64,000 nt of DNA from Roseimicrobium sp. ORNL1 (lineage in GTDB: Bacteria > Verrucomicrobiota > Verrucomicrobiia > Verrucomicrobiales > Verrucomicrobiaceae): positions 2,604,001 to 2,668,000 of the forward strand of contig NZ_CP049143.1 in NCBI RefSeq assembly GCF_011044495.1, in the 5' to 3' direction. Position 1 is the stretch's first letter; every line of letters starts with the position of its first letter. Under the pieces are notes generated by a model, which made no database searches, was not told the origin of the DNA, and saw only the letters and a list, made by a program, of their open reading frames with translations. The position numbers and the translations under genes are program-made. Below, one piece after another: positions 1 through 64,000 of the stretch.

Positions 1-1
1 C

Positions 2-292
2 CCAGAATCAACGGGTAAGCGATGGTTCCGGGTCAGCCTGAGAGACCCGGGACAGAAATCACGTGTTCTCTCCTGGAGGTATAGTCGATACGAAGCATCC
101 AGTGTTGAAAAGTCAGTTCCAGAAAGTTTGAAAGATTGGCTGGAGGTCACTTTTCCACAGCGTGCACCCTCCATCACCTTTTGTTTTCCAGCCCTGGATA
201 TCGAGCTTCGGCGGGATGAGTTCAACGCGTGTGCGGGAATGGATGTGGACATTGATATCCTGATCGACCAGACCCATGAGCCAAAGCAATAG
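2..292 (+). CDS. 3' end of an unknown gene, cut by the window edge
   Basis: An open frame runs from the left edge to a TAG and gives 96 residues with no start codon inside the window. The composition looks like a soluble protein: it contains LKDWLEVTFPQRAPSITF and ends in an acidic DVDIDILIDQTHEPKQ tail. I do not recognise the family. It is called because the frame is open from the edge and has natural amino-acid usage, unlike the arginine- and proline-rich shadow frames around it. Confidence 0.5.
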   Translation, partial: PESTGKRWFRVSLRDPGQKSRVLSWRYSRYEASSVEKSVPESLKDWLEVTFPQRAPSITFCFPALDIELRRDEFNACAGMDVDIDILIDQTHEPKQ

Positions 293-491
293 CGGAACAA
301 CAGATGTAGTGCGGCTTGTAGAATAGGCTGCCCAATACCGTCGCAGTCTTCCTGTTCTGTCCGAGGCATGAGACACAATTGCCTTTGTTTACACGGTGAA
401 ACCAAGGCGCACGAAGCGCACATCTGCCATGGTCTTTCATGTTCATCCATGTGAGGAGAAGTCGTGACCTCGCATGGCGGAAGGACGCACT

Positions 492-666
492 CCCAAGGAG
501 CGGCGTGCTTTAGCCGCCGTGGGAGCGTGAAAGGCATGGCCTGCGCCGCACCGCGCACCATCATGTGACAAGACTCTTTTGGCTGCTGAAAGGGATGTTC
601 ACGGTCACTCGGTGTTGCAGACGGGGCGACGCTTCAACGGCGGCTAAAGCACGCCGCTCCTTGGGG
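492..666. repeat. Inverted-repeat element with 29-bp arms
   Basis: The arm at 492-520 is the exact reverse complement of 638-666 and includes GGCGTGCTTTAGCCGCC. The 117-bp loop has no gene. The size and structure suit a MITE or REP-type element. Confidence 0.7.
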
Positions 667-763
667 TGGCATCCTCGTCTGTTGTGGCAAGGCGATCGAG
701 GCCCCATGCTCGAAGACCATGGATGCTCTCTCAACCCATGCATCAATGTGGGTAAGAGATAGG

Positions 764-801
764 GCACGGGTCCCCTGAGGCCGCGACACCGCTTTGAACG
801 G
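764..801. repeat. Dispersed repeat R1, partial copy
   Basis: It carries the core GAGGCCGCGACACCGCTTTG, also found at 4262-4325, 5932-6105 and 12099-12165. Only the 3' half of the repeat is present here. Confidence 0.6.
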
Positions 802-1314
802 AGACCTACAGTCCCCGCCTTCCCCCAAAGCACTCGCGGAATCCATCATCTCCAACGTCCCAATCAGAATCCACTTTTGGCACATTCCATAACCCGGTGG
901 GAAGCCGCTGCGTCAGCCTCCCACGGATACTTGCTGAACAAACGGACGATTCCCTGATCGGTGATTCGGACTGAACTGCGAAGTTGCAGTCTGAAGGACT
1001 GCCGGAACCCAGCTCAGGGTTAGGGAGCTTCTAGCGACCGACACCCTGGGTGATGTGAAAAAAGTTGTCGGACTCTGAAGGTGTCCAGGAGAGCTTCGCC
1101 ACGTCATTCCGGGAATTCCCCGCATAGGAGTCCACCCACTCTGACGCTTCCGTCCAATAGAAACGTCCGCAGAACATTCCCACCCAGTCATTAAATTCTG
1201 CGTCCTACGTGTCCTATGTGTCCTATGCTCCCCCAGCCAACCCTCCAACCCCCCCCGCCGACCCCGAACACCTCACATTGACACCCCATATGCCAGAATG
1301 TACTTTCTGGCACC

Positions 1315-2061
1315 ATGGATTCTATCAGCGAAAGTCTCGCATCCCCAGGCACCTCCGGCTCACCCATCCCGGAACTCTCCGCCCTCGCCCCCACCCACGA
1401 AGCCTTCGCCCAGGCCATCTCCCTCGGCGAGGAACCCGCAGCCGCCTGCCAGCGCCTCTTCCGCGGCAAGACTGCCGCCACCGCAGGGAAAAAGGCCGCC
1501 GCGCTTCTCGCAGACCCCGCCATCGCCGCACGCATTGCCGGGCTGCAGCGTCAGGCCGACCACATCGCCCGCCATCACGCGCACTTCACCAAGGCCGACC
1601 TCATCACCTTCCTCGTCGAGACCATCCAGACGCCCGTCAGCAGCGTCGACCAGCACCACCGCCAGTGCCAGGAGTGGACCCGCGACGAACTCACCACCTC
1701 CGGCCGCAGGGCAAACGCCACATCCCAGCAGAAAACACAATCGCCAACTTCAAAGAAGTCCACCGCCACCAAGGCATCCTCTAGAGCCGCGAAAGCAAAC
1801 GACACCAGCAATGGGGCAGGGGAGGGACTCGGCACCATCACCCAGGAAGCAGGCACAGGCACAGGCACAGGCGCTGAAACCGACACCGCACCCGCACCCC
1901 CCATCCTCCTCCGCAGCAAAACCAAAGTCCCCAGCAAACTCGACGCCGCAAAACTCCTCGCCACCCTCTGCGGCTGGCACGCCCCCGCTAAACTCGAAAG
2001 CAACGTCGCCCTTGGCCTCGCACCCACCGTGGAAGAAGCCCTCACCCGACTGCTGCGCTAG
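1315..2061 (+). CDS. Phage terminase small subunit-like protein
   Basis: The 248 aa product is probably the DNA-recognition subunit of a phage packaging terminase. Residues about 28-85 fit the Terminase_2-type helix-turn-helix layout: an acidic start, EEPAAACQRLF where the helix-turn-helix would lie, then the family's LLADPAIAARIAGLQ. The C-terminal part (KLDAAKLLATLCGWHAPAKLE) matches the family's tail. Residues about 140-200 are low-complexity Ser/Thr/Gly, including TGTGTG encoded by ACAGGC hexamers, and look like an insertion or slippage expansion. The large subunit follows 400 bp downstream. The assignment rests on this pairing and the motif order. Confidence 0.7.
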   Translation: MDSISESLASPGTSGSPIPELSALAPTHEAFAQAISLGEEPAAACQRLFRGKTAATAGKKAAALLADPAIAARIAGLQRQADHIARHHAHFTKADLITFLVETIQTPVSSVDQHHRQCQEWTRDELTTSGRRANATSQQKTQSPTSKKSTATKASSRAAKANDTSNGAGEGLGTITQEAGTGTGTGAETDTAPAPPILLRSKTKVPSKLDAAKLLATLCGWHAPAKLESNVALGLAPTVEEALTRLLR

Positions 2062-2092
2062 TCCACCGGTGCGACGGTGAGCAGTGCGACGG

Positions 2093-2153
2093 TAAGCAGT
2101 AAGCAGTAAGCAGTAAGCAGTAAGCAGTAAGCAGTAAGCAGTAAGCAGTAAGC
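2093..2153. repeat. Heptanucleotide tandem repeat (TAAGCAG)8
   Basis: Eight perfect copies of TAAGCAG and a partial ninth lie just after the terminase small subunit gene. This is one of many 7-bp tandem repeats in the window. Confidence 0.95.
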
Positions 2154-2431
2154 CGCCGCCATACACGGAACGCCTCACTCAACCTTCGCTGCTCCGCTGC
2201 TTTGCGACGAAACCCACCAGCGCACTACCTCCCATGCGCCCAAGTCCCTCCCACGAGCCACCCTCCGCGCCCTCTGCCTCCTCCCGCGTCGAGACACATC
2301 ACCTCCCATCACACCGCATACCACCAAACCCAACCCCTCCAATCCTCTGCGTCCTTTGCCCCTCATGCCCCTTTGCGGTTAACCCGAATCCACCCCTGAC
2401 CCACCACCTCCCACAATCCAATTCCTCAGGC

Positions 2432-2459
2432 TATCAACTATCAACCCTCAACTATCAAC
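2432..2459. repeat. Heptanucleotide repeat (TATCAAC), 4 units
   Basis: Units TATCAAC, TATCAAC, CCTCAAC and TATCAAC end 6 bp before the terminase large-subunit ATG, where a ribosome binding site would normally be. Related inverted units (GTTGATA) occur near 45350-45375 and 47010-47045. Confidence 0.85.
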
Positions 2460-2465
2460 TTACCG

Positions 2466-4058
2466 ATGCTCACCGATAAACTCACCACCCTCCTCTCCGA
2501 CAAAGCCTGGCGTCTACGCCACCTCTACCTCATCCTCCCCGAGGACACGAGCACCGCACAGGAAAACACCGGCATCATCCCCCTCGTCCTCCGAGCCGAG
2601 CAGGAAACCTTCATGCAGGCACGCCACACGCGGAACTTCGTCCCCAAGGCGCGCAAATTGGGCATGTCCACCTTCATCGTCATCGACTACCTCGACGAAT
2701 GCCTCTGGAATAAAGATACCCACTGCGCCCACGTCGACTTCCGCAAGGACGACGCCGCCAAAAAGCTCGCCATCGCCCGACTCGCCTGGGAGCGCGGCCC
2801 CGAGCACCCCAATCCCGCCATCGCCGAAATCTGGCGCGGCCTCCACGCCAAGCTCAAACTCGTAAAGTCCAACGACTCCTGCCTCGCCTGGAGCAACGGC
2901 TCCCATCAAGAAGCCAACATGTCCTTCATGGGCGGCACCCCGCGCCGCCTCCACATCTCCGAATACGGACCCCTCGCCGCCCAGCGACCCGAAGCCGCCG
3001 CCCGCGTCCGCCAGGGCTCCTTCAATGCCGTCCCCGCCACCGGCATCATCGATATCGAGACCACCATGGAAGGCGGCCCCATAGGCGAGTGTTATGAAAT
3101 CTTCCGCCTCGCGTGCGATGCCACCGGCCGCCAGCTCTCACCCCTCGACTGGAAGCTCCACTTCTTCCCCTGGTACCACCATCCCTCCTACACCCTCCCA
3201 CACCACACCCCGCGCAAGCCCGAGACCGAGCGTTATTTCCGCGAGCTGAAATCAAAGCACAACATCACCATCCCATTGGAGCGACAGGCCTGGTACGAGC
3301 GCAAAGCCGCCGAGCAGCGCGAGAGCATGTACACCCAGTTCCCCTCCACCGCAGACGAGTGCGTGAAGGCCACCACGCGCGATCCCATCTACCCCGAGAT
3401 CACCCTCCTGCGCACCCAGGGCCGGGTAAAAGACTTCAGCCACGAGCGCAGCCTCCCGTTATTCACCGCCTGGGACCTCGGCATCAGCGACTACACCTCC
3501 GGCTGGCTCATCCAGCCCTCCGGTCGCGACCTCCTCATCCTCGCCTGGCATGAAGGCGAAGGCCACGGCGCCGCGAATGTCGCCGACGTCATCCGCAACT
3601 GGGAATCCCAGTTCAGCCGCCGCATCGCCATGCATTATCTCCCGCACGATGCGAATATCCGCGAGAAAGGTTCCGGCCGCACGTATATCGACCAGCTCGC
3701 CGCTGCCGGCATCTCCCGCCACAGCATCCGCATCGTCCCCCGCACCCCCGATATCTGGACCGGCATCAATGACGTGCGCGATATCCTCCCCAAGTGCTGG
3801 TTCCACACCCGCACTGACCAACCTCGCAAGAGCCTCGAAGGCCGCGACCTCCCCTCCGGCCTCCAGTGCCTCGAAGCCTATCGCAAGCAGCCACCCACCC
3901 CCGGCGGCGCCCTTCGCCCCATGCCCCTCCACGACGCCTGCTCCCACAGCGCCGATGCCTTCCGCACCTTCGCCGAAGCCCACGCCGCCGGCCTCATCAC
4001 CACCCACACCGGCCACGAACCCAAGCCCAAAGTCCTCATGGGCGTCCGCGGCGCATAA
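2466..4058 (+). CDS. terL: Phage terminase large subunit
   Basis: The 530 aa product is the ATP-driven DNA packaging motor and headful or site-specific nuclease of a tailed phage. The N-terminal ATPase has a Walker-A-like KARKLGMST (about residue 62) and a Walker B RLHISEYG (about 160). The C-terminal RNase H-like nuclease shows TAWDLGISDYTSGW (about 338, first acidic residue), LPHDANIREKGSG (about 393) and a closing acidic motif PLHDACSHSADAFR (about 490). Length is normal and the frame is intact, so the enzyme could be functional. No portal or capsid gene follows; the paralogous membrane-protein array begins instead. Confidence 0.88.
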   Translation: MLTDKLTTLLSDKAWRLRHLYLILPEDTSTAQENTGIIPLVLRAEQETFMQARHTRNFVPKARKLGMSTFIVIDYLDECLWNKDTHCAHVDFRKDDAAKKLAIARLAWERGPEHPNPAIAEIWRGLHAKLKLVKSNDSCLAWSNGSHQEANMSFMGGTPRRLHISEYGPLAAQRPEAAARVRQGSFNAVPATGIIDIETTMEGGPIGECYEIFRLACDATGRQLSPLDWKLHFFPWYHHPSYTLPHHTPRKPETERYFRELKSKHNITIPLERQAWYERKAAEQRESMYTQFPSTADECVKATTRDPIYPEITLLRTQGRVKDFSHERSLPLFTAWDLGISDYTSGWLIQPSGRDLLILAWHEGEGHGAANVADVIRNWESQFSRRIAMHYLPHDANIREKGSGRTYIDQLAAAGISRHSIRIVPRTPDIWTGINDVRDILPKCWFHTRTDQPRKSLEGRDLPSGLQCLEAYRKQPPTPGGALRPMPLHDACSHSADAFRTFAEAHAAGLITTHTGHEPKPKVLMGVRGA

Positions 4059-4472
4059 CGGAAACGTCGAGCCTAAGCGCAGAAGGCTGCTCCAGAAGCC
4101 TTTCAGTCGTGAACCTCACTCCGAATGCAAAATGAAAAGTGAGAAATGAAAAATGCAAAGTTACGCGTGCACCTCCGCATCGTGTCGAAGTGCGCCCGCA
4201 TAAAAATCTGTGATGGGGATAAGCAAGGCAATCGCTCATCGCACACCGACCCATCATACCAGGTCGCTATGCGTCTTGGAGTGCGGTTGCACAGGCCTCC
4301 CTTGAGGCCGCGACACCGCTTTGAACGAAGGAACTTCATCCCGATGTCCCGGAGCACCCCAGCGAAGTCCAGCACTCCAAGCTTCCCACCACCACCACCA
4401 CTTTGCATTTTTCATTCATCACTTTTCATTTTGCATTCCCTTCGTCACAATCACCTCTGCTCCTCACCCCCC
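4059..4472. other. Terminase-array spacer with heptad repeats
   Basis: No gene is seen. Period-7 A-rich units (TGCAAAA, TGAAAAG, TGAGAAA) lie near 4125-4160. Dispersed repeat R1 occupies 4262-4325. Inverse T-rich heptads (CTTTGCA, TTTTTCA, CTTTTCA) lie at 4401-4435. Confidence 0.6.
4262..4325. repeat. Dispersed repeat R1
   Basis: This is a 64-bp copy starting GGTCGCTATGCGTCTTGGAG and ending CGACACCGCTTTGAACG. It is shared with 5932-6105 and 12099-12165 at high identity. Confidence 0.75.
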
Positions 4473-5054
4473 ATGTCCCGCCACACCAGGTTCATCGCCC
4501 TCGCCATCTTCGCGCTACTGCTCGGCATTCCCCTCGGTTATCTCGTGCTCGCCTGGCACCCGGCAGCACCGCTCACGTTCCATCTGGAACGCGGCGAGCC
4601 CACGGTGCGGAATGTGAAACTTCTAGGCAGCTACCGCGCACGCTGGGTCAGGGTTGAAAACTCCAGCTTCACGCCCATCGAATTTCGCGGCGCCACCCTC
4701 CTGCTCAAGTCTGGACCGATGACTTCTTGGGATGCGCCACCCGGCCTTATCTTGCTTGTGCATGGCGCCCTGATCACTCCAATTCCGCGCACATTCCCGC
4801 CCCCGCTGGTTGTTCCTGCACGCGGACGTATCGTGGCAGATGCCATGCTGGCTCCGCCGCTGGTGGAGGAGCTTCCGAAGGACAACGTTTGCGTCCTCTA
4901 TCAATGGCAGTCCCTGCCTCGCTCGAAAGCATCCTCGATGGCGAAATGGCTGCAGGACCACGGACCAGCCTGGGCCGGGAAGTACATCCCTCGATTCGAA
5001 CCATGGGAAGAGTACACCCCCCTGGAAGGAGCACTGCCACCTGAGGGGAATTGA
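4473..5054 (+). CDS. Array protein 1
   Basis: This 193 aa protein is the first member, 414 bp after the terminase. The tip is MSRHTRF and the junction AWHPAAPLTFH lacks the usual NPLRF. The core is VRVENSSFTPIEF, the turn VVPARGRIV, the strand YQWQSLPRSKASS and the tail YTPLEGALPPEGN. The start is set at the conserved MSR; upstream in-frame codons fall in repeats. No Shine-Dalgarno sequence is seen, only T-rich heptads. Confidence 0.88.
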   Translation: MSRHTRFIALAIFALLLGIPLGYLVLAWHPAAPLTFHLERGEPTVRNVKLLGSYRARWVRVENSSFTPIEFRGATLLLKSGPMTSWDAPPGLILLVHGALITPIPRTFPPPLVVPARGRIVADAMLAPPLVEELPKDNVCVLYQWQSLPRSKASSMAKWLQDHGPAWAGKYIPRFEPWEEYTPLEGALPPEGN

Positions 5055-5071
5055 CGATCCATCCATCCTTC

Positions 5072-5140
5072 GGACCGCCCAGAGGGCCTTCATCCACCCG
5101 CACTCCGAGTCGCCACCCACTCACCCTGACGTTCCACCCA
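5072..5140. repeat. Spacer repeat R8
   Basis: About 70 bp with GGCCTTCATCCACCCGCAC and CTGACGTTCCACCC. Relatives lie at 12643-12709, 14069-14135, 29270-29340, 30076-30144 and 36648-36718, usually just upstream of an array gene. Confidence 0.7.
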
Positions 5141-5193
5141 AACAAGACTTCAGATTTGAACTCTCAATTTTCAAATTTCAAATCCTCACCCCC

Positions 5194-5730
5194 ATGTCCC
5201 GCCGCATAAAGCTCATCATCCTCGCCATCTTCCTCGTGCTGCTCGCCATTCCAACGGTACACTTCTACCTTCACTGGCGGCCCAGGAACCCTCTTCACTT
5301 TCAGTTGGTAAATGTTGAGCCACCAGTCGCCGGAGATCCCAGGTACGCGCGCACAGCCCGAATCGTGGTCCACAACACCTGCGGCACCCCGATTCACCTC
5401 GAGTTTTCAGAGGTCACCAACTCCGATGCACGCGGGTACGGATACGGGCAGATCTATCCTGAGCTCCGGGTCGGGCCCCATTTGGAAGATACCATCGTCC
5501 CCTCGCACGGCAGCGTTGCAATGACCTCCACATGGTTCCTGGGGGTACCAGGCAACACTCCTCCTGCTGATGACTTGAAGGTGAAGTACACGTGGAACTC
5601 TGACCTCAAGTGGCGGACCAGACGCCTCTACCAGCAGCTCTTCGATCTAGCCCCCAATTTTTTCGCGGGGAAACTCCCTGCAATCGTGACCGACCTCGAC
5701 ACCACGCCACTGCAAGGAGCAGTAAAATGA
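5194..5730 (+). CDS. Array protein 2
   Basis: This 178 aa protein has tip MSRRIKL and junction HWRPRNPLHFQL. The core IVVHNTCGTPIHLEF has His-Asn in place of Glu-Asn. The turn is VPSHGSV, the strand YTWNSDLKWRTRRLY and the tail TTPLQGAVK. Its closest relative here is array protein 4 (shared FY-x-HWRP junction). R8 and degenerate heptads precede it. Confidence 0.9.
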   Translation: MSRRIKLIILAIFLVLLAIPTVHFYLHWRPRNPLHFQLVNVEPPVAGDPRYARTARIVVHNTCGTPIHLEFSEVTNSDARGYGYGQIYPELRVGPHLEDTIVPSHGSVAMTSTWFLGVPGNTPPADDLKVKYTWNSDLKWRTRRLYQQLFDLAPNFFAGKLPAIVTDLDTTPLQGAVK

Positions 5731-6310
5731 GCGGCCGGGTGACGTGATCTCCTGTGCCCGACGTTCCGCCCATCTCACAGCACATCTGAATTCCTTCGTT
5801 CGTGCGCACTCAATCAAGGAAGAACACCCCGTGAGAAAGCGCAGGACCTCGCCTCATGAATGAACGTCAGGTCAATAAATAGCCGATGGTGTCAGCAGGG
5901 AAATGACGCATAACATACCAACTCATCACCCCAGGTCGCTATGCGTCTTGGAGTGCGGTGGCACAGGCCTCCCTTGAGGCCGCGACACCGCTTTCAGAGG
6001 GGTAGCACCTTCGGAGTTGGAGCGTCACATCTCTCCATGATCCTCAACCCCTCCGCCAAAAGCGGTTTCGCGCTTGAGCGCTTGCCACCGCACTCCAAGA
6101 CGCAAAGCGCTTCTTCCCCGTGCCCGATGAAAGCGAGCCGAGGTCAGCGTTCGACACGCCCGCATCACCCCCACTTTGCATTTTTCATTCATCACTTTCC
6201 ATTTTGCATTCCCTTCTTCACAATCACCACGGCCTGTCTCCGATAGTCTCCCCATTCACTCTATTTCTCGGCCCTGATTTGAAGGCCTAAATCATAGATC
6301 ATAAATCGCG
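5731..6310. other. Array spacer with R1 element
   Basis: No gene is seen in 580 bp. It holds an R1 element with an inverted 3' arm (5932-6105), T-rich heptads near 6175-6212, and AATCATA-type units just before array protein 3. Confidence 0.6.
5932..6105. repeat. Dispersed repeat R1 with inverted arm
   Basis: The left part (CAGGTCGCTATGCGTCTTGG) is answered near 6085-6105 by the inverse CCACCGCACTCCAAGACGC. R1 can therefore be an inverted-repeat element of about 175 bp. The other copies may be single arms. Confidence 0.65.
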
Positions 6311-6859
6311 ATGTCCCGCCGCACGAAGGTCATTCTCCTACTGGTCTCCCTTGCGCTGGTGAGCCTCACCGCAGTGAACCTCGGTCTCGTCTGGGCTCCG
6401 GAGAATCCATTGCGCTTCCGCATCATCGCCCCGCCACCAGAGAAACTGGAGAGAGCATTCCACGACGGCACGGCACACGTCAGCGGCTACCAGGTGGAAG
6501 TGGAGAATACCACAGGTGCCACCATACGCCTGCTGAGAGCGGAACTGTTCGGGCCGGAGGAGTCTGATGGCAGTCGGGTCCAATTCAGCAACGTGCAGAC
6601 CGCGTCAGCTGCCGCGGAACAGGACCTGGTCATCCCCCCACATGGCTCTCGTCGCCTTGAGCTCTCCATGTTCGAGGCCACGTATGTCGCGGAACTTGCC
6701 CGGTCAGAAATGACCTGCACCTTCCTCTCCCGGTCCAAGGAGAACTACATGAATCTCCTCGACTATGTGGACCGCAAATGGCCATCCCTTTCCCTCTCCA
6801 TGCGCTTCTACCCACTTCTGGATGGGAATTCCGTGCCAGTCCAGATGAGCGAGCAGTAG
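6311..6859 (+). CDS. Array protein 3
   Basis: This 182 aa protein has a Val/Ser-rich anchor (VILLLVSLALVSLTAVNLGL), a subtype shared with array proteins 11, 39 and 40. The junction is VWAPENPLRFRI, the core VEVENTTGATIRL, the turn VIPPHGSRRLEL and the basic segment LSRSKENYMNLL. The tail NSVPVQMSEQ lacks PLE. AATCATA-like units lie just upstream. Confidence 0.9.
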   Translation: MSRRTKVILLLVSLALVSLTAVNLGLVWAPENPLRFRIIAPPPEKLERAFHDGTAHVSGYQVEVENTTGATIRLLRAELFGPEESDGSRVQFSNVQTASAAAEQDLVIPPHGSRRLELSMFEATYVAELARSEMTCTFLSRSKENYMNLLDYVDRKWPSLSLSMRFYPLLDGNSVPVQMSEQ

Positions 6860-6919
6860 ATCCTCCCTCGGATGGGTCCGTGCGTACTCCTCCAATCTCA
6901 GATCATAAATAGCCTCCCC

Positions 6920-7447
6920 ATGTCCCGCCGCACGAAGCTCATCATCACCACTCTCTTCCTCGTGTTGCTTGCCATTCCCGCGGTGCATTTCTATTTCCAT
7001 TGGCGACCAGAGAATCCATTGCGCTTCCAGATCGGCAACGCTGGAGCGGGCTTTCCTCTGAATCCACATGACCTAAGAGTGCCTGTCATCGTCCGCAACT
7101 CCAGTGCCACGCCCATCCATCTCCAGTTCGCTATCATCGCGACGAAGAAGAAGGAGCAGGTTGGCGCCATCCTGCCTCCAGTGTGGCTCGGGTCCAAGAC
7201 GTACGACGAAGTCGTCCCTCCCTACGGTACCTTGGAAATGTATTGCTCGGAGAGGAACTTTATCGCTGACGCGCGCGCTCCCGGGTATCTGCAGGTAGCG
7301 TACATCTGGGATTCTAACCTCAGGTACCGGGCGAAGTCCCTGTATGGAGACCTTGGCTATCGCATCTCTCAGTGGCTGTCCCTCGACCTCCCTTACATCT
7401 CTCCTGAAAGCGACACCGCACCGCTGGAAATCGACACGGGAAAGTGA
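6920..7447 (+). CDS. Array protein 4
   Basis: This 175 aa protein has junction HWRPENPLRFQI, core VIVRNSSATPIHLQF, turn VVPPYGTLEM, strand YIWDSNLRYRAKSLY and tail DTAPLEIDTGK. The conserved MSRRTK start is chosen over an in-frame ATG 48 bp upstream, because that extension translates the spacer repeat. Sequence is closest to array protein 2. Confidence 0.9.
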   Translation: MSRRTKLIITTLFLVLLAIPAVHFYFHWRPENPLRFQIGNAGAGFPLNPHDLRVPVIVRNSSATPIHLQFAIIATKKKEQVGAILPPVWLGSKTYDEVVPPYGTLEMYCSERNFIADARAPGYLQVAYIWDSNLRYRAKSLYGDLGYRISQWLSLDLPYISPESDTAPLEIDTGK

Positions 7448-7534
7448 ACTTGCTCCATCATCCCCGTCCCCTTCCTCCCCGCACCTTGATTTGAAATCCC
7501 CAATCACAAATCAAAAAATCATAAATAGCTCCCC

Positions 7535-8125
7535 ATGTCCCGCCGCACGAAGCTCATCATCGCCGCGCTCTTCCTCGTGCTGCTCGCCGTTCCCGCAGCC
7601 TACGTCGCACTCACCTGGCATCCCGCATTCCCGCTGCGCTTCCATCTTGAAAGCATCGACTCGGAACCGTTGGAAGAAGACCCTCGCTATCGGGGGCTGC
7701 GCGTGCGTGTTGAAAACACCAGCCCGATCCCGGTGCATATTTGCGGAGGTATGCTGTATACGAACTTTGGAATACCTGTCTTTGGCGGTCCTGAAGGGCT
7801 CCTTCTGCCACTCGAGTTTAGAGACGGCATTCCATCGAGGAACCCTGATGAGCCGGTGATCGTTCCCGCACACGGAGAACTCCACATTCGCGGTGCCCTG
7901 GGCGCCAAACTGACGCAGATCCCGCAGGGAGGGGAAATTTCCGTGCAATGCACGTGGGAAACCGCAACACGTGCCGGGGCTGGACGTGCGGTGAATTGGA
8001 TCAGATACAGCTGTCCGCAATGGGAGACAGGGCGGCTTCCCATGATAGAGCCCCTGAGAACGACAGTGCCGCTGGAGACCAAAGGTCACGCACCAGCACC
8101 ACCGCAAGAACCATCCGCACCCTGA
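7535..8125 (+). CDS. Array protein 5
   Basis: This 196 aa protein has junction TWHPAFPLRFHL, core VRVENTSPIPVHI, turn VPAHGELHI and strand CTWETATRAGAG. A Pro-rich tail (HAPAPPQEPSAP) follows VPLE. The 5' spacer (AATCACAAATC and AATCATAAATAGC units) is almost identical to that of array protein 6, suggesting gene plus spacer duplicated together. Confidence 0.92.
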   Translation: MSRRTKLIIAALFLVLLAVPAAYVALTWHPAFPLRFHLESIDSEPLEEDPRYRGLRVRVENTSPIPVHICGGMLYTNFGIPVFGGPEGLLLPLEFRDGIPSRNPDEPVIVPAHGELHIRGALGAKLTQIPQGGEISVQCTWETATRAGAGRAVNWIRYSCPQWETGRLPMIEPLRTTVPLETKGHAPAPPQEPSAP

Positions 8126-8172
8126 TTTGAAATCCCCAATCACAAATCAAAAATCATAAATAGCGCTTCCCC

Positions 8173-8727
8173 ATGTCCCACCGCACAAAGCTCATCATCG
8201 CCGCGATTTTCCTCGTGCTGATCGCCATCCCGGCGGCATACGTCATACGCACCTGGCATCCTACCAATCCGCTTCGATTTCGGTTTTCCGAGGTCCACCC
8301 TGAGGCGGACCTCAAAAAGGGCATTCGCAAGATCACTGTCACCGTGGAAAATGCCAGCGATGCTCCCGTCCAGCTCTACGGTGCGAGTATCGAAGTTCCC
8401 AACAGCAAGGGCAGGGCGCCTGAGCGGGCCGGCTTCTGCGGTCCCTGGAGTCATAGCTCGATTGGTGGCGCGAGTAGACCTGTCAGGTTCGTGGTGGTCC
8501 CGGCCCGGGGTACCACCCGCATCACCGCTGAGCTCCGTACTGAATATATGACGGATGGCAAAAGCGGCCGCCTTCAGGTGACCTATCATTGGATGTCAGT
8601 GACGAAGTCCAAAAGTGCCGGACTGTTTAAATGGATCCACGGAGGCAGCCCGCAATGGTTGCGCAGCCTCAGCCCTGATTTCAAGATCAAGCCTGATATT
8701 GCTCCCCTGGAAGGAGTCGCAGAGTAG
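8173..8727 (+). CDS. Array protein 6
   Basis: This 184 aa protein has tip MSHRTKL, junction TWHPTNPLRFRF, core VTVENASDAPVQLYG, turn VVPARGTTRIT, strand YHWMSVTKSKSAG and tail DIAPLEGVAE. It starts 48 bp after array protein 5 stops, with heptad-type AT-rich units filling the gap. Confidence 0.92.
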   Translation: MSHRTKLIIAAIFLVLIAIPAAYVIRTWHPTNPLRFRFSEVHPEADLKKGIRKITVTVENASDAPVQLYGASIEVPNSKGRAPERAGFCGPWSHSSIGGASRPVRFVVVPARGTTRITAELRTEYMTDGKSGRLQVTYHWMSVTKSKSAGLFKWIHGGSPQWLRSLSPDFKIKPDIAPLEGVAE

Positions 8728-8804
8728 TCGCCGGCCCGCATCAACTCCCAAGGTCTCCCAGCTCTCCCTTTCAAATCATCAATCAAAAATCATAAATAGT
8801 CCTC

Positions 8805-9425
8805 ATGTCCCGCCGCACGAAGCTCCTCATCACCCTGCTCTTCCTCGTGCTGCTCGCCATCCCCGCGGTGTACGTCGCCCTCACCTGGAGTCCCGTGAAC
8901 CCCCTGCGCATCCGCATCGCACCCGCCGCAGGGAGGGCTCCACTGCCCATCGAGCCCTTAGGCTACTACGTGCTGCCCATTGAGGTGGAGAATACAAGCT
9001 CCACCACCGTGCATCTGATGCATGTGTCACCTAGCATCAGTCCTCCATCCAGTACGTCACGCGGAGATTCTGCGGTGGAATTACCCTTTCTTCTAAACCA
9101 CATTAGGAGCTTCAGCATCGTCATCCCACCACACAGCACTGTCCCCGCGCATCTGACTATCTATCGCAAGGACCTCGCCATTGCGGAGCTGAACGGCTCC
9201 CTCTGGGCTAAATATGGGTGGGTCTCCATAAGGAAGGCCACCACCATGAGATTCATGGAGTGGATTGGCTCCTTCCCGCCTGGCTCGTGGTGTGAGCCTG
9301 TGCCACATCCCCGACCTGACTATGACTCCGTACCCGTGGAGTTTCCCAAAGGCACCGCCGCCTCTTTTGGCATCTCTCTGGAACCCACGTCTGGCTTTGA
9401 AGGCAGGGGCCCTCTCTCCAGATAA
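8805..9425 (+). CDS. Array protein 7
   Basis: This 206 aa protein has junction TWSPVNPLRIRI, core IEVENTSSTTVHLMH, turn VIPPHSTVPAHL and strand YGWVSIRKATTMR. A longer tail after DSVPVEF lacks PLE. Units of AATCATCAATCAAAAATCAT lie just upstream. Confidence 0.92.
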   Translation: MSRRTKLLITLLFLVLLAIPAVYVALTWSPVNPLRIRIAPAAGRAPLPIEPLGYYVLPIEVENTSSTTVHLMHVSPSISPPSSTSRGDSAVELPFLLNHIRSFSIVIPPHSTVPAHLTIYRKDLAIAELNGSLWAKYGWVSIRKATTMRFMEWIGSFPPGSWCEPVPHPRPDYDSVPVEFPKGTAASFGISLEPTSGFEGRGPLSR

Positions 9426-9560
9426 AGATAAGGTCTGGCACCGGCACTCATCCCATTTTGCATTTTTCATGCATCACTTTTCACTTTGCATTTCTACGGC
9501 CCGCACCAGCGCATTGATTTGAAATCTCCAATCTCAAATCATCAATCATAAATAGCCCCG

Positions 9561-10166
9561 ATGTCCCGCCGCACGAAGCTCATCATCCTCGCGCTCTTCC
9601 TCGTGTTGCTCGCCATCCCCGCGGCATACGTCGCCCTCACCTGGCATCCACAGAATCCCCTCCACTTCCACCTGGAGCGCATCCATCAGGCCTCGGAGCT
9701 GGACCACAAGGGCGGCCGCAGGCTCCGCATCAGAGTTGAAAATTCCAGTCACGCGGAAATCCACCTCTTCAAGGTCCTCATGGAAGAGCAGGGGAACAGT
9801 CCGGACTGGGTGGACCATTCTGGGTTTATCAACGCAGAATCTCAGCGCGAGCAGGGGATTCAAGTGCAGGAGCATGCCATCATCATCCCTCCCCGGAGCA
9901 CCATCCACCTCACCGGATATCTTCGTCCTGAGCTGCTGTCCTCCGCACAGCAGGGCCGCATCGCTGCCCACTACTACTGGAATTCCCAAATCATCCGAAA
10001 GTCGGAGCGGGGAATGCGTTGGTTCAATCAACACAGTCCACGGATGCTGCGGAATCTCATCTTCCTGCCTGAGTACCTCGTGGATGAGGCTCCACTGGAA
10101 TCCGCCCCAGGTGTGGAGATTCCCCCAACTCCACCACCACCCGCCACCACTCCCACCCGTGAGTGA
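9561..10166 (+). CDS. Array protein 8
   Basis: This 201 aa protein has junction TWHPQNPLHFHL, core IRVENSSHAEIHLF, turn IIPPRSTIHLT and strand YYWNSQIIRKSERG. The tail EAPLESAP is extended by Pro/Thr-rich residues. Heptads (AATCTCA, AATCATA) fill the spacer and there is no Shine-Dalgarno sequence. Confidence 0.92.
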   Translation: MSRRTKLIILALFLVLLAIPAAYVALTWHPQNPLHFHLERIHQASELDHKGGRRLRIRVENSSHAEIHLFKVLMEEQGNSPDWVDHSGFINAESQREQGIQVQEHAIIIPPRSTIHLTGYLRPELLSSAQQGRIAAHYYWNSQIIRKSERGMRWFNQHSPRMLRNLIFLPEYLVDEAPLESAPGVEIPPTPPPPATTPTRE

Positions 10167-10178
10167 TTTGAAATCTCC

Positions 10179-10206
10179 AATCATAAATCATAAATCATAA
10201 ATCATA
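10179..10206. repeat. Heptad repeat (AATCATA)4 before array protein 9
   Basis: Four perfect AATCATA units, then AATAGCG, end 15 bp before the ATG. This is the clearest example of the start-proximal heptads of the array. Confidence 0.95.
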
Positions 10207-10221
10207 AATAGCGTCCCTCCA

Positions 10222-10773
10222 ATGTCCCGCCGCACGAAGCTCATCATCCTCGCAGTCTTCCTCGTGCTGCTCGCCATCCCCGCGGCATACGTCGCGCTCA
10301 CCTGGAGTCCGAAGGATCCCTTGCGCGTCCGTTTGATCAGTATGGATATGCCGGGGGAGCAGGATCCATTCAAACAAATGACCATGCGCATGGAGTTGGA
10401 AAATACCAGTACGGTCCCCATTTTCGTTGGCGATGTGGTATTCCGCGCCCGGCGGAAAACCGGCGTCAATGGCGATCCTATGTTCCAGAGAATCTACCTT
10501 TTCTCACCGGACGGTTCGTCGAACTGGTTCCACACCATCGCACCGCGCAGCACGCAACTTTTCTCTGCAGATGTCACCGGGTACGACCAGGCGACGGTGG
10601 ACATGGACAGCGCCGAGATGGTGTACCTTTACGAAAGTGATACGGAACATCGCATCAATGAACTCTGGAGTCGCGGCATCGAGCGCGTCCCTTATTGGAT
10701 CACAAAACACTTGCCCGAGCCATTGAGCGACAGTGACCAGGCTGCGGCATCCATCGAGCCCCCACCTCACTAG
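10222..10773 (+). CDS. Array protein 9
   Basis: This 183 aa protein has junction TWSPKDPLRVRL, core MELENTSTVPIFVGD, turn IAPRSTQLF and strand VYLYESDTEHRINEL, where Tyr replaces the usual Trp. The tail AASIEPPPH lacks PLE. The next copy, downstream, is truncated. Confidence 0.92.
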   Translation: MSRRTKLIILAVFLVLLAIPAAYVALTWSPKDPLRVRLISMDMPGEQDPFKQMTMRMELENTSTVPIFVGDVVFRARRKTGVNGDPMFQRIYLFSPDGSSNWFHTIAPRSTQLFSADVTGYDQATVDMDSAEMVYLYESDTEHRINELWSRGIERVPYWITKHLPEPLSDSDQAAASIEPPPH

Positions 10774-10832
10774 AAGAGGCGAAGCGTTCCTGGCAATAGC
10801 TGTAGATAGTATCGTGCCAATCTTCTCCCCCC

Positions 10833-10940
10833 ATGTCCCGCCGCGCAAAGCTCATCCTCCTCGCGCTCTTCCTCGTGCTGCTCGCCATCCCGGTGACATA
10901 TATCGCCCTCACCTGGCATCCGAACCTAGCGGTCGAGTAG
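10833..10940 (+). pseudogene. Truncated array gene (anchor only)
   Basis: An intact ATG frame encodes 35 residues: MSRRAKL, a full transmembrane stretch and the junction TWHPN, then LAVE and a stop. The conserved 5' module ends exactly where array proteins begin to diverge, so this looks like a recombination or deletion product. It could still be expressed as a membrane micropeptide. Confidence 0.85.
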
Positions 10941-11006
10941 CATCAGAGGGATGAACACTTTGCATTTTTCATTCATCACTTTTCACTTTGCATTCCCCTT
11001 CGCGAA

Positions 11007-11408
11007 ATGAGCTCTACCGTCCTCTCCCAAGCCCTCGCCCTCTACGACAGGGCAGGGGAGACCCAGACCGGGACCCCAACACAATCCCGCACCTTCGAGG
11101 AGGACCTCGCCGCCTTCATCCACACCGGCCGCGTCTACATCACGCCCACCTGCGTCCTCTTCGCCAAAGCCGTCCCATCTCACCGCGAGTACCACGAGCC
11201 CTGGGACACCTGGGAGCCGCATGAGTGCGATGCCTGGCTCGTCTGGCTCGCCGCCGGAGACCTCGCCGAGTTTTTCCAATACGTGCCCTACGAGCTCCCG
11301 TGGCTCGTCTGGGCCCGCCGCGACCGCCTGCGTAAGTGGCCCTACGACCTCGCCCGCCGCCACATCCTGCAGGAGCACGCAACCGCCGCACTCGAAACTC
11401 CCTCCTAA
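11007..11408 (+). CDS. Hypothetical protein, phage-like, inside the array
   Basis: This 133 aa soluble protein is unrelated to its neighbours. It is rich in Trp, acidic residues and Tyr: EPWDTWEPHECDAWLVWLAAGDLAEFFQYVPYELPWLVWARRDRL. There is no signal peptide, membrane segment or recognised motif. It may be a remnant of the phage module that the array interrupts. T-rich heptads lie just upstream (10957-10993). Confidence 0.75.
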   Translation: MSSTVLSQALALYDRAGETQTGTPTQSRTFEEDLAAFIHTGRVYITPTCVLFAKAVPSHREYHEPWDTWEPHECDAWLVWLAAGDLAEFFQYVPYELPWLVWARRDRLRKWPYDLARRHILQEHATAALETPS

Positions 11409-11483
11409 GAGTTATCCTTCCCCACGCGTCTCCATTTTTGAGATCTCAAATTTGAACTCTCAAAGCTCAAATCATCAATATCG

Positions 11484-11981
11484 ATGTCCCGCCGCACCAA
11501 GCTCATCCTCCTGGGCATCTTTCTCGTCCTGCTCGCCATCCCGGTCTGGCATGTGGCCAGCAACTGGAATTCTCCGAACCCGCTGCGATTCCGTCTGGTG
11601 AGCCGGGAGAAAGATGGCAAGTATAGCGAGCGGGTGGTGATTGAGGCGCGCAATACCAGCACCTCGGCGAGGTGCATCCAGTCCGTCGTGTTGCAGCGCG
11701 TCCAGGAGCCTTACCCGCCGTTTCTGGGGGTCATCGAGCTCGGCCCGGTGATACCTGCCGGCGGCACCTTGCGCGGCAGCACCTCGGTGCCCTTGTCAAA
11801 CAGGGCATCCACCGAACCTGAGGCCTTGGAAGTCACCTATTTCCAGGCATCCATCGCGCGTCGCAAGATGCTTCAGTGGTATGGATCGATTTTGACGCGT
11901 CTCCCCAAATTCCAACATAAGCCTCTCTTGAGGCCGTCCATCTACGTGGAGTCAGAAGTGACCCTGGAGTCATCTCGCTGA
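11484..11981 (+). CDS. Array protein 10 (VGSNW subgroup)
   Basis: At 165 aa this is the shortest full-length member. The junction ASNWNSPNPLRFRLVSRE defines a subgroup with array proteins 13, 14, 16, 23 and 24. The core is IEARNTSTSARCIQ (Arg-Asn-Thr-Ser), the turn VIPAGGTLRGS, the strand VTYFQASIARRKM and the tail VTLESSR. Confidence 0.92.
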   Translation: MSRRTKLILLGIFLVLLAIPVWHVASNWNSPNPLRFRLVSREKDGKYSERVVIEARNTSTSARCIQSVVLQRVQEPYPPFLGVIELGPVIPAGGTLRGSTSVPLSNRASTEPEALEVTYFQASIARRKMLQWYGSILTRLPKFQHKPLLRPSIYVESEVTLESSR

Positions 11982-12098
11982 TATCTCATCGCATCTCATC
12001 GATGGCATAGCGCGCGAAGCGCAGGGCCATCAGGCCAGGAAACCACAGGTGATCGTATCAGGGAGCTGGCACCGTGCAGCACCACTCAGTGCACCAGA

Positions 12099-12165
12099 TC
12101 GCTTTGCGTCTTGGAGTGCGGTGGCACGGGCCTCCCTGGAGGCCACGACACCGCTTTGAACGGAG
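12099..12165. repeat. Dispersed repeat R1
   Basis: It carries GCGTCTTGGAGTGCGGTGGC and GACACCGCTTTGAACGGAGG, as at 4262-4325 and 5932-6105. Confidence 0.75.
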
Positions 12166-12294
12166 GAGTCTTGTCCTGATGTCCTGGAGAACGTCACCGG
12201 AATCCAGTATTCAAAGCCCGCGTCAAAGAGGGACCCTGGGAACTTGAAGTGACGTACCGCACATCACTCCCCTAATTAGAGCATTTTCATTAAA

Positions 12295-12625
12295 ACTATA
12301 GCCATAAGTGAGGCGAATAAGGGCGTACTCGTCCCGGAGGGACGCTGGATGGTAGTCGGTGGTGGAGGCCTGTAATCAGGCCGGGAACCACCGGATCATG
12401 GAGGAAAAAGATGCTCCGTCCCGGATGGGACGGCGGAAGAGGTGGCGATCGTCTTTTCCTCGTGCCAGGAGACTGTGGTGCTCTTCCGGCGTCCCATCCG
12501 GGACGCAAGAGCGTTTGGTACGTGGATCCGGTGGTTGCGGTCGCTGAGGCTCCCTACACCACCGGCTACCATCCGGCGTCCCTCCGGGACGAGCTGCCAA
12601 AGCTCAATTTGAACTGGCTATAGCG
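12295..12625. repeat. Palindromic element R10
   Basis: The ends carry CTATAGCCA and its inverse TGGCTATAG. Inside, GTCCCGGAGGGACGCTGGAT near 12331-12350 is answered by inverse ATCCGGCGTCCCTCCGGGAC near 12570-12590. A further inner inverted pair is present (GTCCCGGATGGGAC and GTCCCATCCGGGAC, near 12418 and 12492). It is non-coding and suits a folded MITE or structured RNA. Confidence 0.65.
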
Positions 12626-12642
12626 TTATTTAAAATCTCTAG

Positions 12643-12709
12643 GGCCGCCCCGAGGGCCTTCGTCCACCTTCACCACGAGTGGCCACCCATTCACCCTGAC
12701 GTTCCACCT
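12643..12709. repeat. Spacer repeat R8
   Basis: It carries CGAGGGCCTTCGTCCACC and CACCCTGACGTTCCACC and lies directly upstream of the heptads of array protein 11. Confidence 0.7.
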
Positions 12710-12767
12710 CAGTCTGATTTGAGATTTGAGATTTGAAATTTGGAATCTCAAATCATAGATATCCCCC

Positions 12768-13352
12768 ATGTCCCGCCTCACGAAGGTCACGCTCCTCCTG
12801 GTCAGCCTCCCCCTGGTTTCCCTTGCGGCGGTGGTGCTCCTCCTCACCTGGTCGCCGGCGGATCCTCTACGCTTCCGCCTTCTCCACGTACCCGTGCATG
12901 TGAATGCTTCCACGGTCAGTGACACCTACACATCCATCCCTCCCTTTGAGATGGAACTGCGAAACACCAGTTCCTTTCCCATCGCGCTCCAAGACATCAA
13001 CTTCGAAGACCGGGGGCGCGCCGCATATCAGGGTGCGTTCATCTACGCGAGGCCCCCAGATATGGAAGAGAAAGTCTTGAGCTACGCCCAAGTCACCATT
13101 GCAGGTCACGAGACCCTTCGCATCTCGTATGATCCTGGTCCCTTCGCCGTGCCGGCGATGGTCGCGGATAAGCCAGACATCCGCTACCGCTGGAAACTCA
13201 GCATCCTCGACAAGCTGGAGAGCGGCTTGAAGGATGGCCTGAGGAAATACGGTCCCGAAGCATGGTCCGGACTTCTCCCTGGTATCGAGTTAACCACCAC
13301 CCTGGCGCCACTCGACGTCTCCGCCTTCAAGCCCACCCCGGCTACTCCTTGA
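12768..13352 (+). CDS. Array protein 11
   Basis: This 194 aa protein has tip MSRLTKV and a Val/Ser-rich anchor like array protein 3. The junction is TWSPADPLRFRL, the core MELRNTSSFPIALQ, the turn IAGHETLRI, the strand YRWKLSILDKLES and the tail TLAPLDVSAF. The spacer has AGATTTG heptads that turn into the inverse ATCTCAA. Confidence 0.92.
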   Translation: MSRLTKVTLLLVSLPLVSLAAVVLLLTWSPADPLRFRLLHVPVHVNASTVSDTYTSIPPFEMELRNTSSFPIALQDINFEDRGRAAYQGAFIYARPPDMEEKVLSYAQVTIAGHETLRISYDPGPFAVPAMVADKPDIRYRWKLSILDKLESGLKDGLRKYGPEAWSGLLPGIELTTTLAPLDVSAFKPTPATP

Positions 13353-13449
13353 AACACCACGGCATCCCATGATTTGAAATCTCAAATCATAAATCATAAA
13401 TCATAAATTGCCTCCGCGTCTCCCCATCTCCGTCCCTTCCTAGCTCCCC

Positions 13450-14007
13450 ATGTCCCGCCGCACGAAGCTCGTCCTCCTCGGCATCTTCCTCGTGCTGCTG
13501 GCCATCCCAGCCGTTTATTTCGTGCTCAACTGGCAACCGGAGAAACCGTTGCGTTTTCGTCTGGTGAGCGGCGCGGACGCAGGGACCGGTCTTCCGGAGG
13601 GCAACCGTCTCGTCTTCGAAATTGAAAACACCAGCGCCGTACCTGTCTACCTCGAGGGGATACGGCTGGTGCAGGGCGGGGACGAAGCAAATCGGCACAG
13701 TCGACTGGGCAGCTTCTCGTCGCGGATGAGTTCCAGCAACCCGACCAAGATTCCCGCGCATGGCGCCGTGCCACTGAAGGGGGAGGTAGTATATATTCAA
13801 GAATCCAGGAAGGTTCCCATGGAACGCTTCTGGATTGAATATCGGTGGACTTCTCAACCCAAGTTCCTGGTTGCAACCCCGCTTAAGCGGCTCCGCCTTC
13901 ATCTTCCCACATCCATCGCGTCACAGATGCCGGCCGTCAGTGCAAGCGTCGATGTCACCCCACTCGAAGTCTCCGGCCTCACGTCACAAGCGCCCTCATC
14001 TCCCTGA
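13450..14007 (+). CDS. Array protein 12
   Basis: This 185 aa protein has junction NWQPEKPLRFRL, core FEIENTSAVPVYLEG, turn IPAHGAVPLKG, strand YRWTSQPKFLV and tail VTPLEVSGL followed by a Ser/Pro end. Three AATCATA units lie about 50 bp upstream, further from the start than usual. Confidence 0.92.
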   Translation: MSRRTKLVLLGIFLVLLAIPAVYFVLNWQPEKPLRFRLVSGADAGTGLPEGNRLVFEIENTSAVPVYLEGIRLVQGGDEANRHSRLGSFSSRMSSSNPTKIPAHGAVPLKGEVVYIQESRKVPMERFWIEYRWTSQPKFLVATPLKRLRLHLPTSIASQMPAVSASVDVTPLEVSGLTSQAPSSP

Positions 14008-14068
14008 CCATGCCAGCACGATCCAAAGCCTTCCAGGCCTAGGTGTGTTGGAAGGTGCAGTTTACAGG

Positions 14069-14135
14069 ATAGCCCCGAGGGCCTTCGTCCACCCACACCG
14101 CGAGTCGCCACCCGCTCACTCTGGCGCTCCACCCC
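14069..14135. repeat. Spacer repeat R8
   Basis: It carries GATAGCCCCGAGGGCCTTCG and CACTCTGGCGCTCCACCCC. It is not followed by an array gene here but by the 3' end of a reverse-strand gene. Confidence 0.65.
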
Positions 14136-14300
14136 TTTCCTCCTCGTACTCGTCATGGACTTCCCTTGCTTGCACGCTCGCACGCCGCACCGCAAGATGC
14201 AGAGAGGCACCGTGCTTTGGAACGAGCCTCCCCTGGAAGAACTCAATGCTGATGCTGATATCCCCTCGCTCCCGGCCCGCGACTGGCCCTTCTCCTGGAT

Positions 14301-15587
14301 TCACTTCTTCTTCTGCTGCTCCGCTGCCGCGGCCGTGTCCTTCAACAAGTGGTGCTCGGTGACGGGGACGTGATTGATGATGGGGGCGAAGGAAGTGCTT
14401 CCGATCTTCGTCTCAAAAGACATCACACCATCCTTCACCACGTGGGTGAGCTGCTTCGACTCACCCTTGAGGTAGGGGAACTTGAGCCGTACTTCCCGGG
14501 TGATGCAGGGCTCCAGCAGGTAGTTGGGCACGGTGCGCTCTCCCAGCGTTTCGTTCAGCACGTCCCGCACGTCCTGCAGATGAGCCTGGACGGTGGCGGG
14601 TGGTCCGGGCGCCACGGTGATGACGAGGGCGCCATCCGTGCGCGTCTCGTACTTCGCCACGCTGCGTTCATGGGCGCGAAACTTGGTGAGCAGGGAATTC
14701 ATGCCGATGTGCAGTGTCTTCGACTGCTCCGGAGTGAGCAGGGAATTCGGAAGGGGAGGCAGGGCGAACCCGTCGAGAATGAAGCCCCAGTCCCAGTTCC
14801 AGCGGTACCGCTGCACGACTGAGACGGGCATGCGCTGGGATTGGCCGAGGGTGTAGAGGTTTGCCGGGTCGATGGGAGCGGGGTTGTCCTTCGGGGCGGG
14901 GCGCGTCTCCTGTTTTGCGATGTCCCTGAGCTGCGCCGCGAGGCTGTGCGAATTGACTCCCTGGTAGTGAAGGTGCATGCGACTGCTCCCGGGGCGCATC
15001 TGCACAGGCGTGATCGCGCCCTCGTCCTGCACGAGGATGGAGGACATGTTCAGCAGGTCGCGCACCTCGATCATGCAGAGCACGTCAAAGAGCTCGCGCT
15101 GCGGCGGCGTGAGGAAGGCCTCCGCGCGCGAGCGGAGGGTGGCGAGAATCTCCGCGTGCTGCTTGGGGTGGATGCGGAGCTCCCACTTGTAGCCGGGCTC
15201 GGTGGGATCCACGGAGTAGCAGCGCTGTGCCCAGTCGCGGAGATAGCCCTCCAGCATGCTGTGCATGACCCAGGCGACCTGGGCATCCACGCCCAGCAGG
15301 CGGCGTATCTCGTTAGGGCCGTGAGGCCAACATGGCTCCCCATTGAGCACGTCGGTGCGGATGTTGCGAAGCTGGAAGGCCTCGATGATCGTGGCCGGCA
15401 CTTCAATCCAGGGCTCTGCCTCCGTCGCTGCGGTCTTGCCTGCAGCAGCGTTGCTGTCCGCTTGCGCCATGGCACCTCCCTCCAGCGTAAATGCCATGCC
15501 GAGGCACAGGCACAAGCCAAAGCAAAAGGGGAGGGCCACTAACCCTCTGAATATAGGCAGACGTGACGGCAGTGGAGAGGAGTGCAT
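14301..15587 (-). CDS. Exported protein of unknown function
   Basis: This 428 aa protein is the only long reverse-strand gene inside the array. The start chosen gives MHSSPLPSRLPIF, then a hydrophobic stretch ending GMAFTLEGGAMAQA, a plausible signal peptide with AxA cleavage. The mature protein is soluble and mixed alpha/beta, with PATIIEAFQLRNIRTDVL, DLLNMSSILVQDEGA and a Lys/Gln tail (AAAAEQQKKK). The frame continues 56 codons further upstream, but that part reads through a spacer. No family is recognised. It converges on array protein 12 and diverges from array protein 13. Confidence 0.82.
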   Translation of the reverse strand: MHSSPLPSRLPIFRGLVALPFCFGLCLCLGMAFTLEGGAMAQADSNAAAGKTAATEAEPWIEVPATIIEAFQLRNIRTDVLNGEPCWPHGPNEIRRLLGVDAQVAWVMHSMLEGYLRDWAQRCYSVDPTEPGYKWELRIHPKQHAEILATLRSRAEAFLTPPQRELFDVLCMIEVRDLLNMSSILVQDEGAITPVQMRPGSSRMHLHYQGVNSHSLAAQLRDIAKQETRPAPKDNPAPIDPANLYTLGQSQRMPVSVVQRYRWNWDWGFILDGFALPPLPNSLLTPEQSKTLHIGMNSLLTKFRAHERSVAKYETRTDGALVITVAPGPPATVQAHLQDVRDVLNETLGERTVPNYLLEPCITREVRLKFPYLKGESKQLTHVVKDGVMSFETKIGSTSFAPIINHVPVTEHHLLKDTAAAAEQQKKK

Positions 15588-15868
15588 CAGATTGATGGAG
15601 AACTGAGGAGGGTGCGACGGAAGCAGGAGCAGCGACAGTGGCGAGGCGTCGCAGGCTGCGAGCCGCTCATCATACGACCTTGCGCGCGCGCTGTGGAAGA
15701 AGTTTTTACGAAGGCACTCACATGCCGGTGATGCGTGGAACCCTGCCTCCCGCAATCATGCGCCGCATCGTGATGCTCCCGTGCCGGGCTGAACTTCTCC
15801 TTGCGGCTTTTGCTCGCGTGAAGTCTTTCGTGTATGGAGTTTCGCGCCTGATTACGATAGCATTCCCC

Positions 15869-16378
15869 ATGTCCCGCCGCATCAAGTTCATCCTCCTCAG
15901 CATCTTCCTTCTGCTGCTGGCCATCCCAGCTTGGCACGTGGGGAGCAACTGGAATCCTCCGAACCCGCTGCGTTTTCGTCTCGTGAGCCGGGAGAATGTG
16001 CGGGAGATAGATGGCCGCGTGATGGAGCGGGTGGAAGTGGAAGTGCTCAATACCAGCACCTCGCCGAGGTATATCCAGGCCACCATGTTGAAGCGTGTCC
16101 ATGAGTCTTACGACCCATTTCTGACCGTGTTCGACAGCGGCACAGTGATACCCGCCGGCGGTACCTTGCGTGGCGGCGCCTCGCTGCCGCTGGCGCAGGG
16201 GGACTCCACCGAACCTGCCCCCTTGGAAATTGCCTGCTACCAGGCATCCATCGCGCGTCACCGGCTGCTTCCGTGGTACCTCTGGCTTTGGACGCGCCTT
16301 CCCGAATTCCTGAAGTTGCATCTCTGGGTGCCGGACATATACGTCGTATCAAAAATGCCCTTGGAATCATCTTTCTGA
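15869..16378 (+). CDS. Array protein 13 (VGSNW subgroup)
   Basis: This 169 aa protein has junction GSNWNPPNPLRFRLVSRE, core VEVLNTSTSPRYIQ, turn VIPAGGTLRGG, strand ACYQASIARHRLL and tail KMPLESSF. It is nearly identical to array protein 14 over most of its length, so the duplication is recent. The start is set at MSRRIK; the longer frame lies over spacer DNA. No heptads precede it. Confidence 0.92.
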   Translation: MSRRIKFILLSIFLLLLAIPAWHVGSNWNPPNPLRFRLVSRENVREIDGRVMERVEVEVLNTSTSPRYIQATMLKRVHESYDPFLTVFDSGTVIPAGGTLRGGASLPLAQGDSTEPAPLEIACYQASIARHRLLPWYLWLWTRLPEFLKLHLWVPDIYVVSKMPLESSF

Positions 16379-16454
16379 TATCTCATCTTCCCTAGCACCT
16401 CCCACGTCCCGGTCCTGACATCACAAATCACCAGTCAAAAATCATAAATAACGG

Positions 16455-16964
16455 ATGTCCCGCCGCACGAAGCTCATCCTCGTTGGCATCTTCCTCGTGC
16501 TGCTGGCCATCCCAGCTTGGCACGTGGGGAGCAACTGGAATCCTGCGAACCCGATCCGATTCCGTCTTGTGAGTCGGGAGACCCTGCAGGAGATAGATGG
16601 CCGCTTGATGGAGCGGGTGGAAGTGGAAGTGCTCAATACCAGCACCTCGCCGAGGTATATCCAGACCACCATGCTGAAGCGCGTCAAAGAGCACTATGAC
16701 CCGTTTTTGAATGTCCTCAATAGAGGTACGGTGATACCTGCCGGCGGCACCTTGCGCGGCGGCGCCTCGCTGCCGGCGGCAAAGGAGGACTCCACCGAAC
16801 CTGCCGCCTTGGTCGTCTTCTATACCCAGGCATCCACCACGCGTCACCGGGTGTTTTCGTGGTACTACTGGCTTTTGGGACATCTTCCCGCATCCCTGCA
16901 GGAGCGTCTCTGGACTCCTGCCATCTACGTTCTATCAGAAACGACCCTTGAATCCTCTCCCTGA
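16455..16964 (+). CDS. Array protein 14 (VGSNW subgroup)
   Basis: This 169 aa protein has junction GSNWNPANPIRFRLVSRE, core VEVLNTSTSPRYIQ, turn VIPAGGTLRGG, strand FYTQASTTRHRVF and tail TTLESSP. Its downstream spacer (16965-17040) is almost a copy of the upstream one (16379-16454). This marks a gene-plus-spacer duplication unit of about 586 bp. Confidence 0.93.
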   Translation: MSRRTKLILVGIFLVLLAIPAWHVGSNWNPANPIRFRLVSRETLQEIDGRLMERVEVEVLNTSTSPRYIQTTMLKRVKEHYDPFLNVLNRGTVIPAGGTLRGGASLPAAKEDSTEPAALVVFYTQASTTRHRVFSWYYWLLGHLPASLQERLWTPAIYVLSETTLESSP

Positions 16965-17040
16965 TATCTCATCTTCCCCAGCACCTCCCACGTCCCGGTC
17001 CTGACATCACAAATCCCCAATCAAAAATCATCAATAACGG

Positions 17041-17616
17041 ATGTCCCGCCGCACGAAGCTCATCATCACCGCACTCTTCCTCGTGCTGCTGGTCATTCCC
17101 GTGGTGTACGTCATCCTCTCATGGAATCCGCACGAGCCCTGGCGCGCCCGACTCGTGGCAGTGCAGGACCATCAAGGAGGAGAAAAGAAGGAAGTCGTGA
17201 TCGAAGTTGAGAATATCTCCTCTGTGCCGTTATGCATTTATATTGCCACGTTGGATGGTCCTGGTGTCCCTCCCGAGCAGTCCTTTCCTCTCCTCCTTGA
17301 GCCATTGGGGCCGACCGCACCCAGTCCTCCAGAATTGGGCGGTCAGTATTCTTTGCACGTCCCTCCTCGGGAGGTACAGCGCCTCCATGTCTCCGTGTCG
17401 ATGGCCGACTTGGAGACGGTGCCTGCGAGTGCACGGTCCGTGGACCTCCTCTGGGCATCAGGCACAAAGCACCGCACCATCGCCGGCCTCTTGTGGCTGC
17501 AGCGCCATCTACCCAGTAGCAGCGAGGACTACGTGCCTTTCCCTTCGCTGGGCGGATCCACCTTGGCTCTCGATATCGGGGAATCCGCTTCTCAGACACT
17601 GGTTCATCATAAATAG
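17041..17616 (+). CDS. Array protein 15
   Basis: This 191 aa protein has junction SWNPHEPWRARL (Leu-Arg-Phe lost), core IEVENISSVPLCIYI, turn VPPREVQRLHV and strand LLWASGTKHRTIAG. The tail SQTLVHHK runs into the heptad repeat, which supplies the TAG stop (CATCATAAATAG). The ectodomain 3' end has therefore probably been cut and re-joined to a spacer. Confidence 0.9.
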   Translation: MSRRTKLIITALFLVLLVIPVVYVILSWNPHEPWRARLVAVQDHQGGEKKEVVIEVENISSVPLCIYIATLDGPGVPPEQSFPLLLEPLGPTAPSPPELGGQYSLHVPPREVQRLHVSVSMADLETVPASARSVDLLWASGTKHRTIAGLLWLQRHLPSSSEDYVPFPSLGGSTLALDIGESASQTLVHHK

Positions 17617-17668
17617 CCCACTTTGTGCCTTTGTGCCTGTTGCCTCCCTCCCTCCCTCCGTCCTCCCC

Positions 17669-18193
17669 ATGTCCCGCCGCACAAAGCTCATCCTCCTCGG
17701 CATCTTCCTTCTGCTGCTCGCCATTCCGGTGTGGCACGTGGGGAGCAACTGGAATCCTCCGAGCCCGCTGCGCTTTCGTCTCGTGAGCCGGGACACCCCG
17801 TCGGAGATCGACGGTATTTGGAGCGAATGGGTGGAAGTTGAAGCGTTCAATACCAGCTCCGCTCCGAGATATATCGAGATGGTGACGTTGAAGCGTGTCA
17901 AAGGTCCTGACAACTCGTTCGACCCGTTTGTGCCGAGTATCATCTCCAGCGGCACGGTGATACCTGCGGGCGGCACCGTGCGCGGTGGCGGCTCACTGTC
18001 GGTGTCAAAGGAAGGCTCCACCGAACCTGATACTTTGGAAATTGTCTATTTCCAGGCATCCACCGTCCGTCATCAGGCGCTAGAGGGGTACTATTCGTTT
18101 TTGGCACGCCTGCCTGAACCTCTCCAGGAGCTTCTCTCGTGGTCCTCCGTCTGCACCGAGTCCAAAGCGCCCCTTGAGGAATCACCTCCCTGA
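17669..18193 (+). CDS. Array protein 16 (VGSNW subgroup)
   Basis: This 174 aa protein has junction GSNWNPPSPLRFRLVSRD, core VEAFNTSSAPRYIE, turn VIPAGGTVRGG, strand VYFQASTVRHQAL and tail APLEESPP. It starts 52 bp after array protein 15 in a pyrimidine-rich leader. The spacer after it repeats the one after proteins 13 and 14. Confidence 0.92.
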   Translation: MSRRTKLILLGIFLLLLAIPVWHVGSNWNPPSPLRFRLVSRDTPSEIDGIWSEWVEVEAFNTSSAPRYIEMVTLKRVKGPDNSFDPFVPSIISSGTVIPAGGTVRGGGSLSVSKEGSTEPDTLEIVYFQASTVRHQALEGYYSFLARLPEPLQELLSWSSVCTESKAPLEESPP

Positions 18194-18309
18194 GATCTCA
18201 GCGCATCTCATCTCATCTGCCCCAGCACTTCCCTCCGGGCAGAGGAGTACCACCTCCCGCGTCCCGGTCCTGACATCACCAATCACCAATCAAAAATCAT
18301 CGATAACTG

Positions 18310-18873
18310 ATGTCCCGCCGCACGAAGCTCATCATCACCGCCCTCTTCCTCGTGCTGCTCGCCATCCCTGTGGTGTATGCCGTCCTCACGTGGCGCCCAC
18401 AGAATCCCCTGCGCTTTCGCCAGTTGGGTGAGAGCGTCCTGAGGGATGAGACTGGAAAGGTATACTATAGTAGGAAGCTTCTGGAGGTGCGGAACATCAG
18501 CGTCGCCCCCGTGCTGTGCCTGTCGGGCACATATTCCTGGGAGTCGCCGGAAGGGGAGGGGACATTCTTTGCCTCATGGAGTCTGGGCGGAAGCACCATC
18601 GAGGAGCGTTTCATCCCACCTGGTGGCGCCATCCAGATAGAGTTGGACCCTCCAAACCTCATGCCCGCAGAGTACAGCAAGCATCGGCAAGCAGGAGAGC
18701 AGCGCTCCGGGGAGGGGAGAGTCCATTACCGGTGGGGCTCCCGCGTGCAAGCATCGACTTCAAGTGCGTGTCTCTGGATTAGCGAGAAGCTTCCGGAAAG
18801 CATGTGGAACCTTGTGCCCCATCTGGATCCGTTCGAAGACGAAATCGATATGGATCTCTCGCCGCCACCCTAA
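18310..18873 (+). CDS. Array protein 17
   Basis: This 187 aa protein has junction TWRPQNPLRFRQLGE, core LEVRNISVAPVLCLSG, turn IPPGGAIQIELD and strand YRWGSRVQASTSSACLW. The tail EIDMDLSPPP lacks PLE. Its ectodomain is close to array protein 36 (same GGAIQVE and QASTSGACIW), 18 kb away, showing non-adjacent relatives. Confidence 0.93.
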   Translation: MSRRTKLIITALFLVLLAIPVVYAVLTWRPQNPLRFRQLGESVLRDETGKVYYSRKLLEVRNISVAPVLCLSGTYSWESPEGEGTFFASWSLGGSTIEERFIPPGGAIQIELDPPNLMPAEYSKHRQAGEQRSGEGRVHYRWGSRVQASTSSACLWISEKLPESMWNLVPHLDPFEDEIDMDLSPPP

Positions 18874-18929
18874 GCAAGTCACCCTGCCGCCTGCCAACCG
18901 TATTCCAAATCCTAAATCATCAATAGCGC

Positions 18930-19484
18930 ATGTCCCGCCGCGCGAAGTTCCTGCTCCTGACGCCGCTCTTCCTCCTGCTGGGCATCGTGGTGGTATACGT
19001 CTTCGTAAGCTGGCATCCCGCGAACCCGCTCCGCTTCCGGGTGGTGGATGCGTCACTGCCCTCGCTCTGGCAGTATCACGAGGATACACAGATCACCGTC
19101 GCCGTGGAGAACGTGACCTCCACGCCCATCTACCTGCGATACCTCACCCTGCCGAGTCCCCCGTGGGTGCCCGGCACGAGGAAGGTGTGCGGCTCCGTCG
19201 TCTCCAGAGAGCAGCATCGCCATCGTGTCGGAGCGCAGGGGAATTACCTCTTGGTGCCCGCGCACAGCACCATTCATGTAGCCGGCCTTGTCATGAATGA
19301 ACGGCTTGAGGATGCCAGAGCCGGTCGATTGCGCGCCAGCTACACGTGGATGTCCCGTCTCAAATACCGTTGCAGCACCTTCTCGGAATGGTGTGGGCGC
19401 CGGGTACCTCAGAAGCTGTCCCGCTACCTGCCCCGGCCCTCCCACGGTGTGGATGAGTGCCCACTCGAAGCCACAGTACCCTGA
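18930..19484 (+). CDS. Array protein 18
   Basis: This 184 aa protein has tip MSRRAKF, junction SWHPANPLRFRV, core VAVENVTSTPIYLRY, turn LVPAHSTIHVAG, strand YTWMSRLKYRCS and tail DECPLEATVP. A short AATCCTAAATCATC heptad-like leader precedes the start. Confidence 0.92.
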   Translation: MSRRAKFLLLTPLFLLLGIVVVYVFVSWHPANPLRFRVVDASLPSLWQYHEDTQITVAVENVTSTPIYLRYLTLPSPPWVPGTRKVCGSVVSREQHRHRVGAQGNYLLVPAHSTIHVAGLVMNERLEDARAGRLRASYTWMSRLKYRCSTFSEWCGRRVPQKLSRYLPRPSHGVDECPLEATVP

Positions 19485-19955
19485 GCGCGGGTTCATGTAG
19501 GGGTGTTTGGCTAACACAGAGATGAAGCAAAGCAGAACGTCTCGTGATGGGAGTGCCCCTGGCGGCGGGGACATGACTCTGCAACGAGCCACCTTGCGCG
19601 AAGCGCCTTGGAGTGCGTGTGCGAAGCACCGCTTTGGTGGGAAGCTTTGAGGTGCGGAGCTTCCTGCAGGCAGGCTTGCGTTGGGTGGTTCCGCATCACG
19701 AGAACGTATCGACCCGCCGCCGCCGCTTGGGGTCATGGATAGATCCTGCGTCATCCACCTCGCGGTATTTCCTCCCAAAGCGGTGCTTCGCACGCGCACT
19801 CCAAGGCGCTACGCGCAAGGTGGAGCCCGTTCATGAACGCTCCTGGCCGTTCGTGTCGGACACGTCACGAGACGTTTCGATAGCGTTCTGTTAGCACCCC
19901 AGCGCGTATTCGTTTCGGCGGTGACAAGCAACCTTGCAGGTGTTAGATCCCGCCC
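19485..19955. other. Array spacer with inverted repeat R2
   Basis: No gene is seen. R2 occupies 19589-19822. The remainder shows nothing recognisable apart from a leader shared with 20350-20403. Confidence 0.55.
19589..19822. repeat. Inverted-repeat element R2
   Basis: The left arm (CACCTTGCGCGAAGCGCCTT and GCGAAGCACCGCTTTGG, 19589-19640) is answered by the inverse right arm at 19774-19822. The element is about 234 bp with 50-bp arms. The same design recurs at 22166-22396, 23933-24168 and 59145-59355. Confidence 0.8.
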
Positions 19956-20249
19956 ATGGGTGCAAATCGTTCCGGCAGGTCTCAGATGTTGGTGTGGATA
20001 TTCGTGCTCGTGCCCGTGTTGTATATCTCAAGCGTCCCCTTCGTGAGGTTTGCCGCACTCCAGCCAGAGTGGAGAACCTACCCTCCCGGGAAAACCGGAG
20101 GGCCGGTCAGCGCATGGCATTATCGAGGGGCTGCACCACCTTGGGTCAAGGTCTACACCGCGCCTTACGAATTGTTCAGGCTCATACCCCCGCTCGACCG
20201 TCCGCTGTACGCTTATCAAAGCTGGTGCTGGGATCTCCTGGGACGCTGA
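19956..20249 (+). CDS. Small membrane protein, second family, copy 1
   Basis: This 97 aa protein has one N-terminal membrane segment (LVWIFVLVPVLYIS) followed by SVPFVRFAAL. The short outer part has WHYRG, YTAPYELF, PPLDRPLYAYQ and a Trp-rich end. It aligns with 20404-20706, 25900-26238 and 59599-59889. Its leader (GGTGACAAGCAACC, GCCCATG) matches that of the next gene, so the two are a tandem duplicate. Confidence 0.85.
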   Translation: MGANRSGRSQMLVWIFVLVPVLYISSVPFVRFAALQPEWRTYPPGKTGGPVSAWHYRGAAPPWVKVYTAPYELFRLIPPLDRPLYAYQSWCWDLLGR

Positions 20250-20403
20250 GCAAGCGCTCCACTCAACATACGGCACCTCCACCCTTTCCCCGGGGCATGA
20301 CAGGCAAGCCATGAACCAGCCGCAGTGCTCACGTGCGGGACGTGCTGCCATTTGAATCGATCCGCCCGGTGACAAGCAACCGTCTGGGTGTAAACTCACG
20401 CCC

Positions 20404-20706
20404 ATGCGTGCAGGACGTTTAGGCAAGCCCCATCTGTTGGTGGGGGCTCTTGTACTCTTTGTGGTGATTCCCGTGCTCTATTTTTTGAGCGTCCCACCCC
20501 TGAAGTTTGCCGTGGTCAAACCAGAGCGGGTAATCCTTCCTTTCAAAAATACCGGGAAGACCGTGAGAGCATGGCATTATCGGGGAACGGAACCAGATTG
20601 GCTCAAAGCCTATGCCACGCCTTATGATTGGCTGAAGATCCGGCCCCCGCTTGGCCGTGTGCTGTACGCCTACCATAACTGGTGGTGGAAGACGCTGGCA
20701 CGTTGA
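20404..20706 (+). CDS. Small membrane protein, second family, copy 2
   Basis: This 100 aa protein has anchor LLVGALVLFVVIPVLYFL, then SVPPLKFAVV, WHYRGTEPDWLKAYATPYDWL, PPLGRVLYAYHNWWW and a basic end. The conserved signature is Y-x-x-P-Y-x-W, PPL-x-R, then Y-x-x-W-W. The function is unknown. It lies between array proteins 18 and 19. Confidence 0.87.
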   Translation: MRAGRLGKPHLLVGALVLFVVIPVLYFLSVPPLKFAVVKPERVILPFKNTGKTVRAWHYRGTEPDWLKAYATPYDWLKIRPPLGRVLYAYHNWWWKTLAR

Positions 20707-20812
20707 GCAACAATCGGCTCCACTCAATCCACCCTGTGCCTTCACCCATCTCACGGAGCAACCGAATCCACTCTGTGCCTGTTGCCTGTCACCACCCTCG
20801 TCCCTCCTCCCC

Positions 20813-21400
20813 ATGTTTCCTCGCATCCGGCACTTGCTCCTCGTTCTCTTCCTGGGGTTGTTATTTATTCCCCTGGCGTATGTGGCGCTCACGTGGAGCC
20901 CTCCGAATCCCCTCCGCTTCCGCGTGGCCGGCTATGGCTATGAAGCGCCGTCTCGTGAGGGGCAGTTTCGCGTCTCTGGAAAGCTGAACATGATCGTGGA
21001 GAACACGAGCAGCGCCCCTGTGAAGCTCTTCTTCGCTGTCTTGACGGAGCCGGGCAACCCAGCCAGGGGCATCGTCGACCCCTTTGGCCCTCATTGGACT
21101 GTAGCCATGCCCCACCATCCCACCAGCATGATCATCCCTCCGCACACCTCCCTTCCGTGCTTTAGCATCGTGCCCGAGGACGACTATCCGGCATCTGCCC
21201 TTGAGAAAATCGAACTGTCCTATCACTGGATATCTACTACTCGAGCCAAGGTGAGTGAGGTCCGCGAATGGTTGTTCTTCCATGCCCCTGCATTCGTGAG
21301 GCCCCATATCACAATGGACTGGCCCTCGAGCAATGTAGACACCACCCCACTGCAGCCCGCGCTTCCCGGCCAGAGCCAACCTCAGAGCCGTGGCGGCTGA
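20813..21400 (+). CDS. Array protein 19
   Basis: This 195 aa protein has the divergent tip MFPRIRHL. The junction is TWSPPNPLRFRV, the core MIVENTSSAPVKLFF, the turn IIPPHTSLPCF, the strand YHWISTTRAKVSE and the tail TTPLQPALPG. It is very close to array protein 20 in the ectodomain, but the tip is closer to MSRR there. The upstream longer frame is spacer. Confidence 0.9.
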   Translation: MFPRIRHLLLVLFLGLLFIPLAYVALTWSPPNPLRFRVAGYGYEAPSREGQFRVSGKLNMIVENTSSAPVKLFFAVLTEPGNPARGIVDPFGPHWTVAMPHHPTSMIIPPHTSLPCFSIVPEDDYPASALEKIELSYHWISTTRAKVSEVREWLFFHAPAFVRPHITMDWPSSNVDTTPLQPALPGQSQPQSRGG

Positions 21401-21550
21401 TATCTTGCCTGGAGTCATCTGGTTCGTTGGGCAACATTCGCCTCAGCTCAATCCACCTTGTGACGCACCCATCTCATAGAGAGAAAGAAAAGAACCCACT
21501 CTGTGCCTTTTCCTGTTGCCTCTCTCCCTTCCTCCGTTCGTTCTCAGCCC

Positions 21551-22114
21551 ATGTCTCGCCGCGTAAAGCTCATCATCACCGCGCTCTTCCTCGTGCTGCT
21601 GGCCATCCCCACAGTGTATGTCATCCTCACCTGGAGCCCTCCGAATCCCCTCCGCTTCCGCTTGGTCGGCTATGAAGATCCGTCTCGTAAGGGGCAGTTT
21701 CGCGACTCTGGAAAGCTGAACATGATTGTGGAGAATACCAGCAGCGTCCCTGTGTATGTCGTATGGGCAACCATGAAGAGGGCGGGCAACCCAGATAGCG
21801 TGGCCGACCCCTTTAGCCAACTTAGGGAAGTATACGGACCCGATGACAGCGACAGCATGATCATCCCTCCCCACACCTCCCTCCCATGCTTTTGCCCCGT
21901 GCTCCAGGACGAGTATCCGGCATCCGCCTTTGAGAATATCGAACTGTTCTACGGCTGGATGTCTGCCAATCGAGTCAAGGCAAGTCAGGCTCGCATTTGG
22001 TTGTTTTTACGTGTCCCTGAATTCGTGAGGCCCTGCATCCCGATAAACTGGCCCACGCACGACCAGGATACTACTCCACTCCTGCCTGCCCTCTCCGCTC
22101 GCAGCTCCCCCTGA
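21551..22114 (+). CDS. Array protein 20
   Basis: This 187 aa protein has tip MSRRVKL, junction TWSPPNPLRFRLVGYED, core MIVENTSSVPVYVVW, turn IIPPHTSLPCF, strand YGWMSANRVKASQ and tail TTPLLPALSA. The spacer before it (CTCAATCCACC, CTGTTGCCTC) repeats the one before array protein 19, so gene and leader were duplicated together. Confidence 0.92.
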   Translation: MSRRVKLIITALFLVLLAIPTVYVILTWSPPNPLRFRLVGYEDPSRKGQFRDSGKLNMIVENTSSVPVYVVWATMKRAGNPDSVADPFSQLREVYGPDDSDSMIIPPHTSLPCFCPVLQDEYPASAFENIELFYGWMSANRVKASQARIWLFLRVPEFVRPCIPINWPTHDQDTTPLLPALSARSSP

Positions 22115-22165
22115 GTCGTCCCGGGAGATGAATCACGCTTGTTTCACGGAGTCGTCCCCGCCATG

Positions 22166-22396
22166 CACCACCTTGCGCGAAGCGCCTTGGAGTGCGGTGC
22201 GAAGCACCGCTTTGGCGTGTGAGGTTGCGAGCATGGTGACGCTGGCTTTATCGCAAAGCCCAGAGCGGGGCAGCACGGTGCACGACTTGAAGGTGATGCC
22301 AATTTCGTGGCGTGGTCACCATCATGCTCCGCACTTCGAGCTCCCCACCAAGGGGGTGCTTCGCACACGCACTCCAGGGCGCTTCGCGCAAGGTGG
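22166..22396. repeat. Inverted-repeat element R2
   Basis: Arms CACCTTGCGCGAAGCGCCTT and its inverse GCGCTTCGCGCAAGGTGG bound about 230 bp that fill most of the 22115-22486 spacer. Confidence 0.8.
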
Positions 22397-22486
22397 CACG
22401 TGCAGGGGCAGAACTCATCTCCGTGAAAAGCTCGCTGATTTCTTGCATGGAGCCTGCACCTGCCCTCCTTTCCTCCCTCCTCACAC

Positions 22487-23029
22487 ATGTCTCGCCGCAT
22501 AAAGATCATCATCACCGCCCTCTTCCTGGTGCTGCTCGCCATTCCGGCGGTGCATATCACCCTCACGTGGCGACCGGAGAATCCGCTGCGCTTTCATGTG
22601 GTGGGTGAGCGCATCGAGCAGATGCAACACTACAAAGAGAAGATTCGAGTCCTCACCCTCGAAGTGGAGAACACCGCCGCCACCAGCATCGTGCTGGGCT
22701 ACGGCTACGTGGAGCCCGCGGGCGAGCAGGATAGGCCGAGAATGCTGGGCATGCTCGGTTGCTTGATCAACGCAAAGGGAAGATACGATCTCCCCGTGAC
22801 CGTCGGCGCCCGGCAGACTGTTCCTTGCGAGCTGATGTTTGAAGAAGACGTGCCTCACGATACCCCGCTGAAAGACGTGGTGGTGGGCTACAGCTGGCGC
22901 TCTACCTCCTTGAAGCGGGTGCAGGATTTCTCACGATGGCTGCATGAGCACCTGCCAGAAAGCATCCACAGGCACGTACCGTTTCCCCGGACACCGATGG
23001 ATGTGCAGCCGCTTCGTCCGCGCTCATGA
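22487..23029 (+). CDS. Array protein 21
   Basis: This 180 aa protein has junction TWRPENPLRFHVVGE, core LEVENTAATSIVLGY, turn VGARQTVPCEL, strand YSWRSTSLKRVQD and tail DVQPLRPRS. The Ser of the usual NTS is Ala. There are no heptads upstream; R2 precedes it. Confidence 0.9.
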   Translation: MSRRIKIIITALFLVLLAIPAVHITLTWRPENPLRFHVVGERIEQMQHYKEKIRVLTLEVENTAATSIVLGYGYVEPAGEQDRPRMLGMLGCLINAKGRYDLPVTVGARQTVPCELMFEEDVPHDTPLKDVVVGYSWRSTSLKRVQDFSRWLHEHLPESIHRHVPFPRTPMDVQPLRPRS

Positions 23030-23175
23030 CACCAGGCACACGTCCCATCGAGCAAGGGGGAGGGCAGTGGCCGGTGAGAGCAGCCCCGGCCTTTTGCTGA
23101 ATCTTTCTTTTGTTGCAAGGTTCCAGTGAATCAGGTTGTAATGGGCCCACGAGGTACGTGCCCCTCATCCCAGCC

Positions 23176-23856
23176 ATGAATGCCCACTCCTCCTCCACCG
23201 CCGCTTCACGCCGCGCGAGCCAGCCTTCCTTCCGCTTCAGTGGCTACCTCTTATCTTCCATCGCCCGGCAGACACCGCTCCTGTCCCGCCGTACGAAGGT
23301 GATCCTGCTCGCCCTGGTGGGCATCCCGCTGTTGTACACCGTGCTCACCTGGGCTCCGCGCGAGCCGCTCCGCTTCCGCGTGGCCGGGCAGCACACACCC
23401 ACCAGCGGCAATGCATACACCTCTGTCGGCGTGGTGATTGAAAACACGAGCGCCACACCCGTGTGCCTGTTCAAGGCAGACCTGACTGCGGCACAGGCGT
23501 CGGATAACGGAGCAAGTCCCGAGCCCCTGCCCGCGACCACGGATGCAACCGCCCGCGTCGGTCTCTTCCATCCCATGGAGCACCCGCACAGGCAAATGTC
23601 TGACAAGCGCTCCATGGTCATCATCCCAGGCCACAGCACTCTCGAAGTCGCCGCCCTCGTCGAGCATGCCAACGTCGATGCCGCGAAGACCGGCCAACTT
23701 CACTTCCAGTATGAGTGGATGTCCGACACCCGCCGCCGCGCCTCCACCGCCCTGCACTGGCTCCGCGCGCACGTGCCCCAGTCCTTCCAGTCCAAGATTC
23801 CCGTCCTCACGGATAATCAAAACTCCTGCCCCCTGCAAGCAGCAGCGGGGTCGTGA
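23176..23856 (+). CDS. Array protein 22, altered start
   Basis: The codon that starts other members is CTG here (position 23281, giving LSRRTK). The best ATG is 35 codons upstream and adds a Ser/Ala/Arg-rich N-terminus, giving 226 aa. The anchor is VILLALVGIPLLYTVL, the junction TWAPREPLRFRV, the core VVIENTSATPVCLF, the turn IIPGHSTLEVA, the strand YEWMSDTRRRAST and the tail NSCPLQAAAGS. Initiation at CTG, use of the ATG, or a dead copy are all possible. Confidence 0.75.
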   Translation: MNAHSSSTAASRRASQPSFRFSGYLLSSIARQTPLLSRRTKVILLALVGIPLLYTVLTWAPREPLRFRVAGQHTPTSGNAYTSVGVVIENTSATPVCLFKADLTAAQASDNGASPEPLPATTDATARVGLFHPMEHPHRQMSDKRSMVIIPGHSTLEVAALVEHANVDAAKTGQLHFQYEWMSDTRRRASTALHWLRAHVPQSFQSKIPVLTDNQNSCPLQAAAGS

Positions 23857-24430
23857 GCGGTGAAACACAGGTGCACATGCATGGCTCGTGAGATCGCACT
23901 CGCGCACACGCAGTGCGCGTCCAATGGAAGTCACCACCTTGCGCGAAGCGCCTTGGAGTGCGTGTGCGAAGCACCGCTTTGGGAGGAGACGTCACGAGGT
24001 GGATGACGCAGGATCGATCCATGACTCCAATCGGAGGTCGCGGGTCGCTGCGTTCTCGTGATGCAACCTCACCCAGCGTGAGACTGCCTGCCCGAAGCTC
24101 CGCGCCAGAAAGTTTCCCACCAAAGCGGTGCTTCGCACACGCACTCCAAGGCGCTTCGCGCAAGCTGGTACCTGCATAGGAAACATTTCGTGCAACGCAC
24201 TGGACGCGTCACGAGACGTGCAAACAAATCTTCCGTGCAGCGCCCTGATCTGACGCACGTGCTGCTCCTCGCGGGAGCCGCTTCGGCATGGCTCTCCCGG
24301 TGCGGAGGCACGCGGCGATGCCAGCGTCTCCCTTGCCACTCTTATCTTCCGGCACACTCCGGAAGATACCCGTAGATTTTTGGGGCGATATAAATCATAA
24401 ATCATAAGGCATTAATCACAAACTCCCCCC
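23857..24430. other. Array spacer with R2
   Basis: No gene is seen. R2 occupies 23933-24168, and AATCATA units at 24391-24410 precede array protein 23. Confidence 0.55.
23933..24168. repeat. Inverted-repeat element R2
   Basis: Left arm 23933-23980 and right arm 24119-24168 are near-perfect inverse copies (CACCGCTTTGG and CCAAAGCGGTG). The loop resembles that of 19589-19822 in inverse orientation. Confidence 0.8.
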
Positions 24431-24982
24431 ATGCCCCGCCGCATCAAGCTCATCCTCCTGGGCGTTGTCCTCTTCCTGCTCGCCATCCCCATCTGGCATG
24501 TGGGCAGCAACTGGGCTCCAGCGGAACCTCTTCGCTTCCGGCTCATCAACCGCGAGAAACACGCCGAGTCGACCTGGCAGGCGACGGGCCATCGCATTGA
24601 AAAGGTGGAAATCGAAGTGCGCAATACCAGCACCGCGCCCAGGGCCATGCAGAGCGCGTACCTCCGCTGGTTCTCAAGGAAGAACCATGTGATCTTACCC
24701 TACCACTCGCTCCTGGACCCCTTCGCTCAGGTCCCCGTCATCCCACCTGGCGGCACCTGGTGCGGGACTTGCGAGCTCTTCCTGCCCTTGTCGGAGTCTG
24801 AAAGTGAAAATAACGACCCCGGTTATGTTCAGGTCGACTACACACATGCCTCCACGTTCCGGAGGCGGGTGTTCACGTGGTACTACTCACTCTGCGTTCG
24901 CTACTTTCCGCAGTCTCCGCGATTGCGCGCCTCGGTGAGCGAGTACACCTCGTCCACCGCCACCCTGGAGAACTTCCCCTGA
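24431..24982 (+). CDS. Array protein 23 (VGSNW subgroup)
   Basis: This 183 aa protein has tip MPRRIKL, junction GSNWAPAEPLRFRLINRE, core IEVRNTSTAPRAMQ, turn VIPPGGTWCGT and tail TATLENFP. Its nearest relative is array protein 24, which shares more than half of the residues and the same closing TATLENFP. AATCATA units lie upstream. Confidence 0.92.
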   Translation: MPRRIKLILLGVVLFLLAIPIWHVGSNWAPAEPLRFRLINREKHAESTWQATGHRIEKVEIEVRNTSTAPRAMQSAYLRWFSRKNHVILPYHSLLDPFAQVPVIPPGGTWCGTCELFLPLSESESENNDPGYVQVDYTHASTFRRRVFTWYYSLCVRYFPQSPRLRASVSEYTSSTATLENFP

Positions 24983-25254
24983 GCCACCCACAGACTGCGC
25001 TCCCCCCCAATTTGCATTTTTCATTTCTCACTTCTTATTTTTCATTTCCCTTCGTCATAAGCACGCATGCGTACACGCATAAGCACCTCCCACTCTGGGG
25101 GAATCACGCGAGAATGATGCGCGCATGACATGGAGGCACTGCCAGGGGACAAGGAGATGCCTCCTTGCCACGCCACCGATGCGGCTTTTTCGTCTGGGAG
25201 AAACGACTTGCTTCCAAACTCGCACGCATACGTCTATTCTGACACCTTTCCCCC

Positions 25255-25803
25255 ATGCCCCGCCGCATCAAGCTCATCTTCCTGGGCGTTGTCCTCTTCC
25301 TGCTCGCCATCCCCATCTGGCATGTGGGCAGCAACTGGGCGCCGGTGAATCCCCTGCGCTTCCGGGTCATCAACCGCGAGAAATACTCCGAATCGACCTG
25401 GCAGGCGATGGGCCATCGCACTGAAAAGGTGGAAATCGAAGTGCGCAATACCAGCACCGCGCCCAGAGTTCTGGAGAGCGCGATGCTCAGCTGGATGTCA
25501 GGGAAGAAAAAGGTGTTCGATCCCTTCAACGGCTTCGACGTCCTCGTTGAGAACCCCTTTGCTCAGGGCCCCGTCATCCCTCCCGGCGGTGCCTGGCGCG
25601 GGACCTGCAAACTCTTCCTGCCCTTGTCGGAGTCTGAACTTGAAAACAAGCTCGGCCACGTGCAAGTCGACTACTTCCATGCCTCCACGTTCCGGCATCG
25701 GGTGTTCAAGTGGTACCAGTCACTCTCCCTTCGCTACTTCCCGGAGTCTCCGCGATGGAGCGGGGACACCTGGTCCACCGCCACCCTGGAGAACTTCCCC
25801 TGA
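25255..25803 (+). CDS. Array protein 24 (VGSNW subgroup)
   Basis: This 182 aa protein has tip MPRRIKL, junction GSNWAPVNPLRFRVINRE, core IEVRNTSTAPRVLE, turn VIPPGGAWRGT and tail TATLENFP. It is followed, like array protein 23, by T-rich heptads (TTTGCAT and TTTTCAT types) and a CATAAGCACGCA stretch, again a gene-plus-spacer duplicate. Confidence 0.92.
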   Translation: MPRRIKLIFLGVVLFLLAIPIWHVGSNWAPVNPLRFRVINREKYSESTWQAMGHRTEKVEIEVRNTSTAPRVLESAMLSWMSGKKKVFDPFNGFDVLVENPFAQGPVIPPGGAWRGTCKLFLPLSESELENKLGHVQVDYFHASTFRHRVFKWYQSLSLRYFPESPRWSGDTWSTATLENFP

Positions 25804-25899
25804 GGCACCCACGAACTCATCGCCGCTGGCATTTGCTATTTCTCACTTCTCATTTTGCATTTCCCTTCGTCATAAGCACGCACACGCACACGCACACGC

Positions 25900-26238
25900 A
25901 TGAGCACCTCCCACTCCGCAGGTCGCACCCGCACACTCCCGTGGCTTTTGGCGTGTATCCTCCCGCTGCTCTATCTCCTGAGCATCGCCCCCGTCACCCT
26001 GCTCACCGGCGGCTCGTGGGTGGAGTATTATCGCGCCCCTTATGAGTGGGCTTATGAAAACACCCGCTTCGGCGGCTACCTGCATCGCTACGAGTTCTGG
26101 TGGAACCGCATGCTCAGCGGATTCATCTACCCCACCGAGTTCGACCCGCCCTCCGTGCCCCAGCGCCCGCCTGCCGCACGTCCCCGGGCAGGCGTGCAGG
26201 ATGGCGTGGAGCAGGGGAGCCCTGCTTTTGACAGATGA
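25900..26238 (+). CDS. Small membrane protein, second family, copy 3
   Basis: This 112 aa protein has anchor LPWLLACILPLLYLLSIAPV, then WVEYYRAPYEWAYENTRFGGYLHRYEFWW, the family signature. A Pro/Arg-rich C-terminus beyond about residue 80 is unique to it and may be spacer-derived. It starts 96 bp after array protein 24. Confidence 0.8.
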   Translation: MSTSHSAGRTRTLPWLLACILPLLYLLSIAPVTLLTGGSWVEYYRAPYEWAYENTRFGGYLHRYEFWWNRMLSGFIYPTEFDPPSVPQRPPAARPRAGVQDGVEQGSPAFDR

Positions 26239-26360
26239 TAAAGGGGCAGCGGAAGCGCGAAGCGCCTTCATCCACCGCCCAGACCATCGCCGCCTCCTGT
26301 GCCTGACGTTCCACGTGCAGCGGGGGAAGAGCTTCCCCGGTCTTGATAGGCAGATATATA

Positions 26361-26770
26361 GTGTGGTGTCAGGCAAGTTTCTTCAATTATTCTGATGCTT
26401 CTGACATGGCGCAGAACCAGTTCAGTTGGCCGAACGAACTCCTACGCCGAAGGCGTTGCACATTGTCCAGCCCCGCAGTTCGGGGTCAGCTTGCGAAGCA
26501 AGCGCCACCTTGGGTGGTTGTCATAAGCGAATCGTACGCCGAAGGTGTTCCACAAACAGCCGCTAAGGCCGGACAACATGGCTTACCGATGGACCGACTC
26601 TGTGGAACACCTTCGGCGTTCATGAATCATGATGCCGTCCCAGGGTGGCGCCCGCTTCGCGGGCTGACCCTGGGCTATGCATGTGCAACGCCTTCGGCGT
26701 GGGAGTTGCCAGGAACTCTAGCCGCATCCTGCTTCATCTTATGATTTAACAAACTTGCGTGACACCACAC
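26361..26770. mobile_element. MITE-like element, copy A
   Basis: The left end GTGTGGTGTCAGGCAAGTTT (26361-26380) matches the inverse of the right end (26751-26770) at 19 of 20 positions. The 410-bp element has no transposase. Inside, CGCCGAAGGCGTTGCAC and its inverse GTGCAACGCCTTCGGCG form a second, nested inverted pair. No target-site duplication is evident. Copy B is at 63322-63721. Confidence 0.85.
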
Positions 26771-27070
26771 TGGAGCATTTTAAGCAATGGCATCGCCATT
26801 CTCAGACTTCGATGAGAAGTTGGTTGAGAACCCAGTTCATGATGCAGGTCTCAGGATGGTATCGATGCTTCAGTCGCGGAGCGACGGCCGTATCTTAGCC
26901 CGGCCTTTCAAGGCCGGGTGGATGGTCGGTTATCAGTGTCGCGCAGCGACACCCGAATCCATGAGCTCACCCAAGATTCACCGGTTCGAGCGACGCAACT
27001 TCCAAGGCAGCCGGACTGCTTCGAGCGGCTCATGCGACAGGCGTATCCATGGACCCCGGACATGGCACAG

Positions 27071-27229
27071 GCCCAAGGAGCGGGAACGCCTCGTTCCCGT
27101 CAGCGGTCACCATGCTTGGCGATGTTGCATATCTATCGAGTATCCCTTGAGTTCCAAAAGTGTGCTTCGGCGAATACACACCATAGACCCTTTCATCCAC
27201 GGGAACGAGGCGTTCCCGCTCCTTGGGCC
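27071..27229. repeat. Inverted-repeat element R3
   Basis: Left arm GCCCAAGGAGCGGGAACGCC (27071-27100) and right arm 27199-27229 are inverse copies, about 160 bp overall. A second copy is at 40752-40908. Confidence 0.8.
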
Positions 27230-27869
27230 TGCTGCGATACGCTGGGTGGGTTTGCGTTCGCGTCCTCCATCGCAAGCGAAACTGCGTGGTGGATGGAGAA
27301 ATAAACGCGCCTCGCGCTGCTCCCATTCACTTCACTCCACTCCGTGCTCCGTGCTCCGTGTGTGGGTATCCACCGCATATGCTCACGTCCTTGCCCACAT
27401 TCGCCTCCACTGCCCATCCCATTTTGCATTTTTCATTCATCACTTTTCACTTTGCATCGCACTGCACTGCACTGCATTTCGCATCCTCACCTCCACGCAT
27501 GTCCCGCCCCGGCGTCCTCACAGAGCTGGCCGGGCAGGGCTTGGGCTGGGTTACCAAACTGCGCTCTCGCCATCTCCGCGCCGCCCTGATACAATCGCCG
27601 GAAAATCAAAATCCGCTCAGTCAGCTTAGCCTAACTCAGTTCAGTTTAGCTCAGTCCAGGTCCAGGTCCGCTCCATCCCATTTTCTCTCTTCAGGGACAA
27701 CGTATGTACGTACATACGCACGCATACATGCCCGCGCACCCATCTGCGTGGAGGCATGGATAGATATCCATCGGTACCCAGAGCCAGCCAGCCGCGGCAT
27801 CTCTGACATTTTAAATCTGAAATCTGAAGGTTGAATTTTGAAACTTGAAGTTTGGCATCCCTCACTGCC

Positions 27870-28559
27870 ATGTCCCGCCGTTCCGCCATCTGGATCATGG
27901 TCCTCTTCCTGGGGCTCACCGGCATTCCCATGGTGTATTGCATCCTCACGTGGAGCCCCGCGGAGCCGTTGCGCTTTCGCATCACGCGGGACCTCGGCAC
28001 CGGCACCAGCTCCACCAGCCAGCTCGCGGCCTTCGCCAGGCCCCTGCGCGAACTGGAGGTCGAGGTGGAGAATACCCGGGGCGTCACCATCCAGTTCCAT
28101 GGCGCCACCGTGTGGGTGCCGGACAGCTCCGGGAGTGAAGCACCCTTCTTCGGCCAGCTCGATCTCTCCAGCGAGATCCCCCGCGTATCTGCCCGGGTGA
28201 GCACAGGCACAGGCACAGGCTCAGGCAGCGGTGGTACCACTGCTGCCAGCCGCATCATGAGCGGTGCCCGCAGCAGCGGCAGCAGCATCGTGCGCACACC
28301 GCTGACCGTCTCCATCCCCTCGCACCGCACACGCAGCTTTCGCATTCACGTGCTGGAGGGCAGCGGCCCCTCCTCCCACGCCGGCGAGCTCCGCGTGCAG
28401 TATCTCTGGACCTCCCAGCCGCGGCATCTCACCGGCAGGTCCCTCACCTGGCTGCGCCTGCATCTCCCCGCCATCTTCCGGTCACACGTGCCCCGCATCA
28501 TCCCGGATGAAAGCACCACCACCATCCAGCTCACCTCCGGGCCGGGGACATCCGGTTAA
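27870..28559 (+). CDS. Array protein 25, longest member
   Basis: This 229 aa protein has tip MSRRSAI, junction TWSPAEPLRFRI, core VEVENTRGVTIQFHG, turn IPSHRTRSFRI, strand YLWTSQPRHLTG and tail TTIQLTSGPG. Residues about 105-150 are an inserted Ser/Gly/Thr run with TGTGTGSGSGG encoded by ACAGGC hexamers, the same expansion seen in the terminase small subunit. Upstream period-7 units are AAATCTG, AATTTTG and AAACTTG. Confidence 0.9.
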   Translation: MSRRSAIWIMVLFLGLTGIPMVYCILTWSPAEPLRFRITRDLGTGTSSTSQLAAFARPLRELEVEVENTRGVTIQFHGATVWVPDSSGSEAPFFGQLDLSSEIPRVSARVSTGTGTGSGSGGTTAASRIMSGARSSGSSIVRTPLTVSIPSHRTRSFRIHVLEGSGPSSHAGELRVQYLWTSQPRHLTGRSLTWLRLHLPAIFRSHVPRIIPDESTTTIQLTSGPGTSG

Positions 28560-28631
28560 AGGATAAGACAAATTTGCATGCCACCCGTAATCTCCGATTT
28601 CAAATTCCAATTCTGAAATCATAGATACGGC

Positions 28632-29228
28632 ATGCCCCGCCGCACGAAGCTCTTCCTCAGCACTGCGTATCTCCTCGTGCTGTCCTGCATCCTGGTGGGG
28701 ATGCTCATTCCGGTATGGAAGCCCAAGAATCCCCTGCGCATCCACCTTGAGCCCCTGCCCGAGCCGGATCCCGCAGGCGCATACGACTCTGCGGTGGTTA
28801 TCGAAAACACCAGCGGCGCCACCATCTACATCACGTGCTACTGGTCCTCATTCGAAGGAGACGCACCTCCCGGCCCGTCGGGCTTCGCGCCCAAGGAGAT
28901 TCCGGAGTACTTGAGCCTCGAGCCGCACGAAACTCAGCGCACGAGGATTTTTGTGCTGAGTTCCCCTCGCGGTACCACCGCGAGCACAGCCACAGGCACA
29001 GGCACAGGCACTGCCACGGACACACCATGGTTCGGTTATCAGTGGACTACTTCCGCGCAATTACAATTCAATCACGAGGTGGACAGACTCTACCAAAAAT
29101 GTCCCACCTCCCTGCAGCGCCACTTCCCCCGTTGGCTTTTCCAAGAGTATAATATTGATATGGCTCCCACACCCACTTTGCGCGGATTCCCCGGAAAGGC
29201 ACCACCGCCCGAGAATGAACCGAAGTGA
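28632..29228 (+). CDS. Array protein 26
   Basis: This 198 aa protein has tip MPRRTKL and an atypical anchor (SCILVGMLI). The junction is VWKPKNPLRIHL, the core VVIENTSGATIYIT, the turn EPHETQRTRIFV and the strand YQWTTSAQLQFN. A TATGTGTGTAT run is again encoded by ACAGGC-type hexamers. The tail ends PPPENEPK. Confidence 0.9.
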   Translation: MPRRTKLFLSTAYLLVLSCILVGMLIPVWKPKNPLRIHLEPLPEPDPAGAYDSAVVIENTSGATIYITCYWSSFEGDAPPGPSGFAPKEIPEYLSLEPHETQRTRIFVLSSPRGTTASTATGTGTGTATDTPWFGYQWTTSAQLQFNHEVDRLYQKCPTSLQRHFPRWLFQEYNIDMAPTPTLRGFPGKAPPPENEPK

Positions 29229-29269
29229 ACGACGAATGGACGATGGGATACCGATGGCTCACCCGTTTC

Positions 29270-29340
29270 CGGATAGCCCGAAGGCCCTTCCACCACCCGC
29301 CCCACGAGTAGCCACCCACCCACGCTGACGGTCCACCCAG
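29270..29340. repeat. Spacer repeat R8
   Basis: It carries GATAGCCCGAAGGCCCTTCC and CACGCTGACGGTCCACCCAG and sits immediately before the heptads of array protein 27. Confidence 0.8.
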
Positions 29341-29395
29341 AAGGAGATTTCAGATTTCAGATTTGAAATCATAAATCATAAATCATAAAGAGCCC

Positions 29396-29992
29396 ATGTC
29401 CCGCCGCGCGAAACTTCTCCTCACCGGCATCTTCCTCCTCCTGCTCGCCATCCCCGCCACCTACGTCGCACTCACCTGGCGTGTGGCAGACCCCCTTCGC
29501 TTCCGCTATGTGGGAATTGGAGAGGTGCACATGGTGGATAACCCCTTTGCTCCCGATGCCGGTGCCCCGAAACAGCGCTGGGTTTGGATATTCATCGAGG
29601 TGCAGAACACGACGAAGCTTCCCATCTACTTCATGGGCGGACAGCTGAGAGCAGAGCGGGACAGGGCATCTCCAAAACCATCCGCTTCGATCATTTGGGA
29701 GGCAGAGCCCATTCCGCGCCATGGCACCATCCGGCTGGGGGCCTTGGTGGAGGACGAAGCGGTCCAGCGCCTGGGACACGAGGCATTCGAAATCTCCTAC
29801 GAATCACTCAGTGGGACTCAAATGAAAGCCTGTGAGCTGGTCTTGTGGGTGGAGGGATGGCTGCACAAGCACTTTCACATCGATAGGATTTCCGATTTCA
29901 ACATGAACCGGACCAAATCCGTGACCGGGCTCATCATCGACCCCACTCAGCTCCCGGAACCTTCTTCCTCCAAAACGACCTCATCTCCCTGA
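29396..29992 (+). CDS. Array protein 27 (VADP subgroup)
   Basis: This 198 aa protein has junction TWRVADPLRFRYVGIGEV. The Pro-x-Asn of other members is replaced by Val-Ala-Asp, defining a subgroup with array proteins 28, 30 and 34. The core is IEVQNTTKLPIYFMG, the turn IPRHGTIRLG and the strand ISYESLSGTQMKA. The tail reads VTGLIIDP. Three AATCATA units precede the start. Confidence 0.92.
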   Translation: MSRRAKLLLTGIFLLLLAIPATYVALTWRVADPLRFRYVGIGEVHMVDNPFAPDAGAPKQRWVWIFIEVQNTTKLPIYFMGGQLRAERDRASPKPSASIIWEAEPIPRHGTIRLGALVEDEAVQRLGHEAFEISYESLSGTQMKACELVLWVEGWLHKHFHIDRISDFNMNRTKSVTGLIIDPTQLPEPSSSKTTSSP

Positions 29993-30075
29993 ATGTCGCT
30001 GCTCCATCCAAACCATGGACCAATGATGACGAAGATAATGATAACCATAGCGATGCCGATGACTCACTCCAATCT

Positions 30076-30144
30076 GGATAGCCCGGAGGCCCTTCCACCA
30101 CCCGCACCACGAGTCGCCACCCACCCACGCTGACGGTCCACCCA
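30076..30144. repeat. Spacer repeat R8
   Basis: Nearly identical to 29270-29340 and in the same place relative to the next gene. A partial copy lies at 30800-30832. Confidence 0.8.
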
Positions 30145-30150
30145 GAAGGA

Positions 30151-30206
30151 GATTTGAGATTTGAGATTTCAAATCTCAAATCTCAAATCTCAAATCATAA
30201 ACAGCG
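30151..30206. repeat. Eight consecutive heptads forming an inverted pair
   Basis: Units run GATTTGA twice, GATTTCA, AATCTCA three times, AATCATA and AACAGCG, ending 1 bp before the ATG of array protein 28. The GATTTGA units are inverse to the AATCTCA-type units, so the transcript could form a hairpin at the start codon. Confidence 0.9.
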
Positions 30207-30207
30207 C

Positions 30208-30795
30208 ATGCCCCGCCGCGCGAAACTCCTCATCACCACTGCGCTGCTCGTGCTGCTTGCCATCCCCGCTGCCTACGTCGCGCTCACCTGGCATGTAGCA
30301 GACCCCTTTCGCTTCCGTTATGTGGGCCGTGGGGAGGTGGAAATGATGGAGAACCCCTTCGATGCCGATGCCGCGAAAGTGCCAGCGGTGTGGATATTCA
30401 TCGAGATGCAAAACACGACGAACCTTCCCATCTACTTCGTGGGCGGAGGGGTGTGGACAGAGCGGGACAGGCATTCTCCACGGCCATGCATTTTCCTCTC
30501 TGCGCAGGGGGATCCCATTCCGCGCCAGGGCACCATCCGGCTGGAGACCCTGGTGGACCCGGAAGTTCTCCAGCGCCTGGAGCACGATGCCTTCGAAGTC
30601 TCCTACGACTCGATCAGCGGGACGCAAGCCAGGGCCCGTGAGCTGGCATTTTGGGTGGAGATTCAGCTGTACAAGCATTTCCACAAGGGCATCGAGATGC
30701 TTCCCCTCCACAAGGACAGATCCGTGACCCCGCTCCTGAAAGCCCCGGCGACCCCCAAGACACCATCCACTCCCAACTCCACGTCATCTCCCTGA
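30208..30795 (+). CDS. Array protein 28 (VADP subgroup)
   Basis: This 195 aa protein has junction TWHVADPFRFRYVGRGEVEM, core IEMQNTTNLPIYFVG, turn IPRQGTIRLE, strand VSYDSISGTQARA and tail VTPLLKAPATP. MPRRAK is taken as the start; the frame extends 18 codons upstream through the heptads, which is unlikely to be translated. Confidence 0.92.
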   Translation: MPRRAKLLITTALLVLLAIPAAYVALTWHVADPFRFRYVGRGEVEMMENPFDADAAKVPAVWIFIEMQNTTNLPIYFVGGGVWTERDRHSPRPCIFLSAQGDPIPRQGTIRLETLVDPEVLQRLEHDAFEVSYDSISGTQARARELAFWVEIQLYKHFHKGIEMLPLHKDRSVTPLLKAPATPKTPSTPNSTSSP

Positions 30796-30885
30796 ATATC
30801 GCCACCCACCCACGCTGACGGTCCACCCAGAAGGAGATTTGAGATTTGAGATCTCAAATTTCAAATCTCAAATCATAAACAGCGC

Positions 30886-31485
30886 ATGCCTCGCCACACC
30901 AAGCTTCTCATCGCCCTCACCCTGCTCGTGCTGCTCGCCATCCCTGCGATCTATGTAGCCTGCACCTGGAGCACGGAGAATCCGTTGCGCTTTGAAGCAG
31001 TGCGCCTGGAGAAGGACCCGTCACCCGTCGGAAGTACGAAGCACGACCTGCTTCACCTGACCGTGAGGAATGTCAGCAAGCTGCCCGTCCATCTCTCCTT
31101 CGCGTCATTGCACCAGAAGAATCCTCACGACGCCGCTGCGGATGCCGTGCAGATAGGCGCCTTGATGCCGGACTTGCAGGACCGTCCTGAGAAGGGTCCG
31201 CGTCCTCTTCTCCTGCCCCCGGGCGGATCCATGCAGTGCATCGCCTACATCTCAGTCGATGGGGTGGGGGCACCGGAGGCATTGCGGGATATCGACGTGG
31301 GCTATTACTGGCGCTCGGATACTGCGGAGCGGGTGTGTTCCCTCTGGACCGGGTACAGTCACGTGCTCATGGGACCGGCGAAGAGTCGAATCTTACGACA
31401 CGGAGATGCCCACCACCGCAGCCCACTCATACTCCCCGCCACCGCTTCCCCTCAGCCATCCTCGGGACAGGGGAGTGGTAAGTGA
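30886..31485 (+). CDS. Array protein 29 (CTWSTEN subgroup)
   Basis: This 199 aa protein has tip MPRHTKL, junction CTWSTENPLRFEAVRLE, core LTVRNVSKLPVHLSF, turn LPPGGSMQCIA, strand YYWRSDTAERVCS and tail SPLILPATASPQPS. It is paired with array protein 31 at high identity. The order 28-29 and 30-31 (VADP then CTWSTEN) indicates duplication of a two-gene block. Confidence 0.92.
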   Translation: MPRHTKLLIALTLLVLLAIPAIYVACTWSTENPLRFEAVRLEKDPSPVGSTKHDLLHLTVRNVSKLPVHLSFASLHQKNPHDAAADAVQIGALMPDLQDRPEKGPRPLLLPPGGSMQCIAYISVDGVGAPEALRDIDVGYYWRSDTAERVCSLWTGYSHVLMGPAKSRILRHGDAHHRSPLILPATASPQPSSGQGSGK

Positions 31486-31536
31486 CACCATCACCCACTC
31501 TGTGCCTTTGTTTTCCTTTTCACTCCGCAGCTCCTT

Positions 31537-32175
31537 ATGTCCCGCCGCGCGAAGCTCATCCTCGCCTCCCTCTTCCTCGTGCTGCTCGGCATTCCCGTCG
31601 CCTACATCGCGCTCACCTGGCATGTGGCAGACCCCTTTCGCTTCCGCTATGTCGGGCATGGAGAAGTGGAGATGCGGCCAGCACACCCTTTCATGACAGG
31701 CGGAGCGGGCACGGAGATGCAGACTACAGACCCTTTCTTTACAGGTGGAAAAGGCAAGGAGATACCCATGGTGCCGATATACATCGAGCTGCAGAATACG
31801 ACGAGTGTGCCCATCAGCCTCATCGACGGAGACGTGAGGGGAAAGCTCGACAGGGCAGGTCCGCCATGTGCCCGTATCGAGTGGAGGCGGGGTCCCATTC
31901 CCCGCCATGGCACCGTCCGTCTGGTGTCCTACGTGCCTGTGGCGAATCTCCAGCGCCTGGAAAGCGAATCGCTCGACGTCTCCTACCTCTCGGTCAGCGG
32001 GACCCAGAGCACCGCCTATGACCTGGACCGGTGGTTGAGGGAAAAACTGTTCCTGCCGTTTCACATCGACATCAATCTCATCCCCTCAAGCGTGGACGCA
32101 TCCGTGACCCCGCTCTTAAAAGCCCCGGCTCACCCTCCGGAGGCTTCCCCTGCCGCCTCGACTCAGCAACCCTGA
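31537..32175 (+). CDS. Array protein 30 (VADP subgroup)
   Basis: This 212 aa protein has junction TWHVADPFRFRYVGHGEVEM. An insertion repeats a short motif: HPFMTGGAGTEM, then DPFFTGGKGKEI. The core is IELQNTTSVPISLID, the turn IPRHGTVRLV, the strand VSYLSVSGTQSTA and the tail VTPLLKAPAHP. There are no heptads upstream; the leader resembles CACTCTGTGCC leaders elsewhere. Confidence 0.92.
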   Translation: MSRRAKLILASLFLVLLGIPVAYIALTWHVADPFRFRYVGHGEVEMRPAHPFMTGGAGTEMQTTDPFFTGGKGKEIPMVPIYIELQNTTSVPISLIDGDVRGKLDRAGPPCARIEWRRGPIPRHGTVRLVSYVPVANLQRLESESLDVSYLSVSGTQSTAYDLDRWLREKLFLPFHIDINLIPSSVDASVTPLLKAPAHPPEASPAASTQQP

Positions 32176-32300
32176 ATGGCGCCGGCTATCCAAACCACGG
32201 ATAATGACTAAGATAGGGACTGGGATAACGATGACGAGGACAGTTCACCAAACGATGGATAGCCCGGAGGCCTTTTGTCGCCTTTTTGACACGCTCGTCA

Positions 32301-32535
32301 GCCCCTGAGGCACCATGGGCTCTAAACGTTAGCGTCCCTCCACAAAAATGGACGGTAGGGATGCGCTCCTGCGCGTCCGTAGATCGCGGGCGGAGGCGGG
32401 GGAGGGGATGCCGCGTCGCGAGGCCGCTTCGTGCCGCAGCTCCACACCACCTCCGCCCACCTGAAGTCGGACGCGCCATGAGCTTGTCCAGCGCATGCCT
32501 ACCGCATCTTTGGTGAAGGGGCGCTTGCCTTGAAG
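32301..32535. repeat. Inverted-repeat element R4, copy 1
   Basis: It starts GCCCCTGAGGCACCAT. It has GGTAGGGATGCGCTCCTGCG on the left and a decayed inverse near 32490-32510, and ends GGTGAAGGGGCG. Copies 2 and 3 are at 32569-32795 and 57739-57963. Confidence 0.75.
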
Positions 32536-32568
32536 TATGTTTCATCGTCGAAACAAAGACACCCGCGA

Positions 32569-32795
32569 GCCCCTGAGGCACCATTAACTCTAAACGTTAG
32601 CGTCCCTCCACAAAAATGGACGGTAGGGATGCGCTCCTGCGCGTCCGTAGATCGCGGGCGGAGGTGGGGGCAGGGGATGCCACGTCGCGAGGCCGTTTCG
32701 TGCTGCAACTCCAGACCGCCTCCGCCCCCTATTTTCGGACGCGCAGGAGCGCATCCCTACCGCATCTTCGGTGAAGGGGCGTTTGCCTTTGAAGG
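32569..32795. repeat. Inverted-repeat element R4, copy 2
   Basis: Here the arms are well preserved: GGTAGGGATGCGCTCCTGCG near 32624-32643 and CGCAGGAGCGCATCCCTACC near 32742-32761. It lies in tandem with copy 1. Confidence 0.8.
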
Positions 32796-33235
32796 ACGTA
32801 GTCCGCGGAACCGCTTCGACTGTGCTTCGCAGTCTACTGCGAAAGGCCGGAGCGATGGGCCTGAGGTGTGCCGGGCCGTTCTGGCGCCGCTTTCAGGGCG
32901 CAATGCATGTTGAGATGCCCTGTCCCAGGGAATCGGTCCCGTTCGGGCCCATCATCCCTGCGCTGGATTCGTGCGACCCTTCGGGCCGCGTACTGACTCA
33001 GCACCGACCGGTGCCACTCACCACCGTCGAGAATCCATCTTATGTTAGTGCTTATTGGCAGGAGTGCCCCGATCCTCATACAGGGCTGTCGCCCCGGCTC
33101 CGCTTCGCCACGGCATCGTCCACCCCAGGAGTCATGCTGGAATGCTGGGTCATGGTGAGTCCCTGCCACTCCGTCGACGCGATACCGAAAAAACGTTCTC
33201 GATCTGAGCTCATCCATCCCCAATCATCGATAGCG

Positions 33236-33832
33236 ATGCCCCGCCGCACCCCGCTCCTCATCCTTATCACCCTGCTCGTGCTGCTCGCCACCCCTGCGAT
33301 TTATGTGGCCTGCACCTGGAGCACGGAGAATCCCCTGCGCTTCGAAGCGGTGCGCCTGGAGATGGAACCCTCACGCGGAGTGAAGGAGGTCGGCATTCTC
33401 CACCTGACCGTGAGGAATGTCAGCAAGCTGCCCGTTTATCTCACCTTCGCGGGATTGAAGCAAAAAAATGCCAGCGGTGCCAGTGCTGCCTTCCAGGTGG
33501 TAGGCGGCATCGTCCCGCGGTTGCAGGACCGCCCTGGGGACCCCTCCAGTGCTCTTTACCTGCCGCCGGGCGGGTCCATGCAGTGCCGCGCCTACATCGT
33601 GGTCCAGGACGTGCATTCACCGAAGGCCTTGCAGGATATTGATGTGAACTATCACTGGCGCTCCGGCACCGGCGAGAAGGCGCACACCTTCTGGGCACAA
33701 CACATCTACCAGACCACGGACTGGCTTGAGAAACTGATTCCCGCACCAGATCTGCAGCGCCACCGCAGCCCACTCACGCTCCCCGCCACCGCTTCCCCCC
33801 AGCCATCCCCAGGGCAGGGGAGTGGCAAGTGA
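33236..33832 (+). CDS. Array protein 31 (CTWSTEN subgroup)
   Basis: This 198 aa protein has tip MPRRTPL, junction CTWSTENPLRFEAVRLE, core LTVRNVSKLPVYLTF, turn LPPGGSMQCRA, strand YHWRSGTGEKAHT and tail SPLTLPATASPQPSP. It shares tail and 3' flank with array protein 29. MPRRTP is chosen over a much longer upstream frame that reads through R4. Confidence 0.92.
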   Translation: MPRRTPLLILITLLVLLATPAIYVACTWSTENPLRFEAVRLEMEPSRGVKEVGILHLTVRNVSKLPVYLTFAGLKQKNASGASAAFQVVGGIVPRLQDRPGDPSSALYLPPGGSMQCRAYIVVQDVHSPKALQDIDVNYHWRSGTGEKAHTFWAQHIYQTTDWLEKLIPAPDLQRHRSPLTLPATASPQPSPGQGSGK

Positions 33833-33933
33833 CGCCATCACCCAGTCCCATCCTATCTACAGCCTCGACTCATCCCCCATTTCTCTTTTCACTTATCCCT
33901 TTTCACTCCGTCTCCGCATCTCCGCATCTCCCC

Positions 33934-34572
33934 ATGTCCCGCCGCGCCAAGCTCCTCATCACCGCGCTCTTTATCGTGCTGCTCACGGTACCGGTGGTGT
34001 ACGGTTGTCTCTTCTGGTCCATCGAGCAGCCCTTGCGCTTCCGTTGCATCACCGTGCTTCCGGAGGATACAGGCAAGCTGCTTATCTCGCTGCCTCATGA
34101 GCCGGTCGTCCCCTTCATCTTCGAGGTACAAAACACCAGGCCCTACCCCGTGTACTTCCAGGACATGAGTATCTTGGCATACTATCCGGAGTCGCCACTG
34201 CCGGATGGATACCTTTCCATGGACTATGTCACACGCAGCGTGCGGGATAAATCTTTGTGGGCCGCTCCGAGCCTGTACGGGCAATACATTCCCGCCCACG
34301 GCGTGACCCGCTTCGAAGTGCTCATGCGTCCGAAAACCGTCAGCGAATTTGAAACGGGCAAAATCAAACTCGTCTCGTTTTGGGCAAGTGTTCCCAGAAG
34401 GCTGGCATACGACGCGCGAAACTGGGTGCACCCACGCCTGCGCAAAACGCTCAGGTTTGCGAGGCTCCCCTATGTGTCATCATCCCAGCAAGGCCCCGCC
34501 ACCCTCGAAGGCCTGCCGGTCGTTATTCCTCGTCCCGTCATGAGCTCCCCGCCATCCCCACCACCTCCCTGA
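33934..34572 (+). CDS. Array protein 32 (QPLRFRC subgroup)
   Basis: This 212 aa protein has junction FWSIEQPLRFRCITVLPE, core FEVQNTRPYPVYFQD, turn IPAHGVTRFEV and strand VSFWASVPRRLAYD. The tail PATLEGLPVVIPRPVMSSPP is shared with array protein 33. There are no heptads upstream. Confidence 0.92.
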   Translation: MSRRAKLLITALFIVLLTVPVVYGCLFWSIEQPLRFRCITVLPEDTGKLLISLPHEPVVPFIFEVQNTRPYPVYFQDMSILAYYPESPLPDGYLSMDYVTRSVRDKSLWAAPSLYGQYIPAHGVTRFEVLMRPKTVSEFETGKIKLVSFWASVPRRLAYDARNWVHPRLRKTLRFARLPYVSSSQQGPATLEGLPVVIPRPVMSSPPSPPPP

Positions 34573-34639
34573 CATTCCTCCAAAAACGATTTCAGATTTG
34601 AAATCTCAAATCATAAATCATAAATCATAAATAGCCCCC

Positions 34640-35260
34640 ATGTCCCGCCGCACGAAGCTTCTCATCACCGCGCTCTTCCTCGTGCTGCTCGGCATTCCCG
34701 TGGGGTATGCCATCCTCTTCTGGTCCGTGGATCAGCCCCTGCGCTTCCGTTGCGTCACCGCGCTTCCGCAGGAGATGGCACAGGGACATCCCATGATGCC
34801 TCCTGAGACCGTCATTCCTCTCATCTTCGAAGTGGAAAACACCAAGCCGTATCCCGTCTACCTCTCGAACGTGATCATCCGGGAGTACACGCCGGGTTCG
34901 TCATCGCCTGATGGATATTTTCCCTTGAATTATCACTCGCGCAAAGCGCCGGCCAGATCTTCGTCAGCCGTACCAAGCTTGTCCGCGCAATCCATTCCGG
35001 CCCATGGCGTGACCCGCTTCGAAGTGCTCATGAATCCGGCAGCCGCCCGCACACTCGGGCCGGACAAGGTAAGACTCATCCCTCATTGTGCCAGTCCTCC
35101 CAGGAAATGGGCGATCGATGCGCAAAACTGGTTGCGCGCCCGCCTTCCTGAAAAACTCGGCTTCGCGAAGCTCCCCCCAATCCCGTTCCAGAATAGCCCC
35201 GCCGCCCTCGAAGGCCCACCGGTCATTATTCCCCGCCCCGTTATGAGTTCCGCGCCCTGA
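34640..35260 (+). CDS. Array protein 33 (QPLRFRC subgroup)
   Basis: This 206 aa protein has junction FWSVDQPLRFRCVTALPQ, core FEVENTKPYPVYLSN, turn IPAHGVTRFEV, segment PHCASPPRKWAID and tail PAALEGPPVIIPRPVMSS. It is an adjacent duplicate of array protein 32. Three AATCATA units lead into AATAGCCCCC before the ATG. Confidence 0.93.
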   Translation: MSRRTKLLITALFLVLLGIPVGYAILFWSVDQPLRFRCVTALPQEMAQGHPMMPPETVIPLIFEVENTKPYPVYLSNVIIREYTPGSSSPDGYFPLNYHSRKAPARSSSAVPSLSAQSIPAHGVTRFEVLMNPAAARTLGPDKVRLIPHCASPPRKWAIDAQNWLRARLPEKLGFAKLPPIPFQNSPAALEGPPVIIPRPVMSSAP

Positions 35261-35325
35261 CGTTCCTCCAAATGAGTTTTCAGATTTGAAATCTCAAATC
35301 TCAAATCTCAAATCATCAATAGCCC

Positions 35326-35874
35326 ATGTCCCCCCGCACGAAGATAACCATCCTCTCCGTCTTCCTCCTCCTGCTCGGCCTTCCCGCGATCTATGTCGCG
35401 CTCACCTGGCAAGTGGCAGCCCCCTTTACCTTCCGGTACCTGGAGCGTGGCGAACCGCAGAAGTCGCTATTCACCCCCTCTGGCAGCTCTCCCTCGACTC
35501 CTTTGGTGCCCATATTCCTCGAGGCGCAGAACACCAGCAGTCGCCCCGTCCACCTCGGCGGGGTAGAGCTGCGGGCGCGCAGCGGGGGTCCCCGACAGCT
35601 CGTCTACACCATGTGGGGAGGACCTCCCATCCCGCCCCAGGGCACCGCCCGCGTGCAGGTCCTCGTGGATCCGGCAACGGCCCAGCGCGTGACACGCGAG
35701 GACTTCGAGGTCTCCTACAGGGCATTCAGCAAGACCAAAGAGAAGACAAAAGACATCTTCTATAAGCTGAAAAGCATGGCCCCGTCACTCCTGCACCGGG
35801 ACGCGGATCCATTCACCAGCGCGAAGGATGAATTCGTGACCCCGCTCATCATCGACCCGGCCCACCAGGAATAG
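35326..35874 (+). CDS. Array protein 34 (VADP-like)
   Basis: This 182 aa protein has tip MSPRTKI, junction TWQVAAPFTFRYLERGE, core LEAQNTSSRPVHLGG, turn IPPQGTARVQV, strand VSYRAFSKTKEKT and tail VTPLIIDPAHQE. It is related to array proteins 27, 28 and 30. AATCTCA units and AATCATCAATAGCC precede the start. Confidence 0.92.
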   Translation: MSPRTKITILSVFLLLLGLPAIYVALTWQVAAPFTFRYLERGEPQKSLFTPSGSSPSTPLVPIFLEAQNTSSRPVHLGGVELRARSGGPRQLVYTMWGGPPIPPQGTARVQVLVDPATAQRVTREDFEVSYRAFSKTKEKTKDIFYKLKSMAPSLLHRDADPFTSAKDEFVTPLIIDPAHQE

Positions 35875-35930
35875 ATTCCAGATTTGAGATCTCAAATTTC
35901 AGATCTCAAATCTCAAATCATCAAGAGCCC

Positions 35931-36521
35931 ATGCCCCGCCGCTCCAGAGGCATTCTCGCAGCCAGCATCATCACCGTCATCCTGCTTGGCCTGGCGCTCG
36001 CGTTTTATGTCGTCCTCGGGCTGCCGGTGAATCCCCTGCGGTTCCGCCCCATCGCCTACCTGGAGCACGACATGCTTCCCGTGGGCTTGCCCAAGAGTGG
36101 CGCGGAGTACGTTCACATGGCCGTGGAGAACACGTCCAACTCCACCGTGTATCTCGCGACGGCGGCTGTGCTCAGCGCGGGCCCATCGAAGAAATACACC
36201 CTCGCCTATCTCTCGCATGAGGAGCAGGGGCTGCTTGGTGCATCCTCCCCCCTCCGTGGCTATGTCATCGTCATTCCACCACGCAGCACCGTCCCTTGTA
36301 TTGCCTCTGCCCCATCCGGGCGCCTAGTGGAACTCAGCCTCGGAATCGCGCCCGTGCAGTATGAGTGGACCACCGACGAAAGGTACCAGCTCCTGGAGGC
36401 CTGCGAGCGCATGTACCCCTACCTTCCCACGAGGCTCCGGTCTCACCTCCCTGCGCCCGGCATGCGCCACGATACCATCCCCCTCGAGCTCCCGCCAAAC
36501 ACCCCCGGCCCCAGTGAATAA
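35931..36521 (+). CDS. Array protein 35
   Basis: This 196 aa protein has the most divergent anchor (MPRRSRGILAASIITVILLG). The junction VLGLPVNPLRFRPIAY lacks the Trp. The core is MAVENTSNSTVYLAT, the turn VIPPRSTVPCI, the strand YEWTTDERYQLLE and the tail DTIPLELPPN. Heptads alternate between GATTTGA-like and AATCTCA units just upstream. Confidence 0.9.
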   Translation: MPRRSRGILAASIITVILLGLALAFYVVLGLPVNPLRFRPIAYLEHDMLPVGLPKSGAEYVHMAVENTSNSTVYLATAAVLSAGPSKKYTLAYLSHEEQGLLGASSPLRGYVIVIPPRSTVPCIASAPSGRLVELSLGIAPVQYEWTTDERYQLLEACERMYPYLPTRLRSHLPAPGMRHDTIPLELPPNTPGPSE

Positions 36522-36647
36522 TCAGAGCTCCTGCTCTTCATCGCATCCCCACCCACACCCATCTTCCGACTTGAAGTCTCAAACCACGGATGATGATTGC
36601 GACGACGAAGACGACAGCAACAACAACAACAATGCCTCGCCCGAATC

Positions 36648-36718
36648 TGGATAGCCCGAAGGCCCTTCGTCCACCCGCACCACGAGTCGCCACCCACCCA
36701 CACTGACGCTCCACCCGG
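36648..36718. repeat. Spacer repeat R8
   Basis: It carries GGATAGCCCGAAGGCCCTTC and CACACTGACGCTCCACCCGG and is followed by heptads and array protein 36. Confidence 0.75.
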
Positions 36719-36789
36719 AAAGAGATTTCAGACGTGAGCTCCCAAATCTAAAATCATAAATCATAAATCAAAAATCATAAATAGCCCCC

Positions 36790-37386
36790 ATGTCCCGCCG
36801 CACGAAGCTCCTCATCACCACGCTCTTCCTCGTGCTGCTGGCCATGCCCATGGCATACGTCGTCCTCGCCTGGCATCCGCAGAATCCACTGCGTTTCCGC
36901 CAATTGGATGAGAAGGCCACCTATTACGCGTTCCCGTCGCCGGGTGGCTTGGTGGAAAAGGAATACCACAGCAGAATGATGATGGAAGTGCGGAACACCA
37001 GTGCTGCCACCGTACTGTTCATCTCAGGACATTTCATCGGAGACTCGTCAGAAGGAAAGGAGGCATTCCGTGCCCAATGGTTTGCGCCTCCGGGACACAT
37101 TGAAGCGCACCCCATCCCCCCAGGCGGCGCCATCCAGGTGGAGTTTCATTCCGCAACCGTGCTGGCCACGGCGGACCTCAATCTCCTGCAAGCGGGGAAA
37201 CTCCGCCTCCGGGACGGGGTTATGCGGTACCAGTGGGGCTCCCACGTCCAGGCATCGACCTCGGGTGCATGTATCTGGCTTCGTGAAAGGTTGCCTGAAT
37301 CCCTCGCAGACCACCTGCCCCACATGCTTCCGTTCGAAGACACCATCGACATGGATCTCCCGCCACCCACAAATCAAAAATCATAA
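36790..37386 (+). CDS. Array protein 36
   Basis: This 198 aa protein has junction AWHPQNPLRFRQLDE, core MEVRNTSAATVLFISG, turn IPPGGAIQVEF and strand YQWGSHVQASTSGACIW. The tail DMDLPPPTNQKS runs into the heptad repeat, which provides the TAA stop. It is a distant sister of array protein 17. The next gene starts only 23 bp later. Confidence 0.93.
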   Translation: MSRRTKLLITTLFLVLLAMPMAYVVLAWHPQNPLRFRQLDEKATYYAFPSPGGLVEKEYHSRMMMEVRNTSAATVLFISGHFIGDSSEGKEAFRAQWFAPPGHIEAHPIPPGGAIQVEFHSATVLATADLNLLQAGKLRLRDGVMRYQWGSHVQASTSGACIWLRERLPESLADHLPHMLPFEDTIDMDLPPPTNQKS

Positions 37387-37409
37387 ATCAAAAATCATAA
37401 ATAGCCCCC

Positions 37410-37943
37410 ATGTCCCGCCGCACGAAGCTCCTCATCACCGCGCTCTTCCTCGTGCTGCTCGGCATCCTCGCGGTGTATCTGTTTCAATCATGGAAGCCGG
37501 AGAACCCCCTCCGCTTTCAGGTGGTGTCTGTCACTTCACCCACTCCAGCTACCGGCAGGCAATATCATCCTTATCTGCTGGAGTTCACCGTGACGAATAC
37601 CTCCAGGGTGCCCATGACTCTGCATTTCGCGCGTCCGGCATTTCCACATCCCACGGGGAAACCGGATTATCTTCTCGACCATACAAGCGATTTCAAGATT
37701 CCAGCAGGCCGTACCGTCCGGTTCAAGCAACCCGTCACCGGGCATTTTCAGCAAGGCGTCCTCGCACGTGAGCCCATCCCCGTGGAGTACTACTGCTCGT
37801 CAGCCTCCCAGCGATACGTGGCGGATGCCCTGGTCCGCCTGTACTTTGAATGTCCTGAAAAGTACCGGAAACTGATTCCCCGGACAGAGATGACCAGGTG
37901 GGAGACACCCCTCCAGCCCGCATCTCCACCGGTCAATCCTTGA
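37410..37943 (+). CDS. Array protein 37
   Basis: This 177 aa protein has junction SWKPENPLRFQVVSVTSP, core FTVTNTSRVPMTLHF, turn IPAGRTVRFKQ, segment VEYYCSSASQRYV and tail ETPLQPASPPVNP. It shares its Val-Thr-Asn-Thr core and YLF-x-SW junction with array protein 38. Confidence 0.93.
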   Translation: MSRRTKLLITALFLVLLGILAVYLFQSWKPENPLRFQVVSVTSPTPATGRQYHPYLLEFTVTNTSRVPMTLHFARPAFPHPTGKPDYLLDHTSDFKIPAGRTVRFKQPVTGHFQQGVLAREPIPVEYYCSSASQRYVADALVRLYFECPEKYRKLIPRTEMTRWETPLQPASPPVNP

Positions 37944-37986
37944 AATCCCCAATCAGAGATCATCAATCGTAAATCATCAATAGCCC

Positions 37987-38499
37987 GTGTCCCGCCGCCC
38001 GAGTATAACCATCCTCTCCGTCTTCCTCGTGCTGCTCGGCATTCCCATGGTGTATCTGTTTCTATCGTGGGATCCGGGGAATCCCATCCGCTTTCGGGTC
38101 GTGGCTGTCACTCCCGCGACTCCTGCTCCCGGCCTCCCTGAGTATCCCTTCCTCGTGGAATTCACGGTGACAAATACCACCTTGGTGCCCTTGACCCTGC
38201 GTAGTGCCCGTCTGGAGCCACGCTTCCGTACCTTGCGTCCCGGCTACCTCGTGGAGCCTCCCTGCAGTGTCAAAATTCCGGCGGGCGGCACAGTCCATCT
38301 CAAGGTGCCCGCTACAGAAATTCTACGCGGTACCCTCGAAGACCCCGCCCCACTCATGGTAAGATATGATTGCACATCGAAGGTCAGGGACCTCGCGACC
38401 GATGCGCATGGTTGGTCGAAGAGTCGTTTTCCCATCATACGCTTTGTGCTCATAGCGCAAATGTGTGCTCCCGAGTGGCTGACGCAACTTCAGCCCTGA
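37987..38499 (+). CDS. Array protein 38 (GTG start)
   Basis: This 170 aa protein starts at GTG in the conserved GTGTCCCGCCGC context. The junction is SWDPGNPIRFRVVAVTPA, the core FTVTNTTLVPLTLRS, the turn IPAGGTVHLKV and the segment VRYDCTSKVRDLA. The tail PEWLTQLQP lacks PLE. It is an adjacent duplicate of array protein 37. Confidence 0.92.
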   Translation: MSRRPSITILSVFLVLLGIPMVYLFLSWDPGNPIRFRVVAVTPATPAPGLPEYPFLVEFTVTNTTLVPLTLRSARLEPRFRTLRPGYLVEPPCSVKIPAGGTVHLKVPATEILRGTLEDPAPLMVRYDCTSKVRDLATDAHGWSKSRFPIIRFVLIAQMCAPEWLTQLQP

Positions 38500-38566
38500 G
38501 CCAGCCAGAGGGCTGAGTTTTGAAATCCCCAATCAAAAATCATCAATCATAAATCATCAATAGCCC

Positions 38567-39115
38567 GTGTCCCGCCGCCGCATCAAGCTCATCTTCCTCC
38601 TCGTCCTCGTGGCCACCGCGAGCCTCGTGGCGGTGCAGCTCGTGCTCACCTGGTCGCCGGAGGACCCGCTGCGCTTTCGCATCACCGCCCCACGCACCGC
38701 AGCTGCGGAGGCCCTGCCGGGCATTGAGTACGCGGTCACCGTGGAGAATACCACCTCCACCACCATCCACCTCATCCAGGCGGACGTGTTCGTTCCGGCG
38801 AAGGATGTGAAACCCGATGAGGCCGCTAACACCTACGTCAGCTCCGTGCACATTCCCTACTCAGCCTCCGCCGGCACACCCCTCACCGTCATCCCACCGC
38901 ACAGCACCTGCGAAGTCGTGCTGCCACTCCCTAAAGAATTCTCCCTCGAGAACCTGAAGGATGCCCACATCAGCTATTTCTCCACCTCGCGCAGCAAGGC
39001 CGCCATTTACAACGCCGTCGTCCACCTTAGAAAGACCCTGCCCTCCCTGAAGCTCGACCCCTTGTTCCCGTATCTCGCCCCCGACACGCATCGTACCCCT
39101 CTGGAGTTCCAGTAA
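38567..39115 (+). CDS. Array protein 39 (GTG start)
   Basis: This 182 aa protein starts at GTG and has tip MSRRRIKL. The Val-rich anchor is like array proteins 3, 11 and 40. The junction is TWSPEDPLRFRITAPR, the core VTVENTTSTTIHLIQ, the turn VIPPHSTCEVV, the strand ISYFSTSRSKAAIY and the tail RTPLEFQ. AATCATA and AATCATC units lie upstream. Confidence 0.92.
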   Translation: MSRRRIKLIFLLVLVATASLVAVQLVLTWSPEDPLRFRITAPRTAAAEALPGIEYAVTVENTTSTTIHLIQADVFVPAKDVKPDEAANTYVSSVHIPYSASAGTPLTVIPPHSTCEVVLPLPKEFSLENLKDAHISYFSTSRSKAAIYNAVVHLRKTLPSLKLDPLFPYLAPDTHRTPLEFQ

Positions 39116-39229
39116 AGAAAAGACACTTCCATGCATTTACGGGCAGCGTCCCCATCCCTCTGCTAGACTCCCCCATCTGAAATTTGAGATCTCAAGTTTC
39201 AGATTTCAGATTTCAAATCTCCAGTGCTC

Positions 39230-39778
39230 ATGTTCCGCCGCCCGAAGGTCATCCTCTTCTGCATCCTCATGGCCATCGTGTGCCTCGTGATGGTGCATCT
39301 CTACCTCAACTGGAGACCGGCAAATCCATTGCGCTTCCGCATCACTGCCCCACGGTCGGTTCCCTCGGGAGGCGAAGGCGCGCGCATGGTGGACTACCCC
39401 GTCACCGTGGAAAATACCAGCTCCGCCACCATCCGCCTCATCATGGCGATCCCATTCCCCCCAAAAGAAAAGGACGGTGATGAGGATGAGTACGACAATC
39501 CTTCCATCGGCGAGGTGCGTCCCCCGCATCGCTCCGCCGAGCCCCTGGCCATCATCCCACCGCACGGCACCTGCGAACTCATCGTGTCACTCGTCCGCGA
39601 CCGCTCTCCGGAGGATCTGAAGGGTGCCACCATGAGGTATTTCACCGTCACTCCCAGCAGGGCTGCCTTCATTCGCGCAGTGGTCCGCTTCCAAAGAGAC
39701 TTCGCATACCTGAAGATCAACACCTTATTTCCGGACGAGTCTTTCGACATGCATGAGGCCCACATACAGTTCCCATAA
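39230..39778 (+). CDS. Array protein 40
   Basis: This 182 aa protein has tip MFRRPKV, junction NWRPANPLRFRITAPR, core VTVENTSSATIRLIM, turn IIPPHGTCELIV, strand MRYFTVTPSRAAFI and tail EAHIQFP. A GTG two codons upstream is possible, but ATG-TTC-CGC-CGC aligns with the family start. It is the neighbour and sister of array protein 39. Confidence 0.92.
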   Translation: MFRRPKVILFCILMAIVCLVMVHLYLNWRPANPLRFRITAPRSVPSGGEGARMVDYPVTVENTSSATIRLIMAIPFPPKEKDGDEDEYDNPSIGEVRPPHRSAEPLAIIPPHGTCELIVSLVRDRSPEDLKGATMRYFTVTPSRAAFIRAVVRFQRDFAYLKINTLFPDESFDMHEAHIQFP

Positions 39779-39879
39779 AGACACTTCATTTACGCGCAGC
39801 ATCCTCATCCCTCTGCTAGTCTCTCCGAAACCAAATCCAAAATCATCAATCGAAAATCGTAAATCATAGATAGCCCCCC

Positions 39880-40533
39880 ATGTCCCGCCGTGCCAAGCTC
39901 ATCTTCGTCGCCATCTTCCTGGCGTTGCTGAGCGTCCCTGCCATCTACCTCGGCCTCACCTGGCATCCGCAGAGCCCGCTGCGCTTCATCCCCACGCCCG
40001 GTGAGCACGCGCCTGTGCCCGTGGACAACGAAGTCATGGTGCCCCTCACCATCGAGAATACCAGCCGCGCCCCCATCCACCTCCTCGTCGCCAGCTTCTA
40101 CGACACCAGCCACACCGGCAAAAGCGACGACAGCCTGGGCGTCATCACCCCCGAGCTGCAGATCAACTCCGGCATCAGCACCAGTCCCGAGTACATCCTC
40201 ATTCCCGCCAGCGGCCAGTTCTCCGGCATCGCCATGCTCGACCACGAAGGCTACACCCGCCTCCGCGACGGCAGCGCTCAGGTCGAGTACCTCTGGGCCT
40301 CCCGCATCAAGTACCAGGCCATCGAAGCCCTCGACCACCTCCGCACCAGCCTCTCTCCCACGTGGTATCACCTCGTCCCCGAGCCCACCATCGGCCAGGA
40401 CCGCACCACCCTGCAGCTGCCCCCCGCGCCACCCCTGGACCCCTCGCAGGCGCCATCCTTCCCATCATCCACGGAACCCTCGTTATCAAAAGCACCCCGC
40501 ACACCTCCCCAGGTGCAGCTCCCACCGCCGTAG
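39880..40533 (+). CDS. Array protein 41
   Basis: This 217 aa protein has junction TWHPQSPLRFIPTPGE, core LTIENTSRAPIHLLV, turn IPASGQFSGIA and strand VEYLWASRIKYQAIE. A roughly 40-residue Pro/Ser-rich tail follows TTLQLPPAPP. The leader has AATCATC, AATCGAA and AATCATA units. Confidence 0.92.
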   Translation: MSRRAKLIFVAIFLALLSVPAIYLGLTWHPQSPLRFIPTPGEHAPVPVDNEVMVPLTIENTSRAPIHLLVASFYDTSHTGKSDDSLGVITPELQINSGISTSPEYILIPASGQFSGIAMLDHEGYTRLRDGSAQVEYLWASRIKYQAIEALDHLRTSLSPTWYHLVPEPTIGQDRTTLQLPPAPPLDPSQAPSFPSSTEPSLSKAPRTPPQVQLPPP

Positions 40534-40751
40534 GGTGGTGGGCGGAGGTGGTGATTGATGATATCACACCCTATCGCACCGTGTGAAATCATGGGGAAGG
40601 CGCGTTCCTGGGCTGCGTGCAGGCCCGCGAAGCGCATGCACATCAGGTTGCTACCAAAGGAAGTTGAAACCGGGTCCTTGTCTGCAAAACATCGGACTCC
40701 CTGGAGTGGTTCACGCCATCGAGGTATCCATGGATACACGAGCATGGCACA

Positions 40752-40908
40752 GGCCCAAGGAGCGGGAACGCCTCGTTCCCGTCAGCGGCCACCATGCTGG
40801 GTGATGTGGCATGTCGAGCACGCGTACTATTCCAAGAGAGTACTTCGATAGATACACTCCAATAGACCTTTTCACCCACGGGAACGAGGCGTTCCCGCTC
40901 CTTGGGCC
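40752..40908. repeat. Inverted-repeat element R3, copy 2
   Basis: Arms GCCCAAGGAGCGGGAACGCC and inverse GGCGTTCCCGCTCCTTGGGC, as at 27071-27229. The loop is also similar, so this is a dispersed element and not just shared ends. Confidence 0.8.
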
Positions 40909-41044
40909 TTCTGCAACACCCTGGGCAGGTTCGTCGCGTGAGAGACCTGTTTTCAACTCGCCCTGGTGTAACATGAATCTGAATCAAAATCAGAAGCGTC
41001 TCGTGATCTGACCCACCCTCGCTGCTAGACACGACTCAGCGACT

Positions 41045-41096
41045 CACCACCTTGCGCGAAGCGCCTTGGAGTGCGTGTGCGAAGCACCGCTTTGGT
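41045..41096. repeat. R2, single arm
   Basis: It carries ACCTTGCGCGAAGCGCCTTG and CGAAGCACCGCTTTGG without a recognisable inverse partner nearby. Confidence 0.65.
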
Positions 41097-41260
41097 CGGG
41101 AGCTTCGTCGCGCGGAGCCTCCTTCAGGCAGACTCACGCTGGGTGGTTCCGCATCACAAGAACGCACCGACCGTTTTTTTGCGGGCCCTCTCACAGAGCT
41201 CGAACTCGGACTGGACCATGGTGAAATCTCACCTACCAAGTCCCAAGCCAAAAATCTCCC

Positions 41261-41812
41261 ATGTCCCGCCGCGCGAAACTCTTCATCGCCTCCATCTTCA
41301 TCATGCTGCTCGCCGTGCTCGGCTGGCAGTTCGTGAGTGCCTGGCGGCCGGAGAATCCGCTGCGCTTCCGCCATGTGGGTGGGAACATGGAGAGGGGGCC
41401 ATTCGAAGAGGGATACTATCAGTCCATGCAGATGGAACTGCGGAACACCAGCGGTGTGGACGTGATGTTGATATCGGGAACGTTTCGTGAGGAACTTGAA
41501 TCGAAGGGGGAAGGGCTACTTTCCAGTGCTCATGTGGGGCGCAGGGGAATAGAGGCATTCACCGTCCCGGCCAGGGGCACCCTGATGGTGGACTTCTATT
41601 GTTCAACCACCGTGTCGGTAGACGCTTTCAAGAGCATGCAGTCCGAAAAATGGCAGGCACGCAAAGGAAGCGTGCACTACGAGTGGGTATCCCGCTCCAA
41701 GGCGCGCGCCGTGCAGGCACACGACTGGCTTCACCGCACACTTCCAGCAGGCTTGGCGAAACTCCTGCCTGAGCTATCTCCATTCTCAGACACCACCACC
41801 GTAGAGCCATAA
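41261..41812 (+). CDS. Array protein 42, last member
   Basis: This 183 aa protein has tip MSRRAKL, junction AWRPENPLRFRHVGG, core MELRNTSGVDVMLISG, turn VPARGTLMVDF, strand YEWVSRSKARAVQ and tail TTVEP. The array ends here; the next gene on the right is on the other strand and belongs to the phage-like block. Confidence 0.92.
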   Translation: MSRRAKLFIASIFIMLLAVLGWQFVSAWRPENPLRFRHVGGNMERGPFEEGYYQSMQMELRNTSGVDVMLISGTFREELESKGEGLLSSAHVGRRGIEAFTVPARGTLMVDFYCSTTVSVDAFKSMQSEKWQARKGSVHYEWVSRSKARAVQAHDWLHRTLPAGLAKLLPELSPFSDTTTVEP

Positions 41813-41821
41813 CCCACCATC

Positions 41822-41898
41822 TCACCACTCACCACTCACCACTCACCACTCACCACTCACCACTCACCACTCACCACTCACCACTCACCACTCACCAC
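41822..41898. repeat. Heptanucleotide tandem repeat (TCACCAC)11
   Basis: Eleven perfect TCACCAC units separate the last array gene from the helicase-loader gene. The stop codon of the loader (TCA on this strand) is the first triplet after the run, in what would be the twelfth unit. Unit-number change could alter the 3' end of that gene. Confidence 0.95.
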
Positions 41899-42618
41899 TC
41901 ACCCCACCTTCCTCAAGCTCTCCCACGCACACTCCACCATGCCACCCGTCTGGCCGATGCGGTCCACCATCGAGGCGCCGACGGATTTGCCAAAGGCTTC
42001 CGCAGTCAGATTCGCAATCAAGACCGTGGGCAGGATGTTCGCGTGACGGTGGTCGATGATATTCACCAGCGTGCGATTCTCCCACTCACTCTCGCTGCGC
42101 TCCTGGAATTCATCGATCACGAGGAAGGGTGCTTTGCGATAACGCTCCAGCACCGTCCACTCATCCTCCTGGCTCTGCGGATGCCACGCGCGGCGGATGG
42201 TCGCGAAGAGATCGTGCGAGCGCACATACACCCCCGGACTCTGCCCGCGCTGTCGACGCTGCTCCGCCAGCCACACCGCCATCACCGTCTTCCCCCGCCC
42301 GCGATCACCGAGAATCGCAAACGTGCCGCGGTTTGCTTGCAGCTTCTTCTGAATGGTCCGCACCATGCGCAGCGGAGCATCCTTGAGCAACTCCAGGTCA
42401 GCGATGGCACGCGGGGGCCATTCCTCCGACCAGTCCCGGGTCTTACGGATCTCTACCTGCTTCTGCTTCTCTTCCCAGCCGGTCTTGTTCTCCGCCACAC
42501 ACACCTCACAGAGGACCAGCGGAGCACGGTTGAAAATGGACCGCAGGCTGCGCGCTTCCTCAGCACTCACACCTTCGACAGACGCACCACAGCGCGAGCA
42601 GGAAATGGGCTCACTCAT
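41899..42618 (-). CDS. DnaC-like helicase loader ATPase
   Basis: This 239 aa AAA+ protein is predicted to load a replicative helicase at a phage origin. An N-terminal zinc motif is visible (CSRCGAS, then CEVCVAE). Walker A is GDRGRGKTVMA (about residue 110), Walker B is FLVIDEFQE and a sensor-1-like segment is PTVLIANL. The ATG chosen overlaps the stop of the upstream replication gene by 8 bp; a GTG two codons earlier is possible. This pair of replication genes is typical of prophages. Confidence 0.85.
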   Translation of the reverse strand: MSEPISCSRCGASVEGVSAEEARSLRSIFNRAPLVLCEVCVAENKTGWEEKQKQVEIRKTRDWSEEWPPRAIADLELLKDAPLRMVRTIQKKLQANRGTFAILGDRGRGKTVMAVWLAEQRRQRGQSPGVYVRSHDLFATIRRAWHPQSQEDEWTVLERYRKAPFLVIDEFQERSESEWENRTLVNIIDHRHANILPTVLIANLTAEAFGKSVGASMVDRIGQTGGMVECAWESLRKVG

Positions 42619-43696
42619 CTTCACAGTCCTCCAATCGATAGATTTTCACTTTGCTCACATTCACATCCGTTTGGATCTCGCCTGTTCGCTGTCCACGTTC
42701 CGCATGCATGGGTCTGCTTCCGCTTCCATGTCCGCGTTCGTTCCCGTTCGCGTTTGTACCTCCACCACTGGTGCGAGAGGCAGCACTGTGGCCATTTCCA
42801 TTCGCTCCCGTCTGTCGCCGCAGTTCGGCCTTCGTCTTCTCGAGTGCTTTGGCGTCATCGTTCTTCCGTGTCCGGCAGGACCAGCGGAACTTCAGGTAGC
42901 CCGCAAACTTCACGATAGGCCTCGACACACCGTGCTCGTCTCGACGTGTGTAGTCGCCTGTTGAGTCGTGTTCGTTCCAAATCGTGGCTGCGTAGTCGGG
43001 GTCCACACCCAGGCTCACCGCAAGGGAGCGGCATTGCGTCTCCGACGTAGGCCACCCCGCCCCCGCGGGGTAAGGGGGAGAGACAGCAAGATCACCATGG
43101 GGTGGGTGGTGGGTGGTGGGTGGTGGCGTAACGCTAGCGTCGCGCTCAGCGCACGCTAAGCGTTCGCTAGGCGTGACGCTGAGCGTATCACTGAGCGTAT
43201 CGCTGAGCGTATCGCTATGCGTCTTCTGATTTCTGCCGGAGGACACGGCCTTTCCAGGGACGCGGGCAGTGGGAGAGGCCGCAGCCTTGCGTGCCTCGCG
43301 CTTCGCATTCGTCATGGCTGCACCTTGCCGCCGCCGGCGGATGCGGTCCCGCTGCTTCTCCCGCTCATGCTCCAGCCGCACGTTTCGTCGTTTCCCATCC
43401 GCAGCCACGGGGAATTTCTCCAGCACCAGCGGCGAGATCTGCGAGCCCTTGCGATACCCCACCAGCCGCGCCAGCAGGTCCAGGTCCGCCGGCAGGCCAT
43501 CATTCGTCCACTGGTGCAGCAGCAGGTCCAGATAGTCGCAGCGTTCCACCTTCGTCAGGTGCCGCGTCCCGTGCGTCCACCGCTCGCAGTAGAAGTCAAA
43601 CGCCGGTGCATCACGCTGCGCTGCAGTCGCCGTTGCTGCTCCCGCCAGAGCGCCCTCCTCGTCTTCCAGTTCAAGTTCCAGTTCGCTAGTCCTCAT
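42611..43696 (-). CDS. DUF1376-like phage replication protein
   Basis: This 361 aa protein has residues 30-120 that fit DUF1376 (YdaU type, winged-helix, often beside DnaC-type loaders): FYCERWTHGTRHLTKVERCDYLDLLL, W-x-NDGLP and a basic KQRDRIRRRRQ helix. The middle has SDTL repeats encoded by GAGCGTATC-type units. The C-terminus ends in a roughly 100-residue Asn/Gly-rich linker. It is translationally coupled to the loader. The role in replication initiation is inferred from family and context. Confidence 0.75.
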   Translation of the reverse strand: MRTSELELELEDEEGALAGAATATAAQRDAPAFDFYCERWTHGTRHLTKVERCDYLDLLLHQWTNDGLPADLDLLARLVGYRKGSQISPLVLEKFPVAADGKRRNVRLEHEREKQRDRIRRRRQGAAMTNAKREARKAAASPTARVPGKAVSSGRNQKTHSDTLSDTLSDTLSVTPSERLACAERDASVTPPPTTHHPPHGDLAVSPPYPAGAGWPTSETQCRSLAVSLGVDPDYAATIWNEHDSTGDYTRRDEHGVSRPIVKFAGYLKFRWSCRTRKNDDAKALEKTKAELRRQTGANGNGHSAASRTSGGGTNANGNERGHGSGSRPMHAERGQRTGEIQTDVNVSKVKIYRLEDCEDE

Positions 43697-43964
43697 AAGT
43701 CGTCAAAGTTGCTATCGAAATTCTCGTCTTATCTCGTGCCCTCACGTCGCGCACAGCACCAGCATGCCCTCGCCGCCCTTGTCTTAGGGAAGCGATGGCC
43801 TTCGAATTCCTGCCCTTCATGCACATCAGGTCAGGAAACAGCGGGTGATTCTATCAGGGAAGGGCCGCAGTGCAGATCAACACAGGCCACCAGTTCGCAA
43901 AGCGACCTGGTGCGCTGCATGGGTTCGTCATATGCCATTTCCCTGTTCATCTCATCCCATCTCA
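43697..43964. other. Short spacer in the phage-like block
   Basis: No gene is seen. The stretch around 43825-43920 (CATCAGGTCAGGAAACAGCG) resembles 12028-12100 and so is another dispersed repeat. Confidence 0.45.
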
Positions 43965-44180
43965 TCACAGTTTCCTAACCCGCCTCCCACGCGCTCCGCG
44001 AACGCTCTTCCGACAGAAGCCACGCAGATGAACCGGCGCCACCGCAGACTCCGGTTCATCCTCACCATCCTCCTCGCTCAGCGCCGGGGCCATCACCGGC
44101 GCCGGCACCACATCCGCCTTCACACAGGCGTCCGCATACCGGCGTTCATACTCACCAGGGGAAAGGCGTTCAGTCGTCAT
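43965..44180 (-). CDS. Small hypothetical phage-block protein
   Basis: 71 aa from MTTERLSPGEYERRYADAC. It has a Pro/Ala/acidic middle and a very basic end (RKSVRGARGRRVRKL) that may bind nucleic acid. Its start overlaps the stop of the upstream gene. An ATG five codons earlier (44195) is an alternative start. No family is recognised. Confidence 0.6.
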   Translation of the reverse strand: MTTERLSPGEYERRYADACVKADVVPAPVMAPALSEEDGEDEPESAVAPVHLRGFCRKSVRGARGRRVRKL

Positions 44181-44601
44181 GTTCTTCTTCTTCATGATAG
44201 GCGGGTGGCTTCTCCCGTTGCAGTTGCTGCACCTTCGCCGTGCAGCGCACACACAGCCCCGGATGTGGCGCGAAGCCCGTGCTCGCACACCGCACCCCGC
44301 AGATCTCACACGAGTCATCATACTCTTGCTCTTGCTCGTGCTTGTGTCCCAGCGTCAGGCTTGGTGTTATATCTCCCTCATCCACCACATGGCCAAAGAG
44401 ATCACCCATCGTCGTGATCTCCATCGGTGGCCGCATCGCGTCCACCAGGCGTATCGCCTCCGCCACACCGCTCACCCCATCTGCCCGGTACAGCATGTCA
44501 ATCACCGCCTCCAGCGTCGGCGCATGCAGATGCTGCTGCAGCCGCAGTCGCTGCCTGTGCCTGGGCGAGCCCCGCAGGTCTGTGTGTTCATGCCTGTTCA
44601 T
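44170..44601 (-). CDS. Zinc-finger protein of the phage-like block
   Basis: This 143 aa protein has an N-terminal helical part (ALEAVIDMLYRADGVSG-like, about residues 30-50). The C-terminus has CEICGVRC, then CVRC, a likely zinc site, and an acidic end (EEEEHDD). It overlaps the next gene, which supports co-transcription. The function is unknown; it could be regulatory. Confidence 0.65.
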   Translation of the reverse strand: MNRHEHTDLRGSPRHRQRLRLQQHLHAPTLEAVIDMLYRADGVSGVAEAIRLVDAMRPPMEITTMGDLFGHVVDEGDITPSLTLGHKHEQEQEYDDSCEICGVRCASTGFAPHPGLCVRCTAKVQQLQREKPPAYHEEEEHDD

Positions 44602-45005
44602 AAATGGAGTGATGGAGTGATGCGTGTGGTGGCCTCACGCGAAGGACCCAGAAGCCGTGACGCGCAGCGTCCTTGGACTGCGTGCAGCCTGCTGCCGCTT
44701 TCCAGAGTCCACAGCCTGCTGTGGCGATGGTGACACTCGCTCGTAAGGTGACGCGTCCTGAAAGCTTGGCGACTTCGTCGCTGTGAAGCGTGCATCAGGC
44801 TGCACTTGAGGAAAGCGGCAGCAGGCTGCGCGCAGTCCAAGGCCTTCGGCACCGCTTCCGTATCCCTGTCCTTACGTTCATCTGCCAAAGCGGTGCTGCA
44901 CGCAAGATGGCGCCTGTACTCATCATTCATCATCCCTCAATCCTCTGCTGCTTCGCTGCTTTGCGTTAAATCTCACCTCACTCCACCATCCGCATTTCAG
45001 CCTCC
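44602..45005. other. Spacer with inverted-repeat R9
   Basis: No gene is seen. An inverted repeat (44671-44842) fills the middle. Confidence 0.5.
44671..44842. repeat. Inverted-repeat element R9
   Basis: Left arm CCTTGGACTGCGTGCAGCC (44671-44702) and right inverse arm ending GCGCGCAGTCCAAGG (44810-44842) make arms of about 32 bp with one or two mismatches. This is a single copy in the window. Confidence 0.7.
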
Positions 45006-45329
45006 TCAATATTCCCCATCATCCCCGCGCATGAAGGACTCCGCATAACGCCGCATCGCCTCATTAAAGGCCTTGCCCGCCAGCTCCGCCGAGTCCCGCG
45101 TCGGGCCCTCGATGCTCCCGTTTCCCTCCACATCCGCGCAGTGCTCGCACGCCACATAGTAGCTGCGGCGCACACGCTCCCGCCCATAACTCCGCACCAG
45201 GAGTGACCGCCACCCGCACAGCGGGCACGCGGGCAATCCATAGACCAGGTGCGTCTGATGATAGGCCACCGTCTCGGGCGCAGGCATAGACACAGCGGCG
45301 GCAGCGGAAATGGAATCACGAGAGGACAT
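45006..45329 (-). CDS. Lar-like zinc-ribbon protein
   Basis: This 107 aa protein has CPLCGWRSLLVRSYG, then YYVACEHCAD, a two-CxxC zinc ribbon with the spacing of Lar (restriction alleviation) proteins. A conserved-looking AFNEAMRRY helix follows, as in that family. Lar proteins protect phage DNA by modulating host restriction. The resemblance is from motif and context only. Confidence 0.6.
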   Translation of the reverse strand: MSSRDSISAAAAVSMPAPETVAYHQTHLVYGLPACPLCGWRSLLVRSYGRERVRRSYYVACEHCADVEGNGSIEGPTRDSAELAGKAFNEAMRRYAESFMRGDDGEY

Positions 45330-45551
45330 GGGGAAAGGGACGAATAGTTGATAGTCGAAGGTTGATGGTTGATAGCCTGAGTCGGTGCGACAGTGAGCGG
45401 TGAGCGGTGCGACGGTGTCAGCTTGGACTACAAGGCTGTGGACTCTTAAGCAGGCGCATAACGACGAGTGATGGTGCAGAGGTGTTCAGCAGGGTCTGCC
45501 ACCGTCGTATTGATTACCGTCGCACCGCTCACCGTCCTACTGTCCCACCGG
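45330..45551. other. Spacer with heptad units
   Basis: Period-7 units GTTGATA/GTTGATG (about 45350-45375) and GGTGAGC-type units (about 45385-45415) occur. No gene is seen. Confidence 0.5.
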
Positions 45552-46166
45552 CTACATCCCCGCCGCCTCCAAATCACCCGCGAGCTTCTGCATATCCCGG
45601 TGAAATCCAGACGGGCTTTCCGCATAGTCCGCCACGCGTCGTGTATCCGCGCCCAGCCAGCGGTCGGCGCAGTCCAGGTAGCACAGGCCATCGAAGACAT
45701 TGCCCACGCGGAATTCATTCAGCGCATACAGCTTCCAGGTCGTCTCCTGGTCAAAGTCCTCCGGACCGCGATGCTCATTCGGCTGCGCGCCCAGGCTCTG
45801 GGAAATGGCGGAGCCTGCCAGGCACACCTCGCACACCGCATCCGTGCGGTGCTCGCGATGCCACACATCCATATTGATGCGATAGATATCCGGCCGCCCC
45901 TCCACCTTGCGCAGGTCCGCCAGCGCCGCACGGATCAAGGCGGAAGGCTTCGCGGGAAGCGTCGCCCGCTGGGGACTCGTGACCGGAGAAGGGGTGCCTG
46001 TAGTCGCAGTCACAGCGGCACCAGCAGAAACATCAGCGTGCGTCACCGTGACGGTGCGGGTGGCTTCGGCCCCAACTTCAACTTCAAGTTCAGCTTCAGC
46101 TTCAGCTGGAGCCTGTGCCTGGGTCAGAGCCTGGTCTTGTGCAGAGTTGCATGTCGTCGATTGCAT
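45552..46166 (-). CDS. Hypothetical phage-block protein
   Basis: This 204 aa protein has a low-complexity Ala/Glu/Thr first 80 residues. A folded part follows: RPDIYRINMDVWHREHRT, CEVCLAGSAISQSLG and LCYLDCADRWLG. A small zinc or redox site is possible (CEVC). No family is recognised. The start is set at MQSTTC; the upstream extension is spacer. Confidence 0.65.
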   Translation of the reverse strand: MQSTTCNSAQDQALTQAQAPAEAEAELEVEVGAEATRTVTVTHADVSAGAAVTATTGTPSPVTSPQRATLPAKPSALIRAALADLRKVEGRPDIYRINMDVWHREHRTDAVCEVCLAGSAISQSLGAQPNEHRGPEDFDQETTWKLYALNEFRVGNVFDGLCYLDCADRWLGADTRRVADYAESPSGFHRDMQKLAGDLEAAGM

Positions 46167-46413
46167 AACAGTTGGAAATGGTGGGTGGGTGGTTGTTTGG
46201 GGACGGGATTGGATTTGGAACTTGGGAAGTCGTGGATAACTCATGAAGTGACTGGCAGAGGCAGAGGTAGAGACAGAGGCAGCGACATGCGCGGGTGTTG
46301 AAGTTGAAGGAAGTCGGGTCTCCAGACCGGACAGTGGTTGGCGGGTTTTCCTACCCGCCACTCCCACGAGTAGCAGCGATGCATCGTGGCGGCCTTTACA
46401 GCCACCGCATCTC

Positions 46414-46695
46414 TCAGACGAGCGCGAGTGTCAGCGCGAATATCAGGCTGAAGCACAGTGCGGAGAGCGCGAGCCCGAGCCAGAAGGCAATGGCCCCGAC
46501 CACGGCACCGAGGCAGCTCTGGACCTCCGCGATCTCGTGCAGGTCCTCGCCCTTATCGCCGTCTCCCTCATCGTCCTCTTCCGCATATTCCAGTTCTTGC
46601 TCCTGCTCCTGCTCGTTCATGTAAGCGTTCTCGCGCTCGTCTTCGTGATTATCTTCGCGTTCGTCCGTCGTGTTCCAGTCAGAGGGATTACTCAT
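46414..46695 (-). CDS. Acidic membrane protein of the phage-like block
   Basis: This 93 aa protein has an N-terminal half that is strongly acidic (EQEQEQELEYAEEDDEGDGD). The C-terminal half is a long hydrophobic stretch (GAVVGAIAFWLGLALSALCF) with one or two membrane passes. It could be a holin-like or tail-anchored protein, but there is no specific evidence. Confidence 0.6.
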   Translation of the reverse strand: MSNPSDWNTTDEREDNHEDERENAYMNEQEQEQELEYAEEDDEGDGDKGEDLHEIAEVQSCLGAVVGAIAFWLGLALSALCFSLIFALTLALV

Positions 46696-47285
46696 AAGTG
46701 TGGTGGATTTGAGATTTGAGATTTGAAATTTCAGAAGGGGATGTCCCGGAGGGCGCCGGCATGGAGGGGCGTCGTGGCCCTGGTGTGGAGATGGGTGGTG
46801 GTTCGCAACCGCCCCTTTCTTTGCAGGGGAGGATGCCTCGAAGGCGGATGCCGGTTGCAACCACAGCAGCAGCATCAACTTCTTCTTCTCGCTGACTGCC
46901 TGCCACCCATCTCGGGCGGCGTTGGTTTCTCAGTCTAGTCTACGTGAGCAGCTCTACGGTCACTCACGCACGGCCGCGCGACTGCGCAGCGCCTCTCCGG
47001 GACAAATGGGATGATGGTTGATAGTCCATGGTTGATAGTTGATAGCCTGATGGTGAAGGAGGTTAGGCGTCCCCGCCTGACAGCGGTCGTTAGGCCTCCG
47101 GCCTGACGTTTGGAGCATTGCTCGCCTCGCAAGGAGAGCACCCGTCCTGATGTGTGGTCACCTGCGTGGGATTCAACACAGAGGGCACGGAGACACAGAA
47201 ACACAGAGTATTTGTAAAGAGCCGGTCAGGCCCTCAGTAACTCAGGCTATCAGCTATCAACCATAGACCATCAACCCTCGCAGCC
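46696..47285. other. Spacer with R5 and heptad units
   Basis: No gene is supported. GTTGATA-type heptads lie at about 47010-47045, an R5 repeat at 47066-47105 and TATCAAC-type units near 47250. Confidence 0.5.
47066..47105. repeat. Dispersed repeat R5
   Basis: It carries GGCGTCCCCGCCTGACAGCG followed by GTCGTTAGGC, as at 59977-60017, 60262-60315 and in the 61770-62745 repeats. Confidence 0.7.
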
Positions 47286-47420
47286 TTACCCCCTCCACAG
47301 CATCTGCCACAGCCGGCGGCCGAGAAGGATGGCGGCGAAAAGCATGAGGAGCGCGACCGGCCACGGCGCCGTGATGGGGTCCAGCGCATAGAGAAGGTGA
47401 AGCATGGTGTAGGAGAACAT
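47286..47420 (-). CDS. 44-residue membrane microprotein
   Basis: The frame ATG to TAA encodes MFSYTMLHLLYALD, then PVALLMLFAAILLGRRLW and a basic end. This is one clear membrane helix flanked by charge, consistent with a real microprotein of the leftward phage-like operon. A holin or a spacer-encoded accident are alternatives. Confidence 0.55.
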   Translation of the reverse strand: MFSYTMLHLLYALDPITAPWPVALLMLFAAILLGRRLWQMLWRG

Positions 47421-47463
47421 GAGAGGATCGGGTGGAGTTCAGTGATGGAGTGATGGCTGCGGG

Positions 47464-47949
47464 TCAGGCCGCCTGTGTTGCCTGCCTGCCGCGGCGGCTG
47501 GGAGAGGGAAGGGGAGTGGCGGGTGCGCCTGCGCCTGCGCCTGTGCGTGCCTTCGCGCCATCCGTCCCCTTGCTCCTATTTCTGCTCTTCCGCGTGCCTG
47601 CGGCCTTCGGGGTGGCGGCCACCACGCCTTCCTTGCGCCGGCGCGAGTTTACCATGGGCAGGCCGTACTCCGCCTTCTTGCGGTCCTCCTGTTTGACTGC
47701 GCCCTCCTGGATGAGCCAGTGCACCGCTTCGCGAATGGTGAAGCCGCGGCCACGGAGCTCCGCATACACCGGCCAGAGCGTGCTCCAGCGGCCCACAGGT
47801 CCGGTCTTGCGCTTCGCCCATTGGGGCTGCGCCTGGGCTGCCTGTGCCTTCAGGGTGGCCGAAGACGCGGCGGTGGCCGTGTTGGTCGTGGCGGCCGTGG
47901 TGGGTTGATCGTTCATTGGAGTGTTATCGAGAAGGTTATCGTGCTGCAT
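47464..47949 (-). CDS. Putative DNA-binding phage-block protein
   Basis: This 161 aa protein starts at ATG within TAATG, so its start overlaps the stop of the upstream gene by 1 bp. A central region (RWSTLWPVYAELRGRGFTIR, EAVHWLIQEGAV) looks helix-turn-helix-like, and a basic Arg/Lys-rich C-terminus follows. No family name is recognised. Confidence 0.6.
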   Translation of the reverse strand: MQHDNLLDNTPMNDQPTTAATTNTATAASSATLKAQAAQAQPQWAKRKTGPVGRWSTLWPVYAELRGRGFTIREAVHWLIQEGAVKQEDRKKAEYGLPMVNSRRRKEGVVAATPKAAGTRKSRNRSKGTDGAKARTGAGAGAPATPLPSPSRRGRQATQAA

Positions 47950-48332
47950 TATCTCTTCCCCTTCGTGGGCGTTTGCGTGATGGCCTGGCGCAAGCTGGCT
48001 GGGGCAGAGGCAGGGGACTTGCCTCGTGAGCTCGCTCCCTCTCGCGGGCGTGTGCCTGCGTGGCCGCTGCTGTTTCTGCTGCTCCGTCGCCGTGGTGCGG
48101 TGCCATCCGCCCACACGCCGTCCCAAATCTTGTCCGCCAGGTGCGTGGCCTGCGCATAGGGCACCGGCAGGCGCACCCCACTGCGCAGGATGATTTCATG
48201 CCGCGCTCCGCGTCCCGTGCCGATGCGTACCGCCGCCACCTCACACGCAGAGATGGCATAGCACCCGCTGTAGATGGAACCCGACGCGCCGCCACGGAGT
48301 GGAGGTGGGTCGCTGATAGGATGGTGTAGCAT
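47949..48332 (-). CDS. Hypothetical phage-block protein, paralogue 1
   Basis: This 127 aa protein has central EIILRSGVRLPVPYAQATHLADKIWDG. It is similar to ELILCSGITVPLTYAEAVAIRENLL in the gene at 48403-48708, so the two are an old duplicate pair. The C-terminus is low-complexity. It is coupled to the next gene through TAATG. Confidence 0.65.
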   Translation of the reverse strand: MLHHPISDPPPLRGGASGSIYSGCYAISACEVAAVRIGTGRGARHEIILRSGVRLPVPYAQATHLADKIWDGVWADGTAPRRRSSRNSSGHAGTRPREGASSRGKSPASAPASLRQAITQTPTKGKR

Positions 48333-48402
48333 AAATGGATGGAAATGGTGGTCGTGCAGGTATCAACGTGGGTCCTTCATGGGGAGGGCAGCTGCAGCGA
48401 CC

Positions 48403-48708
48403 TCAGCTGACGATTTCGAACAGCCCATTCCGGAAGGTCGGGTCGTTCACGGCAAATTTTTCCACGCGCAGGAGATTCTCCCTTATGGCCACAGCCTCTG
48501 CGTAGGTGAGCGGGACAGTGATGCCGGAACAGAGAATCAATTCATTCCCCTCCACTCCGGGTTTCGCGCTCACGCGGAGCAGAGCCACTTCGGCAGGGTT
48601 CAGCATGATGCCAGTGTCAGTCCGTCCTGTGCGACGCGCCGTGCTGAGCGCAGGGCCCGAGGCGGAGGTGGTGGCCATCGCAGAAGGGTGGCTGGTGCGC
48701 GTGCTCAT
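48403..48708 (-). CDS. Hypothetical phage-block protein, paralogue 2
   Basis: This 101 aa protein has a Ser/Thr-rich first third, then IMLNPAEVALLRVSAKPG and the motif shared with 47949-48332. Its ATG overlaps the upstream stop as ATGA, indicating translational coupling in the leftward operon. Confidence 0.7.
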   Translation of the reverse strand: MSTRTSHPSAMATTSASGPALSTARRTGRTDTGIMLNPAEVALLRVSAKPGVEGNELILCSGITVPLTYAEAVAIRENLLRVEKFAVNDPTFRNGLFEIVS

Positions 48709-49160
48709 GCCCTTCCTCCTTTCCGCTTCATTCCCCTGCTCGTGCTCGCACGCGCATTCACACGCGTGCGCGCTTCCGCAGCGCGCGGCTCCTCGGTGGC
48801 AGCCGGGAGAGCGTCGCCAGCCGTGGCCAGATGCGCGCTCGCTGCCGCAGATCCACGCGCCCGCTTCGCACCGTCATGCGCTCCCTTCTTTTCCTGGAGG
48901 GAAGGGCGGGCATCACCCGCGTCGGCATCATCGCCCGCATGGCTGAGGTTCGCATTCGCCTTCGCAGTCGCCTGCTTCCGCGCAGCCACATGTGCGGCGT
49001 ACGAGTCAGAGCCGGCAGGCATCGGATTCCGCCGCATGGCCTGGATGGCCAGCAGCCGGAGTTGCTGCCCCTTGGCCCGACCCTCCCGCCTGGCCAGCGC
49101 TGCCAGAGCGGCGTGCTCCGGAGCCTCCAGCGGGGTATTGACATACACAATTGCATTCAT
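48705..49160 (-). CDS. First gene of the leftward phage-like operon
   Basis: This 151 aa protein begins MNAIVYVNTPLEAPEHAALAAL, has a basic helical part (LARREGRAKGQQLRLLAIQA) and a long Ala/Arg/Lys-rich tail. The start at 49160 is preferred to one at 49178 because the latter would lie inside the operator-like repeat. It may bind nucleic acid; no family is known. Confidence 0.65.
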   Translation of the reverse strand: MNAIVYVNTPLEAPEHAALAALARREGRAKGQQLRLLAIQAMRRNPMPAGSDSYAAHVAARKQATAKANANLSHAGDDADAGDARPSLQEKKGAHDGAKRARGSAAASAHLATAGDALPAATEEPRAAEARTRVNARASTSRGMKRKGGRA

Positions 49161-49165
49161 AGTTC

Positions 49166-49202
49166 GGTGTATAGACACCTAATACACGGGTGCCTATACA
49201 CC
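49166..49202. promoter_or_regulatory. Operator-like inverted repeat between divergent genes
   Basis: GGTGTATAGACACC (49166-49179) faces GGTGCCTATACACC (49189-49202): 14-bp arms with one mismatch and a 9-bp spacer TAATACACG. It lies in the only divergent gap of the phage-like block, 5 bp before the leftward start and 48 bp before the rightward regulator gene. It probably controls one or both promoters. Confidence 0.65.
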
Positions 49203-49250
49203 CGCAAGAAATTTGTTGAAGAATCTTTTCAAAGGGTGTCGAGTCACCGC

Positions 49251-49436
49251 ATGCCCAATCAGAGAAAAGCCGGGAAACGCATGGTCGGCTTCTACGCCAC
49301 CGAAGAGGAAGCCACCGCCATGATGGAGGCCGCCAGGCGCGAGGGAAAAACCCTCGCCGACTGGCTCCGCGCGCTCATCCCCGACGAGGGGAAAAAGGCC
49401 ACCGGCGCCAAGTCCACGAAGAAGAAATCTCAGTAG
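49251..49436 (+). CDS. Small putative regulator, divergent from the operon
   Basis: This 61 aa basic protein includes RMVGFYATEEEATAMMEAAR, then EGKTLADWLRALIP and a Lys-rich tail. The strand-helix-helix pattern suits a ribbon-helix-helix DNA-binding protein. Position next to an inverted repeat suggests it could repress the leftward operon, like a phage switch protein. This is inferred from size and context. Confidence 0.65.
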   Translation: MPNQRKAGKRMVGFYATEEEATAMMEAARREGKTLADWLRALIPDEGKKATGAKSTKKKSQ

Positions 49437-49593
49437 TATCCCCACGCCTGCGAGGCCCGCGGCAGGACGAGAGAGGGTAGCCGTTTGTTCATGTGAACAG
49501 TATGGCGACCCCACCCTCCGCCGCAACCATTTTAAGCGACCGGACCGGTGTTACCGATTGTCAGGAAAAGTAAATTGCCCAACTCTCACTTTC

Positions 49594-50064
49594 ATGCCCG
49601 ACTCCTACCACACCATCGGCACCGACCAGTGGCAGATTCTGCTCCCCGGCGACTGGGCCTACAAGCCCCCGGAGGGCGACCGTGACCGCCCCGCGCCCTT
49701 CTACTTCGAGTCCGCAGATGGCACCAAGGCCGCCTACCTCTCCGTCTTCGACCGCACGGATCCAGACATCCCCGCACTCACCGCCCTCGCCACCTGGCGC
49801 GATCACGAAATCACCAACCTCCACGCCATGGCAGATCACCAGTGGGAGATACTGGAGGAGTGGGCGCACGAGGAAGACGGCACCGCCATCTCCGGCAGTG
49901 ACTGCCTCGCACGCGCCCATGGCTATCGCATCCTCTGCCTGCGCATGACCCGCCACTCCTGGCTCGTCCGCGCCAGCCTGCACGACTATGAGTGCACCGA
50001 CTATGCGACCTCGCAGCAGTACTTCCAGCCCATCGTGGATTCCTTCGCACCCGTGATCGCATAG
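49594..50064 (+). CDS. Hypothetical protein
   Basis: This 156 aa protein begins MPDSYHTIGTDQWQILLPGDW, with a beta-rich pattern and a late FQPIVDSFAPVIA. The layout recalls single-domain proteins of the PsbP/DcrB kind, often found as immunity or chaperone-like proteins, but no diagnostic motif is seen. No signal peptide. The start was moved 12 codons in from an in-frame upstream codon. Confidence 0.75.
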   Translation: MPDSYHTIGTDQWQILLPGDWAYKPPEGDRDRPAPFYFESADGTKAAYLSVFDRTDPDIPALTALATWRDHEITNLHAMADHQWEILEEWAHEEDGTAISGSDCLARAHGYRILCLRMTRHSWLVRASLHDYECTDYATSQQYFQPIVDSFAPVIA

Positions 50065-50408
<344 letters not shown>

Positions 50409-53400
50409 ATGCTTCCTGAAGTATTCATCAAACACTGGGCCAAGGCCGAAGCCAATGAGCGGGCGAATTCCCAAGCCTTTCTCATCGGCCTGACCCAGTT
50501 GCTAGGCGTGCCGTCTCCTTCCAATTCCCACGCAGACGGCTACAGCTTCGAGTACCCCGTCAAAGTGCCAGGCACCAGCAATACGAACTACATCGATCTC
50601 TACAAGCGTTCTCACTTTGTCCTGGAGTCAAAGCAGTACACCGCAAAGAAAGAGGAGCAGTCCATGCTCCAGCTCGCCGCGCTCAAGGCCGGAGTCGTGG
50701 AGGAGAAGAAGAAATCAGGACCGCTGCGTGGTACCGGCGCTTGGGATGACGCCATGGTCCGTGCCAAGGGGCAGGCCGAGCGCTACGTGCGATCCCTCCC
50801 AGCGGAAGAGCCGAATCCCCCCTTCCTCCTCGTGTGTGACGTGGGGCACACCATTGAGGTGTATGCGGACTTCACCCAGAATGGCAAGGCCTACCTCCCA
50901 TTCCCCGATCCGCGCACCTTCCGCATCAAGCTCAAGGACCTCGCGAATGACAAGATTCGCGAACGTCTCCACCTCATCTGGACGAATCCCACCTCGCTGG
51001 ATCCTTCCAAGGTTTCAGCGGATGTCACCCGCGAGATCGCCGGTTATCTGGCGGAGCTCGCGAAGTCCCTGGAGCAGGCGGGGCATGAGCCCGAGGTCGT
51101 TGCCCAGTTCCTCACACGTTGTCTCTTTTGCATGTTCGCGGAGGACGTGGGCTTGCTGCCTGAGGGCTCCTTCACCGAGTTGCTCGCCTCCGTCCCCGGC
51201 GATGGTACCGGCTTTGAGGATCTCCTTGGAACTCTCTTCCGTGAAATGAACCACGGCACGGGAAAGAGCATCTCCGTCGTCCTGCGGAAGAAGCTCCTCC
51301 GCTTCAATGGCGGCCTCTTCGCTGACCACACCGTGCTTCCCGTGAATGGCATGCAGCTGGGCTTGCTCAAGCAGGCGGCGAAGACGAACTGGCGCAATGT
51401 CGAGCCCGCCATCTTCGGCACACTGCTGGAGCGTGCCCTCGTGCCGGAGGAGCGTCATGCACTCGGAGCTCACTTCACTCCGCGCGCCTATGTCGAGCGC
51501 CTCGTGCTGCCCACCGTCATGGAGCCCCTCCGCGAGGAGTGGGAGAGCATCCGCGTCGCCGCCATCACCCTGGCGAACAAGGATGACATGAAGGGCGCTC
51601 GCAAGCTGGTGAATGCCTTCCATGACAAGCTCTGCGAAGTCACCGTGCTTGATCCCGCCTGCGGCAGTGGAAACTTCCTCTACGTCGCGCTGGAGCATAT
51701 GAAGCGCCTGGAGGGTGAAGTCATCGATCTCGCCACCGACCTCGGCGTGGATCAGCGGCTGGATCTCACCACCCACACCGTGGACCCGCATCAGTTCCTC
51801 GGCATCGAGCTGAACCCCCGCGCCGCCGCCATCGCCGAACTCGTCCTTTGGATTGGCTACCTTCAGTGGCACTTCCGCACCCGCGGCCAGACTCTCCCGG
51901 AAGAGCCCGTGCTGAAGACCTTCAAGAACATCGAATGCCGCGACGCCGTGCTGGAGTACGATGGTGAACCTGAACCCGCACGGGATGAGCACGGCCACAT
52001 CCGCACCGTGTGGGATCGGCGGAGCTATAAGACTGACTTGGTGACGAATCGTGATGTGCCGGATGAGTCCAAGCGTGTGCCACTGTTGACGTATAAGAAT
52101 CCACGCCCAGCGAAGTGGCCAAACGCAAACTTCATTGTGGGGAATCCGCCCTTTCTTGGAAAAGTGAAATTGCGGGAGGATCTTGGCGATGGATATGCTG
52201 AAACGCTCCGTGCTGCTTACCCTCCAGTACCCGAGTCAGCCGACTTTGTGCTCTATTGGTGGCACAAAGCAGCCACTTTGGTTCGTACTGCCAAGGCGCG
52301 GCGCTTTGGCCTCATTACAACCAATAGCTTGCGTCAGACGTTCGCGCGACGCGTAGTTCAGATGCATCTGGATGCAGAATTGCCGTTGTCATTGGCATTC
52401 GCAGTCCCGGATCACCCTTGGGTAGACACTGTTGATGGTGCTGCAGTTCGCATCGCAATGTCCGTCGGGGTAGCGGGTAGCTCCCCCGGAAGTCTGCTAT
52501 CCGTGATTGATGAAGTGCCTCAACCAGATGGATCCTCGATTGTCACGTTTGAGGGACGCCGTGGTCAGATTAAGGCTGATCTATCGGTTGGCGCTAACGT
52601 GTCAGCTGCCATTCCTCTCAAGGCGAATGCTCTGTTAGCCAGTACTGGTCTGATTCTTGGGGGACGCGGATTCGTTATCACTTCAGGTGAGGCAAAGGAA
52701 CTTAAGAGGGACTGTCCCTCGGCGAGTAAACTCGTATTTCCATTGAAAAATGGAGACGACATAAATGGCCTGGACAGAAATGCCTATGTGATCGACACAA
52801 ACGGATGAAGTGAAGAGGAGCTTAAGGCAGAAGTGCCGCAAATTTATCAAAGGCTGCTCACGACCGTCTATCCAGAACGGCAGCAAAACAACGACCCAAA
52901 GCTCAGGAAGTATTGGTGGCTATTCAGACGCAGTAATGAGCAGGTGCGTGGCGCTATCCGAAATCTTCCCAGGTTCATAGTGACTGTTGAAACAGCAAAG
53001 CATCGAATCTTTAGCTTCGTAGAAGCGCTCACCAAACCTGAGCACAAGCTTGTCGTCATCGGTAGCGATGATGCGCATGTGTTGGGCGTCGTATCCAGCA
53101 ACATTCACGTGAAGTGGGCACTCGCTCAAGGGGCTTTATTGGAAGATCGCCCTGTATATCCTAAGTCGGAATGCTTCGACCCATTCCCATTCCCCCTCTG
53201 CGGCGAAGAGGAAAAGCACCGGATCCGCACTCTCGCCGAGGAACTCGACGCCCACCGCAAACGTGCTCAGGAAAAGCACCGTCTCTCCCTCACCAGCATG
53301 TACAACGTGCTGGAGAAGCTCCGTGCCGGCGAGACTCTCACCGAGAAAGACAAGGGCGTCCACGATCGCGGCCTCATCTCCATCCTTAAGCAGCTCCACG

Positions 53401-53849
53401 ATGACCTTGATGCCGCCGTCTTCGCCGCCTACGGCTGGCCCACCACCTTGACCGATGCAGAAATTCTCGAACGCCTCGTCGCTCTGAACGCCCAGCGCGC
53501 TGCCGAGGAAAAACGCGGCATCATTCACTGGCTCCGCCCCGAATACCAAAACCCCACCGGCCAGTCCGCCGCCCAAGGCACCCTCAACCTGCCCCCAAAA
53601 AAGTCCGCCACCAAGAAGGCGCAGGGCTCAGCCGCTCCTGCCCCCAAAGGCAAAATCCCTTGGCCAAAATCCATCGCCGAACGCATCCGCGTTACCGAGC
53701 AAGCTCTTCATGCCGCAGGACACGCCGTCACCGCGGGGGAACTTGCCCAACGTTTTTCACGTGCCCAACCGAAGGACGTTCAGGAAATTCTAGAAAGCCT
53801 TGTGGCCTTTGGACGAGGGCACCGGAATGGAGACACCTTCAGCGTGTAG
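50409..53849 (+). pseudogene. Fused restriction-methyltransferase gene split by an in-frame TGA
   Basis: Two frames in the same phase (50409-52808 and on to 53849) form one gene of about 1,146 codons with a single TGA at 52806-52808. Part 1 has an N-terminal nuclease-like site (NYIDLYKRSHFVLESKQY, Asp and Glu-x-Lys), methyltransferase motif I DPACGSGNFLYVAL and motif IV NFIVGNPPF. After the TGA the reading continues SEEELKAEVPQIYQRL, where relatives of this family carry an uninterrupted GLSEEE-like stretch. The rest supplies the target-recognition region and a C-terminal winged-helix-like end. This resembles type IIL (MmeI/YeeA-type) enzymes. It is either a recent nonsense mutant, a read-through product or a sequencing error. 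Confidence 0.8.
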
Positions 53850-53864
53850 GATAGCTAGCAAACG

Positions 53865-54455
53865 ATGCCACACCAAATCCCAGTCCAACCGGCCTCCGAG
53901 AGGCATACTATTCTCAATGCTTACGCGGAATGGACTGTACTTTCAGCTTTGAGGCAAGCACCGCGAAATTTTCGCAGCAGGGAGAAGGTCTATTCTGCCA
54001 TTCGCAGGGTCGGGCTTGGTACATCAACCGTGTTGCGGACAGAACTTGGAGCCATTTCTCCACCCAAATTCAACCGGTGGCACTCGGAAACGATTGACCT
54101 TCTAGTGGCACAGAATCCCGAACTGCGGAATCAGGTGGGATGGGCGGCAAAAATCATCAATATCTATCTCAAGACGTACGCCTACGTCGGTGACGGAGGA
54201 AGGCCCGGTTTGAGGGAATGCTTGCATCCTCCCATCGATGGAGGTCTGTGGGACGGTGTAAGAAAGAGGTACAGTAAACGATCGGATATACTTTCGGATA
54301 CACATTGCGTCTCCCGAATCAACCAGATTACGAGTTACGGCATCTATCAGCAGGTCCTCCGTGGCTTGGGGCGTATCGCTGCCGAAAAAGGGTGGATGCT
54401 CATTGAAGTGGAGAGCCTGTGGGAAGGCACTGTTATAAAAAAATCACGGACCTAG
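53865..54455 (+). CDS. Hypothetical protein linked to the restriction gene
   Basis: This 196 aa soluble protein starts 15 bp after the methyltransferase gene. It has WTVLSALRQAPRNFRSREKV, EVESLWEGTVIKKSRT at the end and a mainly helical pattern. No family is recognised. The next gene starts 2 bp after its stop, so the three genes are likely one operon. Its base composition is slightly lower in GC than its neighbours. Confidence 0.75.
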   Translation: MPHQIPVQPASERHTILNAYAEWTVLSALRQAPRNFRSREKVYSAIRRVGLGTSTVLRTELGAISPPKFNRWHSETIDLLVAQNPELRNQVGWAAKIINIYLKTYAYVGDGGRPGLRECLHPPIDGGLWDGVRKRYSKRSDILSDTHCVSRINQITSYGIYQQVLRGLGRIAAEKGWMLIEVESLWEGTVIKKSRT

Positions 54456-54457
54456 CC

Positions 54458-55462
54458 ATGCTCTGGACGCCCCAACACCAATTCCACCCCGATCCCTTCG
54501 AAAAGGAAGCGGAGCTCGAGGTTGTCATCCGCGAGGTGAAGGCCACGCTTTTCGGTGAGAACCGCATCTATGTAGATGTGAAGAAACTCATCGGCGAGAG
54601 AGGCAAAACTCAGAACATCCCAGACGGCTACCTTCTCGACTTCTCCAGTCCGAAGCGCCCCGTGCTCTACCTTGTAGAGGTGGAACTGGCGAAGCATGAC
54701 CCACTGAGGCACATCGCCCAGCAATTGTTGAACTTCTTCCTCTCCTTCAAAAGCACGCCGCAAAGGATGAAGCAAATCCTGACCGAGCACCTGCTGAAGA
54801 ACCCGGAAGCGATGAGGCAGTGCGAGGACTACGCCTTGAAGAACGGATTCCGGAATCTGGATTACCTGCTGGAGCAGATGATTTACTCCGAGCAGGCTTT
54901 CAACTGCCTCGTCATCATTGATGAGCTGGAGGATGAACTTGAGAGCATTCTGCACAGCTCACTTGGATTCCCCGTGGAGACGCTCACGGTGCAGCGGTAC
55001 CAGTCTGAGCAGGGTGGGGTGGTGTACCAGTTTGAGCCCTTCTTGTATGACCTGAGTTCCCAGAGCGCCACGACGGTGCCGGACAAGGGAAACACTCCCG
55101 CGATAGACCCCGCAGAGATTGATACGGTGGTGGTTCCAGCGCGCGAAGACGGCTTTCAAGAGACCTTCCTGGGTGAAAATCGCTGGTATGCAATTCGCAT
55201 CCATTCCTCCATGCTGCCGAAGATTCGCTACATCGCCACCTATCGCGTGGCTCCTGTTTCCGCCATCACCCATGTGGCGGAGGTCTCGAAAATAGAACCG
55301 TGGAAGGACACGGGAAAATACGTGCTCGATTTTAAGGAGTCAGCGAAGGCGATGACACCGATTCCGCTCGTTCCCGGAGGTCGCATCATGGCTCCTCAAG
55401 CCCCGCGCTACACCTCCTTTGCCCGTTTGCAAAAAGCAAAGAGTCTGGATGAAGTGTTCTGA
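54458..55462 (+). CDS. PD-(D/E)xK-like nuclease or restriction accessory protein
   Basis: This 334 aa protein has an N-terminal half that reads as a PD-(D/E)xK nuclease fold: EKEAELEVVIREVK, then NIPDGYLLDF (Asp), then VLYLVEVELAKHD (Glu-x-Glu) and HIAQQLLNFF. The usual Lys of E-x-K is Glu here, so activity is uncertain. The C-terminal half is unrecognised. Start at 54458; an earlier in-frame ATG lies inside the upstream gene. It is probably part of the same defence unit. Confidence 0.7.
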   Translation: MLWTPQHQFHPDPFEKEAELEVVIREVKATLFGENRIYVDVKKLIGERGKTQNIPDGYLLDFSSPKRPVLYLVEVELAKHDPLRHIAQQLLNFFLSFKSTPQRMKQILTEHLLKNPEAMRQCEDYALKNGFRNLDYLLEQMIYSEQAFNCLVIIDELEDELESILHSSLGFPVETLTVQRYQSEQGGVVYQFEPFLYDLSSQSATTVPDKGNTPAIDPAEIDTVVVPAREDGFQETFLGENRWYAIRIHSSMLPKIRYIATYRVAPVSAITHVAEVSKIEPWKDTGKYVLDFKESAKAMTPIPLVPGGRIMAPQAPRYTSFARLQKAKSLDEVF

Positions 55463-55606
55463 TTTCGGGTGGTATGATGGGTGGGCAATGTGTCAGCGTT
55501 AGCCTCGAAACGGACTTCTTGCTGTAGAGAATACAGAGCGTGCGATAAAGCCCGCGACAAGTGACTTGATAAAGAAACGCCCAGACTCAAGATCATCCAG
55601 GAATCG

Positions 55607-56239
55607 ATGAAGCTATTCCTTCTACTCAGCACCCTGCTCTGCGTATGCGCCTGCAGTACCAACCGCAACCCCAGCAGCACTTCGAGCGCGAAGACCGCCT
55701 CCCTGGAGCCGTTCCGGCTCCCTGCGTATCTGCTGGTTCCCGGCAATCTTCACGAAAACTCGAAGACCCAAGGAAACCCGGTTCCCCGGACGCCGGGTGA
55801 GGTGGTGCAGGCAGTCACGTTCGCACACGGCTCGGGGCAAGGCGGCTTCGATAGTGTCCGGCTGGATCGAGAGGGCAACGTCGTCTTTGTGATCGCCATC
55901 GACGAGAATAACCGTAGATATGAAAGGCACACCTTCCAGGTGCCGGCGGAAAAGGCGCGTGCTCTTCTCGATGGCACCGGGGTCCAGGGGTGCTTTGGAC
56001 TGCATCGTCTCTATACGGCTGGAGTGAATGATGGAAGCCAGGCGTTCATGCGCATCGACTCCAATAAGCGCGGGAGGACCTATTGGTTCGACAACTTTTA
56101 TCCAGAGCGTTTGAAGCAGTTCACGGCGGAGCTCGATAGATGGATCGCGCAGGCAGATGCCGATGCCGATGCTGTCCGTGTGGGCGTCCCTCGTCGCGAC
56201 GATGGGTTCCAAGTGTACCACCAATCTGCCATTCACTGA
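55607..56239 (+). CDS. Putative lipoprotein
   Basis: This 210 aa protein has signal peptide MKLFLLLSTLLCVCACS with a lipobox ending in Cys16 (VCAC). The mature part is beta-rich with FDSVRLDREGNVVFVIAIDE and a late acidic region. No named domain is recognised. It is likely anchored in the inner or outer membrane. Confidence 0.75.
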   Translation: MKLFLLLSTLLCVCACSTNRNPSSTSSAKTASLEPFRLPAYLLVPGNLHENSKTQGNPVPRTPGEVVQAVTFAHGSGQGGFDSVRLDREGNVVFVIAIDENNRRYERHTFQVPAEKARALLDGTGVQGCFGLHRLYTAGVNDGSQAFMRIDSNKRGRTYWFDNFYPERLKQFTAELDRWIAQADADADAVRVGVPRRDDGFQVYHQSAIH

Positions 56240-56599
56240 CCAGCCTTCGGCGGCGGAGCCCTGCCGAACGCTATCGGCACGTCTCGTGATGTGTCCGACG
56301 CAAACCAGCAAGAAGCTTTCCCAAACACGCACCACCTTGCGCGCAGCGCCTTGGAGTGCGTGTGCGTAGCACCGCTTTTGGTCTGTCGTGTCTCCTCCGG
56401 TCTATCGTGTCGCGCACCAGATAATCCGGTAGGGGGCCGCTGCGTTAGGTTAAGAAACAATGCGCGGTTTTAACAGGGAGATAGCGCACTGCCTGCCAAC
56501 TCGACGCAAAGCGTTCCTTCCACGTGCCAGATGAAGGATGGCATCGGGACATGTCAACAACATCAGACGCATCAACAAGTGTGCGCGACGTTTGCCACT
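56240..56599. other. Spacer with R2 arm
   Basis: It contains a single R2 arm (56331-56380) and no supported gene. Confidence 0.5.
56331..56380. repeat. R2, single arm
   Basis: ACCTTGCGCGCAGCGCCTTG and CGTAGCACCGCTTTTGG, a variant with GCGCAGC and GCGTAGC like 59145-59355. Confidence 0.65.
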
Positions 56600-56914
56600 T
56601 CACCGATGCCCCAGACCCAGACGCTTCAGTCCATTCGCCAGCGGACCATCATGCAAATGCAGGATGCCCTGCTCTTCTTTTCCATGCCCCTTCCCGTGCA
56701 AACCGCGATACAGCATCGCTCCGGCCAGCGCGAGGGTCACCAGCTTGTGATAACCACGGGCGCGAAACGCCTGCACGAGCCCCGCGCCACCTGCGAGGAG
56801 GAAGCCCAGATTTTCCGCACCACCCACACCTTGGGCATGTCCATGCCGCTGGTGATGGAGCGAGTCGTGCCCACGCGAGAGCGCCGAGGAGAGAAGTGAA
56901 GAAAGAGATTTCAT
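56600..56914 (-). CDS. Small membrane protein, possibly DUF2892-like
   Basis: 104 aa from MKSLSSLLSS. ENLGFLLAGGAGLVQAF and TLALAGAMLYRGLHG recall the paired short hydrophobic segments of DUF2892 (YgaP C-terminal type) membrane proteins. His-rich flanks are unusual. The resemblance is by eye only. Confidence 0.5.
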   Translation of the reverse strand: MKSLSSLLSSALSRGHDSLHHQRHGHAQGVGGAENLGFLLAGGAGLVQAFRARGYHKLVTLALAGAMLYRGLHGKGHGKEEQGILHLHDGPLANGLKRLGLGHR

Positions 56915-57036
56915 GGCAAGGGGGAAGGGGATTGCAGCCAAAAAACAGGTCTTCTATGAATCGCACCCCAGCCGCCCCGTGGAGGGTCGCCGGGGGTGCG
57001 TTCGATTCGTCTCAAGCCTCCTCACTTCACTTCACT

Positions 57037-57558
57037 TCACTTCCCGTCCCCGTCTGCATCGCCGGGGATCGCGCGTTCTACACGATCCCACGCTGCGCGC
57101 GAGGCGTGCTTGGCCTTGTCCCAGCCCAGGCGCGACTGGCCTTTGCGTTCCTCCCACATCCTCGCGAAATCGGATTCGCCTTCGTCGAAGTTGCGATACT
57201 TCTGCGAACCATACGCCTCATATCCCTGGCGATAGGCGGGCTCATAGTCTTCGTAGGTCGCATTGGGTTCCACGTAGCCTTCCTTCCTCCAGTTCTGCTC
57301 CCAGTACGCGTTTTCCACCGTGGGATTCAGCGCTTCACCGGCTCCCTTGCCAACGAGCCCGCCGACCACGGCGCCGACTGCGGCACCGACCGCCATGCCC
57401 ACGGGGCCACCCGGGATGCCTGCTGCGGCACCGGCCACACCGCCACCTGTCGCGCCCAGTCCCGTGCCCACCGGATGTGCTCCCGGTGCTCCAGTGATGG
57501 GGTCTTCATTGCGAAGGTCGGCGCGTTTCTCTGCTGCCTTGTCTCTTTCGGTTTTCAT
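57037..57558 (-). CDS. Glycine-zipper envelope protein
   Basis: This 173 aa protein has residues about 35-75 with an uninterrupted Gly/Ala zipper (GGGVAGAAAGIPGGPVG and GAAVGAVVGGLVG), typical of membrane-associating glycine-zipper proteins. The C-terminal half is acidic and aromatic (YEDYEPAYRQGYEAYG). No signal peptide. The role is unknown; stress-related glycine-zipper proteins are comparable. Confidence 0.75.
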   Translation of the reverse strand: MKTERDKAAEKRADLRNEDPITGAPGAHPVGTGLGATGGGVAGAAAGIPGGPVGMAVGAAVGAVVGGLVGKGAGEALNPTVENAYWEQNWRKEGYVEPNATYEDYEPAYRQGYEAYGSQKYRNFDEGESDFARMWEERKGQSRLGWDKAKHASRAAWDRVERAIPGDADGDGK

Positions 57559-57738
57559 AAGATAGGAAGGTGGGGGTTATGATAATGTTTTGAATGCTCT
57601 ATGGCATCGCTTGTGCAATGCAGCGCGAGTGTGTGAGAGCAGGCAGCACGCATTCCTTTTTGCCAGACACGTGCGCCATCGTGCAAAACACTGGAGTGCG
57701 CGTCGCGTTATCGAAACGAATGCAGAATACACACGCGA

Positions 57739-57963
57739 GCCCACGAGTGTGCGATGGGCTCTGCATGTGAGCGTCCCTCTACACCAAGGGACGGTAGGGA
57801 TGCGCTCCTGCGCGTCCGTAGATAGCGGGCGGAGGTGGAGGGAGATGCAGCGTCGCGAGGCCGTTTCGTGCTCTAGCTCCGCACCGCCACCGCCCATCTA
57901 AAGAGGGACGCGCAGGAGCGCATCCCTACCGCATCTTTGGTGGAAGGACGTTTGCCTTGGAAG
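57739..57963. repeat. Inverted-repeat element R4, copy 3
   Basis: It shares arms and core with 32301-32535 and 32569-32795: GGTAGGGATGCGCTCCTGCG and CGCAGGAGCGCATCCCTACC. Confidence 0.8.
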
Positions 57964-58145
57964 GCGTGGTCCCCGGAATTGCTTCGACTGGGCATCCTGG
58001 ATCGCAATCCATTCGCATCTTTCACGCTTTGGGAAAGACTGGAGGTCCACCGCCCTGTTCGACAAAATGGGGGCAGGAATGCCCCCACTCCTTGAAGCGC
58101 ATGCCACCCGATATGGGTATATCATTACCCATCAGAACATCTCAC

Positions 58146-58180
58146 AACTGAGAACTGAGAGCCAAGAACCAAGAACTCAC
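58146..58180. repeat. Heptad repeat (AACTGAG/AACCAAG), 5 units
   Basis: Consecutive units AACTGAG, AACTGAG, AGCCAAG, AACCAAG and AACTCAC, exactly 7 bp each. Confidence 0.85.
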
Positions 58181-58208
58181 CGCCCCAGCTGCTCCCCGAG
58201 CTTCAATA

Positions 58209-58937
58209 TCAATACCTCCTTGCCCGGTCCAGCGGCCACACGCAGCTCTCCACTCTTCCTCGCAGGGCCTTCAGCGGGACGGTGCCCCAGAAGCGGCTGT
58301 CGTAGCTATTGTGGGTATTGTCTCCCAGCACATACACCTCGCCGGGGGGCACGGTGAAGGTATCGCGCGAGGTGCGGAGGCGTGCTGAGGGGAAGTCCAG
58401 GGTCACATAGGCGCGCGCTTCCAGCTCCGGCGCGGGGACGCCATTCACCAGCAGCTTCTCATCCACGATCGAGATGGTCTCACCTGGCAGTCCCACCACC
58501 CGTTGCAGGAAGTACCCTGGCTGGTCATCACGTGTTTCGATGGCCGGCACATCTCCCGTCCAGAGCGTCACAATCTCCCCGCGTGCAGGCACGGTATTCC
58601 CCCGGTAGGCGCGGAGGTTCACATACACCCGGTCACCTGGCTTCACCTCCGGATCCATCCCTCCCGTGGGCACCGCAAAAATCCTCGACCCAATCCCCAC
58701 CGGCACCACCGTCATGAGTAGCCACACGGGAAGCACCACGCAGAGCAGCAGCAGCAGGATGCTCAAGCCCCACGTCCGCTTGCGCCCGTGCCCCATTTGC
58801 TTGCCACCACGAAGCGGAACCTTCTCCCCACCCGCACCTGGCACCGGAGGCGGCAGCGCGGGCGGTCCTGGTGATGGTGACGACGGCGACAACGAAGACG
58901 AAAACGAAGACGCCGGTCTCGAATCTGAATCATTCAT
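58209..58937 (-). CDS. Signal peptidase I homologue lacking catalytic residues
   Basis: This 242 aa protein has a cytoplasmic Ser/Pro-rich start and one membrane segment (LSILLLLLCVVLPVWLL). The S26 fold is clear: VPTGGMDPEVKPGDRVYVN (box B), YFLQRVVGLPGETI (box D), and GDNTHNSYDSRFWG (box E). The catalytic Ser that normally precedes Met in box B is Gly, and the Lys of the usual K-R-x-x-G-L-P-G box D is Gln. Both changes together predict an inactive pseudopeptidase. Confidence 0.8.
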   Translation of the reverse strand: MNDSDSRPASSFSSSLSPSSPSPGPPALPPPVPGAGGEKVPLRGGKQMGHGRKRTWGLSILLLLLCVVLPVWLLMTVVPVGIGSRIFAVPTGGMDPEVKPGDRVYVNLRAYRGNTVPARGEIVTLWTGDVPAIETRDDQPGYFLQRVVGLPGETISIVDEKLLVNGVPAPELEARAYVTLDFPSARLRTSRDTFTVPPGEVYVLGDNTHNSYDSRFWGTVPLKALRGRVESCVWPLDRARRY

Positions 58938-59065
58938 GTGGCAGCAAAAAAGAAAGAGGAGGGCAGCGAGTACGCCGCCACCCTACACGACCTACCACAC
59001 CCCGCGCAACGCCTCGCATCACAAGTTCCGGCAACTTGAATCAACACCCATGCGTGATGAAATTT

Positions 59066-59086
59066 GGTTCGTGGTTCGTGGTTCGT
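59066..59086. repeat. Heptad repeat (GGTTCGT)3
   Basis: Three perfect GGTTCGT units, followed by GGTTGGC. Confidence 0.85.
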
Positions 59087-59144
59087 GGTTGGCGCGTCTC
59101 GTGACTCCGCTCGCAGTCCGCGCCATGAAGCAATCTCATCACCG

Positions 59145-59355
59145 ACCACCTTGCGCGCAGCGCCTTGGAGTGCGTGTGCGTAGCACCGCTTTGGGGTGCG
59201 ACTCAAATAATCCGATTCATCTTTTATCCACCCCAGATTCTCAAGCAGCAGCCTCGCCCGATTCGTGGCTTTGGAGGTAGGGGAGATGGTGAAGCTCTGG
59301 AGACGCTTCAAAGCGGTGCTCCGCACACGCACTCCAAGGCGCTGCGCGCCAGGTT
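59145..59355. repeat. Inverted-repeat element R2
   Basis: Left arm 59145-59194 and inverse right arm 59309-59355, of the GCGCAGC/GCTGCGC variant. A related single arm is at 59472-59522. Confidence 0.75.
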
Positions 59356-59471
59356 GTGAGTGGCGGAGTGGTTTCCCATGGTGAGATGAGGTCATTTCAC
59401 GAGACGAATCGGTTTTGAGAACTGTCTCGTGACACCAACGCGCATGCTCGCGCAGCGAGGCTCCGGGCCAT

Positions 59472-59522
59472 GCCACCTTGCGCGAAGCGCTTTGGAGTGC
59501 GTGTGCGTAGCACCGCCTTGGG
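59472..59522. repeat. R2, single arm
   Basis: It carries CCACCTTGCGCGAAGCGCTT and TAGCACCGCCTTGGGG. Confidence 0.65.
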
Positions 59523-59598
59523 GTATGGCTCAATCAATCCGAATACGTTGCTTATCCACCCCAGACTCTCCTTCAACAGTGGTGGAGTCTGAACGCTG

Positions 59599-59889
59599 CT
59601 AGTAGTATTTTAAATCATAATAACTTCCGCTTGGTGGATAAGGCATCCCAGCCAATTTCCACCACCATTCCGAGTAGACATCGAGCGGTTTGCTCAAGGG
59701 GGTGTATTTGTGAAGATATGCCACCGGTCTGTAAAATACCTTTTGCCAGTCCGGTGGCGGCTCGGGCAGCGTGCCCTTGATCTGGAAATGTCGTATCGGA
59801 CCTGTGCTTCCCACGTACAACGTGAAGACCGCCAAAATGCACAGAGTCCAAATGATGGCGCGCGATTTTTTTGGCGCTCCTTCTTTCAT
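59599..59889 (-). CDS. Small membrane protein, second family, copy 4
   Basis: This 96 aa protein has anchor AIIWTLCILAVFTLYVGS, then PIRHFQI, PPPDWQKVFYRPVAYLHKYTPL and DVYSEWWWKL: the same membrane segment, Y-x-P, proline and WW pattern as 19956-20249, 20404-20706 and 25900-26238. This copy is about 33 kb away from the nearest other copy and on the opposite strand, so the family is not confined to the array. Confidence 0.8.
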   Translation of the reverse strand: MKEGAPKKSRAIIWTLCILAVFTLYVGSTGPIRHFQIKGTLPEPPPDWQKVFYRPVAYLHKYTPLSKPLDVYSEWWWKLAGMPYPPSGSYYDLKYY

Positions 59890-59976
59890 GTGAAAAGCTT
59901 AAGCTTTCGCACTCATTTGTCATCCAGAAGGGAGCGCGAAGAGCGAGTGGAGCGTGCGCGTTGTTGCTGTCGGGTC

Positions 59977-60017
59977 ACAAGACCCAACGCCCACTGTCAG
60001 GCCGGAAGGCCTAACCT
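59977..60017. repeat. Dispersed repeat R5, inverse and variant
   Basis: GTCAGGCCGGAAGGCCTAACC, the inverse variant of the R5 unit near 47066. Confidence 0.55.
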
Positions 60018-60261
60018 CCCCCGAGCTTCTTCGTGGCTTTTGCCACTTTGCGATAGACCTCATGCTGGTTGCTTTCACCTAGCGCGAGACCTGCGCAACT
60101 CTGCCTCCTCTGCATCGAAGTGTGCCATCTCGCTCTATGTAGCATCACCGTGGCACCCAAACCCTCTTGCTTCTTTGGGTCCTTTGCCTCACTGCCCCTT
60201 TGCGGTTAAACAGAAGTGTCCGTTTGGTGTAAAGAGCGAGTTGGTGTGTGCTTAATGTTGC

Positions 60262-60315
60262 TGGTCAGGCGAGACGCCTAACGACCGCTGTCAGGCGGGG
60301 ACGCCTAACCTCCTT
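60262..60315. repeat. Dispersed repeat R5, inverse
   Basis: CTGTCAGGCGGGGACGCCTAAC is the inverse of the unit at 61770 and later positions. Confidence 0.7.
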
Positions 60316-60745
60316 GGAACTTCTTTGCTGCTTGGCGTTTTCCTCTTAAAGCAGGTCAAACGTCAGGCCCGTGCAGGTGGATATGCCGGACGCGGGTGGA
60401 TGAAGGCCCTTCGGGCTTCCCACGCCTTACCCGTGCCATCCCTCCATGCGTATCCTGTCTCACCCTGCAGCTCCGAAGACCGAAGACCGGATTCCGAATT
60501 CGTCGCTTCAACCAACACCCGCCGCACGATTCATCATCGCCCACCCATCACGAACCCCCCGTCACCGTCACCGTCACGGTCACCACCACCACCACCGCGC
60601 CGCACAACGCACGTCACAACACGCCGCGCAACCACAGATCATCCATCCACACCACGCTCGTCACATCCGCCCCAAAGTGGACAACCATGCTCCGGTGCTC
60701 CATACTGCCGCACCCCAAAACCCCCCTTTCTTCCCTTTCTTTCGC

Positions 60746-61420
60746 ATGCGCCTGATGCTCTCGTCCCTTGTTCGTCGTCTCCGTCCTTCCCTTCTCAGCA
60801 CACGCAGCGCGTGCCGTGTCGGTCTCAGCATGGCCTCGGTCCTGCTCCTCGCCAATTGCGCGGACGTCTACTATTACGGACCCGCTGGCGCGAACTCCGG
60901 CCGCACCGTCTACCTTGAGGGCTACGACCCCGGTGACAGCCGCTACGCCGGCCAGCCCACCGATACCAACTCCTGGTGGCGCGGCGATGGCGTGCCCGGC
61001 GCCCCGCACGTCGTCATCTCCCTCAGCAAGCAGCAGGCCTTCTTCTATAAAGGCGGCCAGCTCGTCGGCGTCTCCTCCCTCTCCACGGGCGATGTCGATC
61101 ACCCCACGCCCACCGGGAAGTTCACCATCTCACAAAAGAACCAGTGGCACCAGTCTAGCCAGTATGGTGATTATGTAGATTATAACGGAAACGTCGTCGC
61201 TTCGAATATCGACCGCAACGCAGACCCCCAGCCTCCGGGGACGACGTATGATGGAGCAAACATGCACTATTTCATGCGCTTCACGCGCGGCATCGGCATG
61301 CACGCCGGGTATCTTCCCGGTTATCCCGCCAGTCACGGTTGTGTGCGTATGCCCGTGGACATGGCGCAGGCGTTTTTTCGCAATGTGAGTGTTGGCACGC
61401 CCGTGGAAGTGCGCTACTAA
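60746..61420 (+). CDS. L,D-transpeptidase (YkuD family) lipoprotein
   Basis: This 224 aa protein has a signal peptide of about 38 residues ending in LLLANC, a lipobox-like Cys. The YkuD domain covers about residues 80-224, with HVVISLSKQQAFFYKGGQL and STGDVDHPTPTGKFTI. The catalytic signature is intact: HAGYLPGYPASHGCVRMP, with the Ser-His-Gly-Cys nucleophile. It probably makes 3-3 cross-links or anchors proteins to peptidoglycan. MRLML at 60746 is taken as the start over a long low-complexity extension. Confidence 0.85.
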   Translation: MRLMLSSLVRRLRPSLLSTRSACRVGLSMASVLLLANCADVYYYGPAGANSGRTVYLEGYDPGDSRYAGQPTDTNSWWRGDGVPGAPHVVISLSKQQAFFYKGGQLVGVSSLSTGDVDHPTPTGKFTISQKNQWHQSSQYGDYVDYNGNVVASNIDRNADPQPPGTTYDGANMHYFMRFTRGIGMHAGYLPGYPASHGCVRMPVDMAQAFFRNVSVGTPVEVRY

Positions 61421-61433
61421 AGCGCTCTCCTAA

Positions 61434-61760
61434 ATGGATATTTCCCCCGAAGAACTTCACGAGCTGATGCAGCGCCCCGGTCCGCGCGCGTTCCGGCTCA
61501 TTGACGTGCGCGAAGAAGACGAATTCCGCTACTGCAAGCTGGACTGGGCCGAGCTCATCCCCCTGGGAACCCTCCCGCAGCAGGCCCCCTCGCGCCTGCT
61601 GGACCTGGACCGCTCCATCGTGGTCTACTGTCACCACGGCGTCCGCTCCCACCACGCCGCCGAGTGGCTCCGCGGCGCCGGCTACAAGAGCGTCTTCAAC
61701 CTCACCGGCGGCATCGACGCCTGGTCCGAGCGCGTGGACGCCCGCGTGCCGAAGTATTGA
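61434..61760 (+). CDS. Rhodanese-like sulfurtransferase
   Basis: This 108 aa single-domain rhodanese has LIDVREEDEFRYCKL and an active-site loop CHHGVRS with the catalytic Cys, then FNLTGGIDAWS at the C-terminus. It starts 13 bp after the transpeptidase stop and could be co-transcribed. No export signal, so likely cytoplasmic. Confidence 0.88.
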   Translation: MDISPEELHELMQRPGPRAFRLIDVREEDEFRYCKLDWAELIPLGTLPQQAPSRLLDLDRSIVVYCHHGVRSHHAAEWLRGAGYKSVFNLTGGIDAWSERVDARVPKY

Positions 61761-61769
61761 GGGGGGAGG

Positions 61770-62745
61770 AGGTTAGGCGTCCCCGCCTGACAGCGGTCGT
61801 TAGGCGTCCCGCCTGACCAGCAACAGCAAGTACACACACCACTCGCTCATCACGCAGAAGGAACGCTTCCGGTTAACCGCAAAGGGGCAGAGAGGCAAAG
61901 GACGCAGAGGAGTGAATGGGTTTGGCGATGGGGTGGTGAACGCGCAAGGGCGTGGCACACCTCGAAGCAGAGGAGGCAGAGACGCACAGGACGCGCGGTG
62001 GGTGGAAGCGACCTGCATGGTTGTTATCGCAAAGCAGCAAAAGCAACCAAGCAGCAGAGAAGCCCCAAGGAGGTTAGGCGTCCCCGCCTGACAGCGGTCG
62101 TTAGGCGTCCCGCCTGACCAGCAACAGCAAGTACACACACTACTCGCTCTTCACGCAGAAGGAACGCTTCCGGTTAACCGCAAAGGGGCAGAGAGGCAAA
62201 GGACGCAGAGGAGTGAATGGGTTTGGCGATGGGGTGGTGAACGCGCAAGGGCGTGGTGATGTCTCGACGCAGAGGAGGCAAAGACGCACAGGACGCGCGG
62301 TGGGTGGAAGCGACCTGCATGGTTGTTATCGCAAAGCAGCAAAGCAACCAAGCAGCAAAGCAGCAGAGAGAGTGTGTGTGCCTGTGGTGAAGCGCAAATG
62401 AGCGCAGCACGAACCAAGGAGGTTAGGCGTCCCCGCCTGACAGCGGTCGTTAGGCGTCCCGCCTGACCAGCAACAGCAAGTACACACACTACTCGCTCTT
62501 CACATGAAAAGGACGTTTCCATTTAACCGCAAAGACGCAGAGGGGCAAAGGACGCAGAGGAACGAGAGGGTTTAGCTGCAGGTACGATGCACGCGCAAGG
62601 GCGTGGTGCACCTCGATGCAAAGGCGGCAAAGACGCACAGGACGCGCGGTGGGTGGTGCTACCTGCATGAGTTTTATCGCAAAGCAGCAAAGCAGCAAAG
62701 CAGCGGTTGAACGGAAACGGCCGCGCTGTGTGAAGAGCGAGTAGT
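61770..62745. repeat. Three imperfect tandem copies of a 300-350 bp unit
   Basis: Units start near 61770, 62071 and 62418 with GGAGGTTAGGCGTCCCCGCC. They continue through CAGCAACAGCAAGTACACAC, CGGTTAACCGCAAAG or CATTTAACCGCAAAG, and CGCAAAGCAGCAAAGC-type octamers. No gene is contained. Unit spacing is about 300 and 350 bp. Confidence 0.8.
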
Positions 62746-62777
62746 GTGCGCCTTCCGGCAGGCAACAGGTCTCCCCA

Positions 62778-63131
62778 TCACGTCAAATAAACCACCCCTC
62801 CACAAAGCGGGCAGTCCACGTTCTTCGCGTAGGAGGCAACCTCACGTTTGCAGCGTGAGCAATCCCCTGACTCTGCATACCCGTACCACTCCCGCTCCTT
62901 CCAAACCTCGGCTTCTCGAGGTGGGGCGAGCAGGGACAGATTCCATTCATCAGGATCAAGCATCGGGTGCGGATCCGTGCACCGGTTGAATTCACAAAGC
63001 ACCAGCCTGCTCTCAATGCCGTTCTCATGGGACGCGCGCCCTTCAAGGACAGGAGTGAGTATTCGCAACAGCTCCGCAGGTGAACTCCTGGCGAGAAACT
63101 CTCGAACTAGGTCTGCATCTATTTCAGGCAT
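62778..63131 (-). CDS. Hypothetical protein with C-terminal zinc ribbon
   Basis: This 117 aa protein is mostly helical in its first 50 residues (REFLARSSPAELLRILTPVL). It closes with CSRCKREVASYAKNVDCPLCGG, a two-CxxC zinc ribbon. The first frame codon ATG agrees with the conserved-looking start MPEIDAD. No family is recognised. Confidence 0.7.
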   Translation of the reverse strand: MPEIDADLVREFLARSSPAELLRILTPVLEGRASHENGIESRLVLCEFNRCTDPHPMLDPDEWNLSLLAPPREAEVWKEREWYGYAESGDCSRCKREVASYAKNVDCPLCGGVVYLT

Positions 63132-63321
63132 ATGGGCATATAGGCATGTGGAGATGCCCCACTATCTGGAGATTCGCCAAGGTCTCAATGGCATCCTTCT
63201 TGCAAGCCATCATCCAATCCCGGATCTCGACCCAGCCCTTCTGAGCCGAGGGGGGACGTCATGGAGCCCCACTTCCACGGTATTCCTTGCCTGGAGAAGC
63301 CGCCAAGTAGTGCAATGCCTG
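63132..63321. other. Short spacer
   Basis: No feature is recognised between the zinc-ribbon gene and the MITE-like element. Confidence 0.4.
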
Positions 63322-63721
63322 GTGTGGTGTCCGCAAGTTTCTTCCATTACTCTGATGCTTCTGACATGGCGTAGAACCAGTTCAGGTGGCCTAACGTACT
63401 CCTACGCCGAAGGCGTTGCACATTGTCCAGCCCAAGGTCAGCTTGCGAAGCAAGCGCCACCTTGGGTGGCTGTCACAAGCGGATTGAACGCCGAAGGTGT
63501 TCCACAAACAGCCGTCAAGGCCGGACAACATGGCTTGCCGGTAGATCGTCTTTGTGGAACACCTTCGGCGTTCATGAGTCATGATGCCGACCCAGGGTGG
63601 CGCCCGCTTCGCGGGCTGACCCTGGGCTATGCATGTGCAACGCCTTCGGCGTAGAAGTTGCCAAGAATTGTAGCCGAATTCTGTGCCATTTATTATTGAA
63701 GAAACTTGTGTGACACCACGC
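63322..63721. mobile_element. MITE-like element, copy B
   Basis: About 400 bp, near-identical to 26361-26770. The left end GTGTGGTGTCCGCAAGTTT faces AAACTTGTGTGACACCACG. The right end falls next to the stop codon (TAG, read on the reverse strand) of the following gene, so it inserted at or just after that gene. Confidence 0.85.
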
Positions 63722-64000
63722 CTAATACGCCTCCGCCGGACCCGGCGCCGCACCCTCGTATACCACAGGCAGGCCGGCGGCCGCGGCTTCCACTTCGGGC
63801 AGCGGCACCGGTGCGTCATCGGACACCGTCACATACAGCGCCCACCTCCCGTCCTCCGTGCAGGTGATGCCGGAGGTGCGCACCTGCGGATGATGCAGGT
63901 TCTCCGCCAAAGCCACCAAGTCAGGAGGAGGGGTCTCCGAAGTTGGCTCTCCGGGTCGATGGGTGCCGTAGGGCTTTTTAATGACGGAGCGAGCAGGCAT
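63722..64000 (-). CDS. Hypothetical protein, possibly cut by the window edge
   Basis: 92 aa from an ATG at the last three bases of the window. The true start may lie further right. The sequence reads MPARSVIKKPYGTHRPG, a soluble part with ALYVTVSDDAPVPLPEVEAA, and a Pro/Ala end. No family is recognised. Confidence 0.65.
   Translation of the reverse strand: MPARSVIKKPYGTHRPGEPTSETPPPDLVALAENLHHPQVRTSGITCTEDGRWALYVTVSDDAPVPLPEVEAAAAGLPVVYEGAAPGPAEAY

Follow-up and report, generated by a model that had tools for sequence, protein, structure and literature searches.

A membrane-anchored signal peptidase I homolog without the catalytic serine and lysine in Roseimicrobium sp. ORNL1

Results and Discussion

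The gene and its surroundings

The window, i.e. the whole 64,000-nucleotide stretch of DNA that was analyzed, carries on its minus strand a gene (Table 1) whose product is a membrane-anchored homolog of type I signal peptidase (SPase I, family S26). Its profile scores are far above chance and exceed the curated cut-offs, with 105.7 bits for PF10502 Peptidase_S26 over residues 70-234 (Pfam; cut-off 22.9) and 101.5 bits for TIGR02227 signal peptidase I (NCBIfam; cut-off 47), which places the protein in the S26 family. A Ser/Pro-rich N-terminus is followed by one membrane helix (residues 56-83) and then by the S26 domain. The first 47 residues are Ser/Pro-rich and mostly of low pLDDT in the structural model described below, so Met48 may be the true start. 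The domain and the membrane helix are complete from either start, since residues 49-242 alone score 106.7 bits in the profile scan.

Table 1. Features of the signal peptidase homolog gene in the window
Feature	Window position	Strand	Basis or remark
Dyad-less signal peptidase I homolog gene	58209-58937	minus	ORF, ATG start, 242 aa
N-terminal membrane helix, residues 56-83	58689-58772	minus	predicted model helix and hydrophobic sequence
Codon 93 GGG (Gly) at the E. coli Ser90 position, box B VPTGGMDPEV	58659-58661	minus	phmmer and MAFFT alignments
Codon 145 CAA (Gln) at the E. coli Lys145 position, box D FLQRVVGLPG	58503-58505	minus	phmmer and MAFFT alignments
Box E GDNTHNSYDSRFWG, residues 205-218, kept; 13/14 identical in the G001 ortholog	58284-58325	minus	alignments
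Alternative start codon Met48	58794-58796	minus	would give 195 aa

Four neighbors were scanned, an L,D-transpeptidase, a rhodanese, a Gly-zipper-like protein (below the cut-off) and an ORF without a Pfam match, and no pilus or sortase gene was found among them. Upstream of the gene (window 59140-59579) lie a 54-nt inverted repeat pair (91%) and a 70-nt direct pair (89%), and downstream of it (57792-57931) a perfect 26-nt inverted repeat pair. Farther away, at 50409-53849 on the plus strand, a Type IIG restriction-modification gene is interrupted by a single in-frame stop (52806-52808); its pieces match PADLOC profile PDLC03627 with 1019 and 405 bits over profile positions 4-789 and 801-1133.

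Both dyad residues are replaced in a predicted SPase I fold

A sequence-only reading of this DNA had described a signal peptidase homolog with Gly for the box-B Ser and Gln for the box-D Lys, with box E kept, and the alignments bear out each of these points exactly. By phmmer, E. coli IPSGSMMPTL aligns to VPTGGMDPEV, so that Ser90 corresponds to Gly93, and E. coli YIKRAVGLPG aligns to FLQRVVGLPG, so that Lys145 corresponds to Gln145; the dyad columns are the same in a 66-row MAFFT alignment. The window protein thus has neither the Ser nucleophile nor the Lys general base of an active type I signal peptidase, and from the missing dyad we infer that it has lost its activity.

The fold was said to be well kept in spite of the missing dyad, and here the PF10502 match, the alignment, an AlphaFold model and fold matches in the PDB agree. 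The model (m580fe021db36) has a mean pLDDT of 76.9, with 105 of the 242 residues at 90 or above and values below 50 at residues 178-184 and 210-214, the second stretch being inside box E. When the PDB was searched with this model, the first 26 rows were all signal peptidase I or SipA entries, e.g. 1t7d (E 1.5e-7) and SipA 4n31 (E 1.9e-7; TM 0.74 by target length and 0.46 by query length). By this predicted, not solved, structure the window protein has the SPase I fold.

The genome also encodes a LepB with both dyad residues

The sequence-only reading had suggested looking for an active paralog, and one that looks active was found. Scanning the genome (7.96 Mb, a single contig) with PF10502 gave five matches. 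One is below the cut-off; the four above it are the window gene itself, a LepB matched in two pieces, and a kinase with a weak score. The LepB, a 424-aa frame about 1.2 Mb from the window gene, carries FQIPTGSMQPTL and HYIKRLAGVPGD; with Ser and Lys in place in its PTGSM and YIKR motifs it appears active. With LepB/SPase I, the bacterial type I signal peptidase, which we take to be MEROPS S26A, the window protein has in common the profiles PF10502 and TIGR02227, the predicted fold, the N-terminal membrane anchor, box E, the counterparts of Arg146, Asp280 and Arg282 and most cleft side chains. It differs in the replacements of Ser90 and Lys145, and it is a short form, without the large insert found after box B in the LepB of the same genome.

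An intact LepB in the same genome would also fit a protein that regulates it, as a dominant-negative partner or a substrate-holding decoy rather than an assembly factor, and a cleft common to the two could compete for the same signal peptides. On the other hand, the two genes are far apart, and among the matches listed 49 of the at least 62 family genomes with a match have a single one, so most family genomes manage without such a pair. Regulation of LepB is therefore regarded as unlikely. In two of the single-match genomes (G007 and G212) the match is of the accessory kind, i.e. sorted apart from LepB (see below), and the presence of accessory S26 genes in the family is patchy.

The weak kinase match is a separate gene (L007:2587-4902, minus strand; genome C1, approximately 7743587-7745902) that encodes a transmembrane Ser/Thr kinase (PF00069, 183 bits) with an S26-like domain at its C-terminus (PF10502, 24.9 bits; cut-off 22.9). 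Judged by eye, this domain also is without the dyad and has Ala and Gly there. The copy in genome G001, the congener introduced below, is 73% identical, and distant copies of the domain (G009, G016, G010 and G048) are by eye without the Lys, some with the Ser. A kinase HRD motif was found in the G000, G001, G009 and G010 frames and was not found in the G016 and G048 frames.

A syntenic ortholog also lacks the dyad

A protein search for relatives of the window gene took in 57 genomes, of which one other (G001) was labeled as the same genus. Its ortholog is 58% identical to the window protein and reads SVNTM and FLERAVG, with Thr and Glu at the dyad positions. Both genes are oriented divergently from an L,D-transpeptidase gene and a rhodanese gene that correspond in the two genomes, and the same Gly-zipper-like gene is found near both. 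Synteny was seen only within the genus; accessory copies of other clades adjoin an MFS transporter, ligA, gcvP or ilvBN, and neither at the window locus nor in the other clades did the neighboring genes give a clue to function or a partner.

Since the syntenic ortholog is also without both residues, the change is not a private mutation, the finding that was to have refuted the sequence-only reading; together with the one-contig genome, the ortholog rules out a sequencing error as well. The proposed check on conservation of the changes in relatives gave a mixed outcome: the double loss is common to both species, but the replacements differ (Gly/Gln versus Thr/Glu).

Over 222 codons the two genes differ with a dN of 0.405 and a dS of 1.31, the latter near saturation, giving a dN/dS of about 0.31 (NG86), and the window gene thus appears to be maintained. 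For residues 200-242 the values are 0.15 and 1.23, and the ratio is about 0.12 (NG86). Change is unevenly spread: all six of residues 88-93 round the lost Ser differ between the two species, box B going from VPTGG to ASVNT in the ortholog, while in box E residue 209 alone differs. The pN/pS of the window gene is 0.51 as compared with 0.32, 0.24 and 0.17 for three neighbors; it evolves faster than all three, yet it is held. With a pN/pS above that of each neighbor tested, selection may be relaxed on part of the protein.

These figures bear on whether the gene is a decaying duplicate that has lost its role and drifts in both species without a selected function. The different residues at both dyad positions, the fast change of box B, the patchy presence in the family and the raised pN/pS would all be expected from decay. 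Against it, the reading frame is intact in both species, which are about 1.3 apart at synonymous sites, the dN/dS is low over the whole gene and lower still toward the C-terminus, and Arg146 and the box E residues are invariant in dyad-less homologs (see below). We hence consider decay improbable.

Accessory S26 homologs across Verrucomicrobiota

Homologs were collected at the order level (288 genomes) and at the phylum level (387 genomes), two sets that overlap. The alignment comprised 34 accessory rows, 22 LepB rows (18 from the G genomes and four titled Oligosphaeraceae, Lentisphaeria, Spartobacteria and Chthoniobacterales) and 10 outgroup LepB rows. Left out of the accessory counts were a fragment without box B (G096) and a frame without box B (G472, L189), and left out of the counts were also two near-copies of the G132 lipobox form (L094), a LepB fragment (G131, L096), G592 (S/M) and G475 (S/K), where the letters give the residues at the Ser and Lys positions.

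The accessory rows, which come from among the matches listed and were found with profiles (A1 and A3) built mainly from eroded members, so that their proportions are not a census, comprise 9 without both residues, 12 without the Ser only, 7 without the Lys only and 6 with both. In contrast, S/K is present in 22 of 22 LepB rows and in 9 of 10 outgroup LepB rows, the remaining one being a cyanobacterial MAG with S/Q. In an outside control (one pattern, among the matches listed), 80 of 85 S26 ORFs at 80 loci had S/K, and the other five were one each of G/K, S/Q, C/K, S/L and no box B. In the nine dyad-less rows the Ser position holds Gly, Ala, Thr or Ile and the Lys position Gln, Met, Glu, Asn or Phe.

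Accessory and LepB rows were sorted partly with the motifs already in view, a concern that is met, for these rows, by a maximum-likelihood tree confirmed to have been built without the two dyad columns, in which a single starred clade (100/98) unites the 22 LepB rows and takes in no accessory row. The G001 ortholog and the window gene pair with support 100/100. The best tree requires no fewer than 6 changes of the Ser label and 8 of the Lys label (7 without the cyanobacterial S/Q row), these being the fewest on one tree, with loss and gain not told apart. The deep backbone is poorly resolved, and one S/K row (G200) groups with x/K and x/x rows in a starred clade.

The two residues seem to have been lost in different orders. 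At a ligA-linked locus in two genomes one copy is S/Q and the other G/Q, the Lys thus being gone in both and the Ser in one, whereas the three genomes with MFS-linked copies (G032, G101 and G131; the adjoining MFS genes were scanned in G101 and G131) have in these copies lost the Ser and kept the Lys.

The cleft is largely kept, and a substitute for the dyad was not found

The cleft was examined in alignment columns which we take to correspond to the pocket positions of the E. coli enzyme. The counterparts of Met91, Arg146, the box D Pro, Gly272, Asp273, Ser278, Asp280, Ser281 and Arg282 (E. coli numbers) are present in all nine dyad-less rows, and from Arg146 and the box E residues in this list comes the invariance that speaks against decay. 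Positions Ile86, Leu95, Ile101 and Tyr143 are non-polar or aromatic in all nine. Others are looser: Phe84 (F in five rows, Y in two, M and D in one each), Pro87 (P in five, V in two, S and R in one each), Val132 (V in three, I and A in two each, T and L in one each) and Ile144 (I in three, L and V in two each, T and A in one each).

With so much of the site in place, the protein might still be a peptidase that cuts a few specialized substrates with other residues, e.g. Thr91 and a different base. Fold and box E are kept, Thr91, which aligns with E. coli Ser88, stands two residues ahead of the lost Ser, and 7 of the 34 accessory rows keep the Ser with another residue at the Lys position. However, across the nine dyad-less rows the Ser88 position varies among Thr, Ser, Val, Ile and Asn, with Val in the ortholog, and no substitute polar residue, acid, base or nucleophile was found that is common to these nine rows and absent from LepB. 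No candidate for alternative catalytic residues thus emerged, and a still-active enzyme appears very unlikely.

A separate pattern concerns the accessory rows that have the Ser without the Lys. In 6 of 7 of them the Ser278 counterpart is Ala; every other row of the alignment, the cyanobacterial S/Q row among them, has Ser there. It looks as if this residue, which is near the lost Lys, had changed in step with it.

Known dyad-less homologs and a proposed role

Dyad-less homologs of SPase I are already known in Gram-positive bacteria. According to the excerpted text of PMC4049620, SipA of Streptococcus pyogenes has Asp for the Ser and Gly for the Lys and showed no detectable peptidase activity; its cleft is preserved and was occupied by a peptide in the crystal, pilus polymerization requires the protein, and it is encoded in Gram-positive pilus gene clusters. 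An excerpt of PMC12984324 likewise presents SipA as a dyad-less SPase homolog. Staphylococcus aureus SpsA, as described in part of PMC12445088, is a second SPase I homolog without two conserved catalytic residues, beside the active SpsB. In openly licensed PMC papers we found no dyad-less SPase homolog described in Verrucomicrobiota.

The window protein has in common with SipA (PDB 4n31 and 4k8w) the SPase I fold, the replacement of both dyad residues and a kept cleft, the last judged from residues of which some positions are loose; by sequence it matches 4n31 with E 3.2e-5. It differs in having Gly/Gln instead of Asp/Gly, in coming from a presumably diderm member of Verrucomicrobiaceae and not a Gram-positive bacterium, and in having, among the four neighbors scanned, no pilus or sortase gene like those that surround SipA. 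With SpsA, as far as the excerpt describes it, it has in common being a second, dyad-less homolog beside an active enzyme; the two are from different phyla and are likened by description, not by sequence.

We consider it most likely, with a probability of roughly 0.58 and largely by analogy with SipA, that the gene encodes a maintained, non-cleaving pseudo-peptidase, most likely a peptide-binding assembly factor or chaperone. The protein would be a single-pass SPase I fold anchored in the inner membrane and presumably facing the periplasm, without cleavage, and housekeeping cleavage of signal peptides would be left to the separate LepB. The surviving cleft would, as in SipA, hold an extended peptide, either the c-region of a signal peptide or the tail of an exported client, and the protein would act on it as assembly factor or chaperone; it is the kept cleft that suggests peptide binding. 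The pseudoenzyme first proposed for this gene finds support in the kept fold without the dyad, the presence of LepB and a loss common to the ortholog, and loses some in that the particular replacements are not conserved. The shift of box B from VPTGG to ASVNT would be odd if one specific peptide were bound in both species. A pN/pS above that of the three neighbors and the low model confidence in part of box E also led us to weigh the assembly-factor or chaperone reading slightly lower, and regulation of LepB, decay and unusual catalysis carry less weight than it does.

A broader view, which we regard as tentative and rather doubtful, is that in Verrucomicrobiota the SPase fold was converted more than once from scissors to a reader. 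Additional S26 copies (membrane-anchored, lipobox-bearing or kinase-fused) would have lost Ser, Lys or both on several branches and would now be extracytoplasmic domains that bind or sense peptides. If so, the window gene would stand as one example with the dyad fully lost, and its genome would hold another in the domain on the transmembrane Ser/Thr kinase. Repeated loss of Ser and Lys in a diderm lineage, in varying order and with LepB conserved alongside, would offer a natural series from protease to binding protein, and the window protein a tractable case for the roles of the SPase fold without cutting. The dyad erosion of accessory S26 proteins was surveyed within Verrucomicrobiota and need not be special to this phylum.

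Other S26 forms among the matches

In four accessory homologs a lipobox-like N-terminus (LGSC, FVSC, LLAC and ITSC, by eye) replaces the membrane anchor; their dyad positions read S/M (L087:3956-4513), S/M (L088:443-967), I/M (L044:497-1021) and S/S (L095:2181-2729). Genome G132 (L094 and L095) has three apparently near-identical copies of an S26 homolog with S/S, two of them within about 10 kb and among other repeated ORFs.

Single replacements were also seen in the outgroup and the outside control. The cyanobacterial MAG signal peptidase (L097:2-493) keeps the Ser and has Gln for the Lys, and a further homolog (L123:3839-4624) has Cys at the Ser position with the Lys kept. The G/K ORF of the outside control seems to be the G212 record itself. 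A Candidatus Zymogenaceae MAG has a tandem of three S26 ORFs (L107:3884-5870), the third of which carries S/L.
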